From contig LGGV01000002.1 in NCBI GenBank assembly GCA_001509095.1, forward strand, positions 1 through 53,988: a DNA stretch of 53,988 nucleotides. The letters are read 5' to 3'. This DNA comes from Synergistales bacterium 58_81 (GTDB lineage: Bacteria > Synergistota > Synergistia > Synergistales > Thermovirgaceae). A program made the position numbers and the translations under genes. The notes beneath the pieces were generated by a model. The model was not told where the DNA came from, made no database searches, and saw nothing but the letters and a program-made list of their open reading frames with translations. This document shows positions 1-53,988 of the stretch, in pieces (position 1 is the first letter of the stretch; each line of letters opens with the position of its first letter).

Positions 1-884
1 ACCGTCCTTTTCATAAGGGGTTCACCTGATCTCGGGTCCTCAAGCTCCGGAAACTCTAAAAGGACGTCTGTCATTTCATTTCCCCGTTCTCCGCAACCGA
101 CGTAAACAACTATCTCGGCATCAGCCCATTTCGCAAGCTGGTGCTGGATTACGGTCTTCCCGGATCCGAAAGGTCCAGGTACGCATGCAGCCCCGCCTCG
201 GGAAAGAGGGAAAAATGTATCGATAACCCGCTGCCCCGTCGTCAGTGGGACATTGGGGGCGAGCCTCTGCAGGACAGGTCTGGGACTCCTTACAGGCCAC
301 CTTCTCAACATAGCGACTTCCGTGTCTTTCTCCCCGTTACTTATGACTGCAACTGTTTCTTCAACGGTAAAAGAACCTCTGGAAATACTTTTTACCTTTC
401 CGCTAACACCATGTGGAACAAGGATCCTGTGTTTTACGAGGACTGTTTCATCCACGGTGCCGAGGAGGTCACCCTCCCCCACCTCAGTTCCCTCTTCAAC
501 AGCAGGTTCAAAATCCCATTTTTTCGACCGGCCTATCGCTGGCACATTGATCCCTCTGGAGATGAAAGGGCTTTCCGCAGCCTTCTCGATAAGATTCAAA
601 GGCCTCTGGACACCGTCATAGAACTGCTCTATCAGCCCGGGACCAAGTTCAACGCTTAACGGCGCCCCAGTGCTTTCAACCGGTTCACCCGGTTTCAGCC
701 CTGAAGTCTCCTCATAAACCTGGATAGAAGCTGTCGATCCCTTGAGTTCGATGATCTCTCCCACAAGCCCGAGATCCCCGACCCTTACTACGTCGTACAT
801 TCCCGCGCCGCTCATCCCGTCTGCTACGACAAGCGGGCCGGAAATTTTGGCAATGGAACCGATAATTTTCTCTTTAATGGCCAA
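1..884 (-). CDS. ntpA: V-type ATP synthase/ATPase catalytic subunit A (partial, 3' end beyond window)
   Basis: Catalytic nucleotide-binding subunit of the V1 head; it couples ATP hydrolysis or synthesis to ion flow through the membrane ring. Only the first 294 or so of an expected ~590 residues are present because the gene runs off the left edge. The Walker A motif GPFGSGKT is at about residues 237-244, followed by [10 protein letters not shown], both typical of subunit A; the N-terminal beta-barrel and bulge domain precede them. I chose a TTG start at 884 because GGAGGGG sits seven bases upstream and the protein then begins LAIKEKIIG, as in the family. It follows subunit F by about 40 bases. 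ntpB and ntpD would be expected next, outside the window. Confidence 0.95.
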
Positions 885-925
885 TAATATCCCCTCCGCG
901 TACACTCTTGTCTTAAGGTAGCTAT

Positions 926-1255
926 CTATTTGACGGCAAAAATATCCATTCCGACCGCTCTTTCAACGCTGTCCCTGATGGATTTTATTCCGATCCCGTT
1001 GGAACCCTTGATACCGGGTATAGGGATTATACTCATGGAGTAGCTTTCGTTCACCTCTTCCACAAGTTCCAGGTTATCCCTGTAAAGGTCATCCACAAGG
1101 AAAACCACCGCATACTTCTCCTTGGCAAGCCGTAAGAGAAGATCCCTGAGGTCGTTGTCCGGTGAAAAGGGTGTAACGCCGACCGCCTGAAAAGGGAGAA
1201 CGCTCTCAAAATCGCCGACTGCTGCCATTAGCAGTTCTCTGGATCCGTCAGACAT
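926..1255 (-). CDS. ntpG: V-type ATPase subunit F (central stalk)
   Basis: Small central-stalk subunit (E. hirae NtpG, eukaryotic F) that binds the rotor shaft. The 109-residue protein has the alternating strand-helix pattern of the family, with an N-terminal [10 protein letters not shown] strand-turn and a central [10 protein letters not shown] strand. An ATG at 1255 gives the usual family length and overlaps the stop of subunit C by eight bases, indicating translational coupling; a longer reading frame upstream would only duplicate the end of subunit C. The position between C and A matches the ntpFIKECGABD order. Sequence conservation in this family is low, so the call leans partly on context. 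Confidence 0.9.
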
Positions 1256-2258
1256 TTCGCAAAAGCCTCCTAAGCACTGAACGGTCGGCCCCATTACCTA
1301 TACCTACAAGAAGGATCCTCAGGTTCTTCGCTTCTATCTCTTTCAACCACAAAAAATGAAGGACGTTCTCAGGTGCGAAAGCGCTATATTTGAATTTAGC
1401 GAGGATCCCCGAGAGGAAATCATCTATCGATCTCTCGAGATCCATGATCAGGGAATCGAGGTCTGTGTGTTCCTGGACACTTGACAGTGTTTTGGAGACA
1501 TCGGCGAAGGAAAGGAACCTTTCCCAACCTTCGAAGGGTTCATTGAGCAGGGAAAGGACCTTTTCCACCGGGACTGATCCGCCATTATGGAAGAAAGATG
1601 CGGCCTGTGGCGCTTCAAAACCCATCCTCTTCAGCCTGGCCAGATTCCGGATGTTTTCCGCATCTATCCTGGATCTGACGAAAAGTCTTACCCCTTCAAA
1701 GGGCATCTCGCCCGCAATCTTGACCTGCAGGGAGAAAAGAGCCTCATCGAGGACCCGCTCTACCTGTAAAATATCGTGCGATTGATCCCAGATAGAGACA
1801 CAATCAGGAACCGTCCTGTGAAATCCGAAAGGCATAAGACGGTAATCCTCGCTCTCAATGGCCATTACCATCTCATCGACAGGCATGTTGCCAAGGCCAG
1901 TAAGAAGATCCATCCTTCTCTTGCCGCCCTCTTTCTGGTTGAAAATACCCTTCAGGAGAACCTTGATATTGTGAATATCGTAGGGAAGCCGGCAGATGAA
2001 GTAGAGTCCCGGATCCGGAACAAACCTCTCCGTTTCCGAATAGATATACAGCAACTCAGACTCAATGGCCTTATCGAATTTTTCTTCGCTCTGCTGCTCC
2101 AGGATCCATTTCCCGTATGGCGTTTCGGAGAGGACTCTTATAGCGGAAGACAGATCTTCACTGTCTAGCAGGCGCTGAAAAACTCCCGGCTCAAGGAGCC
2201 GGTTTTCCATAGCCCTTAATCTGGATACAGCATAACCGTAGTCAACAGAACAGGTCAT
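1248..2258 (-). CDS. ntpC: V-type ATPase subunit C (rotor-to-ring adaptor, d-type)
   Basis: Adaptor that links the central stalk to the membrane c-ring. The 336-residue, mostly helical protein has the family length and threefold helical repeat look, with YGYAVSRLRAMENRLL at the N-terminus and LPYDIHNIKVLLKG near residue 110, a conserved signature of the archaeal/bacterial C subunit. ATG at 2258 is preceded by GGGGGT seven bases upstream. It lies 15 bases after subunit E and overlaps subunit F by eight bases, within the V-ATPase operon. Confidence 0.92.
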   Translation of the reverse strand: MTCSVDYGYAVSRLRAMENRLLEPGVFQRLLDSEDLSSAIRVLSETPYGKWILEQQSEEKFDKAIESELLYIYSETERFVPDPGLYFICRLPYDIHNIKVLLKGIFNQKEGGKRRMDLLTGLGNMPVDEMVMAIESEDYRLMPFGFHRTVPDCVSIWDQSHDILQVERVLDEALFSLQVKIAGEMPFEGVRLFVRSRIDAENIRNLARLKRMGFEAPQAASFFHNGGSVPVEKVLSLLNEPFEGWERFLSFADVSKTLSSVQEHTDLDSLIMDLERSIDDFLSGILAKFKYSAFAPENVLHFLWLKEIEAKNLRILLVGIGNGADRSVLRRLLRNV

Positions 2259-2273
2259 TGGGAAACCCCCAGT

Positions 2274-2855
2274 TCATTCAGAAAAAAGACGGCTGACAAC
2301 CTCTGCCTCCATGTCTTCCCTTACCCAGCGAAGAAGGACTTCAAGGGTGCAGTTGACGCTAATATCATTCCTTCGGAGAGCAAAGCCGCCTGAACCCGGG
2401 ACCATCTCATCGGATAAAGAGAGCCTTTTTTTGTATTTTTCGTTGAACTCTTCGATCCATTTTTTGGTAACCCTTTTTTCGTTCTTCGCAAGCAAGACCT
2501 CTTCATCACCGTTGGCGGCACCTTCCGCCATGAGTCCTTCCATGAAGGCAAGGTATCCTGAATCAGAGGTCTGGGAGAGAACATCGAGGGCCTTGTTAAA
2601 GGTCATTTCGATCAGTTCTCTCCTGGCACCAAGATCCAGTTTACGGACTTCAAGGTCAGCCACTATCTTTTTTCTCCTGCGTACTTCCGTCTCCTCAGAC
2701 CTTATCTTTTCCTCCAGCCGTTTCTGGATCTTCTCGCTTTCAAGCCTGGCAGCGGCAAGGATCTCGTCGGCCTGTTCCTTGAACTTGCCTATTATCTCCT
2801 CTGCCTCAGCCTTGGCGTCGGCTTCAATTTTTGCCTTTATGTCAGCTAAGGACAT
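2274..2855 (-). CDS. ntpE: V-type ATPase subunit E (peripheral stalk)
   Basis: Peripheral-stalk subunit that pairs with the G/H-type coiled-coil protein to hold the head against rotation. The 193-residue protein is a charged Ala/Glu/Lys coiled coil over residues 1-100 (IKAKIEADAKAEAEEI) followed by a compact alpha/beta domain with a GSGGFAL turn, as expected for the family. Of two candidate starts I chose the ATG at 2855 because GGGGTGAG lies about five bases upstream; a GTG nine bases earlier is inside that ribosome-binding site. Located between K and C. Confidence 0.92.
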   Translation of the reverse strand: MSLADIKAKIEADAKAEAEEIIGKFKEQADEILAAARLESEKIQKRLEEKIRSEETEVRRRKKIVADLEVRKLDLGARRELIEMTFNKALDVLSQTSDSGYLAFMEGLMAEGAANGDEEVLLAKNEKRVTKKWIEEFNEKYKKRLSLSDEMVPGSGGFALRRNDISVNCTLEVLLRWVREDMEAEVVSRLFSE

Positions 2856-2884
2856 CGATCTCACCCCGTCTTCTAGGATGCCGA

Positions 2885-3379
<495 letters not shown>

Positions 3380-3433
3380 TCAAACATGATGGAAAATTGA
3401 TCGCTTTTTTCAATACATTCCCGGATCTTCTGC

Positions 3434-5455
3434 TCAATGTCCGGTAATTCTCGTGTATTTCGTATCCAGCTTCAGAGGTTCGAAAACCCTGCCTCCTCCA
3501 CTGTAGAATTTGCTGAAGAACTCCACGTACTGGAGACGGAGTGAGTGAATGAAGGCGCCGAGCGCATTGACCACAACGCTGAAAAGGTGGCCCCCGAAAA
3601 AGATCAGGATCGCCAGTGCCCAGCCCACATAGGGTATCCCTGATACCAGCCCTGTAAGGGTGTTGACTATCATGGCTATCGCTGATGTGGCCAGCCCGAG
3701 AGCCAGAAGGCGGCTGTAGCTCAGTACATCCCCCAGATAGGAGGTAATGTTGTAGAGGCTCAAGACCCCCGAGACGGCCTTTCTGACGATACCGGGCTTG
3801 TCCCTGCCCTGTGTCGCCACCAGTGTCAGAGCACCAGCAGCTGCAAGGATCTTCCCTATGAGGATAAGGGTGCTGCCTCCGACCCCGAAGGATGAGGCGC
3901 CCCATAGAAGAATGCCGACGATCAGTGCCAGCCATCCGCCCTGGTCAGCAAAGGCGCCCATCATGTCACCCTTGCGGAAGGCATCCCACATGGCGATCAC
4001 AATGCCGAAGAGTATCTGAATGACGCCAAGAGCAAGGGAGATTGCCAGGAAGGTAATGGGGTCGTTCATGGGCCTGATAAGGACAAGGCTGTCCTGCAGC
4101 GGCCTTATGGGGCCAAAGATCCCAAAAACATCGACCATGTCCCCTAGCCAGCTTCCTGTCAGTGCCCCAACAAGAACTGTCGAGACGCTGCCCAGGATCA
4201 GCAGGATGAAAAAGTTCCTCGTATCGCCCGAAAGTCGGTATCGCACCAGGGCAAATAGGAAGAAGGCTCCCATGACAAGACCGTACCCACCGTCTCCCAG
4301 GCACATGCCGAAGAACAGGAAGAAGAATGGGGCCATCAGCACCGTCGGGTCGATACCGTTGTATGAGGGCATCCCGTAAAGCTTTGTAAGAGGAGAAAAA
4401 GGAACGGCCCATTTTGGGTTGTCCAGGATTATCGGGGGGGCGTCCTCGGGTGCAGGATCCTCGGAATGGATGTCGATCAGGGGCATAAAGGGTTCCAGGG
4501 TTTTCTCCAGGTCATCCAACTTCTCTGCTGGTATCCAGAACCTGAGGGCAAACACCTTCTCCGTGAATACTCCCGACAGGCCGGCATCCCTCCTGGCCGA
4601 AAGCACAGAAAGAAAGTCGTTGATCTTCCTTACCACTGGAACAACGTCCAGTGCCAAACGGGAGGCCTCCTCTTCGGCTGAGGAGATATCCATGGCAAGG
4701 TCCTCCCTGAGAGACACGAGTCTCGCGATCTCCTGGCCGGGCTTGCCTTCAAGTCCCTGCGGGCAGTCCACCTTGGAGAAACCTGCCCCGGAAGCTGTTT
4801 CCAGTACCTCCCGTTCTATCGAACGGGGAAAGACAAGTACGGCCATGACCTCGGCATCCTTATCTCCGTGTGCGGCCACGAAAACCTCTCCCTGTTCTTT
4901 TACCAGGCTGGAAAAGCTGTCGATCAGCTCTTCCTTTCGTGCCGTCGGGACAGTGCCCAGAACTCCCGTCACCTTCTCGGTACCCCTTGATACGATCCAA
5001 AGGGGGAGGTCCAGATCTTTCAGAGGTTCCAGGAGCTTAATGTGATTCGCGACCATTGTCGTCTCCGATCTCTTCTCGGAGATACGGCGTTCCAGGCCTC
5101 GCGCTTTCGTTGCAAGATCGGAGAGATCGGTACTGGATCTGAGTGAGGCGAGCTCGGACAGTGTTACAGGGGGTTTGGGACCAAGGAGCCTTTCGAGCAT
5201 CCCGCCCTCTTCTTCATAGAGGGGCTCGAGGAATCTAAGGAGGGATCGGCAGTCACCGATACTGGACTCGAGGTTCGAGGACCTTTCGGATCTCGCCCGG
5301 TCAGGGGGAGGGGCTGCGTGCTCCTCTCCGGGAAAGCCCTGTCCATCGGAGGAGATCATTTCGCAGCACTCAAGGCTCTGAAGCGCCGCAAGGACCTTCT
5401 CCAGTATGTCCTGGTGGGAGAGGATCCTGACCTTCTTAACTCTTTTTACTGCCAT
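3434..5455 (-). CDS. ntpI: V-type ATPase membrane stator subunit I (a-subunit)
   Basis: Stator subunit that forms the two ion half-channels against the K ring. The 673-residue protein has a soluble, coiled-coil-rich N-terminal half (about 1-340), then PFSPLTKLYGMPSYNGIDPT and seven to eight membrane helices (about 365-640). The conserved arginines are present: R582 in the YLGDVLSYSRLLALGLAT helix and R640 in HSLRLQYVEFF. ATG at 5455 overlaps the end of the preceding coiled-coil subunit by 20 bases. There is a 72-base gap before ntpK, the largest within this operon. Confidence 0.95.
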   Translation of the reverse strand: MAVKRVKKVRILSHQDILEKVLAALQSLECCEMISSDGQGFPGEEHAAPPPDRARSERSSNLESSIGDCRSLLRFLEPLYEEEGGMLERLLGPKPPVTLSELASLRSSTDLSDLATKARGLERRISEKRSETTMVANHIKLLEPLKDLDLPLWIVSRGTEKVTGVLGTVPTARKEELIDSFSSLVKEQGEVFVAAHGDKDAEVMAVLVFPRSIEREVLETASGAGFSKVDCPQGLEGKPGQEIARLVSLREDLAMDISSAEEEASRLALDVVPVVRKINDFLSVLSARRDAGLSGVFTEKVFALRFWIPAEKLDDLEKTLEPFMPLIDIHSEDPAPEDAPPIILDNPKWAVPFSPLTKLYGMPSYNGIDPTVLMAPFFFLFFGMCLGDGGYGLVMGAFFLFALVRYRLSGDTRNFFILLILGSVSTVLVGALTGSWLGDMVDVFGIFGPIRPLQDSLVLIRPMNDPITFLAISLALGVIQILFGIVIAMWDAFRKGDMMGAFADQGGWLALIVGILLWGASSFGVGGSTLILIGKILAAAGALTLVATQGRDKPGIVRKAVSGVLSLYNITSYLGDVLSYSRLLALGLATSAIAMIVNTLTGLVSGIPYVGWALAILIFFGGHLFSVVVNALGAFIHSLRLQYVEFFSKFYSGGGRVFEPLKLDTKYTRITGH

Positions 5456-5768
5456 ATCGTGCCATCACCTCTTCAGCAACCCAGGTAGCGACCTCGTCAA
5501 CTTTGGTTTTATGGCTCTTCACCAGCTCTTCAGCATCATTTCTTCCCTTTTCAATTGTCTTTTCCAAAACCTTATCGGCTTGTTCCTCCATTTTGAGGAT
5601 CTTTTCCCTGAGGGTCCGATGGTAATTCTGCCTTGACCTCTTGGCCAGATCTTCCGCTTCCGCCTTGGCCTGGGCTAATAACCTTGCTCCTTCCGCCCTG
5701 GCGTCCTGGAGTATCTGTCTTGCCCTTGCCTCTGCTTCGGTAATTTCTTCCGCGATATTCTTAGGCAC
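5436..5768 (-). CDS. ntpF: V-type ATPase peripheral-stalk coiled-coil subunit (G/H type)
   Basis: First gene of the V-ATPase operon. The 110-residue protein is almost entirely a charged coiled coil (AEARARQILQDARAEG and onward), the form of the G/H peripheral-stalk partner of subunit E (NtpF in E. hirae). Primary sequence alone would not identify it, since many coiled coils look alike; the call relies on size and on its position directly before ntpI in the ntpFIKECGA order. A sigma70-like promoter lies about 60 bases upstream. Confidence 0.85.
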   Translation of the reverse strand: MPKNIAEEITEAEARARQILQDARAEGARLLAQAKAEAEDLAKRSRQNYHRTLREKILKMEEQADKVLEKTIEKGRNDAEELVKSHKTKVDEVATWVAEEVMARYGSKKS

Positions 5769-5829
5769 ATATATTACCCCCCAGCATGCATAATACTGTA
5801 TAAAGATACTTTTTTAACAAACCTACAAG

Positions 5830-5859
5830 ATTCTAATTGCCCCACCCTTGTCGTGTCAA
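5830..5859 (-). promoter_or_regulatory. Promoter of the V-ATPase operon
   Basis: On the minus strand TTGACA (5854-5859) and TAGAAT (5830-5835) are separated by 18 bases, a near-consensus sigma70 promoter. Transcription would begin near 5823, about 55 bases before the ntpF start. A weaker TTGTTA/TATTAT pair with a 19-base spacer lies closer to the gene (5790-5820). Confidence 0.65.
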
Positions 5860-5920
5860 CTCGACTCGATATGCCCCTACGCTCCTGGGGGATCTTACAG
5901 ATATTAATGATCATAGAGAA

Positions 5921-5939
5921 CAAGACCCCTCTGGTCTCG
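5921..5939 (-). terminator. Weak hairpin downstream of tRNA-Gly
   Basis: A seven-base-pair stem (5921-5927 with 5933-5939, one G-U pair) with a five-base loop, followed on the minus strand by TTCTCT. It lies between tRNA-Gly and the V-ATPase promoter and could end tRNA transcription. The T-tract is poor. Confidence 0.3.
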
Positions 5940-6001
5940 TTAACTGGGAGTGGGTCCGAAGAACATGAAGGGTTACCTGCTCAAGGATAGCACAAAAAAA
6001 A

Positions 6002-6077
6002 TGGAGCGGACAACGGGATTCGAACCCGCGACCCTCGGCTTGGGAAGCCGATGCTCTACCAGCTGAGCTATGTCCGC
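6002..6077 (-). tRNA. tRNA-Gly (anticodon CCC)
   Basis: A 76-base cloverleaf with acceptor GCGGACA/TGTCCGC, anticodon stem TCGGC/GCCGA, loop TTCCCAA and T-arm GGTTCGAATCC. The anticodon is CCC, reading GGG. The 3' CCA is encoded and is followed immediately by eight T residues on the transcribed strand. Confidence 0.97.
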
Positions 6078-6089
6078 CCTCGATGGCTC

Positions 6090-6095
6090 ATTATA
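6090..6095 (-). promoter_or_regulatory. -10 element for tRNA-Gly overlapping the rlmD stop codon
   Basis: A perfect TATAAT sits on the minus strand 12 bases before the tRNA-Gly 5' end, and its bases overlap the TAA stop of rlmD. No good -35 match is visible at 16-18 bases upstream, where the rlmD 3' coding sequence lies. Read-through from rlmD is the alternative. Confidence 0.45.
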
Positions 6096-7422
6096 ATTGG
6101 AACATGTCGAAGGCCCTGACCTCCCTTAGCCGGTACCCATTTGCGCAGAGGAAGGAGGCATCCCTTGCAAGGGTCGCGGGGTTGCATGATATGTATATGA
6201 TCAGGGGGGGCAGAATCTTCGTCAATCCAGAGAGAACTTCCATTGAGCACCCCTTTCGTGGAGGATCCAGCACGACGGCGTCGAAGCTTTTTCCCGAGAG
6301 AGCCTTCACCGCCCTTTCCGCTGTCATACCTACGGGGTCTACAAGCCCTCGCAATCCGTTCTCTTCCATGTTCCTTCGAAGGAAGTCCGTCGATTCCGGC
6401 CATTCCTCAACGGCAACGACCCTTTGTCTGCCCCTGGCGATATAAAGGGTGAGCGCACCCATTCCTGAGTAAAGTTCAAGGACCTTGCTGGAACCTGCCA
6501 TGTCAAGATGCTGCGATGCTGCTCTGAAAAGTTCCGCCGCCTGCCTTGTATTAACCTGGAAAAAAGAAGTCGGACCGTAACTTAGGGAGAAAGGACCGAT
6601 ACTCTCCGATATCAGGCCAGTCCCCGTGATGGGGATGGACCTGCCTCCAAAGATGGTGTTTCCTGGCGAAGTGTTGTAGTTTACCACGATGCCTTCGCTC
6701 TCTCCGGCCATATCGGCAAGGGAATGAAGGAAAGGCATTATCCTGTCGGGAGGCCGGTCTGCCGGGGGTGTGTTCAGAACAGCTACTATCATGGCCTTGC
6801 CGCTACCCGAGCGGGTCCTCACCACAATATGCCTCAGGAGTCCGGATCCCTTTCGCGGGTCGTAGACCTCAACACCTGTCTCTTTCAATAGCTCCGTCAA
6901 CGGGGATATTAGTTCTCCAAGGGAGGGCTCAAGGACGGGGCACTGATCCACCCTTACCAGATTGTGAGTACCCTCGCGGTAAAAACCAATGGCAGCGCCG
7001 TTGTCCATTGCAGCGACGGGAAAGGAAGCCTTGTTCCTGTATGTCCAGATGGCAGGTGAAGCTTCGCACCTTTCGAGGCTTACGTTGCTGATCCCTCCCA
7101 CCCTCTTCAGGGCCTGATCAAGGATGGAGCTCTTGAGTTCCAGTTGCAGCTCGTAGGATGCGTGCTGGACGGCACAGCCTCCGCACATCCCGAACCAGGG
7201 ACAGGCCGGGGTGATCCTCGCTTCGTGGGCCTCTTCGATGCTCTCGACCTGCAGGACCCCATAGGACTTCTTAAGAACAGCGACCCTCCCCCTGACCACC
7301 TCTCCAGGAAGTGCCCCAGGGACAAAAAGGACGAATCTTTCACCTCCGAACCGTGCTATGCCCTGGCCACGACTGTTCACGGTCTCAATATCTACTTCCA
7401 GGACCTGCCCGTACTTCAACAT
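6091..7422 (-). CDS. rlmD: 23S rRNA (uracil-5-)-methyltransferase, RlmD/RumA family
   Basis: SAM-dependent enzyme that makes 5-methyluridine in 23S rRNA (U1939 type). The 443-residue protein starts with a TRAM domain (about 4-60), then has the [4Fe-4S] cysteines C74, C80, C83 and C161, spaced almost as in E. coli RumA, the SAM motif LELYSGMGAL (about 316-325), DPPRKG (387-392) and the nucleophile C413 in ISCNPATLARD. I chose ATG 7422 because GGGGTGG lies upstream and it gives a family-typical N-terminus; an in-frame ATG at 7452 has no ribosome-binding site. RlmC or RlmCD specificity cannot be excluded. Confidence 0.92.
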   Translation of the reverse strand: MLKYGQVLEVDIETVNSRGQGIARFGGERFVLFVPGALPGEVVRGRVAVLKKSYGVLQVESIEEAHEARITPACPWFGMCGGCAVQHASYELQLELKSSILDQALKRVGGISNVSLERCEASPAIWTYRNKASFPVAAMDNGAAIGFYREGTHNLVRVDQCPVLEPSLGELISPLTELLKETGVEVYDPRKGSGLLRHIVVRTRSGSGKAMIVAVLNTPPADRPPDRIMPFLHSLADMAGESEGIVVNYNTSPGNTIFGGRSIPITGTGLISESIGPFSLSYGPTSFFQVNTRQAAELFRAASQHLDMAGSSKVLELYSGMGALTLYIARGRQRVVAVEEWPESTDFLRRNMEENGLRGLVDPVGMTAERAVKALSGKSFDAVVLDPPRKGCSMEVLSGLTKILPPLIIYISCNPATLARDASFLCANGYRLREVRAFDMFQL

Positions 7423-7489
7423 TTCATCCACCCCAACATTATTCTGCTTCATGGATATTCTATAACAGCAAGGACCCTTGACAACGAAA

Positions 7490-7513
7490 GGGGCGGGGGT
7501 CGCCCCCCGCCCC
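7490..7513 (-). terminator. Strong GC hairpin after korC
   Basis: A perfect ten-base-pair stem (7490-7499 with 7504-7513) around a four-base loop, followed on the minus strand by TTTCGTT. It lies about 30 bases after the korC stop and separates the kor operon from rlmD. The T-tract is short. Confidence 0.65.
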
Positions 7514-7545
7514 TTGAAAAGTTCCCTGGAAAAGCTTTCCAAAAA

Positions 7546-8100
7546 CTACCTGATGGCCTTCATTAGGTTGTAACCAGCATTGAAGGCCTTTTCGTTCATC
7601 TCCTCGGTCCCCTTGGGAACCCTGGCCAGAATGGCCTTCTTGATGGAATCGGCTTTCATCAGGCCTTCCTTTTCCAGTACCCTGGCAGTGACCCCAAGGG
7701 CCACCATGTTGGTGACGAGTTCCCTCCCGATCTTCTCCCTTGCGGTCTTGACGATGGGAAGCATGAAAACTTCGGCTTCGCTATCGGCGACTGAAGAGAC
7801 GTAGGTATCGTCGACTACGACTACTCCGCCCTTTGCCGTCTGCCCAATGAACTCATCGCAGGATGTCTGGTTGAGGATTATCTGAAGATCCGGTGATGTG
7901 GCTTTGGGGTAATCGATACTGCCCCTTGAGATGACCACTTCCGATTTGGATTTTCCACCTCTTGCCTCGGGACCATAGGCCTGTGTCTGGACCGAGTTCA
8001 GCCCCTCGTAGATAGCCGCGGCCTCTCCGACCACGACAGCGGCCAGAATGACACCCTGCCCGCCGGAACCTGCGAAACGTATCTCGTAGCGATCCCTCAT
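7546..8100 (-). CDS. korC: 2-oxoacid:ferredoxin oxidoreductase subunit gamma
   Basis: Gamma subunit of a 2-oxoacid:ferredoxin oxidoreductase, which oxidatively decarboxylates a 2-oxoacid to the acyl-CoA and reduces ferredoxin. The 184-residue protein has the family N-terminus FAGSGGQGVILAA and the AYGPEARGG motif (about 42-50). Its ATG overlaps the korB stop in TAATG, so the two are translationally coupled. It is the last gene of korDABC and is followed by a strong hairpin. The four-subunit layout favours 2-oxoglutarate or branched-chain 2-oxoacids, but the substrate cannot be read from sequence. Confidence 0.92.
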   Translation of the reverse strand: MRDRYEIRFAGSGGQGVILAAVVVGEAAAIYEGLNSVQTQAYGPEARGGKSKSEVVISRGSIDYPKATSPDLQIILNQTSCDEFIGQTAKGGVVVVDDTYVSSVADSEAEVFMLPIVKTAREKIGRELVTNMVALGVTARVLEKEGLMKADSIKKAILARVPKGTEEMNEKAFNAGYNLMKAIR

Positions 8101-8921
8101 TATTTTCCACCTCCAACCCTCTCGACCAGGCTGCGGTAGAGTTCTGTGTACTCCGGGGCTTCCCTCTTCACGAATTCGCCGGTCACGATCTTGCCTTCAA
8201 GGTCGACCGGGGACATGCTCTGGGCCTTGGCGAGGGGTACGGAGTTGTTCTTGAAGTAGTTAAGGTTGTCCACCGGGGTCCTCCGGTTGTTTTTCCTGCC
8301 GAACTGGGTGTGGCAGCTGGAAATGATCTCGACTACGGAAAAACCCTTGTTGGCTATTCCGTTCTTGATGTACTGCTCGCAAAGGACGGGCTGGGCGATA
8401 GTGGCCCTTGCGACGTAGGTCGCCCCTGCACCCTGGGCAAGCTTGCAGACGTCGAAAGGGGGGTCAATAGCACCGTAGGGAGCCGTGGTGGCCCTGGCAC
8501 CAAGGGGCGTCGTGGGTGAGGCCTGTCCTCCGGTCATACCGTAGATGTTGTTGTTCATCACAACGGCGGTAATGCCGATGTTCCTCCTGCAGGCATGAAT
8601 GAAGTGATTGCCTCCAATAGCAGTACAGTCTCCGTCTCCCATTACATCGACGATGGTCAGCTCAGGGTTGGCCAGTTTGATCCCCGTTGCGAACGCCAGG
8701 GACCTCCCATGGGTGGTATGGATCGTGCAGGAGTCAATATACCCGGGCATTCGGCTTGAACAGCCTATACCTGAGGCTATCACCGTCTCTTCCCTCTTCT
8801 TGCCGGAATCGACCAGGGCCCGAAGGATCGCGTGCATGATGATGCCATGCCCGCAACCAGGGCACCACATGTGAGGGAAAAACCTCTTTCTCAACCAATC
8901 TAGTACTTCAGGGCGGGGCAT
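8100..8921 (-). CDS. korB: 2-oxoacid:ferredoxin oxidoreductase subunit beta (thiamine-diphosphate binding)
   Basis: Carries the thiamine diphosphate site. The 273-residue protein has MWCPGCGHGI (about 18-27, cluster cysteines), the TPP motif GDGDCTAIGGNH (about 95-106) closing at MNNNIYGMTGG, and a further conserved cysteine in FDVCKLAQG. Its ATG overlaps the korA stop by one base. Together with korA, korC and korD it forms a heterotetrameric enzyme feeding ferredoxin during amino-acid fermentation. Confidence 0.94.
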   Translation of the reverse strand: MPRPEVLDWLRKRFFPHMWCPGCGHGIIMHAILRALVDSGKKREETVIASGIGCSSRMPGYIDSCTIHTTHGRSLAFATGIKLANPELTIVDVMGDGDCTAIGGNHFIHACRRNIGITAVVMNNNIYGMTGGQASPTTPLGARATTAPYGAIDPPFDVCKLAQGAGATYVARATIAQPVLCEQYIKNGIANKGFSVVEIISSCHTQFGRKNNRRTPVDNLNYFKNNSVPLAKAQSMSPVDLEGKIVTGEFVKREAPEYTELYRSLVERVGGGK

Positions 8922-10057
8922 TATCTGGCCACCTCCTCGATTTTCTCCAGGATCTCGGAGGGCTGAAAAAGCTCACCGTTGACGAGGCTCATCTGCACCA
9001 TTGCCGCTTTGCCGTGAACAGCTCTCTCTATCTCGTGGACCATCTGCCCGAAGTTCAGCTCAGGTACGATGAGTCTTCCCGCCTTCTCCGCCAGAGACTC
9101 CAGTTCCCTGTCCGGGAAGGGCCATAGGGTCACGGGACGGAAATAGCCTACCTTAAGGCCCTTGTCCCTGGCCTGCCTGACGGCGCTCAAAGCTGTCCGG
9201 GCAACACTACCGTATGCTACGACGATAACATCGGCATCTTCAACGTTCTCCGTCTCGTATTCAACTATCTCGTCCCGGTATGCATTGACCTTGTCCATCA
9301 ACCGGGCGGTCTTCTTCGCGATCTCTTCGGGACAGTTTGTCGGGAACCCCCATTCGTTGTGGGTAAGCCCGGTAATATGCCACCGGTACCCGTCGCCGAA
9401 GGAGGCCATAGGGGGAAGGTTGTCCTCGGGGTCGGGCCTGTAGGGGATGAACTCCTCGGGGCTGCAGGAAGGCCTTTTTCTGTCCACTATGGTAAGGGTC
9501 TCATTGTCGGGGACTATAACCTTCTCTCGCATGTGGCCCAGGACCTCATCGCTCATGATCAGAACAGGCTGCCTGAAACGCTCCGCCATGTTGAAAGCCT
9601 TTATAGTCACTTCGTAACACTCCTGCACCGATGATGGTGCATAGGCAATGGTGGCATGGTCGCCGTGGGTACCCCAACGGGCCTGCATGACATCCTGCTG
9701 GGCGATGGAAGTGGGGAGCCCTGTCGAAGGTCCTCCGCGCATGACGTCTACTACAACTATGGGTATCTCGGCCATGTAGGCAAGCCCCAGGTTTTCCTGT
9801 TTGAGGGAAAAACCGGGACCGGAGGTGGCTGTCATGGACTTGTACCCGGCCACGGCACCACCTATTGTCGCGGCTATACCGGCAATCTCGTCCTCCATCT
9901 GAATAAACCTGCCGTTGTAGACAGGCAGCTCCTCAGCCATTACCTCGGCGATCTCCGATGAAGGGGTTATTGGATAACCCCCGAAAAAACGGCAACCGGC
10001 GGCAATGGCTCCGTAGGCGACAGAAACGTTCCCCTGCCAGAATTCAACCCTGGTCAT
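8921..10057 (-). CDS. korA: 2-oxoacid:ferredoxin oxidoreductase subunit alpha
   Basis: Pyrimidine-binding alpha subunit. The 378-residue protein contains GYPITPSSEIAE (about 27-38), TATSGPGFSLKQE and MRGGPSTGLPT, all hallmarks of the family. ATG at 10057 lies one base after the korD stop; GGGAG is about ten bases upstream. A longer in-frame start inside korD is unlikely because the family begins close to the GN-VAxGA segment. Confidence 0.94.
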   Translation of the reverse strand: MTRVEFWQGNVSVAYGAIAAGCRFFGGYPITPSSEIAEVMAEELPVYNGRFIQMEDEIAGIAATIGGAVAGYKSMTATSGPGFSLKQENLGLAYMAEIPIVVVDVMRGGPSTGLPTSIAQQDVMQARWGTHGDHATIAYAPSSVQECYEVTIKAFNMAERFRQPVLIMSDEVLGHMREKVIVPDNETLTIVDRKRPSCSPEEFIPYRPDPEDNLPPMASFGDGYRWHITGLTHNEWGFPTNCPEEIAKKTARLMDKVNAYRDEIVEYETENVEDADVIVVAYGSVARTALSAVRQARDKGLKVGYFRPVTLWPFPDRELESLAEKAGRLIVPELNFGQMVHEIERAVHGKAAMVQMSLVNGELFQPSEILEKIEEVAR

Positions 10058-10058
10058 C

Positions 10059-10268
10059 CTAAGCACTCCCTTCAACGGTGATAGCCAGGTCGGGGCAGAT
10101 GTTATCACACTGCTTGCAGCCGATGCAGTCTTCCATCCTCTTGGGGGTGGATTTCAGGTTCTCGTCGAAATCGAAAACTTTCTTGGGGCATACGGCCAGG
10201 CACAGTCCACAACCCTTACACCACTGGGAGTTCACTTCAACCGTGAATTTCTTTGGCAAACAACTCAC
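10059..10268 (-). CDS. korD: 2-oxoacid:ferredoxin oxidoreductase delta subunit, 2[4Fe-4S] ferredoxin
   Basis: A 69-residue ferredoxin-like subunit that carries electrons from the TPP site to soluble ferredoxin. It has two CxxCxxCxxxCP motifs: CKGCGLCLAVCP (17-28) and CIGCKQCDNICP (48-59). It is the first gene of korDABC, preceded by AAGGTGAG about seven bases upstream. A 210-base intergenic region separates it from the dehydrogenase operon on its right. Confidence 0.93.
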   Translation of the reverse strand: MSCLPKKFTVEVNSQWCKGCGLCLAVCPKKVFDFDENLKSTPKRMEDCIGCKQCDNICPDLAITVEGSA

Positions 10269-10368
10269 CTTCCTCCGAAACGTTCACATCATGAGATCTT
10301 ACTATCCGGGCCCATTATGCCACCTTGTGAGGTTAGGGACAAGGCATATTGATATCTATATATTGAAT

Positions 10369-10398
10369 ATTGCATTACAAAGCGGAATTTACCGTCAA
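10369..10398 (-). promoter_or_regulatory. Possible promoter of korDABC
   Basis: On the minus strand TTGACG (10393-10398) and TGCAAT (10369-10374) are 18 bases apart in an AT-rich region about 100 bases before korD. The -10 match is weak; a 5' leader of roughly 95 bases would result. Confidence 0.3.
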
Positions 10399-10430
10399 GT
10401 AAATACAATTTTATCGTACTACAAGACGAT

Positions 10431-10461
10431 CCAGGAGGGGGGCGACCTACCCCCCTCCTGG
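10431..10461 (-). terminator. Strong hairpin at the end of the proline-dehydrogenase-like operon
   Basis: A perfect 12-base-pair stem (10431-10442 with 10450-10461) with a seven-base loop, 20 bases after the stop of the FAD dehydrogenase gene. The bases following on the minus strand (ATCGTCTTGT) are only moderately T-rich. Confidence 0.65.
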
Positions 10462-10480
10462 GTCGGGAGAGAATATGGAA

Positions 10481-11632
10481 CTAGACTACGGCCGGTTCAA
10501 TAAGAAGCTCCCCTCTTTCGAACCTGCTGTAATGCAGCATACCGATGGGGATCCAGGGTTCCTGGCCAAGTATAAGCTGCGCCAGGAGCTCTCCCGATAT
10601 GGGGCCGAACATGAAACCGTGTCCGGAGTAACCGCAGGAGAGGAAGAAACCCTTGACATTGTCAGCCTCGCAAAGAACTGGCTGACGGTCGGGGGTCATG
10701 TTGTAGAGCCCTGACCACTGCCTGACGACCCTGACCCCTTTGGTCCTTGGAAGGAGCCGCACAAAGGTCCGGGACATCATCTCCAGGAAGTCCCATGAAT
10801 TCCCAAGATCGTAATCCTGGGGATGCCCTTCAGGGCTGCACCCTCCGATGATCGATCCGTGAGGTCTCTGCTGAATGTAGTAGTTCCCCGAAAAGCTCAT
10901 GAGCATGGGAGGGCAGACCCCGGGCTCGACGGGTTCGGTGATCAGGATCTCATGTCTTTCAGAGAGGTTCGGGATCTCCACTCCTGCCATCTTGGCTATG
11001 AACTGGGAGTAGCCCCCTGCGGCGTTGACCACAACAGGTGCGTCGATATCTCCCCTGTTGGTGGCAACTCCGGCCACCCGCCCTGCAACGGTCTTGACAT
11101 CGGTCACTTCAGTGAAGCGCAAAAACTCAACGCCCAGTCTTTTGGCCGCTTCCATGTAGGCAAAGGTCGTAAGGAAGGGATCGGCGTGTCCATCCCTTTC
11201 GTGGAAAGTAAAACCGACAGCATCCTCGGCTGCAAGACCCGGACAGATCTCCTTTGCCTCGTCGTAGGTGACGACCCTGGTATTGATCCCGAGGCTGTTC
11301 TGAAGCTTCATGCTCTTCTGGAGCTGCTCGAATTCGCTGTCCTTGTAGGCCACCATCAGGTAACCGCTCTGGTTCAGGCCGCAATCCATCCCCAGCTCAT
11401 CGTGCAGCTGCTCGAACTTCTCAACCGCAGCAAGCCCGAACCTGCAGTTCATCTCCGTTCCCCACTGGGCCCTGATCCCGGCGCCGCATCTCCCGGTAGA
11501 ACCTGAGCAGATGGTCCCTTTTTCGAGAACAACGATATCCTTGACTCCCATTTTCGCCAGGTTGTAGGCAATGGAGCAGCCCTGTACCCCGGCTCCGATC
11601 ACAACGACATCGGCTGTCCTCCTCCAAAACAT
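10481..11632 (-). CDS. FAD-dependent oxidoreductase, DAO family (proline dehydrogenase beta / HcnC / sarcosine oxidase beta-like)
   Basis: Likely the catalytic subunit that oxidises the amino- or imino-acid C-N bond. The 383-residue protein has the FAD dinucleotide fold VVVIGAGVQG (about 9-18), GSTGRCGAGIRAQWG and a C-terminal CGYSGHGFMFGP motif typical of glycine/sarcosine/D-amino-acid oxidase relatives. Its ATG overlaps the upstream BFD-like gene in TAATG. The operon mates (two Fe-S proteins, a BFD protein and an FAD/NAD protein) indicate a dehydrogenase complex and not an H2O2-forming oxidase. Candidate substrates are L-proline, hydroxyproline, D-amino acids or sarcosine; sequence alone does not decide. 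Confidence 0.85.
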   Translation of the reverse strand: MFWRRTADVVVIGAGVQGCSIAYNLAKMGVKDIVVLEKGTICSGSTGRCGAGIRAQWGTEMNCRFGLAAVEKFEQLHDELGMDCGLNQSGYLMVAYKDSEFEQLQKSMKLQNSLGINTRVVTYDEAKEICPGLAAEDAVGFTFHERDGHADPFLTTFAYMEAAKRLGVEFLRFTEVTDVKTVAGRVAGVATNRGDIDAPVVVNAAGGYSQFIAKMAGVEIPNLSERHEILITEPVEPGVCPPMLMSFSGNYYIQQRPHGSIIGGCSPEGHPQDYDLGNSWDFLEMMSRTFVRLLPRTKGVRVVRQWSGLYNMTPDRQPVLCEADNVKGFFLSCGYSGHGFMFGPISGELLAQLILGQEPWIPIGMLHYSRFERGELLIEPAVV

Positions 11633-11913
11633 TACTTGTCTCCCCCCTCGGCAAGGACCGCCAGTTTGACCGGCTTTGCAGGAGGCCTGAAGGTCCCGGG
11701 GTGAATATCAGCTACAGGCACTTTGGTCTTTGCCGATATTTCCCGGAGGATCATCTCACGACATCCTCTCCCCTGGCACGGTCCCATGCCTACCCGGAGG
11801 ACTCTCTTAAGTTCGTCAAAGGTCTCGTAACCCTTCTCTATCCACTCCCTGATCTCACCCAGGGTGACCTCTTCACAACGGCAGATGATGATATCTTCGT
11901 TCTTTCCGGCCAT
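11632..11913 (-). CDS. BFD-like [2Fe-2S]-binding protein
   Basis: A 93-residue electron-transfer protein. The BFD-like [2Fe-2S] motif is complete: CRC at residues 11-13 and GPCQGRGC at 44-51, giving four cysteine ligands. In HcnB and in opine or octopine dehydrogenases this domain is usually fused to the C-terminus of the FAD/NAD subunit; here it is a separate gene. It begins two bases after the 4Fe-4S gene and overlaps the DAO-family gene by one base. Confidence 0.88.
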   Translation of the reverse strand: MAGKNEDIIICRCEEVTLGEIREWIEKGYETFDELKRVLRVGMGPCQGRGCREMILREISAKTKVPVADIHPGTFRPPAKPVKLAVLAEGGDK

Positions 11914-11915
11914 GA

Positions 11916-12425
11916 CTACTTCACCACCCTGATCGTGCGGATTTCCATCACCTTTGACCTGGGAACCTCGACATGTACGACAATCGTTCTGTCGTGCATG
12001 GGTTCGAGGACCTTTACCACCTTGCCCCTGGATATGGATTCGCCCACCCTGTTCAGGCAGTCCACGGTCTTGCCCTCTTCGGGGACAGGGAGCATTTCGT
12101 AGGGAAGCTTCATCAGCGCATTATCCTCATCGCCCCAGGTCAGGTCGACCACGAAGCAGGCCAGGCCGGGGCAGACCGCCACGCACCTTGCACAGCCTGT
12201 GCACTTTTCGTAGTCGATCTCGGGCTGGTCATTGATATCCTTGAAGGGTTTTACCGCTCCTGTAGGACAGCTGGTATGACAGGGGTTGCAGGGTATCCTC
12301 TGGGGACATTCGATGATGACAAGACCATTCTTCTTGTTCTGCCAGAGGTCCTCAGGGGGTTCAACTGCCCCTTTGCGCGGTTCTACGAGCACCCCGCTGT
12401 TGAAGAGTCTCTCCTTTTCGTTCAA
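11916..12425 (-). CDS. 2[4Fe-4S] ferredoxin-type electron-transfer subunit
   Basis: A 169-residue subunit with two cluster motifs: a first set C-x5-C-x2-C-x3-CP around IPCNPCHTSCP and a second set CTGCARCVAVCP. The C-terminal ~70 residues have no recognised domain. I chose the TTG at 12425, five bases past the upstream stop codon, with a GGGGGG run upstream; a longer frame would overlap the previous gene and gives unconvincing N-terminal sequence. It probably relays electrons between the FAD subunits and ferredoxin. Confidence 0.82.
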   Translation of the reverse strand: MNEKERLFNSGVLVEPRKGAVEPPEDLWQNKKNGLVIIECPQRIPCNPCHTSCPTGAVKPFKDINDQPEIDYEKCTGCARCVAVCPGLACFVVDLTWGDEDNALMKLPYEMLPVPEEGKTVDCLNRVGESISRGKVVKVLEPMHDRTIVVHVEVPRSKVMEIRTIRVVK

Positions 12426-12429
12426 TGTA

Positions 12430-13557
12430 TCACACCCCCCATTCGTTGACAGTGCAGCATTCAAGGCCCTGGCAGATCTTTTGACCAACCTCGCCGCCCC
12501 TGAGGTCCGCAAGTCGTCTCCTGTATTCCTCGAGGCGTTTCGAATGCTCGGAACTGTCGTCCTTTCCGAGAGACCTGGCTACACCAACACCGGCGATCCG
12601 GCCCTCCACCATGGCGGCCGACGCCTCTTCGATACCTGCAGCGTCACCGGCAACCCAGATATCTGGGTGACTGGTCCTCATGAAGAGATCCCTCTGTGCA
12701 ACGTGGCCGCAAAGCTGGGGAACAAATACCATCTCACAACCAGCCTGCCAGAGGAGTTCACAGGTCGGGGTGAGACCAACGGCCATACAGATGATGTCAA
12801 CATCTATCTGGATTTCCTTGCCCACGGGCTGGAACCTGTCGTCTATCTCCTGGATTACCGCCCCGGCGACGACCCTGTCCCCTAGGGCTTCTTTTATGGT
12901 ATGCCTGAGGTAGATCGGGACCCCCATCCTTCTCACCTTGGCGGCGTGAACCCAGTAACCTCCAACCCGGTCCATGGCCTCGACTATGCCTGCGATCTCG
13001 ACACCCGCCTGCATCAGCTGATAACTGACGATAAGACCGATGTTCCCGGCCCCGACCATTAGGACTCTCTTGCCGGGTGCCACTCCGTAAACGTTCATAA
13101 GGGTCTGGACCGCCCCCGCACCATAGACGCCAGGGAGATGATTGTTGGGGAACGGGAGAAGGCGCTCCTGGGCTCCTGTGGCCATAACGATCTTGCCGGG
13201 TTTGATCCTGAAATACTCGTCTTCTCCGATAACACAGGAAACTACCCCGTCCTCCCGGTAAAATCCGGTAGCGGTGCAGTTCATGTGGACCTTGACCCGG
13301 TCCTTGTACCTCTCCAGCTCCTCGAGAAGGATCTCGGAGATCTTGAACCCCCTTGTCCCGGCTCTCTCGTCCTTTGAGCCGAAGAACTTGTGGGTCTGCT
13401 TGATCAGCTGTCCTCCAAGGGCGAGGTCGCTATCCACCAGAGTTACCTGGCATCCCAGCGAGGCCGCTTCAAGGGAGGCGCTGAGACCTGCGGGGCCCCC
13501 TCCGATAACAAGAACTTCTGTCTGCCGCAATCCCTTCACCTTCCCTCTAGTCCGCAT
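12430..13557 (-). CDS. NAD/FAD-dependent oxidoreductase subunit (proline dehydrogenase alpha / HcnB-like)
   Basis: Flavoprotein with two dinucleotide folds: VLVIGGGPAGLSAS near the N-terminus for FAD and VLMVGAGNIGLIVS near residue 165 for NAD(P)H, plus ATGAQERLLPFP and VAGDAAGIEEAS. This is the pyridine nucleotide-disulfide-oxidoreductase-like alpha subunit of dye-linked proline dehydrogenase or HcnB complexes. It lacks the C-terminal BFD domain, which is encoded separately downstream. The start is uncertain: ATG 13557 overlaps the upstream gene by 11 bases, while GTG 13539 and TTG 13530 have better ribosome-binding sites. Confidence 0.87.
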   Translation of the reverse strand: MRTRGKVKGLRQTEVLVIGGGPAGLSASLEAASLGCQVTLVDSDLALGGQLIKQTHKFFGSKDERAGTRGFKISEILLEELERYKDRVKVHMNCTATGFYREDGVVSCVIGEDEYFRIKPGKIVMATGAQERLLPFPNNHLPGVYGAGAVQTLMNVYGVAPGKRVLMVGAGNIGLIVSYQLMQAGVEIAGIVEAMDRVGGYWVHAAKVRRMGVPIYLRHTIKEALGDRVVAGAVIQEIDDRFQPVGKEIQIDVDIICMAVGLTPTCELLWQAGCEMVFVPQLCGHVAQRDLFMRTSHPDIWVAGDAAGIEEASAAMVEGRIAGVGVARSLGKDDSSEHSKRLEEYRRRLADLRGGEVGQKICQGLECCTVNEWGV

Positions 13558-13873
13558 CCATTGCAATGACGCCTTTGCCCCGCTGCGTCTCGACCCGCAT
13601 TCCGGTCTTCAGTGGGGTAACGCAGGTCCGGACGTTCGGAACGCCATCAACGACCATGAAACAGGAAGAGCATTTCCCGATGGCACAGAAGAACCCCCGC
13701 GTCTGCTCTCTCTTGGGGGTAACCCTGTAGATCCTGACCCCGTTCGCGTGAAGGGCGGCGGCTATCGGTTCGCCCTCATAACCCTCCATCTCATCACCAT
13801 CGAAGGTGAACTTGACCTTCTTCCCATGCTTGAACTCGAGAATCGGATGTTTCTCGATCAGATCCATAACCAT
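13547..13873 (-). CDS. [2Fe-2S] ferredoxin-like subunit (HcnA-like)
   Basis: A 108-residue plant-type [2Fe-2S] subunit and first gene of the five-gene operon. It has GEPIAAALHANGV and the ligand set CAIGKCSSC followed by a fourth cysteine in VRTCVTP, as in HcnA and the small subunits of proline or hydroxyproline dehydrogenases. ATG 13873 is preceded by GAGGAGGG at five bases; a longer in-frame start upstream has no such site. It overlaps the FAD/NAD gene. Confidence 0.88.
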   Translation of the reverse strand: MVMDLIEKHPILEFKHGKKVKFTFDGDEMEGYEGEPIAAALHANGVRIYRVTPKREQTRGFFCAIGKCSSCFMVVDGVPNVRTCVTPLKTGMRVETQRGKGVIAMDAD

Positions 13874-13977
13874 GCATCCCTCCTCTGTATCGTAGGCGTG
13901 ACTTGATCTACAGCCAAAGTCCACCTTCTCCTTTCGCGGGCATGTTCTGCTTTTCACTTATGAACACGACAGCAAAT

Positions 13978-14006
13978 ATATTACACTTCATTGTTTAGAT
14001 TGACCA
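13978..14006 (-). promoter_or_regulatory. Candidate promoter of the proline-dehydrogenase-like operon
   Basis: On the minus strand TGGTCA (14001-14006) and TAATAT (13978-13983) are 17 bases apart. The predicted transcript has a leader of about 98 bases before the [2Fe-2S] gene. The -35 is only a four-of-six match. Confidence 0.4.
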
Positions 14007-14022
14007 GAGACTTTTTTTCATT

Positions 14023-14688
14023 CTATCTGCGGGAAGCACCTGTATCTGGATCCCTGATATAGAGAGCCCTGGCCTCGCCGGGGTCGACGGCCTGTCCGAA
14101 AAGTGCCGTGCCAAGCAGGGCGACTGCCCCGCCCCTGACAGAAGCGAACGTTGAAACCTTGATATTCTTCCCTGACAGCTCCTGAGAGAGAGCCTGGTCG
14201 TCATCGGCCACGATCAAGAACCCGCTGTTACGTTCAACGTAACTGGACAGATCTTCCAGGGAGAGGATGCGAGGGGGAGAGAGAAAGAACGGGGATCTGC
14301 GCTCCCCCCCGAGGGCGGCGAGGTAGACCTGGCCTCTCCTTGCCCTGATAAGGGGAAGGACCTTTCTTGATCCCTCAAGGAAGGGGGCTCCTAGTGCCAT
14401 GAGGGAGCTGACAGGGATCACTTTGCGTCCAGTCCCCTCTGACAGGGCACAAGCATAGGAAAGCCCTACCCTGATACCGGTAAAGGACCCCGGACCGACG
14501 GTTACCGAAACAGCATCCAGTGACCAAGGCTCCAGGCCGGATCTCTCCAGTACCTCTGAAACCAGCAGAGGGAGCAGGGAGGCCTGCCTCCTGCCGGCCA
14601 GATAGTTGACGTCGGCCTTAACAGCACCCTCCAAGAAAAGGCCGACCCCGGTCCAGCACGTGGAACAGTCGATCCCCAGCACTCTCAT
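14023..14688 (-). CDS. tsaB: tRNA threonylcarbamoyladenosine biosynthesis protein TsaB
   Basis: Partner of TsaD and TsaE in making t6A at position 37 of ANN-decoding tRNAs; it is an inactive ASKHA-fold scaffold. The 221-residue protein shows MRVLGIDCST, VTVGPGSFTGIRVGL (about 62-76) and VPVSSLMALG-like helix, the standard family pattern. Its ATG overlaps the tsaE stop in ATGA. No tsaD lies in this window. Confidence 0.93.
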   Translation of the reverse strand: MRVLGIDCSTCWTGVGLFLEGAVKADVNYLAGRRQASLLPLLVSEVLERSGLEPWSLDAVSVTVGPGSFTGIRVGLSYACALSEGTGRKVIPVSSLMALGAPFLEGSRKVLPLIRARRGQVYLAALGGERRSPFFLSPPRILSLEDLSSYVERNSGFLIVADDDQALSQELSGKNIKVSTFASVRGGAVALLGTALFGQAVDPGEARALYIRDPDTGASRR

Positions 14689-15236
14689 CTGCCGGCCTCC
14701 TCAAGTTCACAGCCTGCGCCGAGCATGAACCTTTCCAGCATTTCGCACGCCCTGGCACCTTCACATAGCACCTCCAGAAAACGGAGGTTCTGGTCGCCCC
14801 GCCCAGATTTTAGGTCCTCAGGCACTGAAAACACGATCTTCCATACATCGGAAGGTCTTTCCCCGTCCCAGTTCTCCGGCCATTCTACGAGAACTATGGA
14901 TCCATCACGGGAAAATTCTTCCAGGGAGAACTCCATCGAGGCGTTCCTCTCAACCCTGTACAGGTCGACGTGGGTTATTGGAGTGGAGGCCCGATACTCG
15001 TTAATTATCGTAAAGGAGGGGCTCCTTGCATCCTCCCAGCCAGATCCCGAAGCAAAACCTCTTACAAATTCCGTTTTACCCGCCCCCAGTGTCCCGGAAA
15101 GAAGGATCACCAGCCCTGGGAATGAGTACTTTGAAAGGACCGAAGCAAGACGTCGGGTTTCTTCGGGTCCCCTGGAGACATAACAAAAACCGTCTTTAAC
15201 TTTTTTGAGCTCCAAATCATTCCGAAGGGTGGTCAT
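14685..15236 (-). CDS. tsaE: tRNA threonylcarbamoyladenosine ATPase TsaE
   Basis: ATPase required to cycle the TsaBD complex in t6A formation. The P-loop GTLGAGKT (48-55), PSFTIINEY switch and HVDLYRVE are all present. At 183 residues it is about 25 longer than usual, with a C-terminal tail after residue 150 that includes CEGARACEMLERF. It overlaps nnr upstream and tsaB downstream by four bases each (ATGA), so nnr-tsaE-tsaB are translated as a coupled set. Confidence 0.93.
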   Translation of the reverse strand: MTTLRNDLELKKVKDGFCYVSRGPEETRRLASVLSKYSFPGLVILLSGTLGAGKTEFVRGFASGSGWEDARSPSFTIINEYRASTPITHVDLYRVERNASMEFSLEEFSRDGSIVLVEWPENWDGERPSDVWKIVFSVPEDLKSGRGDQNLRFLEVLCEGARACEMLERFMLGAGCELEEAGR

Positions 15237-16780
15237 AGAAGAACCTTTCCGGCTGCCTGTCGGATCCGGGATATTACAGAAGGCACTTCGAGAGCTATCT
15301 CTGTGGCGGTAATACCGTCGGGACCCTTCCGGTCCTGAACTGCCTCACCTGCATAACCGTGTACGAAAGCGGCCGAAGAGGCGGCGTCAAAGATATTGAC
15401 ACCCCTTACAAGGAACGCTCCCAACACACCTGAGAGGACGTCACCCGATCCGGGAACGGAAAGACCCGCCACGACATGGGGGTTGACCCTTACCTTCTCA
15501 CTCTCCGACACCAGCGAAGAGGGCCCTTTCAGAAGGGCTACACCGAACCTCCTGGACAGCTCAAGAGCAGATATGTACCTGCACCGTTTCACCTCCGAAG
15601 TGTCCACTGAGAGTAGAAGCGCTGCTTCGCCTTCATGGGGCGTCACCACTGTACCGGCTGCTCTGGGATCAAGGTCACTGCAGCAGGAGAGGGCGTGAAG
15701 GGCATCACCGTCCAGGCAGAGCGGACCATCCCAATCCTTCCATACTCTTCTGACCAGGTCCTGGGGTACCCTTCCCCTGTCAAGCCCGGGACCGATCACC
15801 ACTGCCTTGAACTTGCCCTTCCAGGTCTCTACGATCCTCTCCCAGGTTTCAGGGGAAATGGCACCGTCCTCGGTGCAGGCCTCCATGGGGATGATCTCGG
15901 GGTACCGGGAGAACATCGGCATGGAACCAGCCGGAACTGCAGCGATAACGCCGCCGGAACCTGCCATTAGCGCTCCCAGGGCGGCAAGAAGAGGTGCTCC
16001 CCGGTATCTTTCGCTTCCTCCGATGACCAGAACTATACCCCGGTCCCCTTTGTGGATGAAGGGGGAAAAGGGTTGGAGAAACCCGGAGACCATAAGAGGG
16101 TCCAAGAGTTCCACTTTTCCTGGCCCAGGGAGAAGAAGGGCTGCCTCTATCCCAAGGTCCACAGTCTCCACTTCGCCCCGGAAGCTTCTTCCGGGCATTA
16201 TTTCTTGACCGATCTTCCTGGCAAGGATGGCGACAGTGAGAACTGCTTCCAGGGCCTCCCCTTCCACCTCGCCAGTCGATGGGTCGACGCCGCTGGGTAT
16301 GTCAATGGAGACTACTGGTACAGTTCTACTGATAGAACCGATGACCCTCCCCGTCTCGCCTCTGGGGGAGCCTTTCGAGCCTGAACCAAGCAGGGCGTCG
16401 ACAAGGATATCCTGCCCCATTGCCAGCTCTCTCATACCGACATCCGTCAAATCCGCCGATCTCGCAATGGGACAGTTGATCCTCTTCAGGATCTCCAGGT
16501 TCACAGACCCCTCAGGGGTCAATTTCTCTTCTGGTGCCGCAAGCAGCACCGTGACCTTCCGTCCTCTTTTCAGGAGATGCCTTGCTGTCGCCAGGCCATC
16601 TCCGCCGTTGTTACCTCCTCCGCAAGCGACAAGTATCCTGGAGGCAGCAGGGAACCTCTCCTCCACTATCTCTGCTACACCCCTGGCTGCATTCTCCATC
16701 AGGATAATGGGGGGGACCCCGAAATGATCCACCGCCTTTCTTTCGGCAAGCCTGATATCGTCGGCGCTGAAAAGATACAA
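15233..16780 (-). CDS. nnr: Bifunctional NAD(P)H-hydrate epimerase / ADP-dependent NAD(P)H-hydrate dehydratase
   Basis: Metabolite-repair enzyme that restores damaged NADH and NADPH hydrates. The 515-residue protein is the usual fusion: an N-terminal YjeF epimerase domain (about 1-215, ACGGGNNGGDGL) and a C-terminal ribokinase-like dehydratase domain (about 225-510, VLVIGGSERYRGAP, VTPHEGEA, VPGSGDVLSG). The start is a TTG at 16780 behind GAGGAG. It follows acpS by six bases and overlaps tsaE by four. Confidence 0.94.
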   Translation of the reverse strand: MYLFSADDIRLAERKAVDHFGVPPIILMENAARGVAEIVEERFPAASRILVACGGGNNGGDGLATARHLLKRGRKVTVLLAAPEEKLTPEGSVNLEILKRINCPIARSADLTDVGMRELAMGQDILVDALLGSGSKGSPRGETGRVIGSISRTVPVVSIDIPSGVDPSTGEVEGEALEAVLTVAILARKIGQEIMPGRSFRGEVETVDLGIEAALLLPGPGKVELLDPLMVSGFLQPFSPFIHKGDRGIVLVIGGSERYRGAPLLAALGALMAGSGGVIAAVPAGSMPMFSRYPEIIPMEACTEDGAISPETWERIVETWKGKFKAVVIGPGLDRGRVPQDLVRRVWKDWDGPLCLDGDALHALSCCSDLDPRAAGTVVTPHEGEAALLLSVDTSEVKRCRYISALELSRRFGVALLKGPSSLVSESEKVRVNPHVVAGLSVPGSGDVLSGVLGAFLVRGVNIFDAASSAAFVHGYAGEAVQDRKGPDGITATEIALEVPSVISRIRQAAGKVLL

Positions 16781-16786
16781 GTGATC

Positions 16787-17152
16787 TCACTCCTCAATGA
16801 TAACCACAGCCACGGCGTGATCCCCCTCGTGGGTCACGCTGACATGTACATTGCGGGCACCCAGGGATCGCATCAGCTCAAGGGCTGGACCATGAAGAAC
16901 AAGGAAGGGTGCTCCTCCCTTGCGCTCCAGGGATACGTTCTTCAGCCCTACGCGGCCCAGACCCCAGCCTCCGGCCTTTGAAAAGGCCTCCTTAGCGGCA
17001 AAGGCTGAGGCAAGATGCCTTGTCCTTCCGCCTCTGGACGAAGTATACTCCAGCTCACTTTCGGTGAAGACCTTATCGACGAACCTCCGATCTTGCATAG
17101 CCCTCTCGAGTCGGAGGATGCTGCACATATCCACTCCTACACCCTTGATCAT
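16787..17152 (-). CDS. acpS: Holo-[acyl-carrier-protein] synthase AcpS
   Basis: Transfers 4'-phosphopantetheine from CoA to acyl carrier protein. The 121-residue protein has GVGVDMCSILR with Mg2+ ligand D8, FAAKEAFSKA with E55, and the C-terminal SVTHEGDHAVA. ATG 17152 is behind AAGGAGGG and gives the normal family length; a much longer in-frame start at 17323 would add unrelated sequence. First gene of acpS-nnr-tsaE-tsaB. Confidence 0.93.
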   Translation of the reverse strand: MIKGVGVDMCSILRLERAMQDRRFVDKVFTESELEYTSSRGGRTRHLASAFAAKEAFSKAGGWGLGRVGLKNVSLERKGGAPFLVLHGPALELMRSLGARNVHVSVTHEGDHAVAVVIIEE

Positions 17153-17286
17153 CTCTTCCCTCCTTGCCCAAAACTGATTATATGATAAAAATGGGCACCC
17201 TTCAGCAGTACAACCCCTGTCGTGGAATTTTCCAAAGAAATGCTGTGGGGAGAGGACGGCTATCAGCCACCGGTGTACCCGGTCAC

Positions 17287-17320
17287 AAAAAACCCCTCCC
17301 TGCGTTCGCATGGAGGGGTT
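17287..17320 (-). terminator. Rho-independent terminator of tRNA-Val
   Basis: A nine-base-pair stem (17291-17299 with 17312-17320) extended by TGCG/CGCA near the loop, followed on the minus strand by six T residues. It lies about 65 bases after tRNA-Val and before acpS. Confidence 0.85.
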
Positions 17321-17384
17321 CATATATAACTGTTTGGCATCCGTTTCCTAAAGGCTCCTGTCAGGCCCCCGATGAGATCCGAAA

Positions 17385-17459
17385 TGGTGGGTGGTGCAGG
17401 ACTCGAACCTGCGACCTCTTCCGCGTCAAGGAAGCGTTCTTCCTCTGAACTAACCACCC
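17385..17459 (-). tRNA. tRNA-Val (anticodon GAC)
   Basis: A 75-base cloverleaf with acceptor GGGTGGT/ACCACCC, anticodon stem CTTCC/GGAAG, loop TTGACGC and T-arm AGGTTCGAGTCCT. The anticodon is GAC. The 3' CCA is encoded. Confidence 0.97.
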
Positions 17460-17470
17460 AAGCGTGTTGA

Positions 17471-17499
17471 ATTTTACCCGTGGCTCGATAGCTTGTCAA
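17471..17499 (-). promoter_or_regulatory. Promoter of tRNA-Val
   Basis: Perfect TTGACA (17494-17499) and TAAAAT (17471-17476) with an optimal 17-base spacer. Transcription would start near 17464, only about five bases before the mature tRNA 5' end. The rest of the 197-base gap up to rlmB holds only a weak hairpin near 17570-17586. Confidence 0.8.
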
Positions 17500-17656
17500 C
17501 AACAACACAGCAGGGGAGGCAGCAAGGGAGGGCTAAGGAGACGGTTCGTAAGGCCGGAACAGAAACACCGGGGGAGGACCTCCCGAAGGGGAATAACCCA
17601 GGAACAGTGACCACCCGACCGGAGGTTCTCACATGGAACATATGAGCCGGTGATAG

Positions 17657-18454
17657 CTACTCCTTCGCGGACTGCCCGACGCTCCCAGCCTTAAGGGATC
17701 TCATCCACTCGTACATTCCGATCGCCGCCGCCGTAGAAGCGTTCAGTGAGCCGGTTCGACCTCTCATGGGGACCTTGGCAAGGAGGTCGCACGTTTCGGA
17801 GGTGAGCCTTGACATCCCTCGATCCTCGCTCCCTACAACGAGGACCATCCTCTCGGGCAGGCCACACTCCCAGAGGATCTTCCCTTTACTGTGGTCCAGC
17901 CCCACCACCCAAAACCCGTTTCCCTTAAACTCTTCGAGCGCCCTGACAACGTTCACAACACCTACCACGGGAACTCTCGCTATTGCCCCTGAACTCGTTC
18001 TCATCACCGTCGAAGTGGGGAGAACTGAACGCCTTCTGGGAACGATCATGCCATCGGCGCCGAAGACCTCTGCCGATCTGGCTATGGCTCCCAGGTTCTG
18101 GGGATCCTGGAGGTGGTCGACCAGAACGATCAGGGAGGGGCCCCAGACCGGGTCTAGCCCTTTCAGAAAACTCTCAAGGTCAGTCAAAGCTACTGGGAGC
18201 ATTTTGGCGATAATTCCCTGGTGTCGACCACCTGGGCAGATCCTGTCTATCCTGGAAGGATGGACAAGTTGCCACCTTACACCGGCCCTCTTGCAAGTTT
18301 CCAGGAATTGCTCCCTTTCATTGGTTGCCATCTTCTCCGAGACAAGGACCACGGAGCAGTGTTCGGGAAGTGAGTCCAGAACGGCCTTGACGGCATTCTT
18401 CCCGAACACCAGGTCCTCGCTGCCCGGGTCCTTTCCTGTCGGATTAACGGACAT
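17657..18454 (-). CDS. rlmB: 23S rRNA (guanosine-2'-O-)-methyltransferase RlmB (SpoU/TrmH family)
   Basis: SPOUT-fold 2'-O-methyltransferase acting on 23S rRNA. The 265-residue protein has an N-terminal substrate-binding domain starting LVFGKNAVKAVL, then the SpoU motifs VLVDHLQDPQNLGAIARSAE (motif 1, about 120-139), VLVVGSEDRGMSRL (motif 2) and VPMRGRTGSLNASTAAAIGMYE (motif 3; quoted in part). ATG 18454 follows AGGAGGAGGG and overlaps the uvrA end by 11 bases. Confidence 0.92.
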   Translation of the reverse strand: MSVNPTGKDPGSEDLVFGKNAVKAVLDSLPEHCSVVLVSEKMATNEREQFLETCKRAGVRWQLVHPSRIDRICPGGRHQGIIAKMLPVALTDLESFLKGLDPVWGPSLIVLVDHLQDPQNLGAIARSAEVFGADGMIVPRRRSVLPTSTVMRTSSGAIARVPVVGVVNVVRALEEFKGNGFWVVGLDHSKGKILWECGLPERMVLVVGSEDRGMSRLTSETCDLLAKVPMRGRTGSLNASTAAAIGMYEWMRSLKAGSVGQSAKE

Positions 18455-21275
18455 CGGCTTCCCTCCTCCTGATACTATCCAGGAACTCTCCCAGGTGACG
18501 GGCGGTATGACCTTTCGCATTCCGAACGATCTCGGAAGGAGATCCCGTTGCCACGACGGCCCCTCCCTGGTGACCGCCCTCGGGGCCGAGGTCGATAATA
18601 TGGTCAGCAGAGGCAAGGACGTCCAGGTTGTGTTCAATAAGCAGGACCGTATTACCCTGGTCGATGATCTTCTGCAGAAGGACCAGCAGTTTCCTTACAT
18701 CCAGGTAGTGGAGGCCTGTGGTAGGCTCATCCAGTATGTAAAGCGTATGCCCCCGGAACTGCTTCCCCAGTTCCTCTGCCAGCTTTACTCTCTGGGCCTC
18801 CCCCCCGCTGAGGGTCGTCGCGGGCTGTCCGAGGCGGATGTACCCAAGTCCTGCCTGCTGAAGCACCGAAAGCCTCCTCGATATCCTCGGTATATCCCCG
18901 AAAAAGGCCCTGGCTTCATCTACGGTCATTTCAAGAACCTCGGCGATGTTCCTGCTCTTGTACCTTATATCGAGAGTTTCCCGGTTGTACCTCTTCCCTT
19001 GGCAGACCTCGCACTTGACGTAGACATCTGGCATAAAGAGCATGGAGATCCGTACTTCGCCGTCTCCCTTGCAGGCCTCACAGCGACCTCCCCGGACATT
19101 GAAACTGAAGCGCCCCGCTTTGTAACCCCTTATCCTTGACTCTGGGAGAGAGGCAAAGAGTTCTCTAATGGGGGTGAAAAGCTGGGTGTAGGTCGCCGGA
19201 TTGGAGCGGGGCGTTCTGCCGATGGGCGACTGATCTATCATTACCACGTTCCTCAGAGCTTCCCATCCTTCGATATCCCTGTGCCGCCCGGCCCTTCCCC
19301 TGAAATTTTTGTCCAGTTTTCGCTTCAGACCCTTGTAGAGTACTTCGTTTAGAAGGGTGCTCTTGCCGGACCCTGAGACACCGCTTATGCATACCAGGCG
19401 GCCAAGGGGGATCGAAACATCAATGCTCTTCAGGTTGTTCTCTTCAGCTCCTTTTACCACTATCCATCCCGGAGCATCTGGAAGTACCCCCCTGCGGAAT
19501 GAAGTGCCAGAATCCTTTCCTGATATAAAGGGGCCTGAAAGCGAGTTCCCCGAGACGATCTCTGAAGGTTTCCCGCAGGCTGTGACCCTGCCGCCGTGCT
19601 CTCCGGCGGCAGGCCCCAGCTCAACGATGTAATCGGCCCTTGTCATGGTGTCCCGGTCATGTTCGACGACAATAACGGTGTTGTCCAGGTCCCGTATCGC
19701 CTCGAGGGTACCCAGAAGCCTTGATGTATCCCTTGGATGGAGCCCTATGGTCGGCTCATCAAGGACGTAAAGGACACCGCTCAATTTGGAGCCTATCTGC
19801 GTTGCCAGCCTTATGCGCTGGCTCTCACCGGAGCTGAGGGTATCGGCCCGTCTGGAGAGAGACAGGTATCCCACTCCCACATCGACCATGAATGACAGTC
19901 TCTTGGCTATCTCTTCAATGATCCTCCTGGCGGGCTCCTTCATCAGGATCTGGAAACCGGGTTCCCCTATCCTCTCCAGCAGTTCGGAGACGGGCATCTC
20001 GACGACCTCCCCTATGGTCAGTCCGTCCACCCTTACCGAAAGGGCCTCCGGCCGGAGCCTCTTGCCCTTGCAGGTTTGGCATATATCCTCGGCCCTGTAG
20101 CTTGCCAGCTCGTTCATTATCGATTCGGAATCGGTCTCTTTCCATCTTGTCTCGAGCCAGGGGATCAGCCCCTCGTACCTCCCCATGTAGGACATCTCCC
20201 GGTTCCCTTCACGATAGGTCATCGGGACCCGTATACTGTCTCCATGGATGATCGCCTCCCTGATCTCACCGGGAAGATCCATGAAAGGACGATCCAGGTC
20301 CCAGCCCCGGTGTCTGGCGAGCGCCGCAAGCTTTCTCAGCATGTAATGCCTGTTCTTCCATGGGAGAAGAGCTCCGTCGAGTACATTGCCAGAGGGGTCC
20401 ACGGCCAGTTCTTCCGAAAAGTACTGGTGGCTCCCCAGTCCATTGCAGTCGGGACAGGCACCGAAAGGGTTGTTGAAGGAAAAGAGTCTCGGCTCGATCT
20501 CCGGAAGGATAATGTCGCACTCCGGACAGGCGAACTTCTCGGTAATGATAACTTCCTGGTCCCCGAAGACGATCATGAGATACCCCCCGCTGAGGGAGAG
20601 GGAGTTCTCGACGGCTTCGGCAAGCCTGTCCCTCCTGTTTCCGTCAACGGTGAGGCGGTCAATGAACACCTCGATGTTGTGTTTCCTGTTCTTGGCCAGA
20701 GGGATATCCTCCTCCAGCCACAGGAGCGTCCCGTCGACCCTGGCCCTGAGGAATCCCTCCTTCTGGTACTGCAGGAAGAGGTTCCTGAACTCCCCTTTTT
20801 TCCCTCTTACCACGGGGGACAAAATGTCCACCTTCTCCCCCTCATGCTTCTGCATCAGCATATCCAGTATCTCGTCGACGGTATGCCTTTCAACAGGCTT
20901 GCCGCACTGTGGGCAGACCGGGGTCCCGGTCCTTCCAAAAAGAAGCCTAAGGTAGTCGTAGACCTCCGTCACGGTACCCACGGTAGATCTGGGGTTGTGG
21001 GAGACGCCCTTCTGTTCTATTGAAATAGCTGGTGAAAGACCCGAAATATCGTCTACATCGGGTTTGTCCTGTACCCCCAGGAACTGTCGGGCGTAGGAGG
21101 ATAGGGACTCGACGTACCGTCTCTGCCCCTCGGCATAGATCGTATCGAAGGCCAGTGAGGATTTTCCCGATCCGGAGGGCCCAGTGATGACCACAAGGCA
21201 GTTCTTAGGTATGTCTACGTCTATGTTTTTCAGGTTGTGCTGTCTTGCCCCTCTTACCTCTATCCATTGCGGCAC
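18444..21275 (-). CDS. uvrA: Excinuclease ABC subunit A
   Basis: DNA-damage recognition ATPase of nucleotide excision repair. The 943-residue protein has two ABC cassettes, with Walker A GPSGSGKSS (about 31-39) and GVSGSGKST in the second half, ABC signatures in both, and Zn-binding CxxC pairs (CPQCG, CPEC, CPDC, CEACKGDG, CEVCQG). The start is a GTG at 21275 behind GGAGGCGGG, which places the first 71 bases of uvrA inside the end of uvrB. Gene order is uvrB-uvrA-rlmB. Confidence 0.96.
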   Translation of the reverse strand: MPQWIEVRGARQHNLKNIDVDIPKNCLVVITGPSGSGKSSLAFDTIYAEGQRRYVESLSSYARQFLGVQDKPDVDDISGLSPAISIEQKGVSHNPRSTVGTVTEVYDYLRLLFGRTGTPVCPQCGKPVERHTVDEILDMLMQKHEGEKVDILSPVVRGKKGEFRNLFLQYQKEGFLRARVDGTLLWLEEDIPLAKNRKHNIEVFIDRLTVDGNRRDRLAEAVENSLSLSGGYLMIVFGDQEVIITEKFACPECDIILPEIEPRLFSFNNPFGACPDCNGLGSHQYFSEELAVDPSGNVLDGALLPWKNRHYMLRKLAALARHRGWDLDRPFMDLPGEIREAIIHGDSIRVPMTYREGNREMSYMGRYEGLIPWLETRWKETDSESIMNELASYRAEDICQTCKGKRLRPEALSVRVDGLTIGEVVEMPVSELLERIGEPGFQILMKEPARRIIEEIAKRLSFMVDVGVGYLSLSRRADTLSSGESQRIRLATQIGSKLSGVLYVLDEPTIGLHPRDTSRLLGTLEAIRDLDNTVIVVEHDRDTMTRADYIVELGPAAGEHGGRVTACGKPSEIVSGNSLSGPFISGKDSGTSFRRGVLPDAPGWIVVKGAEENNLKSIDVSIPLGRLVCISGVSGSGKSTLLNEVLYKGLKRKLDKNFRGRAGRHRDIEGWEALRNVVMIDQSPIGRTPRSNPATYTQLFTPIRELFASLPESRIRGYKAGRFSFNVRGGRCEACKGDGEVRISMLFMPDVYVKCEVCQGKRYNRETLDIRYKSRNIAEVLEMTVDEARAFFGDIPRISRRLSVLQQAGLGYIRLGQPATTLSGGEAQRVKLAEELGKQFRGHTLYILDEPTTGLHYLDVRKLLVLLQKIIDQGNTVLLIEHNLDVLASADHIIDLGPEGGHQGGAVVATGSPSEIVRNAKGHTARHLGEFLDSIRRREADVR

Positions 21276-23256
21276 GGATGGACCCGCCTCCCTGTTTTCC
21301 CTGAAGAATATCCCTTATGACCGCAGCTCTCTCGAAGTCCAGGTCCTCCACGGCCTTCCACATCATTCTCTCAAGCTCCTGGCTGGTGAAACCCTCTCCC
21401 CCTGGCCTGACCGAAATGCCTGCAGCGATATCGGCGATCTCCTCCTCCGGCAAAAGAGGCATGATCTTCTTGTGTATGGTCTTCGGGGTGATGTTATGCA
21501 CCCTGTTGAAGGTCAACTGCTTTTCTCTTCTCCTGGCCGTCTCATCCAGGGCAGACCTTATGCTCCCCGTCTCCTGGTCAGCGTAGAGGATCACCTGCCC
21601 TGCCGTGTTCCGGGCGGCCCTCCCGATGATCTGGATAAGGGACCTTCTGGACCTGAGGAACCCCTCCCTGTCGGCATCCAGAATGCCCACGAAGGAGACC
21701 TCCGGGAGATCTATCCCTTCCCTGAGGAGGTTCACGCCCACAAGGACCGATATCTCCCCCTTGCGAAGGTCCCTGATAAGCTCCGTTCTTTCGAAGGCGT
21801 CAAGCTCCGAATGGATGTATTTGACACCAAATCCGATCTCTGAAAGGTATTCGGCCAGATCCTCCGAGGAGCGTTTTGTCAGAGTGGTCACAAGGGCTCT
21901 CTCGCCCCTGGCCACCACCTTCCTGAGTCTTTCCGTCAGGTCGTCTATCTGCCCGGTGGCCGGGACCACAAGCACCTCGGGGTCCACTACTCCAGTTGGA
22001 CGCGCTATCAGCTCGGCCACTGTCGTGGAAACAGATGTCTCCCAGTCCCCGGGGGTGGCCGATACGAAGCAGGCCTGTCTGAGAAAGGCACAGAACTCTT
22101 CCCACCTGAGCGGGCGGTTGTCAAGGCACGAGGGCAGCCTGAAACCATGGTCCACCAGGGTCTGCTTTCTCGCCCTGTCGCCGTTGTACATTCCCTGCAC
22201 CTGGGGGATAGTGATATGTGATTCGTCGATGAAGAAGAGAAAGTCCTCTGGGAAGAAATCCAGAAGCGTTCCCGGGGTCTCACCGGGTTCTCGTCCGTCG
22301 AGTATCCTGGAGTAGTTCTCGATCCCCGAACAGTACCCCACCTGAGTCAGCATTTCCATGTCGTACCTTGTCCTCATCTCAAGCCGCTGTGCTTCGAGCA
22401 GTTTCCCCCGGGATCTGAAGTACTCCAGCCTTTCCTGGAGCTCCTCCTCGATCGTGGGAAGGGCCCTTGCTATGGCCTCCTGGGAAGTAATGTAGTGCTG
22501 TGCCGGGAAGATCGCCGCATTAGGTTTGGAGAGAATGCTTCTCCCCGTAAGCGGTTCTATCTCGTCTATCCTTTCTATCAGGTCGTCCTCCATGTGAACC
22601 CTCACCGCCGTGTCACTGTAGGCAGGAAAGATTTCTACTACCCCGCCCCGGGCCCGGAAGGTCCCCGGCTGAAGATCGAGATCATTCCTCTCGTAGTGGT
22701 TAGTGACCAGTCTTGAGAGGAAATCCCTTCGCTCATATCTCTCACCGAGGGAGAAGCGGAAGATGGCATCCTCGTAGGCCTTCCTCCTGCCCAGGCCGTA
22801 GATGCATGAAACACTTGCAACGACTATGACGTCCCTCCTCTCGAGAAGGGATTTGGTGGTGGCAAGCCTGAGCTTTTCTATCCTGTCGTTAATGGAGGCG
22901 TCCTTCTCTATGTATACGTCCGAGACGGGGACGTAGGCCTCGGGTTGGTAGTAATCGTAATAGCTGACGAAATAGTGAACTGCGTTACCAGGAAAGAACT
23001 CCTTGAACTCACTGTACAGCTGGGCTGCCAGGGTCTTGTTGTGAGCGAGTACAAGGGCCGGTCTCTGCAGTCTTTCTATCACGTTCGCCATGGCAAAGGT
23101 CTTCCCGCTCCCTGTCACTCCAAGCAGGCACTGGAAACGCTCCCCCCTCCTGAAACCTTCGACAAGACGATCTATGGCTTCTGGCTGATCCCCTGCCGGC
23201 GGCCATTCAGAAAAAAGCTTGAAACCTGAAGTTGTATCGCTCAAGGCAGCCTCCAT
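21205..23256 (-). CDS. uvrB: Excinuclease ABC subunit B
   Basis: Helicase-like damage-verification subunit that hands over to UvrC. The 683-residue protein has the Walker A motif GVTGSGKTF (about 44-52), the beta-hairpin YYDYYQPEAYVP, helicase motifs including VGVNLLREGID and LIQIIGRAAR, and a C-terminal UVR domain for UvrC contact. ATG 23256 was preferred because the family begins just before FKLFSEWPPAGDQ. It follows ftsH across an intergenic terminator and overlaps uvrA by 71 bases. Confidence 0.96.
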   Translation of the reverse strand: MEAALSDTTSGFKLFSEWPPAGDQPEAIDRLVEGFRRGERFQCLLGVTGSGKTFAMANVIERLQRPALVLAHNKTLAAQLYSEFKEFFPGNAVHYFVSYYDYYQPEAYVPVSDVYIEKDASINDRIEKLRLATTKSLLERRDVIVVASVSCIYGLGRRKAYEDAIFRFSLGERYERRDFLSRLVTNHYERNDLDLQPGTFRARGGVVEIFPAYSDTAVRVHMEDDLIERIDEIEPLTGRSILSKPNAAIFPAQHYITSQEAIARALPTIEEELQERLEYFRSRGKLLEAQRLEMRTRYDMEMLTQVGYCSGIENYSRILDGREPGETPGTLLDFFPEDFLFFIDESHITIPQVQGMYNGDRARKQTLVDHGFRLPSCLDNRPLRWEEFCAFLRQACFVSATPGDWETSVSTTVAELIARPTGVVDPEVLVVPATGQIDDLTERLRKVVARGERALVTTLTKRSSEDLAEYLSEIGFGVKYIHSELDAFERTELIRDLRKGEISVLVGVNLLREGIDLPEVSFVGILDADREGFLRSRRSLIQIIGRAARNTAGQVILYADQETGSIRSALDETARRREKQLTFNRVHNITPKTIHKKIMPLLPEEEIADIAAGISVRPGGEGFTSQELERMMWKAVEDLDFERAAVIRDILQGKQGGGSIRAAMDRGKRGKTAQPEKHRRRHT

Positions 23257-23264
23257 CTTCCAGA

Positions 23265-23312
23265 ATAATAAAGAGAAAAGAGCGCCCGGCCTCAAAGGAT
23301 CAGACCGAACGC
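23265..23312 (-). terminator. Terminator between ftsH and uvrB
   Basis: A ten-base-pair stem with three G-U pairs (23303-23312 with 23282-23291) and an 11-base loop, followed on the minus strand by TCTTTTCTCTTTATT. It ends nine bases before the uvrB ATG, so it would stop or attenuate transcription from ftsH into uvrB. Confidence 0.65.
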
Positions 23313-23366
23313 CCGTTACATACAGATGCAGAAGCGGCCGTTCCTTTCAGGGACGTCACAACGCCT

Positions 23367-25238
23367 TCAGGCTACGGACCCTCCCTCTTCGTCTTCGATC
23401 TCCCCGACTGTGGCAACTACTTCTTCCGCTGCTTCCGGGGACCCGACGATACCCTCCTCGAGGAGAGCATCAAGCCTGTCGCCCTCGATCACCTCTTCGA
23501 CCAGCAGCGTCCTCGCGATCCTGACATGAGCCTCCTGATTCTCATTAAGGATATTGCGGACCCTCTCGTAACAGCCTTCGACTATACTCCTGACCTCCTG
23601 GTCTATAGCGTAGGCCACCTCATCGCTATAGTTCCTGTCCTCCATGATGTCCCTTCCCAGGAAGACCTCGTGCTGCTTCCTGCCCAGTGTGACCGGACCC
23701 AGCGTGTCACTCATCCCGAACTCTGTCACCATCTGCCTTGCGATCTGGGTCGCTCTTTCCAGGTCGTTCTGGGCTCCGGTAGTAATATCAGAAAAATGGA
23801 TCTCCTCTGCCACCCTTCCGCCCAGCAGTACGCATATTCTGTTGGTAAGCTCCTTCTTGGACATCAGGAAGCGATCCTCCTCGGGGAGTTGCAGGGTGTA
23901 GCCCAGGGCCTTGTGCCCCCTGGGAATGATGGAGATCTTGTGGACGGGGTCACACCCAGGCACCATTTTGGCGACAAGTGCATGTCCCACTTCATGGAAC
24001 GCGATGATCTCCTTCTCCCGGTCGCTGATAAGTCGGGTCCTTCGCTCCGGTCCCGCCAGGACCCTGTCAATGGCCTCCTCGAACTCTGCCATGGAGATGT
24101 TATTCCTTTCTCTCCTCGCGGCGAGCAGGGCAGCTTCGTTCACCAGGTTGGCCAGGTCGGCTCCGACGAAACCGGGGGTTCTCTTGGCCAGCACCTCCAG
24201 ATCCACGTCCTCCTCCACCTTCATCTCCCTCAGGTGGACCTTGAGGATAGCCTTCCGTCCGTTCCGGTCAGGGCGGTCTACCACAATTTGACGGTCGAAG
24301 CGTCCCGGCCTGAGAAGGGCTGGGTCGAGGATATCGGGGCGGTTGGTCGCGGCGATGAGAATGATCCCCGTTGACACGTCGAAACCGTCCATCTCAACCA
24401 GGAGCTGGTTCAGGGTCTGTTCCCTCTCGTCGTGCCCTCCTCCTAGACCGGCACCGCGCTGCCTTCCCACAGCATCGATCTCGTCTATGAAAACGATACA
24501 TGGCTGGTTCTTCCTGGCCTGTTCGAACATGTCCCGGACCCTTGCGGCACCTACGCCTACGAACATTTCAACGAAATCCGAGCCGCTTATGCTGAAGAAC
24601 GGGACATCGGCTTCGCCCGAGCAGGCCCTGGCGAGAAGGGTCTTACCTGCCCCAGGGGGGCCCAAAAGAAGCACCCCTTTCGGTACCCTGGCCCCTAGCC
24701 TGGAAAACCGGTTTGGGTCCCTCAGGTAGTCCACGACCTCCTTGAGCTCCTCCTTGGATTCGTCACAACCGGCCACGTCGGCGAAGGTCACCTTGGGCCT
24801 GTTGTCGAGGAAGAGCTTGGCCTTGTTCTTGGCAAAACTCATCACCTTGTTGCTGCCGCCCTGCATGTGATAGAGGATGAATACCCAGGCTCCTATCAGG
24901 AGCAGGGTAGGGAACAGGGAGGACATCATCGTTACCCACCAGGGGGATCTTGCCGGAGGCAGGACCTCCACCTGGACACCTTTTTCTGCCAGCTGGGGTG
25001 CCAGGTCGCCGATCCCGACCGCGATGGTGCGGAATTTGACCCCTCCCTCCCGGGTACCCTTGATATTGTCGCCCTCTATGGACACCTGTTCCAGTTTCCC
25101 TTCCCGGAAATACCCCAGGAAGGTGCTATAGCTTATCAGTTCATGTTCCTCCGGGCTCTGGACCGGTGAAAGGAACATGTTCACCAGGCTCACCACAAGA
25201 ACGATCATTACAAGGTAAAGCCCGAGGTTCTTAGCCAT
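23367..25238 (-). CDS. ftsH: ATP-dependent zinc metalloprotease FtsH
   Basis: Membrane-anchored AAA+ protease for quality control of membrane and short-lived cytosolic proteins. The 623-residue protein has two membrane helices (about 2-23 and 105-123) around a periplasmic domain, Walker A GPPGAGKT (193-200), Walker [10 protein letters not shown], the SRH region [18 protein letters not shown], and the zinc motif HEVGH (415-419), a mild variant of HEAGH. ATG 25238 gives MAKNLGLYL. It completes a tilS-hpt-ftsH order that is common in bacteria. Confidence 0.96.
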
Positions 25239-25295
25239 TCTTCCCAATACTGTCCCACCTCTCGTTCAAAAGAACAGGTACTCCTGGAAAAGGAC

Positions 25296-25832
25296 CTAGT
25301 CCCTTTTCTTCAGGGTGTGGATCTCGGGCAGGTTTCTCCATCTCCCGGAATAGTCCAAGCCATAGCCTACCACAAACTCGTCGGGGATTTCGAACCCCTT
25401 GAAAGCTATGTCGATCTCGGTCTTTCTCCGAGAAGGCTTGTCAAGCAGGGAACAGATCTCTAGCATCTCCGGCTCTCTTTCCCTGAGGATGCTGACCAGG
25501 TAGGAGAGGGTAAGCCCCGTATCTACAATATCCTCGACAATGATCACGTTCCTGCCATTGATATTGATATCCAGGTCCTTGATTATCCGGACAACGCCGC
25601 TAGATTCGGTGGAAGGCCCATAGGATGTCACCGCGAGGAAGTCCAGTTCCGTCGTGATGGATACAGGCAGCTCCCTTATCAGGTCGGAAAGGAATACCAC
25701 TGCTCCCTTCAGTACGCCTATCAGCACCAGGTCCATGTCCCCGTAAGCGGAACCGATATCGAAAGCAAGTTCCCTGACCCTCTCCTGAATGGTCTTTCTC
25801 CTTATCAGGACCTCTCCGAGATCAAATCCCAT
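25296..25832 (-). CDS. hpt: Hypoxanthine(-guanine) phosphoribosyltransferase
   Basis: Purine salvage: converts hypoxanthine or guanine and PRPP to IMP or GMP. The 178-residue protein has VLKGAVVFLSDL, the PRPP-binding VIIVEDIVDTGLTL (about 97-110) and FVVGYGLDYSG near the C-terminus. It overlaps tilS by 11 bases and precedes ftsH. Confidence 0.95.
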   Translation of the reverse strand: MGFDLGEVLIRRKTIQERVRELAFDIGSAYGDMDLVLIGVLKGAVVFLSDLIRELPVSITTELDFLAVTSYGPSTESSGVVRIIKDLDININGRNVIIVEDIVDTGLTLSYLVSILREREPEMLEICSLLDKPSRRKTEIDIAFKGFEIPDEFVVGYGLDYSGRWRNLPEIHTLKKRD

Positions 25833-27234
25833 CTTGGATCTCTCCTTTCAATCCGCTTCCTCCGATCCTCGCCCGGAGTTCAAGGGAGGGTCCGACGTTG
25901 ACAGACGACTGTCTCCTTGCTGGACACAAAGGACATGAAAAAGGGACCCAGACAGTCCCTGAGGTTCTGACCTCTGGCCAGACCCTCTCGGCCCACCAGG
26001 GTATCCCTGCCCGAGATGTACCCGGCTCCCCTGCAGATCCGGCGACCTCTACTTCAATTACATCCACCCCGTTCAGCGGGACACGGCAGGCCCGCTCTCC
26101 CAGAAAAGGACAGCCGCCTTGGGAAATATTCCACTCAAAGTACCATGCCCCCCAACTGAAGGACCCTCTCTCCCCCTTCAGGGGAAAGGACTCTCCGCAA
26201 GGTCCGGGGGAAGAGAAGAGACTTCTTTCAACGAGGGATACCGATCCCCTGGAACCGCATACCTCAAGGTCCCTCTCCCACTGGAATCGCCATCTCCCCT
26301 CTCCTCTGCGGATCAGCTCAAGGAGTCTGGAAGTCTTGCTCCTTGAAAGGGGTGCAAGTCCCAGGTCTCTCCCCTCGTATGCCATTATCGACTGTAACGT
26401 CTGGTCATCCATTCTCCTCAGAAGTCCAGTGTCCCACGACCTCAATGCGAGGGGTTGATGTCTTCTGCACCAGCAGGCCAGGCTCTTCGACAGTTCCTCC
26501 CTCGACGATTCGATCTCGTATGCCTCCGAGGAGAGGCTGATCAGGTGGTCCGCAAAACGCCGGTTCCCCTCTGTGGAAAGTAACGGGAAAATAACATGCC
26601 TGATCTTGTTCCTGAAATACCTGGTCTCCAGGTTCGTCTCATCCTCTACCCAGGGGACGGGGATCTCGAGAAGAAGTCCCTGAAGCTGCTCCCTCGAGAG
26701 ATCGATCACTGGACGGACTATCCCTTCCCTTGTTCTGGGTATCCCTCTTAGCCCCCTGATCCCTGTCCCCCGAAGCAGGTTAAGAAAGACCGTCTCGGCC
26801 TGATCGTCGGCATTATGACCCGTTGCGATGAAAGACGCTCCCCGACTGGAAGCCACCCTGTCGAGGAAGGCGTATCTCTCCCTTCTTCCAGCCTCTTCAA
26901 GGGTCTCTCCTCTTCCTTTCAGGGAAGGGATATCCCTATGCTCAATGTGACACTCGATATTCCATTCGCGGCAAATTCCTTCCACGAAGACGGCATCCCT
27001 CAGGGCGGTCTCCTTCCGGAAGCCATGTTCCAGATGGGCGGCAATGACCTTCCCCCTCCACCTGAAGCAGAGGAGCCACAGGAGGGCCATGGAGTCTATA
27101 CCTCCTGAGACGGCGGCCACGATCGGCCCTTCGTGGTCCCACCAGCCCTGGTCCCTGCCTGCGATCTCGAAGCTCTTGAAGAGAGACCGGGCTTCATGGC
27201 TCCATCCTTCCTTGACGGGGCGGACCTTGTTCAA
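25822..27234 (-). CDS. tilS: tRNA(Ile)-lysidine synthetase
   Basis: Adds lysine to C34 of tRNA-Ile(CAU) so that it reads AUA. The 470-residue protein has the PP-loop SGGIDS (43-48), GTGHNADDQAETVFLNLLRG with the catalytic DD region, and RGIPRTREG. The C-terminal third is weakly conserved. A TTG start at 27234 lies four bases after GGAGG. The gene lies 51 bases after glnS and overlaps hpt. Confidence 0.93.
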   Translation of the reverse strand: MNKVRPVKEGWSHEARSLFKSFEIAGRDQGWWDHEGPIVAAVSGGIDSMALLWLLCFRWRGKVIAAHLEHGFRKETALRDAVFVEGICREWNIECHIEHRDIPSLKGRGETLEEAGRRERYAFLDRVASSRGASFIATGHNADDQAETVFLNLLRGTGIRGLRGIPRTREGIVRPVIDLSREQLQGLLLEIPVPWVEDETNLETRYFRNKIRHVIFPLLSTEGNRRFADHLISLSSEAYEIESSREELSKSLACWCRRHQPLALRSWDTGLLRRMDDQTLQSIMAYEGRDLGLAPLSRSKTSRLLELIRRGEGRWRFQWERDLEVCGSRGSVSLVERSLFSSPGPCGESFPLKGERGSFSWGAWYFEWNISQGGCPFLGERACRVPLNGVDVIEVEVAGSAGEPGTSRAGIPWWAERVWPEVRTSGTVWVPFSCPLCPARRQSSVNVGPSLELRARIGGSGLKGEIQDGI

Positions 27235-27263
27235 GATGCCTCCACTCTTTTCAAGAAATGATG

Positions 27264-27277
27264 CCCCGTTCCCGGGG
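27264..27277 (-). terminator. Small hairpin between glnS and tilS
   Basis: A five-base-pair CCCCG/CGGGG stem with a four-base loop, followed on the minus strand by CATCATTTCTTG. It may be a weak attenuator; tilS probably remains cotranscribed with glnS. Confidence 0.25.
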
Positions 27278-27285
27278 ACAGATGT

Positions 27286-28974
27286 CTAGCGGGGATCCTT
27301 GCTCATCTCCTTGGCCCAACTGTCCTTTAGCGGGACCGTCCTGTTGAACAGGGGTCTTTCCCCTGTATGATCCGGATCGGCGACAAAATAACCCCGCCTT
27401 AGGAACTGGAACCGGTCCATGGGAGCCGCCTTTGCAAGGTACGGCTCCACCATGCAGCCAGTGATGACCTCCAGCGATCGAGGGTTCAGGTGATCCTTGT
27501 AATCTGTCCCTTCTTCCATATCATCCATATCCCTCAGGGTGAACAAGTGGTCGTACAGTCGGACTTCCGCCTTCACCGCGTGAGGTGCGCTCACCCAGTG
27601 GAGGGTCCCCCTGATCCTTCGTCCATCTGGAGCTTCTCCACCCCTGGAACGGGGATCGTATTCACATCTTACCTCGACAACACTGCCGTCGGGGTCTTTC
27701 TCAAAACCTTTACATTTTACAATATAGGCATGCTTCAGTCTCACCTCGGACCCCGGTGAAAGCCTGAAGTACTTTTTTGGGGGATCCTCCATGAAATCGT
27801 CTCTTTCGATGTAAAGCTCCCTGCTGAAGGGCACCTTTCTGAAGGAAGGGGTTTCTGACTCGGGATTGACGACCACCTCTATCTCCTCACCCGGACCTTC
27901 AGGATAGTTCTCTATAACCAGCTTCAAGGGCTTCAGGACTGCCATGGCCCTGGGGGCACTGGCGTTGAGCTCATCCCTGATGCAGTGATGAAGAAGCTCC
28001 ACGTCCACAAGGCTGTTGGCTCGGGAAACCCCTATCTTCTTACAGAAGGAGCGTATCGATGAAGGTGTGTAGCCCCGCCTTCTCAATCCGCTGATCGTCG
28101 GCATCCTGGGGTCGTCCCAGCCTGATACGAACTGCTTAGAGACCAGTTCCAACAGTTTTCTCTTGCTCATCACAGTGTAGGTCAGGTTGAGCCTGGCGAA
28201 CTCGTACTGCCTTGGCCTGGAAGGGACCGAGACGTTGTCGAGGAACCAGTCGTAAAGGGGGCGGTGATCCTCGAACTCCAATGTGCAGATCGAGTGTGTG
28301 ATCCCCTCGATGGCATCCTCGTAGCCGTGGGCGAAGTCATACATGGGGTATATGCACCATTTGTTACCGGTCCTGTAATGTGACTGGTGAAGGATCCGGT
28401 ACATGACAGGATCCCTCATGTTCAGGTTGGGGTGGGCCATATCGATCCTGGCCCTCAGAACACACTCACCTTCGCCAAAGTGCCCTTCCTTCATCTTCCG
28501 GAATAGCTCCAGGTTCTCCTCCACGGGTCTGTCCCTGTAGGGCGATCCTACTCCAGGTTCCGTCAGGGTACCACGTGTCTTCCTTATCTCTTCTGCTGTC
28601 TGGTGATCAACGTAGGCCTTTCCAGCCCTGATCAGTTCAAGAGCCCATTCATGGAACTGGTCGAAGTAATCCGAGGCAAAACACAGGTTGGCCCAACGGA
28701 AACCGAGCCAGGCCACATCCTCCATAATGGATTCAACGTACTCCGTCTCTTCCTTGCTGGGATTCGTATCGTCGAACCTCAGGTTGCACTCCCCGCCGAA
28801 CTGTTCTGCCAGTCCAAAATTGAGACAGATCGACTTGGCGTGTCCTATGTGAAGATACCCGTTGGGTTCCGGTGGGAACCGTGTCATAACTTTGCTGACC
28901 TTTCCGGATACCAGGTCTTCCCTTATTATCTGTTCGATGAAACTGCCTCCACTTTCTGCCTGTTCTTCCCTCAT
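27286..28974 (-). CDS. glnS: Glutaminyl-tRNA synthetase
   Basis: Class I aminoacyl-tRNA synthetase charging tRNA-Gln. The 562-residue protein has [16 protein letters not shown] with HIGH at 42-45, and VMSKRKL as the KMSKS-like loop (about 260), followed by the two beta-barrel anticodon domains. ATG 28974 is preceded by GAGGGTG at nine bases; an in-frame GTG 12 bases earlier lies on top of that site. Its presence suggests direct charging in place of, or alongside, the GatCAB route for glutamine. Confidence 0.94.
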
Positions 28975-29037
28975 CCTGACGATCACCCTCTTCAGATCGG
29001 CGTCTGGTCCCGGATCGGCGAAAACCGTTCCCGGATT

Positions 29038-29082
29038 CCCGGTATAGATACGATAAACTATAATAACTCAATTTATACCGGG
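29038..29082. repeat. Nine-base inverted repeat with AT-rich centre upstream of glnS
   Basis: CCCGGTATA (29038-29046) and TATACCGGG (29074-29082) are exact inverted copies separated by 27 bases of AT-rich sequence. They sit about 65 bases before glnS, where its promoter is expected. They could be an operator, a promoter region or a leader stem. Confidence 0.6.
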
Positions 29083-29088
29083 GATGTT

Positions 29089-29110
29089 CCGACCCGCCCA
29101 CCCGGGTCGG
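29089..29110. repeat. Eight-base inverted repeat upstream of glnS
   Basis: CCGACCCG (29089-29096) and CGGGTCGG (29103-29110) form a perfect stem around a six-base loop, seven bases from the previous repeat. There is no T-tract on either strand, so a simple terminator is unlikely. Confidence 0.55.
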
Positions 29111-29131
29111 CCGAAGGGATCCTAAGGGGTA

Positions 29132-29160
29132 CAAAATTGCCCCCGGTTGGAGCCGGGGGC
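29132..29160 (-). terminator. Rho-independent terminator of the Leu/fMet/Met tRNA cluster
   Basis: An eight-base-pair stem (29139-29146 with 29153-29160) and six-base loop, followed on the minus strand by AATTTTGT, 15 bases after tRNA-Met. Confidence 0.75.
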
Positions 29161-29175
29161 TTTATTGTCTCCGAG

Positions 29176-29252
29176 TGGTGGCGGTGAGTGGAATCGAACC
29201 ACTGACACTGCGGGTATGAACCGCATGCTCTAGCCAACTGAGCTACACCGCC
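29176..29252 (-). tRNA. tRNA-Met (elongator, anticodon CAT)
   Basis: A 77-base cloverleaf with acceptor GGCGGTG/CACCGCC, anticodon stem TGCGG/CCGCA, loop TTCATAC and encoded CCA. The D-arm GTAGCTCAGTTGGCTAGAGC is typical of elongator tRNA-Met. A CAT anticodon could also mean tRNA-Ile2, but the body resembles tRNA-Met. Confidence 0.92.
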
Positions 29253-29259
29253 TGAAATC

Positions 29260-29336
<77 letters not shown>

Positions 29337-29359
29337 ATAACCGATAACCCAACCTTTCA

Positions 29360-29446
29360 TGGTGCCGGGCGCGGGAATCGAACCCGCACGGACTCTCGTC
29401 CACAGGATTTTAAGTCCCGTGCGTCTACCTATTCCGCCAGCCCGGC
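29360..29446 (-). tRNA. tRNA-Leu (anticodon TAA)
   Basis: An 87-base class II tRNA with acceptor GCCGGGC/GCCCGGC, anticodon loop CTTAAAA, a long variable arm (TGGACGAGAGTCC region) and encoded CCA. First of the three cotranscribed tRNAs. Confidence 0.96.
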
Positions 29447-29457
29447 CGGCGGAACTC

Positions 29458-29486
29458 ATTATATGCATCGCCATGTACTGAGTCAA
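29458..29486 (-). promoter_or_regulatory. Promoter of the tRNA-Leu/fMet/Met cluster
   Basis: TTGACT (29481-29486) and perfect TATAAT (29458-29463) with a 17-base spacer on the minus strand. Transcription would start about five bases before tRNA-Leu. Confidence 0.85.
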
Positions 29487-29553
29487 GCCCCGCAGGTCCT
29501 TTAAATCCTGCATTTTCACAAGCTCCCCCTGACACTTTCACATCTGCGGAGCC

Positions 29554-29582
29554 TTGCCCAAAATTGTAAGCAGTGCTAGAAT
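29554..29582 (+). promoter_or_regulatory. Promoter of the TrpR-like regulator gene
   Basis: TTGCCC (29554-29559) and TAGAAT (29577-29582) with a 17-base spacer, about 30 bases before the start codon. It is divergent from the tRNA promoter 70 bases away. Confidence 0.7.
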
Positions 29583-29613
29583 ACGCTAAAGTACTTATGG
29601 GGAGGGATTTTAC

Positions 29614-29907
29614 ATGGCTGAAAAGTGGAAGGATCGTCTGACCGATCAATTATGCGAGGCTATCCTGTCGCTTGAGACCGTCGACGATGTCTACCGATTC
29701 CTGGAAGATATCGCTACGATCGGAGAGATCAGGGCCCTCGCACAGAGGCTTGAGGTAGCAAAGCTCTTGAGCGAGGGGTTCACCTACCCCCAGATCGCGC
29801 AGCAGACCGGAGCAAGCACCGCAACTATAAGCAGGGTGAAGAAGTTCCTGGAGTACGGGGCCGACGGTTACAAGCTCGTTCTGGAACGCTTCAAGAAAAA
29901 GAGCTAG
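29614..29907 (+). CDS. TrpR-like DNA-binding protein (YerC/YecD family)
   Basis: A 97-residue helix-rich DNA-binding protein of the TrpR superfamily. The helix-turn-helix is QIAQQTGASTATISRVKKFL (about 60-79), preceded by the family signature EIRALAQRLEVAKLL. GGGGAGGG precedes the ATG. YerC/YecD proteins have no settled role, so regulation of a specific pathway cannot be claimed. It is a single-gene unit between its own promoter and a strong terminator. Confidence 0.88.
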   Translation: MAEKWKDRLTDQLCEAILSLETVDDVYRFLEDIATIGEIRALAQRLEVAKLLSEGFTYPQIAQQTGASTATISRVKKFLEYGADGYKLVLERFKKKS

Positions 29908-29930
29908 ATATCAGCACCCGTTCTTTTGGG

Positions 29931-29955
29931 GCGCCCCTTTAAGGGGCGCTTTTTC
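29931..29955 (+). terminator. Rho-independent terminator after the TrpR-like gene
   Basis: A perfect palindromic stem GCGCCCCTT/AAGGGGCGC (29931-29949) followed on the plus strand by TTTTTC. It also lies at the 3' end of the convergent DUF362 gene, where the opposite-strand tail is not T-rich. Confidence 0.85.
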
Positions 29956-31091
29956 TATCTGAGCAGGCGGCTCAGAAGGCTCTCCCTGGCCCCCATAGCT
30001 CCCGTCGGGCACATCTCATGACAGCAGAGGCACTGGACACATCTATTTCGATCGATCAGGGGCCATCCTGCGGAAGGTATTTCTATGGCTTCAACTGGGC
30101 AGACCTCCATGCAGATTCCACACCGGATACAGGCACCAATTTCCAGCACCGGCTTCAAGCTTACCAGCTGATGGGCCGCTCCCCGGAGAAAGGGGGGTAT
30201 CATTCTCACCGCCGAAGGCGCTCTCTTGAAACCCCTGCAGGGCAGTTCCTCCCAACTGGCTCCCCTCAGTTCGATATCATCCCTCTTTCGGGGACCATCG
30301 ATCCTCCCGGAAGCGACAGATAGAAGAGGGATCGACAGGGGATCGCTGAAACCCATTATCACGGCCTGGACATGATCCAGGGCAAGACCGTTGGGGGAGG
30401 CTGCAACCCAGCCTACCTTTCTTGCTCTTCCGTGGGAGGGTCCATAACCCTCCATTCCTTCCACAGCATCCAGGACAAACATATCGGGGACCCTGACGGA
30501 AAAGATATCCACGATAGCCTCGGGAAGAAAGTTTCGAGACCTTGCCCCGTGGGCCCTCTTCCGGGTATCGGTATCGGCAGCACCGAACATGTTCTTGATG
30601 GCTCCTGTAATCTCTGTCTCCACATGAGTCTTAAGCTTGGAGACACCTATCACGCAGGGAGCCTTAAGAAGATCGGCCGAAAAACGGATCGTTTCCAGTT
30701 TACCAGGCTTTGGGGGTCTGACCTCAGCAAAACCACCCCTGGACAGAAGTCCGAACCTGGCGGGGATCTCCCTGCAGATCTCCTCCACCCCGGTCTTCCG
30801 GAACAGTTCCGTCTCCTGGTGACGGAAAATATAACCGGGGTTGTCTCCGATCATTACGTCGGGGCATCCTGCCATGATCAGCTCCATTGAGAGGGCTCTC
30901 AGGATCTCAGGGTGGGTCGTTACAGCCCTTGAGGGGTCGCTCGGAGCGAGAAGGTTGGCTTTGATGATGACAGGAGCGACCAGGGGAGGGAATGAACCGC
31001 AGAGCCGAAGGGCCTCTCTTACCGCAACCTCCACGGCCTCCCTGTCATAAGAGGAGCATGGGACGCAGGAGACAACAAAGGGAGGACACAT
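29955..31091 (-). CDS. DUF362 domain protein with C-terminal 2[4Fe-4S] ferredoxin domain
   Basis: A 378-residue iron-sulfur protein. The DUF362 part (about 1-290) has VIIKANLLAPSDP, VIGVSKLKTHVETEITGAIKNMFG (quoted in parts: KLKTHVET, AIKNMFG) and SPNGLALDHVQA. The C-terminal 60 residues carry CIRCGICMEVCP and CVQCLCCHEMCP. DUF362 proteins are common in anaerobes but their reaction is unknown; a redox or maturation role is an inference. I chose ATG 31091, just after the nth stop; an ATG at 31130 overlapping nth is also possible. Last gene of the P-ATPase-mnmA-lon-nth run. Confidence 0.85.
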   Translation of the reverse strand: MCPPFVVSCVPCSSYDREAVEVAVREALRLCGSFPPLVAPVIIKANLLAPSDPSRAVTTHPEILRALSMELIMAGCPDVMIGDNPGYIFRHQETELFRKTGVEEICREIPARFGLLSRGGFAEVRPPKPGKLETIRFSADLLKAPCVIGVSKLKTHVETEITGAIKNMFGAADTDTRKRAHGARSRNFLPEAIVDIFSVRVPDMFVLDAVEGMEGYGPSHGRARKVGWVAASPNGLALDHVQAVIMGFSDPLSIPLLSVASGRIDGPRKRDDIELRGASWEELPCRGFKRAPSAVRMIPPFLRGAAHQLVSLKPVLEIGACIRCGICMEVCPVEAIEIPSAGWPLIDRNRCVQCLCCHEMCPTGAMGARESLLSRLLR

Positions 31092-31095
31092 CAGA

Positions 31096-31782
31096 TCACT
31101 GACCTTCCTTCCTGGAAGGGCAACGGTCATTTAGGGGACATTCGCTGCAGAGGGTTTTCCTGGCGGTACATAGATTTCTCCCGTGGGTGATCATGTTCAG
31201 GTGGGCCTCAAGGTAACGTCTTGGGGGCACAAGCTCCTCCATGAGATCCTGTATCTCTTCCGGGGCCATGGAGGCATCGGCCCAACCCAGCCTTCTGGAT
31301 ACCCTTGCCACATGAGTATCGACGGGGAAGGCTGGCCGGCCCAGATCGAAGAGCAAAACGCAGGCGATGGTCTTTGCGCCGACCCCGGGAGTACCTGCGA
31401 GGAATTCACGGATCTTTCCCGTCTCCCACTCGTGCATTGCCTGCAGGGAAAAGGTACCGAAGCTGGAACGGACCCTTTCAAGCAACAGAAGGATCCTCTG
31501 GGCCTTGATGTTGGCTATTCCCCCGGACCTGATCGTGTCGGCAATATCCTGCACCCCGGCAGCGGCGACATCACCCCAGGAGGGGAATCGGGCCTTCAGG
31601 GAAGCGAAGGCCCTGTCCCGGTTCCTGTCATTGGTGTTCTGTGAGAGTATGGTGAGCACTAGTCCGTCGAGGGGCTCGTCCGAGTAGGGGGAGTGAGCTC
31701 TCTCCCCCTGTCTCCAGATCCTATCCAGGTCGTCAAGGCAGGACCTGACAATGGTCCCGGAAGGTCTGGTGAAAACCCTCAT
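31096..31782 (-). CDS. nth: Endonuclease III (DNA glycosylase/AP lyase)
   Basis: Base-excision repair enzyme for oxidised pyrimidines. The 228-residue protein has helix-hairpin-helix GTPGVGAKTIACVLL with catalytic K137, VDTHVARVSRRLGW with D155, and the cluster ligands C-x6-C-x2-C-x5-C at the C-terminus. Spacing of K and D matches E. coli Nth. ATG overlaps the stop of the Lon-family gene in ATGA. Confidence 0.93.
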   Translation of the reverse strand: MRVFTRPSGTIVRSCLDDLDRIWRQGERAHSPYSDEPLDGLVLTILSQNTNDRNRDRAFASLKARFPSWGDVAAAGVQDIADTIRSGGIANIKAQRILLLLERVRSSFGTFSLQAMHEWETGKIREFLAGTPGVGAKTIACVLLFDLGRPAFPVDTHVARVSRRLGWADASMAPEEIQDLMEELVPPRRYLEAHLNMITHGRNLCTARKTLCSECPLNDRCPSRKEGQ

Positions 31783-34355
31783 TCCCCGGCCCCGCCACCC
31801 TGGACATCGTTATCGTCGCTCTGATCATCCTGATCCTCTTCGGGCTCTCTCTTCCCCGCCTTGGAGTTGTTCTTCTGTTTCGAGGCTTTTTCGTACCAAC
31901 CCTTTAGTTTGGTGTAGACCCTGGAATAGATACTTCCCGGAGTGAATCCGCCCTTCTCTTCCATCTTTCCGGGCTCTGTCCCAGTAAGGATCAAGAGACC
32001 CTCATCGATGGAAGAAACGGCCCATATGTTGAATTTCCCCGTCTTTACAGCATCGGATACATCGTGAGCGAGCATCAGGTTCCTTACGTTCTGTTTCGGG
32101 ATAATGACCCCCTGGTCCCCCGTGAGTCCCCTCACACGACAGTATTCGAAGAAACCTTCTATCTTCTCGTTGACACCTCCAATGGGCTGTATGTTCCCGT
32201 GCTGGTCGACCGAACCGGTAACGGCCACACCTTGCTTGAGTGGAACCTCCGCAAGGGCGGACAGGATGCAGTAGAGTTCCGTCGAGGAAGCGCTATCCCC
32301 CTCTATTCCCCCGTAGGTCTGCTCGAAAGTGATCCTGGCCGTGAGGGAGAGGGGGAAGTCCCTGGCGAACATCCTTCCCAGGTAGCTGCCAAGGATCAGA
32401 AGGCCCTTGTTGTGGATCGGACCTGTCAATTTGACCTCCCTTTCGATGTTGACGATACCCTCGGCACCCATGTAGACGTTGGCAGTGATCCTCACTGGGT
32501 GTCCGAACATGTGGTCTCTCATGTCCACCACGGTGAGGCCGTTGATCTGTCCTACCACTTCTCCCTCGGTCAGTATCCTGATCGAATCCTGCTCAAAGGC
32601 CCTCCTGATCTTCTCCTCCACGAGGTTCGTCCTGAAGGTCTTCTCCTTCAGAGCCTTCCGGACCTGTTCAGCTCCTACTACATCGAGAGTTGCCTGGGAA
32701 GCCCATGCGGAAGACTCGACGACAAGCTCTGCGATCCTGTTGAACTGTGTGGACATCCTTTCGCTGTCCCCCGAAAGTCGTGCGGACCACTCTATCAGCT
32801 CCGACACGGCATCGGAAGAAAAGGGAAGGAGATCTTCCTTTTTGGCGTAACCTGCGACGAAACAGGCCATCTGTTTTTCGGTCTCTGGGTCCCTCGGCAT
32901 ATCGGTGTCGAAATCAGCCTTGATCTTGAAAAGTTTCTGAAACTCGGGGTCGTATATCATGAGAAGATGATAGAGGTATCTCGTTCCTATCATTACAACC
33001 TTGAGATCGACAGGTATGGCTTCCGGTCTCAGAGAGGAGACGGGTATCACTCCAAGCTGTTCCCCCAGGTTCTCAATGACCAGTTCTCCTGTCCTGAGGA
33101 CTCTCTTGAGGGCATCCCAGGACATGAAGTTCCGGAGGATCTCTTCGGCCTGCAGGACAAGATAGCCACCGTTGGCCCTGTGGATAACCCCGGAGATGAT
33201 CTTTCGGAAGTCGGTGGTCAGCATGCCCTGCCGGCTCTCATACTCAACCTTGCCGCAAAGATTGTAGTAGGTGGGGTTGGTCTCCCAGACTACTGGAGCC
33301 CCTCCTTCGGGATCGTTGGTCACGAAGATGTTGACCAGGTACCTGGAAAAATCCACATCGGCGCCTTCGTCCCTTGCGGCGGCTATGAACATGTTGAAAT
33401 TGGAGATAATGTCCTCGGAAAGCGCGTCAAGCCACTCCCCTATCTTGCCTTCTCTGCCGAACTTTTCCCTGGTCTCCTGAAGGTAGGGGGCAATGGCGGC
33501 TCGGGATATCTCCGATTCGAGTTCCTTGATCCTCTCTTTCAAGGATTTCTCAAGATCCCTGATCTTCCTGAGAACTTCAAGGGTCCTTTGGGATATTTCC
33601 TCGGAGATCTCCTGCAGGGCTTTTTTCTGGTCCTCAGAAAGAGACTCGAAGTCCTCCTGCATCATCTCCTTCATCTCTTCCCTGCCGTTCGATGGGACTT
33701 CGGAAGAAGAGGGATCGGGCTCGGTCTCCTGCTCCTGTGCAACGCCCCCCTCAGGCTCTTCGGCCTTGTCGCCTTCATCGGACTTCTCCAGTCCCTTCAG
33801 GATCATGGGAATATTCACGAAACCCTGGGGAGTCCTCTTGATAACGAACCCCTTCTCCTTCGCCCAGGTTCTCAGCTCCTCCATGATGCGGTTAACCTGC
33901 TCCTGGAAATCCTTCACCAGCTGAGCTTTTGCATCTTCGTACTGGCTGTTCTCAAAGGCCTTGCTGAGAGTGCTCTTAAGCTCTTCAACCAGTTCTTCCA
34001 GGTGTGAGGCCAGTTCTTTGGCCTGGCCAGTAGGGAGGTCTATGGCAAGCGGCTCTTCGGGGTTACTGAAGTTGAAGGCATAGATGTAGTCCCTGGGGGC
34101 CGGCTCGGAATCTGCCTGGTCCTTTAACCTCTCCAGGGAATAGGTTGTTCGGCCGCTACCATGGTCCCCGACTACGAAAATGTTATAACCGCTGTTCTTG
34201 ATCCCCATTCCGAAGGTCATTGCCTGCACTGCTCTCTCCTGGCCGATCAGGTCTTCAAGACAGGGGACATCAAGGGTTGTCTCAAAACCCAGCGATCCCG
34301 GGTCGGTCCTCTTTCTAAGATGCTCCGCCGGCAAGAGATTATCGATGATCTTCAT
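31779..34355 (-). CDS. Lon-family (S16) protease with degenerate AAA domain (AAA_32/YcbZ-like)
   Basis: Ser-Lys protease of the Lon family, 858 residues. The proteolytic domain has S688 in GDSAS and K731 in GGVNEK. The N-terminal AAA-like part has GDHGSGRT (63-70), with Arg where the P-loop Lys should be, and LVLQAEE where the Walker B Asp is expected, so ATP hydrolysis may be weak or lost. Between them is a long coiled-coil insert (about 110-290) with an acidic linker (190-235), and the tail (825-858) is highly charged. This is the YcbZ-like branch and not classical Lon. ATG 34355 overlaps mnmA by 17 bases. Confidence 0.9.
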   Translation of the reverse strand: MKIIDNLLPAEHLRKRTDPGSLGFETTLDVPCLEDLIGQERAVQAMTFGMGIKNSGYNIFVVGDHGSGRTTYSLERLKDQADSEPAPRDYIYAFNFSNPEEPLAIDLPTGQAKELASHLEELVEELKSTLSKAFENSQYEDAKAQLVKDFQEQVNRIMEELRTWAKEKGFVIKRTPQGFVNIPMILKGLEKSDEGDKAEEPEGGVAQEQETEPDPSSSEVPSNGREEMKEMMQEDFESLSEDQKKALQEISEEISQRTLEVLRKIRDLEKSLKERIKELESEISRAAIAPYLQETREKFGREGKIGEWLDALSEDIISNFNMFIAAARDEGADVDFSRYLVNIFVTNDPEGGAPVVWETNPTYYNLCGKVEYESRQGMLTTDFRKIISGVIHRANGGYLVLQAEEILRNFMSWDALKRVLRTGELVIENLGEQLGVIPVSSLRPEAIPVDLKVVMIGTRYLYHLLMIYDPEFQKLFKIKADFDTDMPRDPETEKQMACFVAGYAKKEDLLPFSSDAVSELIEWSARLSGDSERMSTQFNRIAELVVESSAWASQATLDVVGAEQVRKALKEKTFRTNLVEEKIRRAFEQDSIRILTEGEVVGQINGLTVVDMRDHMFGHPVRITANVYMGAEGIVNIEREVKLTGPIHNKGLLILGSYLGRMFARDFPLSLTARITFEQTYGGIEGDSASSTELYCILSALAEVPLKQGVAVTGSVDQHGNIQPIGGVNEKIEGFFEYCRVRGLTGDQGVIIPKQNVRNLMLAHDVSDAVKTGKFNIWAVSSIDEGLLILTGTEPGKMEEKGGFTPGSIYSRVYTKLKGWYEKASKQKNNSKAGKREPEEDQDDQSDDNDVQGGGAGE

Positions 34356-35397
34356 GGCCTGGTGGCCCCCCTTTCTCCGCTCTCTCAATGATACCACCAC
34401 CGTATACCCTGTCATTATAATAAAGCACAAGGGACTGCCCCGGGGCCACTCCGCTCACTCCTTCAGGAAAACGACAGGAAAAGTATCGGTCATTTACCTG
34501 CTCCAGAATACAGGGGGATGGTCTGCACCGGTAACGGTGGCACCCATCAAGCCTTTCGCCTGTGACGGGTTCCACGTGCCATACGGGGTCGGTGCAAAAA
34601 ACCTCTTCAACCACGAGATCCTCCTGTCTTCCTACCACGAGTTCATTTAGGGACATCCTCTTTTCCACCACGAACCAGGGACCGCCTGAGAGGGATAGTC
34701 CCTTCCTCTGTCCAATGGTGTACCTGTTCAGACCCCTGTGGTGTCCCAGTTCCTCTCCTGAAGTTGTCACGATCCTGCCCGGGATGGATGGACCTGCGTT
34801 AAGTTCGATGGCCTCTTCGAGTTTTCTTCCTGGGATGAAACATATATCACTGCTCTCGGCCACGCCTTCGAACAGTGCCGGGAACCGTTCTGCGCAAAAC
34901 GCCCGCACTTCCCTCTTGGTGATCCCGCCAAGAGGGAAACATGTCTTCCCCAGGATGGACACAGGTATCCTGTAAAGCATGTAGCTCTGGTCCTTCTCTG
35001 GATCGACGCCCCTTAACAGGCCGGTGCCTTTGTCGGGGCTTAACGATACCCTTGCATAGTGCCCTGTTGCGACCAATTCCGCTCCAAGATCCCGGGCTGC
35101 TGATACAAGTGAGACGAACTTCACCCGTTCGTTGCAGGTCACGCAGGGGTTGGGGGTGAACCCCTTTCTGAGATCATCGAAAAAGGGGTACCGTACCTTA
35201 CTGTTGAAGAGATTCTCCACATCAAGAGAGAGTAGGCCTATCCCCAGTTCCGAAGCGATCCTTTCTACCCTGTTCTCTTCTTCCCTTGAACAGCGAAAGC
35301 GAAGATGGACCCCGATAACTTCGAAACCCCTGTCCAGCATGAGCGCCGCAGCTGCGGCACTGTCCATCCCTCCGCTGATCCCCACCACGGCCTTCAT
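34339..35397 (-). CDS. mnmA: tRNA-specific 2-thiouridylase MnmA
   Basis: Makes 2-thiouridine at wobble U34 of tRNA Lys, Glu and Gln. The 352-residue protein has the PP-loop GISGGMDSAA (about 6-15), NPCVTCNERVKF with the first catalytic cysteine, and SSDICFIPG with the second. ATG 35397 starts MKAVVGISGG and lies seven bases after the P-ATPase stop; the longer frame upstream has no family similarity. Confidence 0.95.
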   Translation of the reverse strand: MKAVVGISGGMDSAAAAALMLDRGFEVIGVHLRFRCSREEENRVERIASELGIGLLSLDVENLFNSKVRYPFFDDLRKGFTPNPCVTCNERVKFVSLVSAARDLGAELVATGHYARVSLSPDKGTGLLRGVDPEKDQSYMLYRIPVSILGKTCFPLGGITKREVRAFCAERFPALFEGVAESSDICFIPGRKLEEAIELNAGPSIPGRIVTTSGEELGHHRGLNRYTIGQRKGLSLSGGPWFVVEKRMSLNELVVGRQEDLVVEEVFCTDPVWHVEPVTGERLDGCHRYRCRPSPCILEQVNDRYFSCRFPEGVSGVAPGQSLVLYYNDRVYGGGIIERAEKGGPPGHEDHR

Positions 35398-35404
35398 TGC
35401 CAGT

Positions 35405-37957
35405 TCATCCCACCATTCCGTTCCGGAGAACTTTCCTCGCCTGTGCGACCAGAGTGGGGAGAAGGGCGCTGGCAATGACGATACCCCACTCCGTAACCGA
35501 AAGAGGAACAATATCCAGCACTTCCTGCATTATGGGAACGTGACTGATGGTGAACTGAAGGAGGGCGGAAAAACCCACACCCGCCAGAAGCCAGGGATTT
35601 GCGAAAACCTGCCCAGGATCCCCCAGCAGCGACCGGTTCCTTACGTTGAAGACAAAGAAGAGCTGGGCAAAGACCAGGGTGTGGAAGCATATTTCCGTTG
35701 CCCGGGCAGGATCACCGGGGTGAAGGCGGATGGAGAAAGCGTAGGCCGCAAAGACCCCCAGGGATATTACAAGGCCGTAAAAGACTATGTTAGCCATATG
35801 CCACCTTGTGAGGATATCCTCCCGTCTTTTCTTGGGGGGTCTTTTCATCACGTCCGGTTCGGCTGGATCCAGAGCAAGGGCAAGGGCCGGGGCCACGTCT
35901 GTAACAAGGTTGATCCAGAGTATCTGGAGAGGTAGAAGGATCGACGGCAGGCCCAGTGCAATACCACCCAGGACGGTGATAACCTCGCTCAGATTGCAGC
36001 ACAGAAGGAAGAGCACCGATTTCCTTATGTTGTCAAAGATCTTCCTTCCCTCTCCGATGGCCGTCACAATAGTTGAAAAACGGTCATCCTGCAGGATAAT
36101 ATCGGAGGCCTCCTTGCTGACCTCCGTCCCCTGGATACCCATGGCTATTCCGACATCGGCCTGCTTGAGAGCCACCGCATCGTTGACGCCGTCACCCGTC
36201 ATTGCGACTACCTCTCCGGAGGACTGGAGCGATCTTACTATCCTGAGTTTGTGCTCCGGGGCCACCCTTGCAACGACGGCGATCTCCCTTGCCTGTAAAG
36301 CGATCGCTCCCTCCTCCATCTCAGCCAGTTCCGAACCGGAAAGGACCTTGCTCCCCCCTTGACCAAGTATTCCGACTTCAGCAGCGATGGACCTCGCAGT
36401 AACGAGATGGTCCCCCGTTACCATGATGACATGGATGCCTGCATCGATACAGGACCTTACCGAATCTCTAACCTCCGCTCTGGGCGGGTCGAAGATCCCG
36501 GCAACTCCCAGGAAGGAAAGATCCCCCTCATCATCCCCCCAGGCGAAGGCCAGGGTCCTCATTCCCCGTGCCGCCATGGCCTCGATTTTTTCCATCCACT
36601 CTCTCCTGTATTCTTCACTGAAGGGGACAAGCCCGTCTTTTGACCAGGCTTTCCTGCACATCTGGAGTATCCTTTCCGGGGCTCCCTTGGCCGCAACCCC
36701 ATCCCTGTGCCATGTGATCATTCTCATGGTCTGGGAATCAAAGGGCTCTTCCCTGACAATGGGTGCCGCTCTTCTCGTAGCGCCTATGTCGATACCTCTG
36801 GAGAGAGCGAACCTGAGCAGAGCAACCTCCATTGGATCTCCTACCTGGGAATTCTCTTCGAGATGGGCCTTGTTGCAAAGGACGGAAACCCTCAGGAGCA
36901 GATCCTCACACTCCGGGTGGGCAGGGATCATGGACTTTACGGCCATGTCGTTCATCGTAAGGGTCCCGGTCTTGTCGGTACAGATCACAGTAGTTGAACC
37001 CAGAGTCTCCACCGATGCCAGGTTCCTGACTAGGGCGTTTCTCTTCGCCATCCTGTGCACCCCGATGGCGAGGGTCATGGTGGCTACGAAGGGGAGCCCC
37101 TCCGGCACGGCCGCGACCGCCAGGGCTATTCCCGTCTCGATCATACGTACGATCCCCCTGCCCTGGAGGATCCCGAGGCCGGTCACCAGGATCGCTATGC
37201 CTATGACCATTTTTATCAGGAGAGCACTAAGTCTTGCCAAGCGTTCCTCCAAAGGGGTGGCCGACTTGCTTACCGTAGAGAGCATGGAACTGATCCTGCC
37301 TATCTCGGTCCCCATTCCGGTCGCGAAGACCACCGCCCTCCCTGACCCCCTCACCACTGCGGTTCCCGAGAAGAGACAGTTCCTCCTGTCTGCTAGTTCC
37401 GCATCCACAGGCAAGATCTCCACTGTCTTGTCGACGGGGAGGGATTCTCCTGTCAGGGCGGCTTCATCGACTCCCAGGTTGTACTGTTCAAAAACACGGG
37501 CATCTGCTGGCACAACGTCCCCCGCCTCAAGGAGGATGATATCACCCGGAACAAGACTTGCGGCACTTACGGTCCTGATCACCCCCCCCCGAAGAACTAC
37601 AGCCGTGGGGGAGATCATCGCCTTGAGAGCCATAAGAGCCTTTTCAGCTCTGAACTCGGTTACGAAACCGATACCTCCGTTGATCAGAATGACCACAAGG
37701 ATTGCAAAAGCATCGAGGGTCTCCCTCATGACTAGGCTTATCAGTGAAGCTCCTGCCAATAGATAGATCATGGGGGTCATGAACTGCCGAAGCAGGTTCT
37801 TCCACCATGGATCAGGTTCTTCAGGGTTGATCTGGTTAGGGCCGTACCGATCTATAAGCTCTTCCACTCTCAGGTCGTCAAGACCTTTTTCAGGGTCGAC
37901 ATCAAGAACTGCAAGGATCTCCTTGGCATCCAGAGCATGGGCTTTGGTCAGGTCCAT
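35405..37957 (-). CDS. P-type cation-transporting ATPase, Ca2+-type (P2)
   Basis: Membrane cation pump, 850 residues. Seen in order: cation ATPase N-terminal domain, ALTGESLPVDK (actuator), PEGLP in membrane helix 4, the phosphorylation motif DKTGTLT, TGDGVNDA, then M5 CCNLSEV and M6 NLVTD. The Asn and Glu of M5 and the Asn-x-x-Thr-Asp of M6, with the Glu of PEGLP, match the Ca2+ ligands of SERCA-type pumps. Ca2+ export is therefore likely, though relatives can move Mn2+ or Na+. ATG 37957 was preferred to a TTG nine bases upstream that sits on the GGAG site. First gene of a five-gene run ending in DUF362. Confidence 0.9.
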   Translation of the reverse strand: MDLTKAHALDAKEILAVLDVDPEKGLDDLRVEELIDRYGPNQINPEEPDPWWKNLLRQFMTPMIYLLAGASLISLVMRETLDAFAILVVILINGGIGFVTEFRAEKALMALKAMISPTAVVLRGGVIRTVSAASLVPGDIILLEAGDVVPADARVFEQYNLGVDEAALTGESLPVDKTVEILPVDAELADRRNCLFSGTAVVRGSGRAVVFATGMGTEIGRISSMLSTVSKSATPLEERLARLSALLIKMVIGIAILVTGLGILQGRGIVRMIETGIALAVAAVPEGLPFVATMTLAIGVHRMAKRNALVRNLASVETLGSTTVICTDKTGTLTMNDMAVKSMIPAHPECEDLLLRVSVLCNKAHLEENSQVGDPMEVALLRFALSRGIDIGATRRAAPIVREEPFDSQTMRMITWHRDGVAAKGAPERILQMCRKAWSKDGLVPFSEEYRREWMEKIEAMAARGMRTLAFAWGDDEGDLSFLGVAGIFDPPRAEVRDSVRSCIDAGIHVIMVTGDHLVTARSIAAEVGILGQGGSKVLSGSELAEMEEGAIALQAREIAVVARVAPEHKLRIVRSLQSSGEVVAMTGDGVNDAVALKQADVGIAMGIQGTEVSKEASDIILQDDRFSTIVTAIGEGRKIFDNIRKSVLFLLCCNLSEVITVLGGIALGLPSILLPLQILWINLVTDVAPALALALDPAEPDVMKRPPKKRREDILTRWHMANIVFYGLVISLGVFAAYAFSIRLHPGDPARATEICFHTLVFAQLFFVFNVRNRSLLGDPGQVFANPWLLAGVGFSALLQFTISHVPIMQEVLDIVPLSVTEWGIVIASALLPTLVAQARKVLRNGMVG

Positions 37958-38022
37958 ACGGTTCAATACTCCTTTCCTGTTCGTTGCCGATAGCCCTTAC
38001 GGCACCTTCACCGCAACAGGGC

Positions 38023-38051
38023 TTGAGTCTCCGTCGGCTGGGCATTACAAT
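38023..38051 (+). promoter_or_regulatory. Promoter of hypF
   Basis: TTGAGT (38023-38028) and TACAAT (38046-38051) with a 17-base spacer, 22 bases before the hypF start. It lies in the 116-base region shared with the divergent P-ATPase gene. Confidence 0.65.
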
Positions 38052-38073
38052 TCCCGGAGACCGGAGGTAAGAA

Positions 38074-40356
38074 TTGATAAGACATGTCAGGCTTCAAGTA
38101 ACCGGAGTGGTCCAGGGGATCGGGTTCCGCCCCTTCTGCAGCAGGCTTTCAGACGAGATCGGCCTTGGGGGTTCCGTAAGGAACACGACGGCCGGTGTCG
38201 TAATTGACCTGTACGGAGACCCCGAAGGGATCGATTCCTACATAGAACGCCTGCAGACGGATTGTCCCACTCTGGGCCACATTCAGTCAATCACAATCGT
38301 TCTCGACGAAAGGATCGACGACACCCGCGAAAGGCCCTTTGAGATCCTCGACAGTCACGGTTCGGGAGGGGAACATACCCTCATACCTCCGGACATAGCC
38401 ACCTGCAGCGACTGTCTTGCGGAGTTGCGGGACCCTACGAACAGGAGATTCCGTTATCCCTTTATTAACTGTACAAACTGTGGCCCCAGATTCACGATCA
38501 TCGAGGGCCTCCCCTATGACAGGCCTCTCACTTCCATGTCCGGTTTCCCTCTCTGCGGAGAGTGTAGCCTTGAATACTCCGACCCGGACGATCGCCGCTT
38601 CCACGCCCAGCCCGTTGCTTGTGAAAAATGCGGCCCCTGTCTCTCCCTCGTCTCCCGTGAGGGCTCCCTGTTGGCACAAGGAGAAGAAGCGCTTCTTGAA
38701 GCGATAAGGTCCCTAGCATCGGGAGGCATCGTCGCACTAAAGGGGCTCGGGGGCTTTCACGTTGCGTGCCTCCCCCAAGATCTTCCGATCCTTGAACTTA
38801 GAAAGAGGAAGAAGAGACCGGCCAAACCCTTTGCTCTGATGGTAAGGGATGAGAAGGCAGCAGAAGGTATCGTGAAACTCTCCAACTTCTCCAGGCAGAT
38901 CCTCAACTCCCCCAGGCGGCCCATCGTCATCTGCCCCCGCAGATCGCTTTCGGGGGTATCGGACCACGTGGCACCTTACCAGGACTCCCTCGGGATCATG
39001 CTTCCCTATACTCCACTCCACCACCTTATTATGGAGGAGATCCCTCTTCTGGTAATGACCAGCGCCAATCTGAGCGACGAGCCCCTTATCTCGGAAAACG
39101 GAGAGGTCATGGAGAAGCTGAAGGGTGTTGCCGACCTCTTCCTCGTTCACGACAGGCGAATTACCATGAAGATAGACGATACGGTGATCGCGCCCTCCGG
39201 GAAGCGGACCATCCTGGTCCGTCGAGGGCGCGGGTACGTTCCCCACCCGATAATGACCCAAAGGGATATGCCCAGGGTCCTGGCGGCCGGAGCGGAGATG
39301 AGATCCACCTTTTCTCTCGGCAGGGGGAGGATAATATTCCCGGGTCAGTACATCGGGGACTTGAAGCAGCTCGATACTGCCGTCTACTACGAGAAGGCCC
39401 TGAGACATTTTATCAGGCTTTTCGGGCTGAGACCCAACCTTCTGGCCGCGGACCTGCACCCCTCCTATGCATGTACCAACATCGCCATAAAAGTGATGGG
39501 GAGACCGGAGGACACTCTCCTTGTCCAGCATCATCACGCTCACATGGCGGCATGTCTTGTCGAGAACGGTCACGAAGGAACGGCTCTGGGTATCATCCTC
39601 GACGGGACTGGACTGGGGAGTGACAGGAATATCTGGGGGGGGGAGTTCCTCCTCGGCGACATGGGCTCATTCACTCGGGTGGGTCACTTCAGGGAGGCAC
39701 CCCTCCCAGGCGGTGACAGGGCGGTCCTCGAACCGTGGCGTTTTGCCCTGGCCCTTATGGAGAAAGCCCTGGGTCCAGGTGATGCGGAAAGGCTCGCAAG
39801 AGAGCTATGGCCCACCCACAGCCACCTTTTCGGCGACATACTTTCAACCCTGGACCAGGCTCCGGTCACATCCTCCTGCGGACGGCTGTTCGATGCGGTC
39901 TCGGCCGTACTGGGGATAAGGGATGTTATCTCTTACGAGGGTCAGGCTGCCATGGAGCTCGAGTCTTCGGCCAGGGGGGGATCCCGGCCAGCCCCCTTCG
40001 GGATAAGTGAACAGGACGGAAAGATGGTCCTCGATTGGGAACCTGCTATCCGATGGATCCTGCTGGAAGGCCTCCATCTGGGCGCCGCCAGGACATCATC
40101 GGCTTTTCACTTCGGCCTTGCAGAGGCTATCTCAGATATCGCCCTTGAGATCTCCAGAAGAACGGGGGTCAGGGAAACAGTCCTTTCCGGTGGGGTTTGG
40201 CAGAACAGAAGGCTGCTCGGCCTGGCGATCCCCCTTCTTAAAAGGAGGGGACTAAGGCCCCTCATCCATCATACCCTGTCACCCAACGACGAATGCATCT
40301 CCGTTGGACAGGCGGCGGTGGCTTCCGTCCACTGGGACGGCCGGACCACCAAATAG
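38074..40356 (+). CDS. hypF: Carbamoyltransferase HypF (hydrogenase maturation)
   Basis: Uses carbamoyl phosphate and ATP to start synthesis of the CN ligands of [NiFe] hydrogenase. The 760-residue protein has all four domains: acylphosphatase (1-92, VVQGIGFRP), two zinc fingers with CxxC pairs at 111/114, 133/136, 161/164 and 183/186, a YrdC-like domain (about 200-380), and a Kae1-like domain with HHHAHMAAC and SGGVWQN. The start is a TTG at 38074 behind GGAGGTAA. It stands alone: no hypA-E and no hydrogenase genes are in the window. Confidence 0.95.
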   Translation: MIRHVRLQVTGVVQGIGFRPFCSRLSDEIGLGGSVRNTTAGVVIDLYGDPEGIDSYIERLQTDCPTLGHIQSITIVLDERIDDTRERPFEILDSHGSGGEHTLIPPDIATCSDCLAELRDPTNRRFRYPFINCTNCGPRFTIIEGLPYDRPLTSMSGFPLCGECSLEYSDPDDRRFHAQPVACEKCGPCLSLVSREGSLLAQGEEALLEAIRSLASGGIVALKGLGGFHVACLPQDLPILELRKRKKRPAKPFALMVRDEKAAEGIVKLSNFSRQILNSPRRPIVICPRRSLSGVSDHVAPYQDSLGIMLPYTPLHHLIMEEIPLLVMTSANLSDEPLISENGEVMEKLKGVADLFLVHDRRITMKIDDTVIAPSGKRTILVRRGRGYVPHPIMTQRDMPRVLAAGAEMRSTFSLGRGRIIFPGQYIGDLKQLDTAVYYEKALRHFIRLFGLRPNLLAADLHPSYACTNIAIKVMGRPEDTLLVQHHHAHMAACLVENGHEGTALGIILDGTGLGSDRNIWGGEFLLGDMGSFTRVGHFREAPLPGGDRAVLEPWRFALALMEKALGPGDAERLARELWPTHSHLFGDILSTLDQAPVTSSCGRLFDAVSAVLGIRDVISYEGQAAMELESSARGGSRPAPFGISEQDGKMVLDWEPAIRWILLEGLHLGAARTSSAFHFGLAEAISDIALEISRRTGVRETVLSGGVWQNRRLLGLAIPLLKRRGLRPLIHHTLSPNDECISVGQAAVASVHWDGRTTK

Positions 40357-40417
40357 TCAGTTCAGGTACAGGGCCCGCTAAAGGATCCTGCGCGTTCTGC
40401 CGATCGATGGATCACCC

Positions 40418-41413
40418 CTATTCGAATCTCGGCCCGTAATCTATGCTGCTGATCAGATCGAGTTTCCTGAGGCTGTGGATCGCATCAATGTACCTTATGG
40501 TCCCGCTCTTGGAGCGCATGACTATCGAGTTGGTCACGATCCTGTCTCCCTCGTACCTTACCCCCTTGAGCATCTCCCCGTCGGTCACGCCGGTAGCGGC
40601 GAAGAAGACGTTGTCAGAGGAGACCAGGTCGTCAAGGGACAGAACGGCGTTGAGGTCCATGCCCAGTTCCCTGCACCTGGCAGCCTCCTCGCTGTTCCTT
40701 GGCCACAGCTTGCACTGCATGGTGCCCCCGATGCACTTCAGGGCGCAGGCGCTGATGACGGCCTCGGGCGACCCGCCGATGCCCATCAGGAGATCAATGC
40801 CGCTTCCACTCTTGCAGGTCATTAGCGCTCCGGCGATATCACCATCCGATATTAGCCGAATTCTTGACCCTGCTTCTCTGATCTCGGAGATCAGCTGTTC
40901 ATGCCTGGGTCTGTCCAGAACGACCACTGTCACGTCCTCCACCGCCTTGCCCAGAGCCTTGGCCACCCTGGAGAGGTTTTCGTAGACAGGGGCCTCGATG
41001 TCTATCACACCTGCTGCGGAAGGGCCTACCGCTATCTTGTTCATATAGAAGATGTGCTTGGGGTCGAACATGGTGTTCCGTTCAGAAAGGGCGACAACGC
41101 TCAAAGCATTGGGCCTCCCGAGAGAGAGCAGCCTGGTACCGTCGATGGGATCGACAGCGATATCCACCTCGGGGGTATTCCCGGTTCCAAGCTTCTCTCC
41201 GTTAAAGAGCATGGGAGCCTTGTCCTTTTCTCCTTCCCCGATAATGATCGTGCCGTCCATCTCTATGGTGTTTAGCATGTATCGCATGCCGTTGACAGCA
41301 GCTTTATCCGAGGCATTGCGGTCGCCCCTTCCCATCCAGCGCCCGGCAGCCATTGCTGCTGCTTCTGTCGCTCTGACCAGTTCAAGGGCCATATTTCTTT
41401 CTGGCTTGTTCAT
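40418..41413 (-). CDS. glpX: Fructose-1,6-bisphosphatase class II
   Basis: Gluconeogenic enzyme converting fructose 1,6-bisphosphate to fructose 6-phosphate. The 331-residue protein has IIIGEGEKDKAPML (about 56-69) and DPIDGTRLLSLGRPNALSVV, the metal-binding signatures of the GlpX family. Its ATG overlaps the purB stop in ATGA, and it is the last gene of the long prfB-to-glpX run. No clear terminator is visible in the 61 bases before hypF. Confidence 0.95.
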   Translation of the reverse strand: MNKPERNMALELVRATEAAAMAAGRWMGRGDRNASDKAAVNGMRYMLNTIEMDGTIIIGEGEKDKAPMLFNGEKLGTGNTPEVDIAVDPIDGTRLLSLGRPNALSVVALSERNTMFDPKHIFYMNKIAVGPSAAGVIDIEAPVYENLSRVAKALGKAVEDVTVVVLDRPRHEQLISEIREAGSRIRLISDGDIAGALMTCKSGSGIDLLMGIGGSPEAVISACALKCIGGTMQCKLWPRNSEEAARCRELGMDLNAVLSLDDLVSSDNVFFAATGVTDGEMLKGVRYEGDRIVTNSIVMRSKSGTIRYIDAIHSLRKLDLISSIDYGPRFE

Positions 41414-42753
41414 TCATACCTCTCCTTTCTCGTCGCTTTTTCCTTCGTGCAGGGAAGGTTCTTCACAGGGAACCTCTCGAAGATCCCGTCGATGAACCGG
41501 AGATAGTATTCTATGTCAAAGAGGGAACGCAACTCCTCCTCCTGGAAGGCATCCGCGATGCGTGGGTCATCCTCCAGCACTTCCAGAAAAGGTCTGTCCT
41601 CGTCCCAGCACTGCATGGCCGCTCCCTGAACAATAGCATAGGCATCCTCCCTGGAGAAGCCCTTCTCCACCAGCCCCAAAAGAACCCGCTGGCTGAAAAC
41701 AAGCCCTTTCGAGAGGTCAAGATTCCTTTTCATCACTTCATCCAGGACGGTCATCCCCTCCACTACCTCCCGGGTCTTCTTCAGCATGTAATGGCACAGG
41801 TTGAACGCGTCCGGCCATATGACCCTTTCAACGGAGGAGTGGCTGATATCCCTCTCATGCCAGAGAGGGATGTTCTCAAGGGATGCAAGGGAGTAGCTCC
41901 TGAGCAGTCTCGCCATTCCACAGATCCTCTCACACACCACGGGGTTCTTTTTGTGAGGCATGGCAGATGAACCCTTCTGTCCACTTGAGAACGGCTCAAG
42001 GACTTCAAGGACCTCTGTCCTCTGGAGGTGCCGTATCTCCTGGGCGATCCTTTCGAGCCCTGACCCCAGGATGGCGACGGCGCATACGACCTGGGCGTGG
42101 CGGTCCCGCTGAAGGATCTGGGTTGACACCCTTGCCCGGGTCAACCCCAGGAGATCGCATACCCTCTCCTCGATCATCGGGGGACAGTGCGCATAGGTCC
42201 CGACGGCTCCCGAGATCTTCCCCACCCCTGCCACTTCCATTGCAGCAAAAAGGCGGTCCCGGTCTCTGCAAAGTTCTTCGTACCAGTTAAGAAGCTTGAA
42301 CCCGAAAGAAATGGGCTCCGCGTGGACCCCGTGGGTCCTTCCGATGCAGGGCGTGAGCCTGTATCTGGCAGCCATTGAAAGGATCTCCCCGGAGAGCATC
42401 TCCAGTTCATTCAGGATCAACCTGATCGACCTGACCAAAAGAAGCGAGGTGGAAGTGTCTATCACGTCACTGCTGGTCAGTCCGAGGTGGATATACCTTC
42501 CGTCGGAGCCGACCTTCTCCGCCACGGAGGAGACAAATGCTATCATGTCGTGATGGACGGTGTCCTCGATCACCCTTATCCTCTCCATGTCGATATCGGC
42601 CCTGTCGAGGATGTTCCTGAGCGCTCCCTCGGGGATCACGCCCTCCTCCGCCCAGGCCCTGCATGCGGCCAATTCGACTTCAAGCCAGGTCCTGAACCGG
42701 TTCTCCTGTGACCAGAGATTCTCCATTTCGTCGGTGCAGTACCTTTCGATCAA
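41410..42753 (-). CDS. purB: Adenylosuccinate lyase
   Basis: Acts twice in purine synthesis, releasing fumarate from SAICAR and adenylosuccinate. The 447-residue protein has the family N-terminus IERYCTDEMENLW, TSSDVIDTS, and the signature GSSAMPHKKNP. I chose the TTG at 42753 because GGGGGGAG lies nine bases upstream and the protein then begins exactly like other PurB proteins; the TTG overlaps the upstream TGA stop as TTGA. Another TTG nine bases earlier is too close to the ribosome-binding site. Confidence 0.95.
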   Translation of the reverse strand: MIERYCTDEMENLWSQENRFRTWLEVELAACRAWAEEGVIPEGALRNILDRADIDMERIRVIEDTVHHDMIAFVSSVAEKVGSDGRYIHLGLTSSDVIDTSTSLLLVRSIRLILNELEMLSGEILSMAARYRLTPCIGRTHGVHAEPISFGFKLLNWYEELCRDRDRLFAAMEVAGVGKISGAVGTYAHCPPMIEERVCDLLGLTRARVSTQILQRDRHAQVVCAVAILGSGLERIAQEIRHLQRTEVLEVLEPFSSGQKGSSAMPHKKNPVVCERICGMARLLRSYSLASLENIPLWHERDISHSSVERVIWPDAFNLCHYMLKKTREVVEGMTVLDEVMKRNLDLSKGLVFSQRVLLGLVEKGFSREDAYAIVQGAAMQCWDEDRPFLEVLEDDPRIADAFQEEELRSLFDIEYYLRFIDGIFERFPVKNLPCTKEKATRKERYE

Positions 42754-43271
42754 GGAATCCAACTCCCCCCGAGAGAAGATGTCCAGCTGAGCCAGTCGGT
42801 CCTTGCTTCATCCAGGAACCTATCGTACACCCCACTGGAGAAATCAGGGAAGGTGCAGTCGAAAGGGACCCATCTCTTTCTCATATAACGCATCGTTACC
42901 TCCGCAAAGATCCCGTCCCGGAGATATATCCTGTGAGCGTGGTCTTTTGTTGAAGCAAGGACAAGGCGCGAACCGTTAACGTAACCGGGATCAATATTCA
43001 CCCTGCGATCACTTCCGCTCATCCTTTCGACGGAGCAGGCGAAAAGTTTCCAGTCCGGAATATCGCCGGCCCCTGAAAGACCATGAAAGGACAGAAAGGT
43101 CCTGAACAGGACCGGCGAAATACTCTTGTAATAATCGGTATGGTCGAAGGGAAGGGTCTCGCTGCGCCTTACGACGGGACCCCATTCCCTTGAAAGGACG
43201 TCTGTTGTCCAGTCAAGCCAGCCAAGGTCAGGATGCAGTACTCCTGTGATCCTGACTACGGCAGGTTGCAT
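42750..43271 (-). CDS. DUF4416 family protein of unknown function
   Basis: A 173-residue cytosolic protein of the DUF4416 family; no reaction is known. Visible features are LPFDHTDYYKSISP (about 40-53), DWKLFACSVER, RRVNIDPGYVNGSRLVLAS and DHAHRIYLRDGIFAEVT, the conserved blocks I associate with the family. It has no membrane segment or signal peptide. ATG follows GGAGGT at eight bases. It lies between ftsY (four bases away) and purB (TTGA overlap). Confidence 0.85.
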   Translation of the reverse strand: MQPAVVRITGVLHPDLGWLDWTTDVLSREWGPVVRRSETLPFDHTDYYKSISPVLFRTFLSFHGLSGAGDIPDWKLFACSVERMSGSDRRVNIDPGYVNGSRLVLASTKDHAHRIYLRDGIFAEVTMRYMRKRWVPFDCTFPDFSSGVYDRFLDEARTDWLSWTSSLGGSWIP

Positions 43272-43275
43272 CCTC

Positions 43276-44190
43276 TCAGACCTCCCTCTCGCTGCTCTCC
43301 AGGAGAGCGCCTACGAACTCCTCCGGCCTGAAGAGGACCATGTCTTCCATCGCCTCTCCAATACCGACGTAGCGGACAGGGACCCCAAGCTGATGACCGG
43401 CTGAGAGGATCACTCCTCCCTTTGCGGTATGGTCGTATTTCGTCACTATCAAGCCGGAGATCGGGACAGCCTTTCCGAAAGCCTCGACCTGCCTCAGACC
43501 GTTCTGTCCCGAGACGGCGTCTATTACCAGGAGAGTTTCCCTCTGCCACCCTTCACAATTCTTTTCAATGATCCGGTCTATCTTGGACATCTCCTCCATC
43601 AGGTTGCTGCGGTTATGAAGCCTTCCTGCAGTGTCTACGATCAGGCAGTCGTACCCTCCTGCCTCCACGGCCTTTATGGCGTCGAACACCACAGCCCCGG
43701 GGTCTCCTCCTGGGGCATGGGCAACCACCCGCACACCTGCTCTATCGCCCCAGATCCTGAGCTGTTCCACAGCCCCGGCGCGGAAGGTGTCGGCGGCGGC
43801 CAGGATCGCTTTCCTGCCCTCCTGCCCTATCTTCCAGGAAAGTTTTGCCGCTGTGGTCGTTTTTCCGCTTCCATTGACCCCGACAAGCAGGACTACTGTC
43901 GGAGAGGATGAAAAACGGATGGGCTGACCTGTTCCCTCCACCTCCAAGACCATTTCGCATAGAACAGAGGAGAGCATTTGAAGGATATCTCTGTCCGAGC
44001 TTCCTCTGGAGACCCGGGAGCGAAGGGATCCGATGATCCTCTCCGTCATGTCAACCCCTACGTCACCGGTAATAAGCACTTCTTCAAGGGATTCCCACAG
44101 GGATTCATCTATGGAACCTCTGGAGAAGAGGGATGAAATACCCCATCTCTTCTTCACCGAATCGATACGTTCGCTCAGTCTGTTCAACAA
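43276..44190 (-). CDS. ftsY: Signal recognition particle receptor FtsY
   Basis: SRP GTPase that docks ribosomes with membrane-protein substrates at the membrane. The ~304-residue NG domain has [10 protein letters not shown] (G1, about 104-113), [11 protein letters not shown] (G2), DTAGRLHN (G3) and [10 protein letters not shown] (G4/closing loop; the usual form is TKLDGTAKGG). The acidic A domain is absent, as in many short FtsY proteins. I prefer the TTG at 44190 because GGGAGGTGG lies seven bases upstream; an ATG at 44223 overlapping the ricT stop is the alternative. Confidence 0.93.
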
Positions 44191-44219
44191 AACCGTGCCA
44201 CCTCCCGCGATCAGGCCTG

Positions 44220-45485
44220 TCATTTACCGCTTCCGCTATCTCCGGCCTTGGGGGGCCTCGGTCTGCGACGCCTGCTCCGTCTCCTGTCGTTACTCGTGGC
44301 AGGCTGGGAAGAAGGTCCCTTCTTGTCCTCGGCCCCTTGCTTTCCAGCGTCTTTGGACTGAACCTCCTGATCATTCTTCTTCCCACCATTCCCACCATCT
44401 GGGCTTTTCTTCTTTCTCCTCCTGCGGTGAGGGGCCTTTACTGCTTCAGGAACCGAAGGCCTTTCCCCTTGTCGACCCTCCCTTTGAACATCAACTGGCT
44501 GTACCGTTCCATCACCGGCCTTATCGTCACACTCTTCAGGGACACTGTCGGGGATGCCAGCCTCGAAGAGGTTCTCGGTAAGAGGCGACGCCAGGTCCGC
44601 CTTCTCTTCCCAGATCTCGCCTCTTGTCACCTTTTCCCGGAATTCCTGGAAATCATCGACATCTATAAGCATCTCCCCGCTCCCGGGCGATGTGACCCTG
44701 ACCCTTCTTGCTACCACATCGATCCCCGAGACCACGTAGTTGACAGAGGGGGACTTTATCTTTGAACCGGGACTGGGAAGGTTCTTCCAGATCTCGCGGT
44801 AGGTGTCGTGCTCATACCCCATGCAGCACATTAAACGTCCGCATATTCCAGATATCTTGGTCGGGTTAAGGGCCAGGTTCTGTTCCTTGACCATCCTTAT
44901 GCAAATCGGCGCAAAACGGTTAAGCCAATAGCTGCAACAGCATGGCATCCCACAAGGCGACATGCCCTTCACTACCTTTGATTCATCCCTTACCCCGATC
45001 TGGCGGAGTTCTATCCTGGTCTTGAACTCCTTTGCCAGGTCCCGGACATAGGCCCTGAAATCCACTCTCTGTTCCGCCGTGAAATAGAAAAAGAGCTTTT
45101 TCCGGTCCAGAAGGTACTCGACATCGACCAGCTTCATCTCCAGATCGTGAGCCTTCAGAAGCTCCCTCCCCTTCACCAGAACGCGGATCTCCTCTTCCTC
45201 CTGTAAGATCCTTTCCTGTCTATCCTCGGGAGTCAGCACCCGAACGAACTTTACATCCTGGAACGCAGGTTCCCCTCCCCTGGGTGCACCATCCGCCCCG
45301 TTCATGGAGAGGTCTGTCCGATAGGATTCAGCCTGCTCGTCGGTTATGGGCCCTGCAACGGCACCAATCTCATCGCCTCTCGCCGAAGATACTATTATCT
45401 CCATGCCCTTTGCCAGATCTGCCCCGTCATCGCGGATCAGCCCGAGGTAGCGCGGTTTACCAAATATCACCAAGCAGCTTTTCAA
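44220..45485 (-). CDS. ricT: PSP1-domain regulatory iron-sulfur protein RicT, with long basic tail
   Basis: RicT (YaaT) belongs to the PSP1 family; in Bacillus it works with RicA and RicF, binds Fe-S clusters and affects RNase Y. The core (about 1-300) has GMSPCGMPCCCSYWL (174-188) and GICGRLMCCMGYEH, with eight conserved cysteines. The last ~110 residues are low-complexity and rich in Arg, Lys, Pro and Gly (HRRRRKKK, RRRSRRRRPRPP), probably disordered and nucleic-acid binding. I chose TTG 45485, six bases after AAGGAGAGG; it overlaps the end of holB by 29 bases. Neighbours are holB and ftsY, as in many bacteria. Confidence 0.88.
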   Translation of the reverse strand: MKSCLVIFGKPRYLGLIRDDGADLAKGMEIIVSSARGDEIGAVAGPITDEQAESYRTDLSMNGADGAPRGGEPAFQDVKFVRVLTPEDRQERILQEEEEIRVLVKGRELLKAHDLEMKLVDVEYLLDRKKLFFYFTAEQRVDFRAYVRDLAKEFKTRIELRQIGVRDESKVVKGMSPCGMPCCCSYWLNRFAPICIRMVKEQNLALNPTKISGICGRLMCCMGYEHDTYREIWKNLPSPGSKIKSPSVNYVVSGIDVVARRVRVTSPGSGEMLIDVDDFQEFREKVTRGEIWEEKADLASPLTENLFEAGIPDSVPEECDDKAGDGTVQPVDVQREGRQGERPSVPEAVKAPHRRRRKKKSPDGGNGGKKNDQEVQSKDAGKQGAEDKKGPSSQPATSNDRRRSRRRRPRPPKAGDSGSGK

Positions 45486-46272
45486 ATTGCACCTCTCCTT
45501 CAAGACATGCCAAGGCCAGGTCCTGTATCATCGGAGTTGTCAGCTTCCCCTTCTCCGCCAGGATACGGACATTATCCAGGTCAGAGGCCCTTGGATGATC
45601 TCCCTTTGAAAGGAAATATTCTACCCAGCCATTTATCTCGACTGCAAGGGCCTTCGGCTCTGCCTTCCTAGTCTTACCGACCCATTTCACAAATTCAATT
45701 GTTCCTGAGGGGACAGGCTGCCCCGTCTCTGTTGAAGACCCACACTCCCGATACTGAAAGATTCGCACCCTGCTTCTGAGGGTGGGTATCATCACGTTCT
45801 CCTCCAGCAACAGAAGGAGGGCTCCCGTCGTAGGGGTTTCCTCTGCGATCTTCAGGAGACTGTTCGCAGCGGGGAGAGAGAGCCTGTGTGCGGAGTGTAT
45901 GACCGCAACCCTCTTTCTGGAGCAGAAGGGTTTCAGTGAGAGTTCCTCCCAGAGCCTCCTGCAATCCTCTATCCCCGGAGGGTTTTCGGGTTTCCCGAAA
46001 AAGAGCATGTCGGGATGTCCCTTTCCCGACCATCCGCTGCAGGCCTGGCAGACCCCGCACCCGGTGCCGGAGAAGCACATGATATTCCTTGCGCAGGCCA
46101 GGGCGAAGTCGTCATGCATAGAAAGGGGCATGACCCCCGCTACAGGAATGCGCGCTCCGTCAGAACCGGCCGTTGAGGAGACCCTCCCGATAAAGGCCTG
46201 AACAGCCTCCTTCATTGGAAGTCCTGCTTCGATCTCTCCAGGGCCCTCCCCTTGTCCTTTGATATCCCTCAC
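45457..46272 (-). CDS. holB: DNA polymerase III clamp-loader delta' subunit
   Basis: Clamp-loader subunit. The 271-residue protein has the zinc ligands C66-x5-C72-x2-C75-x2-C78 and the SRC-region-like SLLKIAEETPTTGALLLLLEE (quoted in parts) with TLRSRVRIF. No GxxGxGKT P-loop is present where one is found in DnaX, consistent with a non-ATPase delta'. The GTG start at 46272 overlaps the tmk stop as GTGA and has GAGGG six bases upstream. The tmk-holB-ricT order is common. Confidence 0.85.
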   Translation of the reverse strand: MRDIKGQGEGPGEIEAGLPMKEAVQAFIGRVSSTAGSDGARIPVAGVMPLSMHDDFALACARNIMCFSGTGCGVCQACSGWSGKGHPDMLFFGKPENPPGIEDCRRLWEELSLKPFCSRKRVAVIHSAHRLSLPAANSLLKIAEETPTTGALLLLLEENVMIPTLRSRVRIFQYRECGSSTETGQPVPSGTIEFVKWVGKTRKAEPKALAVEINGWVEYFLSKGDHPRASDLDNVRILAEKGKLTTPMIQDLALACLEGEVQFEKLLGDIW

Positions 46273-46952
46273 GATATCCCTCTACTCTCCTTCAGCATGC
46301 CCAGGATCTTTGTGACCACAGTCCTGTTGAGATGATCGAGCTTTGCGGTACCATCAAGCCTTATGAATCTTTCCGGCTCCTCGCTGCATATGGTCTCGTA
46401 GCCAAGCCTGATCCGTTCAAGAAGGGCACCGTCCTTTTCGAACCTGTCAGGAACACCCTTCCTTGCGACTATGCGTCCGATAGCTTCAGCGACCGGAACA
46501 TCGAACCAGAACGTGATATCAGGCCTCGGGAAACCAGCCCGTGCATTGATCTCCTCCAGGATCTCCCGGGGGAAGCCCTTGCCGAACACCTGGTAGGCAA
46601 GGGTCGAGTCTGAGAACCTCTCGCAAAGGACCAGCTTCCCCGACGTCAGACCAGGCCCTATGACCCTTTCCACGTGCTCGGCCCTGTCAGCAAGGAACAG
46701 TAGCGTCTCTGTAAAGACGCTTTTAAGGTCCCCCCTGAGAATGGTGGACCTTATTGTCTCTCCGCCGGCCCAGCCGCCTGGCTCGAAAGTCCTGACCAGC
46801 CGGCCCTCTCCCAGCTCTTCGATCAGACAGCGAAAGGAAGATTCTGCCTGGGTGCTCTTCCCTGACCCGTCTATACCCTCGAAGGTGATAAAAAGGCCCC
46901 GGGGTGCTGTAACGCTATCAGAACCGGTAGAAGATACCGACCGATCCGGCAC
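46269..46952 (-). CDS. tmk: Thymidylate kinase
   Basis: Phosphorylates dTMP to dTDP. The protein has FEGIDGSGKST (P-loop), FEPGGWAGGETIR and CERFSDSTLAYQ in place of the usual DRY-x-DST loop. The start is uncertain. GTG 46952 with AAAGGA upstream gives 227 residues and a 19-residue extension before the kinase core; ATG 47000 would add 16 more. Either overlaps the 3' end of mlaD, by 35 or 83 bases. No start codon lies between the mlaD stop and the P-loop. Confidence 0.92.
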   Translation of the reverse strand: MPDRSVSSTGSDSVTAPRGLFITFEGIDGSGKSTQAESSFRCLIEELGEGRLVRTFEPGGWAGGETIRSTILRGDLKSVFTETLLFLADRAEHVERVIGPGLTSGKLVLCERFSDSTLAYQVFGKGFPREILEEINARAGFPRPDITFWFDVPVAEAIGRIVARKGVPDRFEKDGALLERIRLGYETICSEEPERFIRLDGTAKLDHLNRTVVTKILGMLKESRGIS

Positions 46953-48189
46953 TGTCGTCGTTCCTTTCGAGGTATCGATAGAAGACCCCCCACCTTTCAT
47001 TGAAACCGTACCTTCCCTCCAGAGACCAGCTTCCCCTATCTTCGTTCCACCACTGGGCGGCAATTGACAGGGGGCTTTGAACCCCGGCAGGGTGGAAAAC
47101 CAGGCCTGCCCCTGGGTAACCACGCACGGCTCCACCCCAGAACCTCCAGGTCTCTCCCGAAAGACCCAGGGCGGCCGTCAGACCATGATCGCCGCCAATA
47201 TCCTCGGCCCCCAAGAGAAAACCCATTCTTCTGGAGCGTCTTCCTATCCAGAGCGAGATATCCCCCAAAGGGTCGTTTTCGAATTTTCCTGAAAGACCTC
47301 CATGGAGGCCGATCCTTCCCTCGAAAGTCAGATCTTCAATATCGGAGATGATCCGGTCGGCCTTTCCCACCATTTCCCTTACTTCGCGGATCCGGGAGGG
47401 AGATTCTCCGCTCCGGTCGAAAAGGGCTTCCTCGACCTTCCTTGACAACTCCTCAACACTGCTGGCCGCTTCCTTGATATTGACCACCATCTGCCGAAGG
47501 TCCTTTCCCGAGGTTCCTCCCTCGTCGAACTGGTCGACCACGGCTTTCAGATTCTCAAGGATCAAAGAGAGATTATCCAGCGATTCCGAGAGGGCTCTTT
47601 TGTTCTCCTGGACAACGGAATCGATGCTATCGGTAAGGCCCGCCAGGGAATCGCCTGCCCTCTTCACCTGGTCCCTGGCCTCCCTGGAAAAATCCTGGAA
47701 ATCCCCTGCGGCATCGGAAAGTTTTGCCAGGAAGGAGTTTATGTTGGAAAAGGTAGCCTGAACGCCGCCAAGACTGGTCTTGATATCGGTCATGATCTCG
47801 TCGAGAGCAGGCGGGGTCGTACCCGATACGACATCCCCTTCGGAAATGTTCTCAAGAGAAGCGCCCCGGTCCACCTTGACCCTTGGTTCACCCAGGAGCC
47901 CTCCGGTGTCTATGATAAAACGGCTGTCGGAGGGAACGACAACATGGTCTCTTACAGTAACCTTTACCAGGACTCCCTCCTTCAACAACTCAATACCGTC
48001 CACCTTTCCAGATTCGACCCCTGAGACGAGGACGGGCGCTCCTGTATCGAGGCCCATGGCATCGGGGAAGACAATGCCGAAGGAGTATCCGTACTGGCGG
48101 AAACGCGCCCCTCCGCTGACGAAGACCAGGGCACCGAGAAAGACAATGGCCAAGAAGACCACAAGACCGACTCTCATCTCTCTGCTCAC
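46918..48189 (-). CDS. mlaD: MlaD/MCE protein with C-terminal beta-barrel-like domain
   Basis: Periplasmic lipid-transport protein anchored in the inner membrane. The 423 residues show one membrane helix (7-26), an MCE/MlaD domain (about 36-122, GLDTGAPVLVSGVESGKV), a long helical region (about 128-288), and a C-terminal beta-rich region (about 290-423) with alternating patterns such as WRFWGGAVRGYPGAGLVF and WGVFYRYLERN, ending in GIFYRF. A terminal Phe after alternating residues is the outer-membrane barrel signature. This suggests a trans-envelope bridge like the MlaD-barrel fusion known in Veillonella. Its ATG overlaps the mlaF stop by four bases. Confidence 0.9.
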   Translation of the reverse strand: MSREMRVGLVVFLAIVFLGALVFVSGGARFRQYGYSFGIVFPDAMGLDTGAPVLVSGVESGKVDGIELLKEGVLVKVTVRDHVVVPSDSRFIIDTGGLLGEPRVKVDRGASLENISEGDVVSGTTPPALDEIMTDIKTSLGGVQATFSNINSFLAKLSDAAGDFQDFSREARDQVKRAGDSLAGLTDSIDSVVQENKRALSESLDNLSLILENLKAVVDQFDEGGTSGKDLRQMVVNIKEAASSVEELSRKVEEALFDRSGESPSRIREVREMVGKADRIISDIEDLTFEGRIGLHGGLSGKFENDPLGDISLWIGRRSRRMGFLLGAEDIGGDHGLTAALGLSGETWRFWGGAVRGYPGAGLVFHPAGVQSPLSIAAQWWNEDRGSWSLEGRYGFNERWGVFYRYLERNDDSAGSVGIFYRF

Positions 48190-48956
48190 AGCTTTCTGAC
48201 TCCCGTCCTCCTTACGGATACCATCCCTTCGGCGAACTTTTTAACCACGGGATGGTCGGTCCTCCCCCACTCATCGGGGCTACCCCTCCAGGTGATCCTG
48301 CCTTCGTGCATCAGCAAAAGGCTGTCCCCGATACCGAGAGCGGAGGTAATATCGTGTGTAACTACAAGCACGCTGAACCCGAACTTCCTGCAGAGCTCTA
48401 CTACCAGCTGGTCAATATGACGGGCCGTAGTGGGGTCGAGGCCTGTAGTAGGTTCGTCAAGGAGAAGTAGTGAGGGGCTGTGGACCAGGGACCTTGCGAT
48501 GGCGACCCTCTTTCTCATCCCCCCTGAAAGCTCCGAAGGGTACTTCTCCCTCACATCCCCCAGTTCAACGTGTTCAAGCATGTCCAGAACCATCTCTGAG
48601 ATCGAGTCCGGGTCTTCTATGCCCCTGCAGTACCTGAGGGGGAAAGCGATATTCTGACCCACCGACATGGAATCGAAGAGCGCCCCACCCTGAAAGACAA
48701 CTCCCAACTCCTTTCGAATGCCTATGAGGTCTGTCTCGTCGGTCTCCGGTCCGACCGTCTTGCCGAGGAGTTCAATACTGCCTTTCGCCGGTCTCAGGAG
48801 ACCCGAAGCCACCTTCAGCGTAGTTGTCTTGCCGCACCCCGAGGGCCCCATAAGGCAGGTGATCTCACGGGCCAAAAGGGTCATTCCCACGTCGCTTATG
48901 ACTTCCCTTCCGTCAAATGAAACCGACACCCCCTGCATCTTCATCACCGGGTCCAT
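48186..48956 (-). CDS. mlaF: Lipid-transport ABC ATPase MlaF
   Basis: ATPase powering phospholipid transport by MlaE and MlaD. The 256-residue protein has Walker A GPSGCGKTT (about 36-44), Q-loop VVFQGGALFDSMSV, ABC signature LSGGMRKRVAIARSL, Walker B LLLLDEPTTGLDP and H-loop VVTHD. I chose ATG 48956 because GGGGTGA lies five bases upstream and it follows the mlaE stop closely. Confidence 0.95.
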   Translation of the reverse strand: MDPVMKMQGVSVSFDGREVISDVGMTLLAREITCLMGPSGCGKTTTLKVASGLLRPAKGSIELLGKTVGPETDETDLIGIRKELGVVFQGGALFDSMSVGQNIAFPLRYCRGIEDPDSISEMVLDMLEHVELGDVREKYPSELSGGMRKRVAIARSLVHSPSLLLLDEPTTGLDPTTARHIDQLVVELCRKFGFSVLVVTHDITSALGIGDSLLLMHEGRITWRGSPDEWGRTDHPVVKKFAEGMVSVRRTGVRKL

Positions 48957-48960
48957 GATC

Positions 48961-49740
48961 TCACCCCTTGATGCCGCCAAAGAGAATGGTGGAGAGGATG
49001 TAATTGAAGACCAGTATTAGCATATTACCCCAAACTACCGCCTTCGTCGTCGCTGTTCCGACGCCTCTTGCTCCCTGACCAGCCATGAACCCTTGTCCGC
49101 AGGAGGAGAGGGTTATCAGTACACCGAAAACGGCGGCTTTAAGGAGCCCGCCGTAGACATCGGAGGGAGCGAGAAGAGCCTCCACGGAACGCCTGAAAAG
49201 GTGGGCGTTCACCCCATGAGCTGTAACGTAGAGGAAACCCCCGCCGATCCCGATGACAAAGGAGAAGAGCGTAAGGATGGGCAACATGACGAGCCCTGCC
49301 AGAAGTCTCGGAACCCCGACGAAAACGTGGGGGTCGAGACCGAAGGTCCTGAGGGCGTCGATCTGCTCCGTCACCTTCATTGATCCGATCTCGGCCGCCA
49401 TGGCCGCTCCGATCCTGCCACTTACCACCAACCCAGTAAGGACCGGAGACATCTCCCTCACCATGCTCAGGGCGATCACTCCTCCGATATAGCCGGTGGC
49501 ACCGAAGCGAACGAACTGGTCCAGGGTCTGGACGGCAAGGACCATCCCGGTGAACGCGCTTGTTATCGAAACCACCAGCACCGATCCCACGCCCACCCTT
49601 TCGAGTTGCTCGAAAAGGTCCTCTTTGCTCCAGGTCCCTGTGAACACACCAGAAAATGCCCTCAGGCCCACAATGGAAAAGAAACCCAAGGTGGAGAAAA
49701 GCTCTATGGCCTGCCTCCCGATCCAAGAGAGAAAGTTCAA
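48961..49740 (-). CDS. mlaE: Lipid-transport ABC permease MlaE
   Basis: Membrane permease of the MCE lipid transporter. The 259-residue protein has five to six membrane helices and family motifs: FTGMVLAVQT, MVREMSPVLTGLVVSGRIGAA (in parts), MKVTEQIDALRTFGLDP and STTTKAVVWGN-like end. The start is a TTG at 49740 preceded by GGGGGTAAG. It lies 10 bases after the S55 peptidase gene and begins mlaE-mlaF-mlaD. No mlaB or mlaC homologue is present. Confidence 0.94.
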   Translation of the reverse strand: MNFLSWIGRQAIELFSTLGFFSIVGLRAFSGVFTGTWSKEDLFEQLERVGVGSVLVVSITSAFTGMVLAVQTLDQFVRFGATGYIGGVIALSMVREMSPVLTGLVVSGRIGAAMAAEIGSMKVTEQIDALRTFGLDPHVFVGVPRLLAGLVMLPILTLFSFVIGIGGGFLYVTAHGVNAHLFRRSVEALLAPSDVYGGLLKAAVFGVLITLSSCGQGFMAGQGARGVGTATTKAVVWGNMLILVFNYILSTILFGGIKG

Positions 49741-49750
49741 ACTTACCCCC

Positions 49751-51538
49751 CTATTCAGGGACCACCCTGATCATCCTCCGAAGAAGACCGTCAACATAAT
49801 AATTGGAACGGTAGCTCTTGAACGATCCTTCCCTGATCTTTTCCTCCTTTATCTGGCTGCGGAGTTTTCTCTGGGACTCCTCCTCAGCCTCCAGAGAGGA
49901 AGGATCCTCCCTAAGCGGCCCGAAACTCCTTACTTCGGCCACGACTTCATCGTTGGTCTCCATGGCCGAGAATTCCTTCAGCAGTTCATCGAGACTCCTG
50001 ATGGTCCTCCAGCCCATGAGGATCGATCCCTGATCCGGTTCCTCGATACCCCCCCCACGGACGACCACTTCACATATACCCTGGGCATCCCCTGGCGCAT
50101 TGAGGGTCATCTTGTGGACCACCGGCTCCTTTCTGTAGGGGCGAAGGGTGATATCCACGTCGAAGCTGCCCCCGGGAGGAACCATATTGCGAGAGAGAGA
50201 AACGTCTTCAATAAGGACCACCCTGGGATCGGCCGTTGCCTCAATATCGATATGCACTCCGAAGGGAGTTATCTCGAAGAACGGGTTTAGGGAGACAGCG
50301 TTGACCAGGTCGGTGAACTCCGAGATCATTGACTTTGCCAGGTCCGTGGTGGAGAAGAACATATTTGTCCTCTGCCATCCTTCGACAAGCCCCCCCCCCT
50401 CGATCTTCAGGCTTATCTTGGCGCTCCCCTCACCTATCCTGCCCCAGACGTTATCCACAAGGCCCGTTACCATTTCAGGGATGACCTTGGTCATCATGAA
50501 GGGATCACTAGCGGTCTTGAACCTCTTGAAGGTCTCCTTACCGGAATCTACGTCCCGGAAATTGAGGGAGATGTCCATGACCGGTGCGAATCGTCCTGTG
50601 AATCCACCTATGGCCTGGGGACGATCCTGGGTCACTATCCCCACTATGGAGGTCGGCGTTCCGAGCTTGAAGGGCGTATCCAGGCTTGGCACAACCTGGT
50701 GTATCCAGGCCCTGGCCAGGGGGAAGGCCACAGCCCCCCGGTTGGCGAAGGGGTGTGCGAAGGCGAGGAAGCGGCCATCCTTCGATATCGCCGTAAGGGT
50801 ACCCGTAGCAGCAAGGGAGACATCCCCCCAGGCAACAAGGACACTTACCGCCTCACCAGGCCTGAGGACAGGCTCATACTCGACGGGAAGGGACAGGTCT
50901 CCACCTCCTCCTGGAAGGAGGATCACAGGGTGTCCCATCATCTCCTCGATCCTTTTAGCACTCCTGGGGCTGTAACCGCTGCCGATCAGTGGAGCTGAAA
51001 GTTCTTTCGCTTCCTTTCCCGTCTCAGTTCCAGGCTGGTGGACTGAAACCGTCGCAGATAGCCTCACGTCCCCAGAGGAAGGATCTTCGAGCTTCAGCTC
51101 CGGAGGGTTCAAGGATGGGACCCTGTCCGGCCAGCTCCAGATCTCTACCATATCCTCTATGGGGGTCACCAGCCCCATCTGGTGTTCGCTGAAACTCCAC
51201 CCGTAGCCGATAGCCCCTATCAGCTTGCCTTCGATGAAGACGGGGCTGCCGCTCATTCCTGCAGCTATGCCACCGGTATGTTCTATCACGGGACCTGAAG
51301 CCCTGACCAGGATCAGGTTGCGGGGGCTCCTGGCGGAGGGCAGGACACTGAGCACCGTAACAGGGAAAGAAACTACCTCGTTACCCTTGACGACAGTGTA
51401 GGCAACTCCTTTCGCCCCCTCCTTGAGGGATCCTGGAGGAAGGGTGCCCCCAGGAACGGAAAAGCCCGAAGGGCAGGCGGAGCCTGCGAAAAAGAGGTTA
51501 AAAACCAGCACAAGCAGGATGAGCGTCTTCCTTGACAT
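49751..51538 (-). CDS. Exported SpoIVB-type (S55) serine peptidase domain protein
   Basis: A 595-residue exported protein. An N-terminal signal sequence (about 1-21) ends near GSAC, a poor lipobox. The S55 domain has GGIAAGMSGSPVFIEGKLIGAIGYGW (in parts; the catalytic Ser is S98 in GMSGSP), HQMGLVTPIEDM and later FAHPFANRG, all conserved in non-sporulating members. The rest (about 200-595) is beta-rich with no domain I recognise. I chose ATG 51538, six bases after GGAGGT. In spore formers SpoIVB is a signalling protease; here there is no other sporulation gene, so an envelope role next to mlaEFD is the inference. Confidence 0.85.
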   Translation of the reverse strand: MSRKTLILLVLVFNLFFAGSACPSGFSVPGGTLPPGSLKEGAKGVAYTVVKGNEVVSFPVTVLSVLPSARSPRNLILVRASGPVIEHTGGIAAGMSGSPVFIEGKLIGAIGYGWSFSEHQMGLVTPIEDMVEIWSWPDRVPSLNPPELKLEDPSSGDVRLSATVSVHQPGTETGKEAKELSAPLIGSGYSPRSAKRIEEMMGHPVILLPGGGGDLSLPVEYEPVLRPGEAVSVLVAWGDVSLAATGTLTAISKDGRFLAFAHPFANRGAVAFPLARAWIHQVVPSLDTPFKLGTPTSIVGIVTQDRPQAIGGFTGRFAPVMDISLNFRDVDSGKETFKRFKTASDPFMMTKVIPEMVTGLVDNVWGRIGEGSAKISLKIEGGGLVEGWQRTNMFFSTTDLAKSMISEFTDLVNAVSLNPFFEITPFGVHIDIEATADPRVVLIEDVSLSRNMVPPGGSFDVDITLRPYRKEPVVHKMTLNAPGDAQGICEVVVRGGGIEEPDQGSILMGWRTIRSLDELLKEFSAMETNDEVVAEVRSFGPLREDPSSLEAEEESQRKLRSQIKEEKIREGSFKSYRSNYYVDGLLRRMIRVVPE

Positions 51539-51559
51539 CGACATACCTCCGAGAATTGA

Positions 51560-52664
51560 TTACTTTCCGTGCTTCCTGAACCGGAGAAAGGCAAGGATGA
51601 ATTCATCGATGTCGCCGTCAAGAACTGCCTGAACACTGCCTTTTTCCAGGTTTGTGCGGTGATCCTTCACCAATGTGTATGGGTGTAGGACATAGGACCT
51701 TATCTGGCTGCCCCAGCCGATCTCCTTCTTCTCTCCCTGAATGGCATTGATCTGCTCCTGTCTCTCCTGCAGCATTCTTTCGTAAAGGCGTCCCCTGAGT
51801 ACCTGCATGGCGCTGTGGCGGTTCATATGCTGTGAGCGCTCGTTCTGGCAGCTTACGACGATACCTGTTGGCAGATGGGTGATCCTTACCGCCGAATCGG
51901 TCATGTTCACATGCTGTCCCCCGGCCCCCCCCGACCGGTAGGTATCGATCTTGAGATCCTCAGGGTCGATCTCGATCTCCACGTCATCTGGCAGCTCCGG
52001 TGAAACATTAAGAGAGGCGAAGCTTGTATGCCTCCTCTTGGCCGTGTCGAAGGGGGATATCCTTACCAGCCTGTGGACCCCCCTTTCGGTCTTCAGATAA
52101 CCGTAAGCATATTCCCCTGCCACATGGATCGTTGCCGACTTGATCCCCGCCTCCTCGTCCTCTATCATCTCCAGGATCCGCGTTCTGAAACCCTTCTTCT
52201 CGGCCCATCGAAGGTACATCCTGAGGAGCATCTCGGCCCAGTCCTGTGAATCGTGGCCTCCTGCACCGGGGTGAATGCTCAGGATCGCGTTGGATTCATC
52301 GTACTCCTCGTCGAAGAGGAAAAGAAGCTGAAGGTCGTGGATCCTCTTCTCCAAAAGAGATGCTCGTTCGTGGAACTCTCTTTCGAGCTCAGGATCTTCC
52401 CCGGCATTGAGGAGGTCGACCATGGTCTGAAGTTCATCCACCTCCATAGAGATATATCTCCAGGAATCCAGCTTTGACTGCAGACGAGCCAGCTCCTTCG
52501 TTACGGACTGGGGATCCTCACCGGTCCAGAAGTCAGGATCGGATGTGACCTCCGTCAATCTTTCGATCCCGGCTGACAGTTCGGCCGGGTCAAAGGCTGT
52601 CCTTCAACTCGGAAGCAAGCGAGTGAAGTCCCTCCATTACCGTGTTCATGGACATCTGAGCCAT
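51560..52664 (-). CDS. prfB: Peptide chain release factor 2 (programmed +1 frameshift)
   Basis: Release factor reading UAA and UGA. The gene starts at ATG 52664 behind GGAGGGG. It runs 24 codons to an in-frame TGA at 52590-52592, then continues in the +1 frame to 51560, giving 367 residues, the normal RF2 length. The shift site is CTT TGA C, with AAGGA four bases before it. The downstream part has the UGA-specific SPF tripeptide in RISPFDTAKRR and the GGQ motif in GGAGGQHVNM (near residue 250). It heads the long operon down to glpX. Confidence 0.96.
52589..52595 (-). promoter_or_regulatory. RF2 autoregulatory frameshift site (CTTTGAC)
   Basis: On the coding strand CTT (52593-52595) is followed by TGA (52590-52592) and C. 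Ribosomes stalled at UGA when RF2 is scarce slip +1 to read GAC. The internal AAGGA element just upstream is the expected stimulator, though weaker than the E. coli AGGGGG. Confidence 0.93.
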
Positions 52665-52727
52665 GTCGATCCCCTCCAAATGTCATCATCGCCCGGAAGT
52701 GTTATCATCTATAGTTACAGGCATTTC

Positions 52728-52733
52728 ATTATA
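52728..52733 (-). promoter_or_regulatory. -10 element for the prfB operon
   Basis: A perfect TATAAT lies on the minus strand 64 bases before the prfB start, in the AT-rich 110-base region shared with divergent birA. No good -35 match is seen at normal spacing. I found no convincing promoter for birA either. Confidence 0.35.
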
Positions 52734-52773
52734 TCATCACGTGAACCTCAACGAGGGGGCAAGACTCAAGCCT

Positions 52774-53769
52774 ATGGATCCCGTTCTTAACACTAAGGTG
52801 TCGGTTCTGAAAGAGCTGATCGATGCCGGAGGACAGACAGTCTCGGGTGGAGCTATATGCCGATCCCTGGGCCTTTCCCGGCAGTCTGTGTGGAAGGCCG
52901 TCAAGGCCCTCCGGGAAGATGGATACGCCATCAGTTCCGTCCCGGTAAAGGGTTACAGGTTCGTATCTTCACCGGCCAACGACCTGGAACCCTCCTGGAT
53001 AGAGGCTGCTCTCTTCGACTGCCCATGGGGGCACCCTGTACTCTACTGGAAGAGCCTGGACTCTACCCAGACGCAGGCAAAAGACCTTGCACGGAAGGGA
53101 GCCAGGGAAGGACTTGTCGTAACTACCGATTACCAGGCCTCCGGGAGGGGAAGACTTGGCAGAAAGTGGGTCTCGGCATCAGAGGGCGGGATCTATTTCT
53201 CCGTTGTTATCCGCCCGGCACTGCCCCCCGAGTCCATCCAGGTCCTGAGCCTTGTGTCGGCCATGTCGGTCCAGGATGCGATACTGAACATCTGTGGAGT
53301 GAAGTGTCAGCTTAAATGGCCTAACGACATCCTCTGGGATGGAGCAAAGCTTTGCGGGATCCTTACCGAAGTATCCAGTGAACCGGGTCTGGTCCATTTC
53401 GCGGTCACAGGGATCGGGATCAACGCCAACTCCAGTGAAATGCCTCTCGGGGACGGGGCTGAAGCCATATCCCTCTCCTCCATTATCGGCAGGAGAGTTC
53501 ACAGGGGAGAGATCGTCGCCGGCGTCATCCGGGCCCTGAACAGGGCCGTAAGGGAACTGGAGTCGGACAAGGGGGTCGGGAAGGCACTGGCCGAATATTC
53601 CTCAAGGTGTGACACCCTGGGTAGAAAGGTCCGTGTCGTCTTTGACGGAGGGGAGATAAACGGCGAGGCGGTCGCCGTTGGGGAAAAGGGCGAGATCATT
53701 GTCAGGACCGGTAACGGGACCCGTTCCTTCACCTCCGCAGACGTGAAACACCTCAGATCCTTTGACTGA
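52774..53769 (+). CDS. birA: Biotin operon repressor / biotin--[acetyl-CoA-carboxylase] ligase
   Basis: Attaches biotin to biotin carboxyl carrier proteins and, through its N-terminal domain, probably represses biotin genes. The 331-residue protein has a winged helix-turn-helix (about 20-62, GLSRQSVWKAVKAL), the biotinyl-AMP loop GRGRLGRKW (124-132), WPNDILW with KLCGILTEV, and a C-terminal SH3-like cap. ATG 52774 begins the family-like part; a GTG at 52741 in frame is possible. It is divergent from prfB and ends four bases from the converging gene at the window edge. Confidence 0.93.
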   Translation: MDPVLNTKVSVLKELIDAGGQTVSGGAICRSLGLSRQSVWKAVKALREDGYAISSVPVKGYRFVSSPANDLEPSWIEAALFDCPWGHPVLYWKSLDSTQTQAKDLARKGAREGLVVTTDYQASGRGRLGRKWVSASEGGIYFSVVIRPALPPESIQVLSLVSAMSVQDAILNICGVKCQLKWPNDILWDGAKLCGILTEVSSEPGLVHFAVTGIGINANSSEMPLGDGAEAISLSSIIGRRVHRGEIVAGVIRALNRAVRELESDKGVGKALAEYSSRCDTLGRKVRVVFDGGEINGEAVAVGEKGEIIVRTGNGTRSFTSADVKHLRSFD

Positions 53770-53773
53770 ACTC

Positions 53774-53988
53774 TCAGGGATGCCTCCTTAGAAAGTCCCA
53801 GATCCTAAGGTACTGGTCATAAAGAAAGAGGATGAAGTCCCCCTCCATCCTTGGAGCGGGAAGCTCTATGGATCTGGAGTTCTCCTCGAGCCTTTCCCTT
53901 ACCACGTCTGGTGTCCATGGGTCCACTACAATTATCCAGCCCTGTCTTCTCGCTTCACCAAGGGCGGTATCGAGGACATCCATGGCTT
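53774..53988 (-). CDS. 3' end of an unidentified protein (partial, 5' end beyond window)
   Basis: The reading frame is open to the right edge, so only the last ~71 residues are visible. They include ALGEARRQGWIIVVDPW and end in YLRIWDFLRRHP. The pattern suggests a soluble alpha/beta protein with an aromatic, charged C-terminus. I do not recognise the family. An ATG at 53983 could also start a 69-residue protein, but continuation upstream is more likely. Confidence 0.5.
   Translation of the reverse strand, partial: AMDVLDTALGEARRQGWIIVVDPWTPDVVRERLEENSRSIELPAPRMEGDFILFLYDQYLRIWDFLRRHP

Follow-up and report, generated by a model that had tools for sequence, protein, structure and literature searches.

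Dye-linked L-proline dehydrogenases (L-ProDHs) of the αβγδ PdhA-F-X-B type are known from Thermococcus profundus and T. litoralis. In T. litoralis, the genes lie in the order α-γ-δ-β (OCC_00347/342/337/332) and share a cluster with further proline genes, among them a proline racemase (PMC4364671). Similarity to archaeal L-ProDH alone does not fix a substrate, since a type-2 opine dehydrogenase also resembles it closely, yet does not act on proline (PMC4575208). Here, we describe a locus from a Synergistota MAG, contained in a stretch of 53,988 nucleotides (the window). The product of its five genes is probably a soluble L-proline dehydrogenase complex, a bacterial counterpart of PdhAFXB in which PdhA is split in two, and we infer both its substrate and its direction.

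A compact five-gene array with invariant cofactor motifs

Five tightly packed open reading frames occupy the minus strand of the window from 13873 to 10481, and their coordinates, Pfam domains and order of transcription, namely [2Fe-2S] Fer2_4, FAD/NAD, 2[4Fe-4S], BFD and DAO, agree with the description given in an earlier note on this DNA (Table 1). The successive junctions are an 11-20-base overlap, a 4-base gap, a 2-base gap and a 1-base overlap, and the Pfam domain of each protein scores over its curated cut-off. The Fer2_4 frame encodes 108 aa counted from an ATG preceded by GGAGG. The FAD/NAD subunit has 378 aa, with an alternative ATG start at 13557, and the TTG start of the 2[4Fe-4S] gene is uncertain.

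Table 1 Features of the array and its downstream neighbourhood, in window positions.
Feature	Position	Strand	Remarks
[2Fe-2S] Fer2_4 protein	13547..13873	-	Pfam PF13510, 107 bits; equivalent to the N-terminal ~120 aa of PdhA (α)
FAD/NAD subunit, remainder of PdhA (α)	12430..13566	-	Pyr_redox_2, 131 bits
2[4Fe-4S] subunit, PdhF-like, γ	11916..12425	-	Fer4_7, 36 bits
BFD-type [2Fe-2S] subunit, PdhX-like, δ	11632..11913	-	Fer2_BFD, 49 bits; SO_alpha_A3, 43 bits
DAO-family FAD subunit, PdhB-like, β; candidate catalytic L-proline dehydrogenase	10481..11632	-	DAO, 257 bits
Perfect 12-bp hairpin	10431..10461		Just 3' of the DAO gene; terminator-like array end; no U-tract
Conserved korDABC promoter region	10314..10379	-	TTGTCC-N17-CATAAT, TG before; block TGTAATGCAATATTCAATATATAGATA at 10353-10379
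korD	10059-10268	-	Part of korDABC, 7546..10268; for korDABC, NCBIfam NF006412, 567 bits, above cut-off
korA	8921 to about 10056	-	Part of korDABC
korB	8100-8921	-	Part of korDABC
korC	7546-8100	-	Part of korDABC

The cluster is widespread in Synergistota and Clostridia, and the same five genes, mostly in the same order, are present in most of the loci fetched from these groups. Using published motif definitions (PMC4575208), we found the complete PdhAFXB-type set: C-x4-C-x2-C-x11~12-C, C-x-C...C-x4-C, a two-cluster 4Fe-4S subunit and the FMN motif Arg-X-Trp, the last as R304-Q-W306 of the DAO subunit. The Fer2_4 cysteines (C-x4-C-x2-C-x12-C) are invariant in 50/50 relatives, the eight cysteines of the 2[4Fe-4S] subunit in 32/32, including a first motif of unusual spacing (C-x5-C-x2-C-x3-C), and the four BFD cysteines in 27/27; in the BFD subunit, C-x-C and C-x4-C stand 32 residues apart, against the 15-20 printed (PMC4575208). 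In the FAD/NAD subunit, the second nucleotide motif, GAGNIG, is likewise invariant (60/60), and an NAD-type acidic residue follows β2 in 54/60. Because the five genes recur in relatives, and all cluster cysteines and GAGNIG are invariant, the array is far beyond chance.

Alignment to the α chain of the Pyrococcus horikoshii L-ProDH (1y56_A) places the Fer2_4 protein on residues 8-88, where the cluster ligands of 1y56_A are lost, and the BFD protein on its C-terminus (410-491). The 2[4Fe-4S] subunit has a C-terminal β domain (predicted model, pLDDT 78), and a fold search with this model against the PDB gave no match at E<0.1. The earlier note had seen every cofactor domain as split into its own gene; this is so for the five genes here, but relative to PdhAFXB only the N-terminal ferredoxin is newly separate, and many Clostridia carry the 4Fe-4S and BFD proteins fused into one chain of ~254 aa.

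The DAO subunit shares its residue signature with L-ProDH

Among solved structures, the L-ProDH chain 1y56_B matches the DAO subunit best (276 bits, 38.7% identity), compared with 146 bits and 29% identity for SoxB and 27-28% identity for the opine dehydrogenase β subunit. Together with the T. litoralis gene order (PMC4364671), these scores bear out the previous suggestion that the array is closer to the Thermococcales L-ProDH than to HcnABC. In a tree containing no Thermococcales PdhB sequence, long branches left 1y56_B with no supported placement.

The earlier note regarded the substrate as unknown and proposed comparing active-site residues of the DAO subunit. Met341 is present in 84/84 relatives and also in the P. 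horikoshii L-ProDH, whereas the equivalent residue is Lys in SoxB, Gln in opine dehydrogenase and Ser in the Bacillus badius hydroxyproline cluster; among the sequences compared, only L-ProDH and one haloarchaeal protein share this signature. The motifs RCGxGIRxQ(W/F) and SGHGFM are also common to the DAO subunit and 1y56_B. Gene context and the Met341/RCG signature point to proline as the substrate of the complex.

The same architecture might instead act on D-proline, cis-4-hydroxy-D-proline or another secondary amine, which we consider rather improbable. Some clusters have racemase-family genes next to them, the same genomes carry a paralogous DAO2, a sign of diversification, and subunit exchange alters the substrate within this superfamily (PMC4575208). 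However, the narrow distribution of the Met341 signature speaks for L-proline, the product of the neighbouring HypD is the same pyrroline-5-carboxylate (P5C) that L-proline oxidation yields, and the B. badius cluster differs at position 341 and has no 2[4Fe-4S] subunit listed.

An O2-using oxidase of the sarcosine or HcnABC type would share the DAO, Pyr_redox, Fer2_4 and BFD domains, but is highly improbable. Synergistota are a phylum of strict anaerobes, the folate domain of Sox α and the δ subunit are both missing, Met replaces the Lys of sarcosine oxidase, and the BFD protein is separate from the FAD subunit. On the basis of identity, position 341 and domain layout, we rejected assignment as a sarcosine, HcnABC, D-hydroxyproline (D-HypDH) or opine enzyme.

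Neighbouring genes suggest a route from proline to glutamate

In relatives, the cluster adjoins PrdR (NCBIfam, 805 over 795), the hydroxyproline dehydratase HypD (NCBIfam equivalog, 1167.7 over 1100), Cys-Cys proline-racemase-family genes and proA-proB. The most frequent of these neighbours is a tungsten aldehyde:ferredoxin oxidoreductase (AOR) with polyferredoxin and ThiS-like genes; this AOR adjoins the cluster in 17 of 32 loci from Clostridia and in 5 of 37 from Synergistota. Of 147 Synergistota genomes, 48 contain both the proline dehydrogenase (PDH) complex and the proline-linked AOR subtype, 16 the complex only, 9 the AOR only and 74 neither (Fisher p 7e-16, the co-occurrence being inflated by shared ancestry); by genus, the corresponding counts are 27, 5, 1 and 20 (p 8e-9). 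The window's assembly (93% complete, 148 contigs) lacks the subtype, although all three same-genus genomes have it. The tungsten enzyme beside the complex probably completes the conversion of proline to glutamate in these relatives.

A PutA-type identity was rejected: the Pro_dh TIM barrel (PF01619) occurs in 0/41 genomes of relatives, and a Pfam search of the five proteins gave no match to it. P5C dehydrogenase was also discounted for the window's genome, where the sole ALDH found is of the CoA-acylating type; two GDH domains were detected there.

In some Synergistota (L051, L055, L061), the genes for the complex, AOR and HypD form a single apparent operon, as they might if the complex worked in reverse, reducing HypD-derived P5C to proline with NADH and possibly bifurcating to ferredoxin. 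Reduction of P5C by NADH is downhill, and no P5CR_dimer match was obtained in the window's assembly. We nevertheless consider this direction quite unlikely, as most complete relatives possess an ordinary ProC, the adjoining AOR implies oxidation of glutamate semialdehyde (GSA), and the published account of the archaeal homologues treats them as dehydrogenases (PMC4364671).

Downstream of the array, korDABC encodes a 2-oxoacid:ferredoxin oxidoreductase, probably of the 2-oxoglutarate type. Within the window's own clade, the array has korDABC and tsa genes rather than proline genes as its neighbours, and KorA follows the array in 14/37 Synergistota loci counted. A single operon of array and korDABC is unlikely because a hairpin (RNA fold z = -4.4), found at the same place with a different sequence in most close relatives, and a conserved promoter separate the two; korDABC is probably its own transcription unit.

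As an L-proline dehydrogenase, the complex would oxidize L-proline to P5C on the FAD of its DAO subunit. An FMN lying between this subunit and the FAD/NAD subunit (Arg-X-Trp motif) would relay the electrons to the latter and to the three Fe-S proteins. P5C would hydrolyse to GSA. Oxidation of GSA to glutamate, yielding reduced ferredoxin, may in most relatives fall to a dedicated tungsten AOR with polyferredoxin, and HypD would supply the same step with P5C derived from trans-4-hydroxyproline. The window's organism would pass glutamate on through glutamate dehydrogenase and KorDABC to succinyl-CoA. We infer the electron acceptor of the complex, like its substrate and direction and the substrate of AOR.

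Electron transfer may involve confurcation

The electron splitting between NAD and ferredoxin raised in the earlier note does not hold up: proline has a redox potential of -123 mV, and splitting is therefore thermodynamically implausible. Only confurcation, the reverse process, or simple mediator-type transfer would be a reasonable description of the electron flow. In the former, a tentative addition to the L-proline dehydrogenase explanation rather than an alternative to it, two electrons from proline and two from reduced ferredoxin (from AOR acting on GSA) would reduce two NAD+, with the 2[4Fe-4S] subunit accepting ferredoxin and the FAD/NAD subunit NAD, an arrangement likened to lactate dehydrogenase/Etf. 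Computed with potentials from general background, proline oxidation by NAD alone costs +38 kJ/mol, and with ferredoxin about +3 kJ/mol (E0') or -12 kJ/mol (NAD at -280 mV).

Several observations are consistent with such coupling. The NAD motif and all cluster ligands are invariant, with the acidic residue widely kept; in relatives, AOR and polyferredoxin lie next to the complex in one apparent operon; no RnfC scores over cut-off in the window's family (f1); and, to our knowledge, neither the respiratory relatives (D-HypDH, opine dehydrogenase, HCN synthase) nor the P. horikoshii PDH1 have a 2[4Fe-4S] subunit. On the other hand, NAD is bound in SoxA and ATP in PDH1, showing that the nucleotide site can be merely structural. 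By sequence and fold, SoxA α and 1y56_A are the best matches of the FAD/NAD subunit, with the NfnI large subunit next by fold; we discarded the latter as a sign of bifurcation, this resemblance being common to the whole two-dinucleotide-domain family. A fermentation module for proline and hydroxyproline can tentatively be envisaged in which a split PdhAFXB-type PDH works alongside a dedicated tungsten GSA:ferredoxin AOR and confurcates electrons from proline and ferredoxin onto NAD, so that NAD alone would suffice to take proline to glutamate, with no need for PutA, quinones or Rnf.

Anaerobes are best known for using proline as an electron sink (D-proline reductase). In the literature searched, we found no described route for proline oxidation in Synergistota or Clostridia without PutA, P5C dehydrogenase or a quinone, and no paper on a proline dehydrogenase with AOR or GSA, or on proline with confurcation. 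The cluster offers a concrete, testable route, suggesting how oxygen-free protein degraders may gain energy from proline and collagen-derived hydroxyproline, both abundant in collagen-rich waste. It also proposes a substrate for a tungsten AOR subfamily and ties HypD-derived P5C to an energy-yielding oxidation. If NAD reduction by confurcation is true, the complex would be a new enzyme family among the few flavin-based coupling systems.

Comparison with known systems

Heterotetrameric sarcosine oxidase (SoxABDG), which carries covalent FMN, has a homologous DAO subunit as well as FAD/NAD and A3 domains, but its α subunit is a single chain of ~965 aa with a folate domain, against 378 aa here, and Lys stands in the place of Met341, at the position of β that binds the substrate carboxylate. 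D-HypDH, opine dehydrogenase and HCN synthase (α4β4γ4) also combine DAO, FAD/NAD and a separate small [2Fe-2S] protein with the FMN Arg-X-Trp motif, and the B. badius hydroxyproline cluster likewise encodes two small (2Fe-2S) proteins in separate genes. In these enzymes BFD is usually fused to α, there is no 2[4Fe-4S] subunit, the residue at 341 differs and β is 27-28% identical, whereas the array has separate BFD and 4Fe-4S genes.

P. horikoshii PDH1 (PH1363/PH1364, PDB 1y56) is alike in its DAO subunit, including Met341 and the RCG signature, and its α chain holds Fer2-like, FAD and BFD parts in the order of the array; unlike the array, it is a two-subunit, ATP-carrying enzyme in which the Fer2 ligands are lost and the 2[4Fe-4S] subunit is missing. 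By its published description, the PdhA-F-X-B L-ProDH of T. profundus and T. litoralis matches in domains and gene order (Fer2_4 plus FAD/NAD, 2[4Fe-4S], BFD, DAO). Its α subunit is one chain of ~490 aa with an N-terminal ferredoxin domain, whereas here, as in the relatives examined, Fer2_4 has a gene of its own. In contrast to the archaeal PdhAFXB, the present system is bacterial, and its relatives join it to a tungsten AOR and HypD.

Architecture and distribution of the array

The five open reading frames (ORFs) reported in the earlier note were all found, on one strand and in the order described; in sequence, the four junctions are an overlap of 11-20 bases, gaps of 4 and 2 bases, and an overlap of a single base. 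The DAO subunit scores 276 bits against the β chain of the P. horikoshii L-proline dehydrogenase PDH1 (1y56_B) versus 146 bits against sarcosine oxidase (38.7% versus 29% identity), and the Fer2_4 and BFD proteins align with the N- and C-terminus of the PDH1 α chain (1y56_A), respectively. Fe-S ligands are invariant among relatives (Fer2, 50/50; 4Fe-4S protein, 32/32; BFD, 27/27), and the first motif of the 4Fe-4S protein, C-x5-C-x2-C-x3-C, has an atypical yet invariant spacing. The second nucleotide motif of the FAD/NAD subunit, GAGNIG, is likewise invariant (60/60), followed in 54 of 60 sequences by an acidic residue, as expected for NAD and not NADP; in the DAO subunit, the Arg-X-Trp motif for FMN described in PMC4575208 reads R304-Q-W306. 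Structure prediction places, with confidence, a beta domain in the C-terminal half of the 4Fe-4S subunit; no PDB fold match to it was found at E<0.1.

Coordinates of the features discussed
Feature	Location	Positions	Strand	Remarks
Five-ORF array	window	13873 to 10481	minus	order Fer2_4, Pyr_redox_2, 4Fe-4S, BFD/SO_alpha_A3, DAO
4Fe-4S subunit	window	11916-12425	minus	
Strong hairpin	window	10431-10461		between array and korDABC; z -4.4
27-base block	window	10353-10379		TGTAATGCAATATTCAATATATAGATA; upstream of korDABC
Extended -10 promoter	window	10314-10342		upstream of korDABC
Own hypD	L133 (G000:C42)	156-2219		688 aa
Catabolic gene group	L129	5240-17833		same-family relative

The same array, mostly in the same order, occurs throughout Synergistota and in Clostridia (Anaerosolibacter, Alkaliphilus, Geosporobacter, Sedimentibacter and others), and 64 of 147 Synergistota genomes carry the 4Fe-4S subunit. 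By DAO subunit, the closest named relative is a Synergistaceae MAG (96% identity), and a 'Thermovirgaceae' MAG shares 89%. Several Clostridia encode the 4Fe-4S and BFD proteins as a single ~254 aa chain; no fusion of Fer2_4 with the FAD/NAD subunit was detected among the loci examined.

Residue signature and probable substrate

DAO position 341 aligns with the lysine that sarcosine oxidases place near the substrate carboxylate (Lys348 in MSOX). Met occupies this position in 84/84 relatives and in 1y56_B; SoxB has Lys, two Ti-plasmid opine dehydrogenases and a DAO paralogue (DAO2) have Gln, and the B. badius protein has Ser. Together with the motif RCGxGIRxQ(W/F), common to the DAO subunit and 1y56_B, the active-site comparison proposed in the earlier note favours L-proline as the substrate. 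Since a type-2 opine dehydrogenase lies near archaeal L-proline dehydrogenases yet does not use proline (PMC4575208), gene context is needed for this assignment.

DAO2, 41-45% identical to the DAO subunit, was observed at three loci (L128, L129 and, in the window's own genome, L130), divergent from a Cys-Cys proline-racemase-family gene. Because no α or Fe-S genes lie directly beside it at these loci, DAO2 may borrow those subunits from the window's complex or act alone.

Gene neighbourhood and co-occurrence

Downstream of the array, mostly within a few to ~160 bases, many Clostridia carry genes for a polyferredoxin, a ~720 aa protein of the tungsten aldehyde:ferredoxin oxidoreductase (AOR) family (PF01314/PF02730; nearest solved structure 1aor, 219 bits, cluster cysteines aligned) and a ThiS-like protein. 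Genes for an NSS transporter and PrdR-like regulators frequently stand ahead of the array, and the one regulator tested scored 805 with NF041552 (cut-off 795); a sigma-54 regulon survey placed only prd genes under PrdR (PMC6615313). In four Clostridia genomes (L077, L078, L081, L084), proA-proB follow the ThiS-like gene, immediately 3' of the operon; they could run backwards, yielding ATP from pyrroline-5-carboxylate (P5C), or be simply biosynthetic. Some Synergistota show the order DAO, polyferredoxin (not always called), AOR, ThiS-like, activase of trans-4-hydroxyproline dehydratase (HypD) and HypD, the last four spaced by -4 to 27 bases at L051 and L055; HypD beside the array scores 1167.7 with NF043068 (cut-off 1100). 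Other arrays adjoin proline-racemase-family genes with a Cys-Cys pair. L129 groups HypD and its activase, a TRAP-type transporter, serine-dehydratase-like, ornithine-cyclodeaminase-family, DAO2 and racemase-family genes, a fuller hydroxyproline/proline catabolic island.

Among the loci counted, AOR adjoins the array at 17 of 32 in Clostridia and 5 of 37 in Synergistota. Across 147 Synergistota genomes, 48 carry both the five-gene complex (PDH) and the proline-linked AOR subtype, 16 PDH alone, 9 AOR alone and 74 neither (Fisher p 7e-16, shared ancestry ignored); by genus, the numbers are 27, 5, 1 and 20 (p 8e-9, shared ancestry again ignored). The simplest reading of the operon is that HypD, PDH and AOR would converge on one metabolite, P5C/glutamate semialdehyde (GSA).

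PutA-type Pro_dh was detected in 0/41 genomes. The window's own assembly (1.33 Mb, 148 contigs, 93% complete; the window is contig C126) encodes one ALDH-family match, of the CoA-acylating type rather than P5C dehydrogenase, two glutamate dehydrogenase domains, a proline-racemase-family protein and HypD. The proline-linked AOR subtype, present in 3/3 same-genus genomes, was not found in this assembly, which may reflect an assembly gap or real loss. Compared with its ~785 aa family, the own HypD (688 aa) carries two gaps that keep the reading frame; the gene may be damaged or truly shortened, or the gaps may be an assembly artefact.

In the window's clade, korDABC comes next after the array, an adjacency that fits a putative path from proline via glutamate and 2-oxoglutarate to succinyl-CoA, but the hairpin and a conserved promoter block lie between the two units. 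The 27-base block occurs once in the window and looks like a putative regulator site; block and extended -10 promoter are nearly constant in several relatives, while the adjacent hairpin varies in sequence.

Proposed electron flow

What was observed comprises the genes, their order, the cofactor ligands, the signature residue and the gene context. In the proposed mechanism, L-proline would be oxidised on the FAD of the DAO subunit, electrons would move on to FMN, a second FAD and the Fe-S proteins, and AOR would oxidise P5C/GSA. The potential of proline is -123 mV, and reduction of NAD+ by proline alone is calculated at +38 kJ/mol from textbook potentials, with ferredoxin reduction still less feasible; the splitting of electrons between NAD and ferredoxin envisaged in the earlier note is thus excluded when the reaction runs forward from proline. 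Confurcation, in which electrons from proline and ferredoxin would join onto two NAD+, is calculated at +3 to -12 kJ/mol from textbook potentials, a range from close to equilibrium to favourable. The 2[4Fe-4S] subunit, which is not known from the respiratory relatives, fits this scheme, as does the finding that no RnfC in the window's family exceeded the threshold, but precedents for the nucleotide site argue against it, as NAD is structural only in SoxA and PDH1 binds ATP.

Comparison with known systems

The literature searched, which was covered in part, did not describe PDH linked with AOR and HypD, or the PutA-free route of proline/hydroxyproline oxidation in anaerobes that would follow from this link, so that priority is not proven. 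The genes of the heterotetrameric L-proline dehydrogenase of T. litoralis, named after T. profundus pdhA, pdhF, pdhX and pdhB, have the order α-γ-δ-β, identical to that in the window (PMC4364671). What other family members carry as a separate ferredoxin subunit corresponds to the N-terminal ~120 residues of L-proline dehydrogenase α, and δ resembles the last ~90 C-terminal residues of P. horikoshii α (PMC4575208). Given this shared order and these correspondences, the array is, as judged from sequence, PdhAFXB with PdhA split. Since the Bacillus badius hydroxyproline cluster likewise encodes two small (2Fe-2S) proteins as separate genes, splitting alone is not remarkable.
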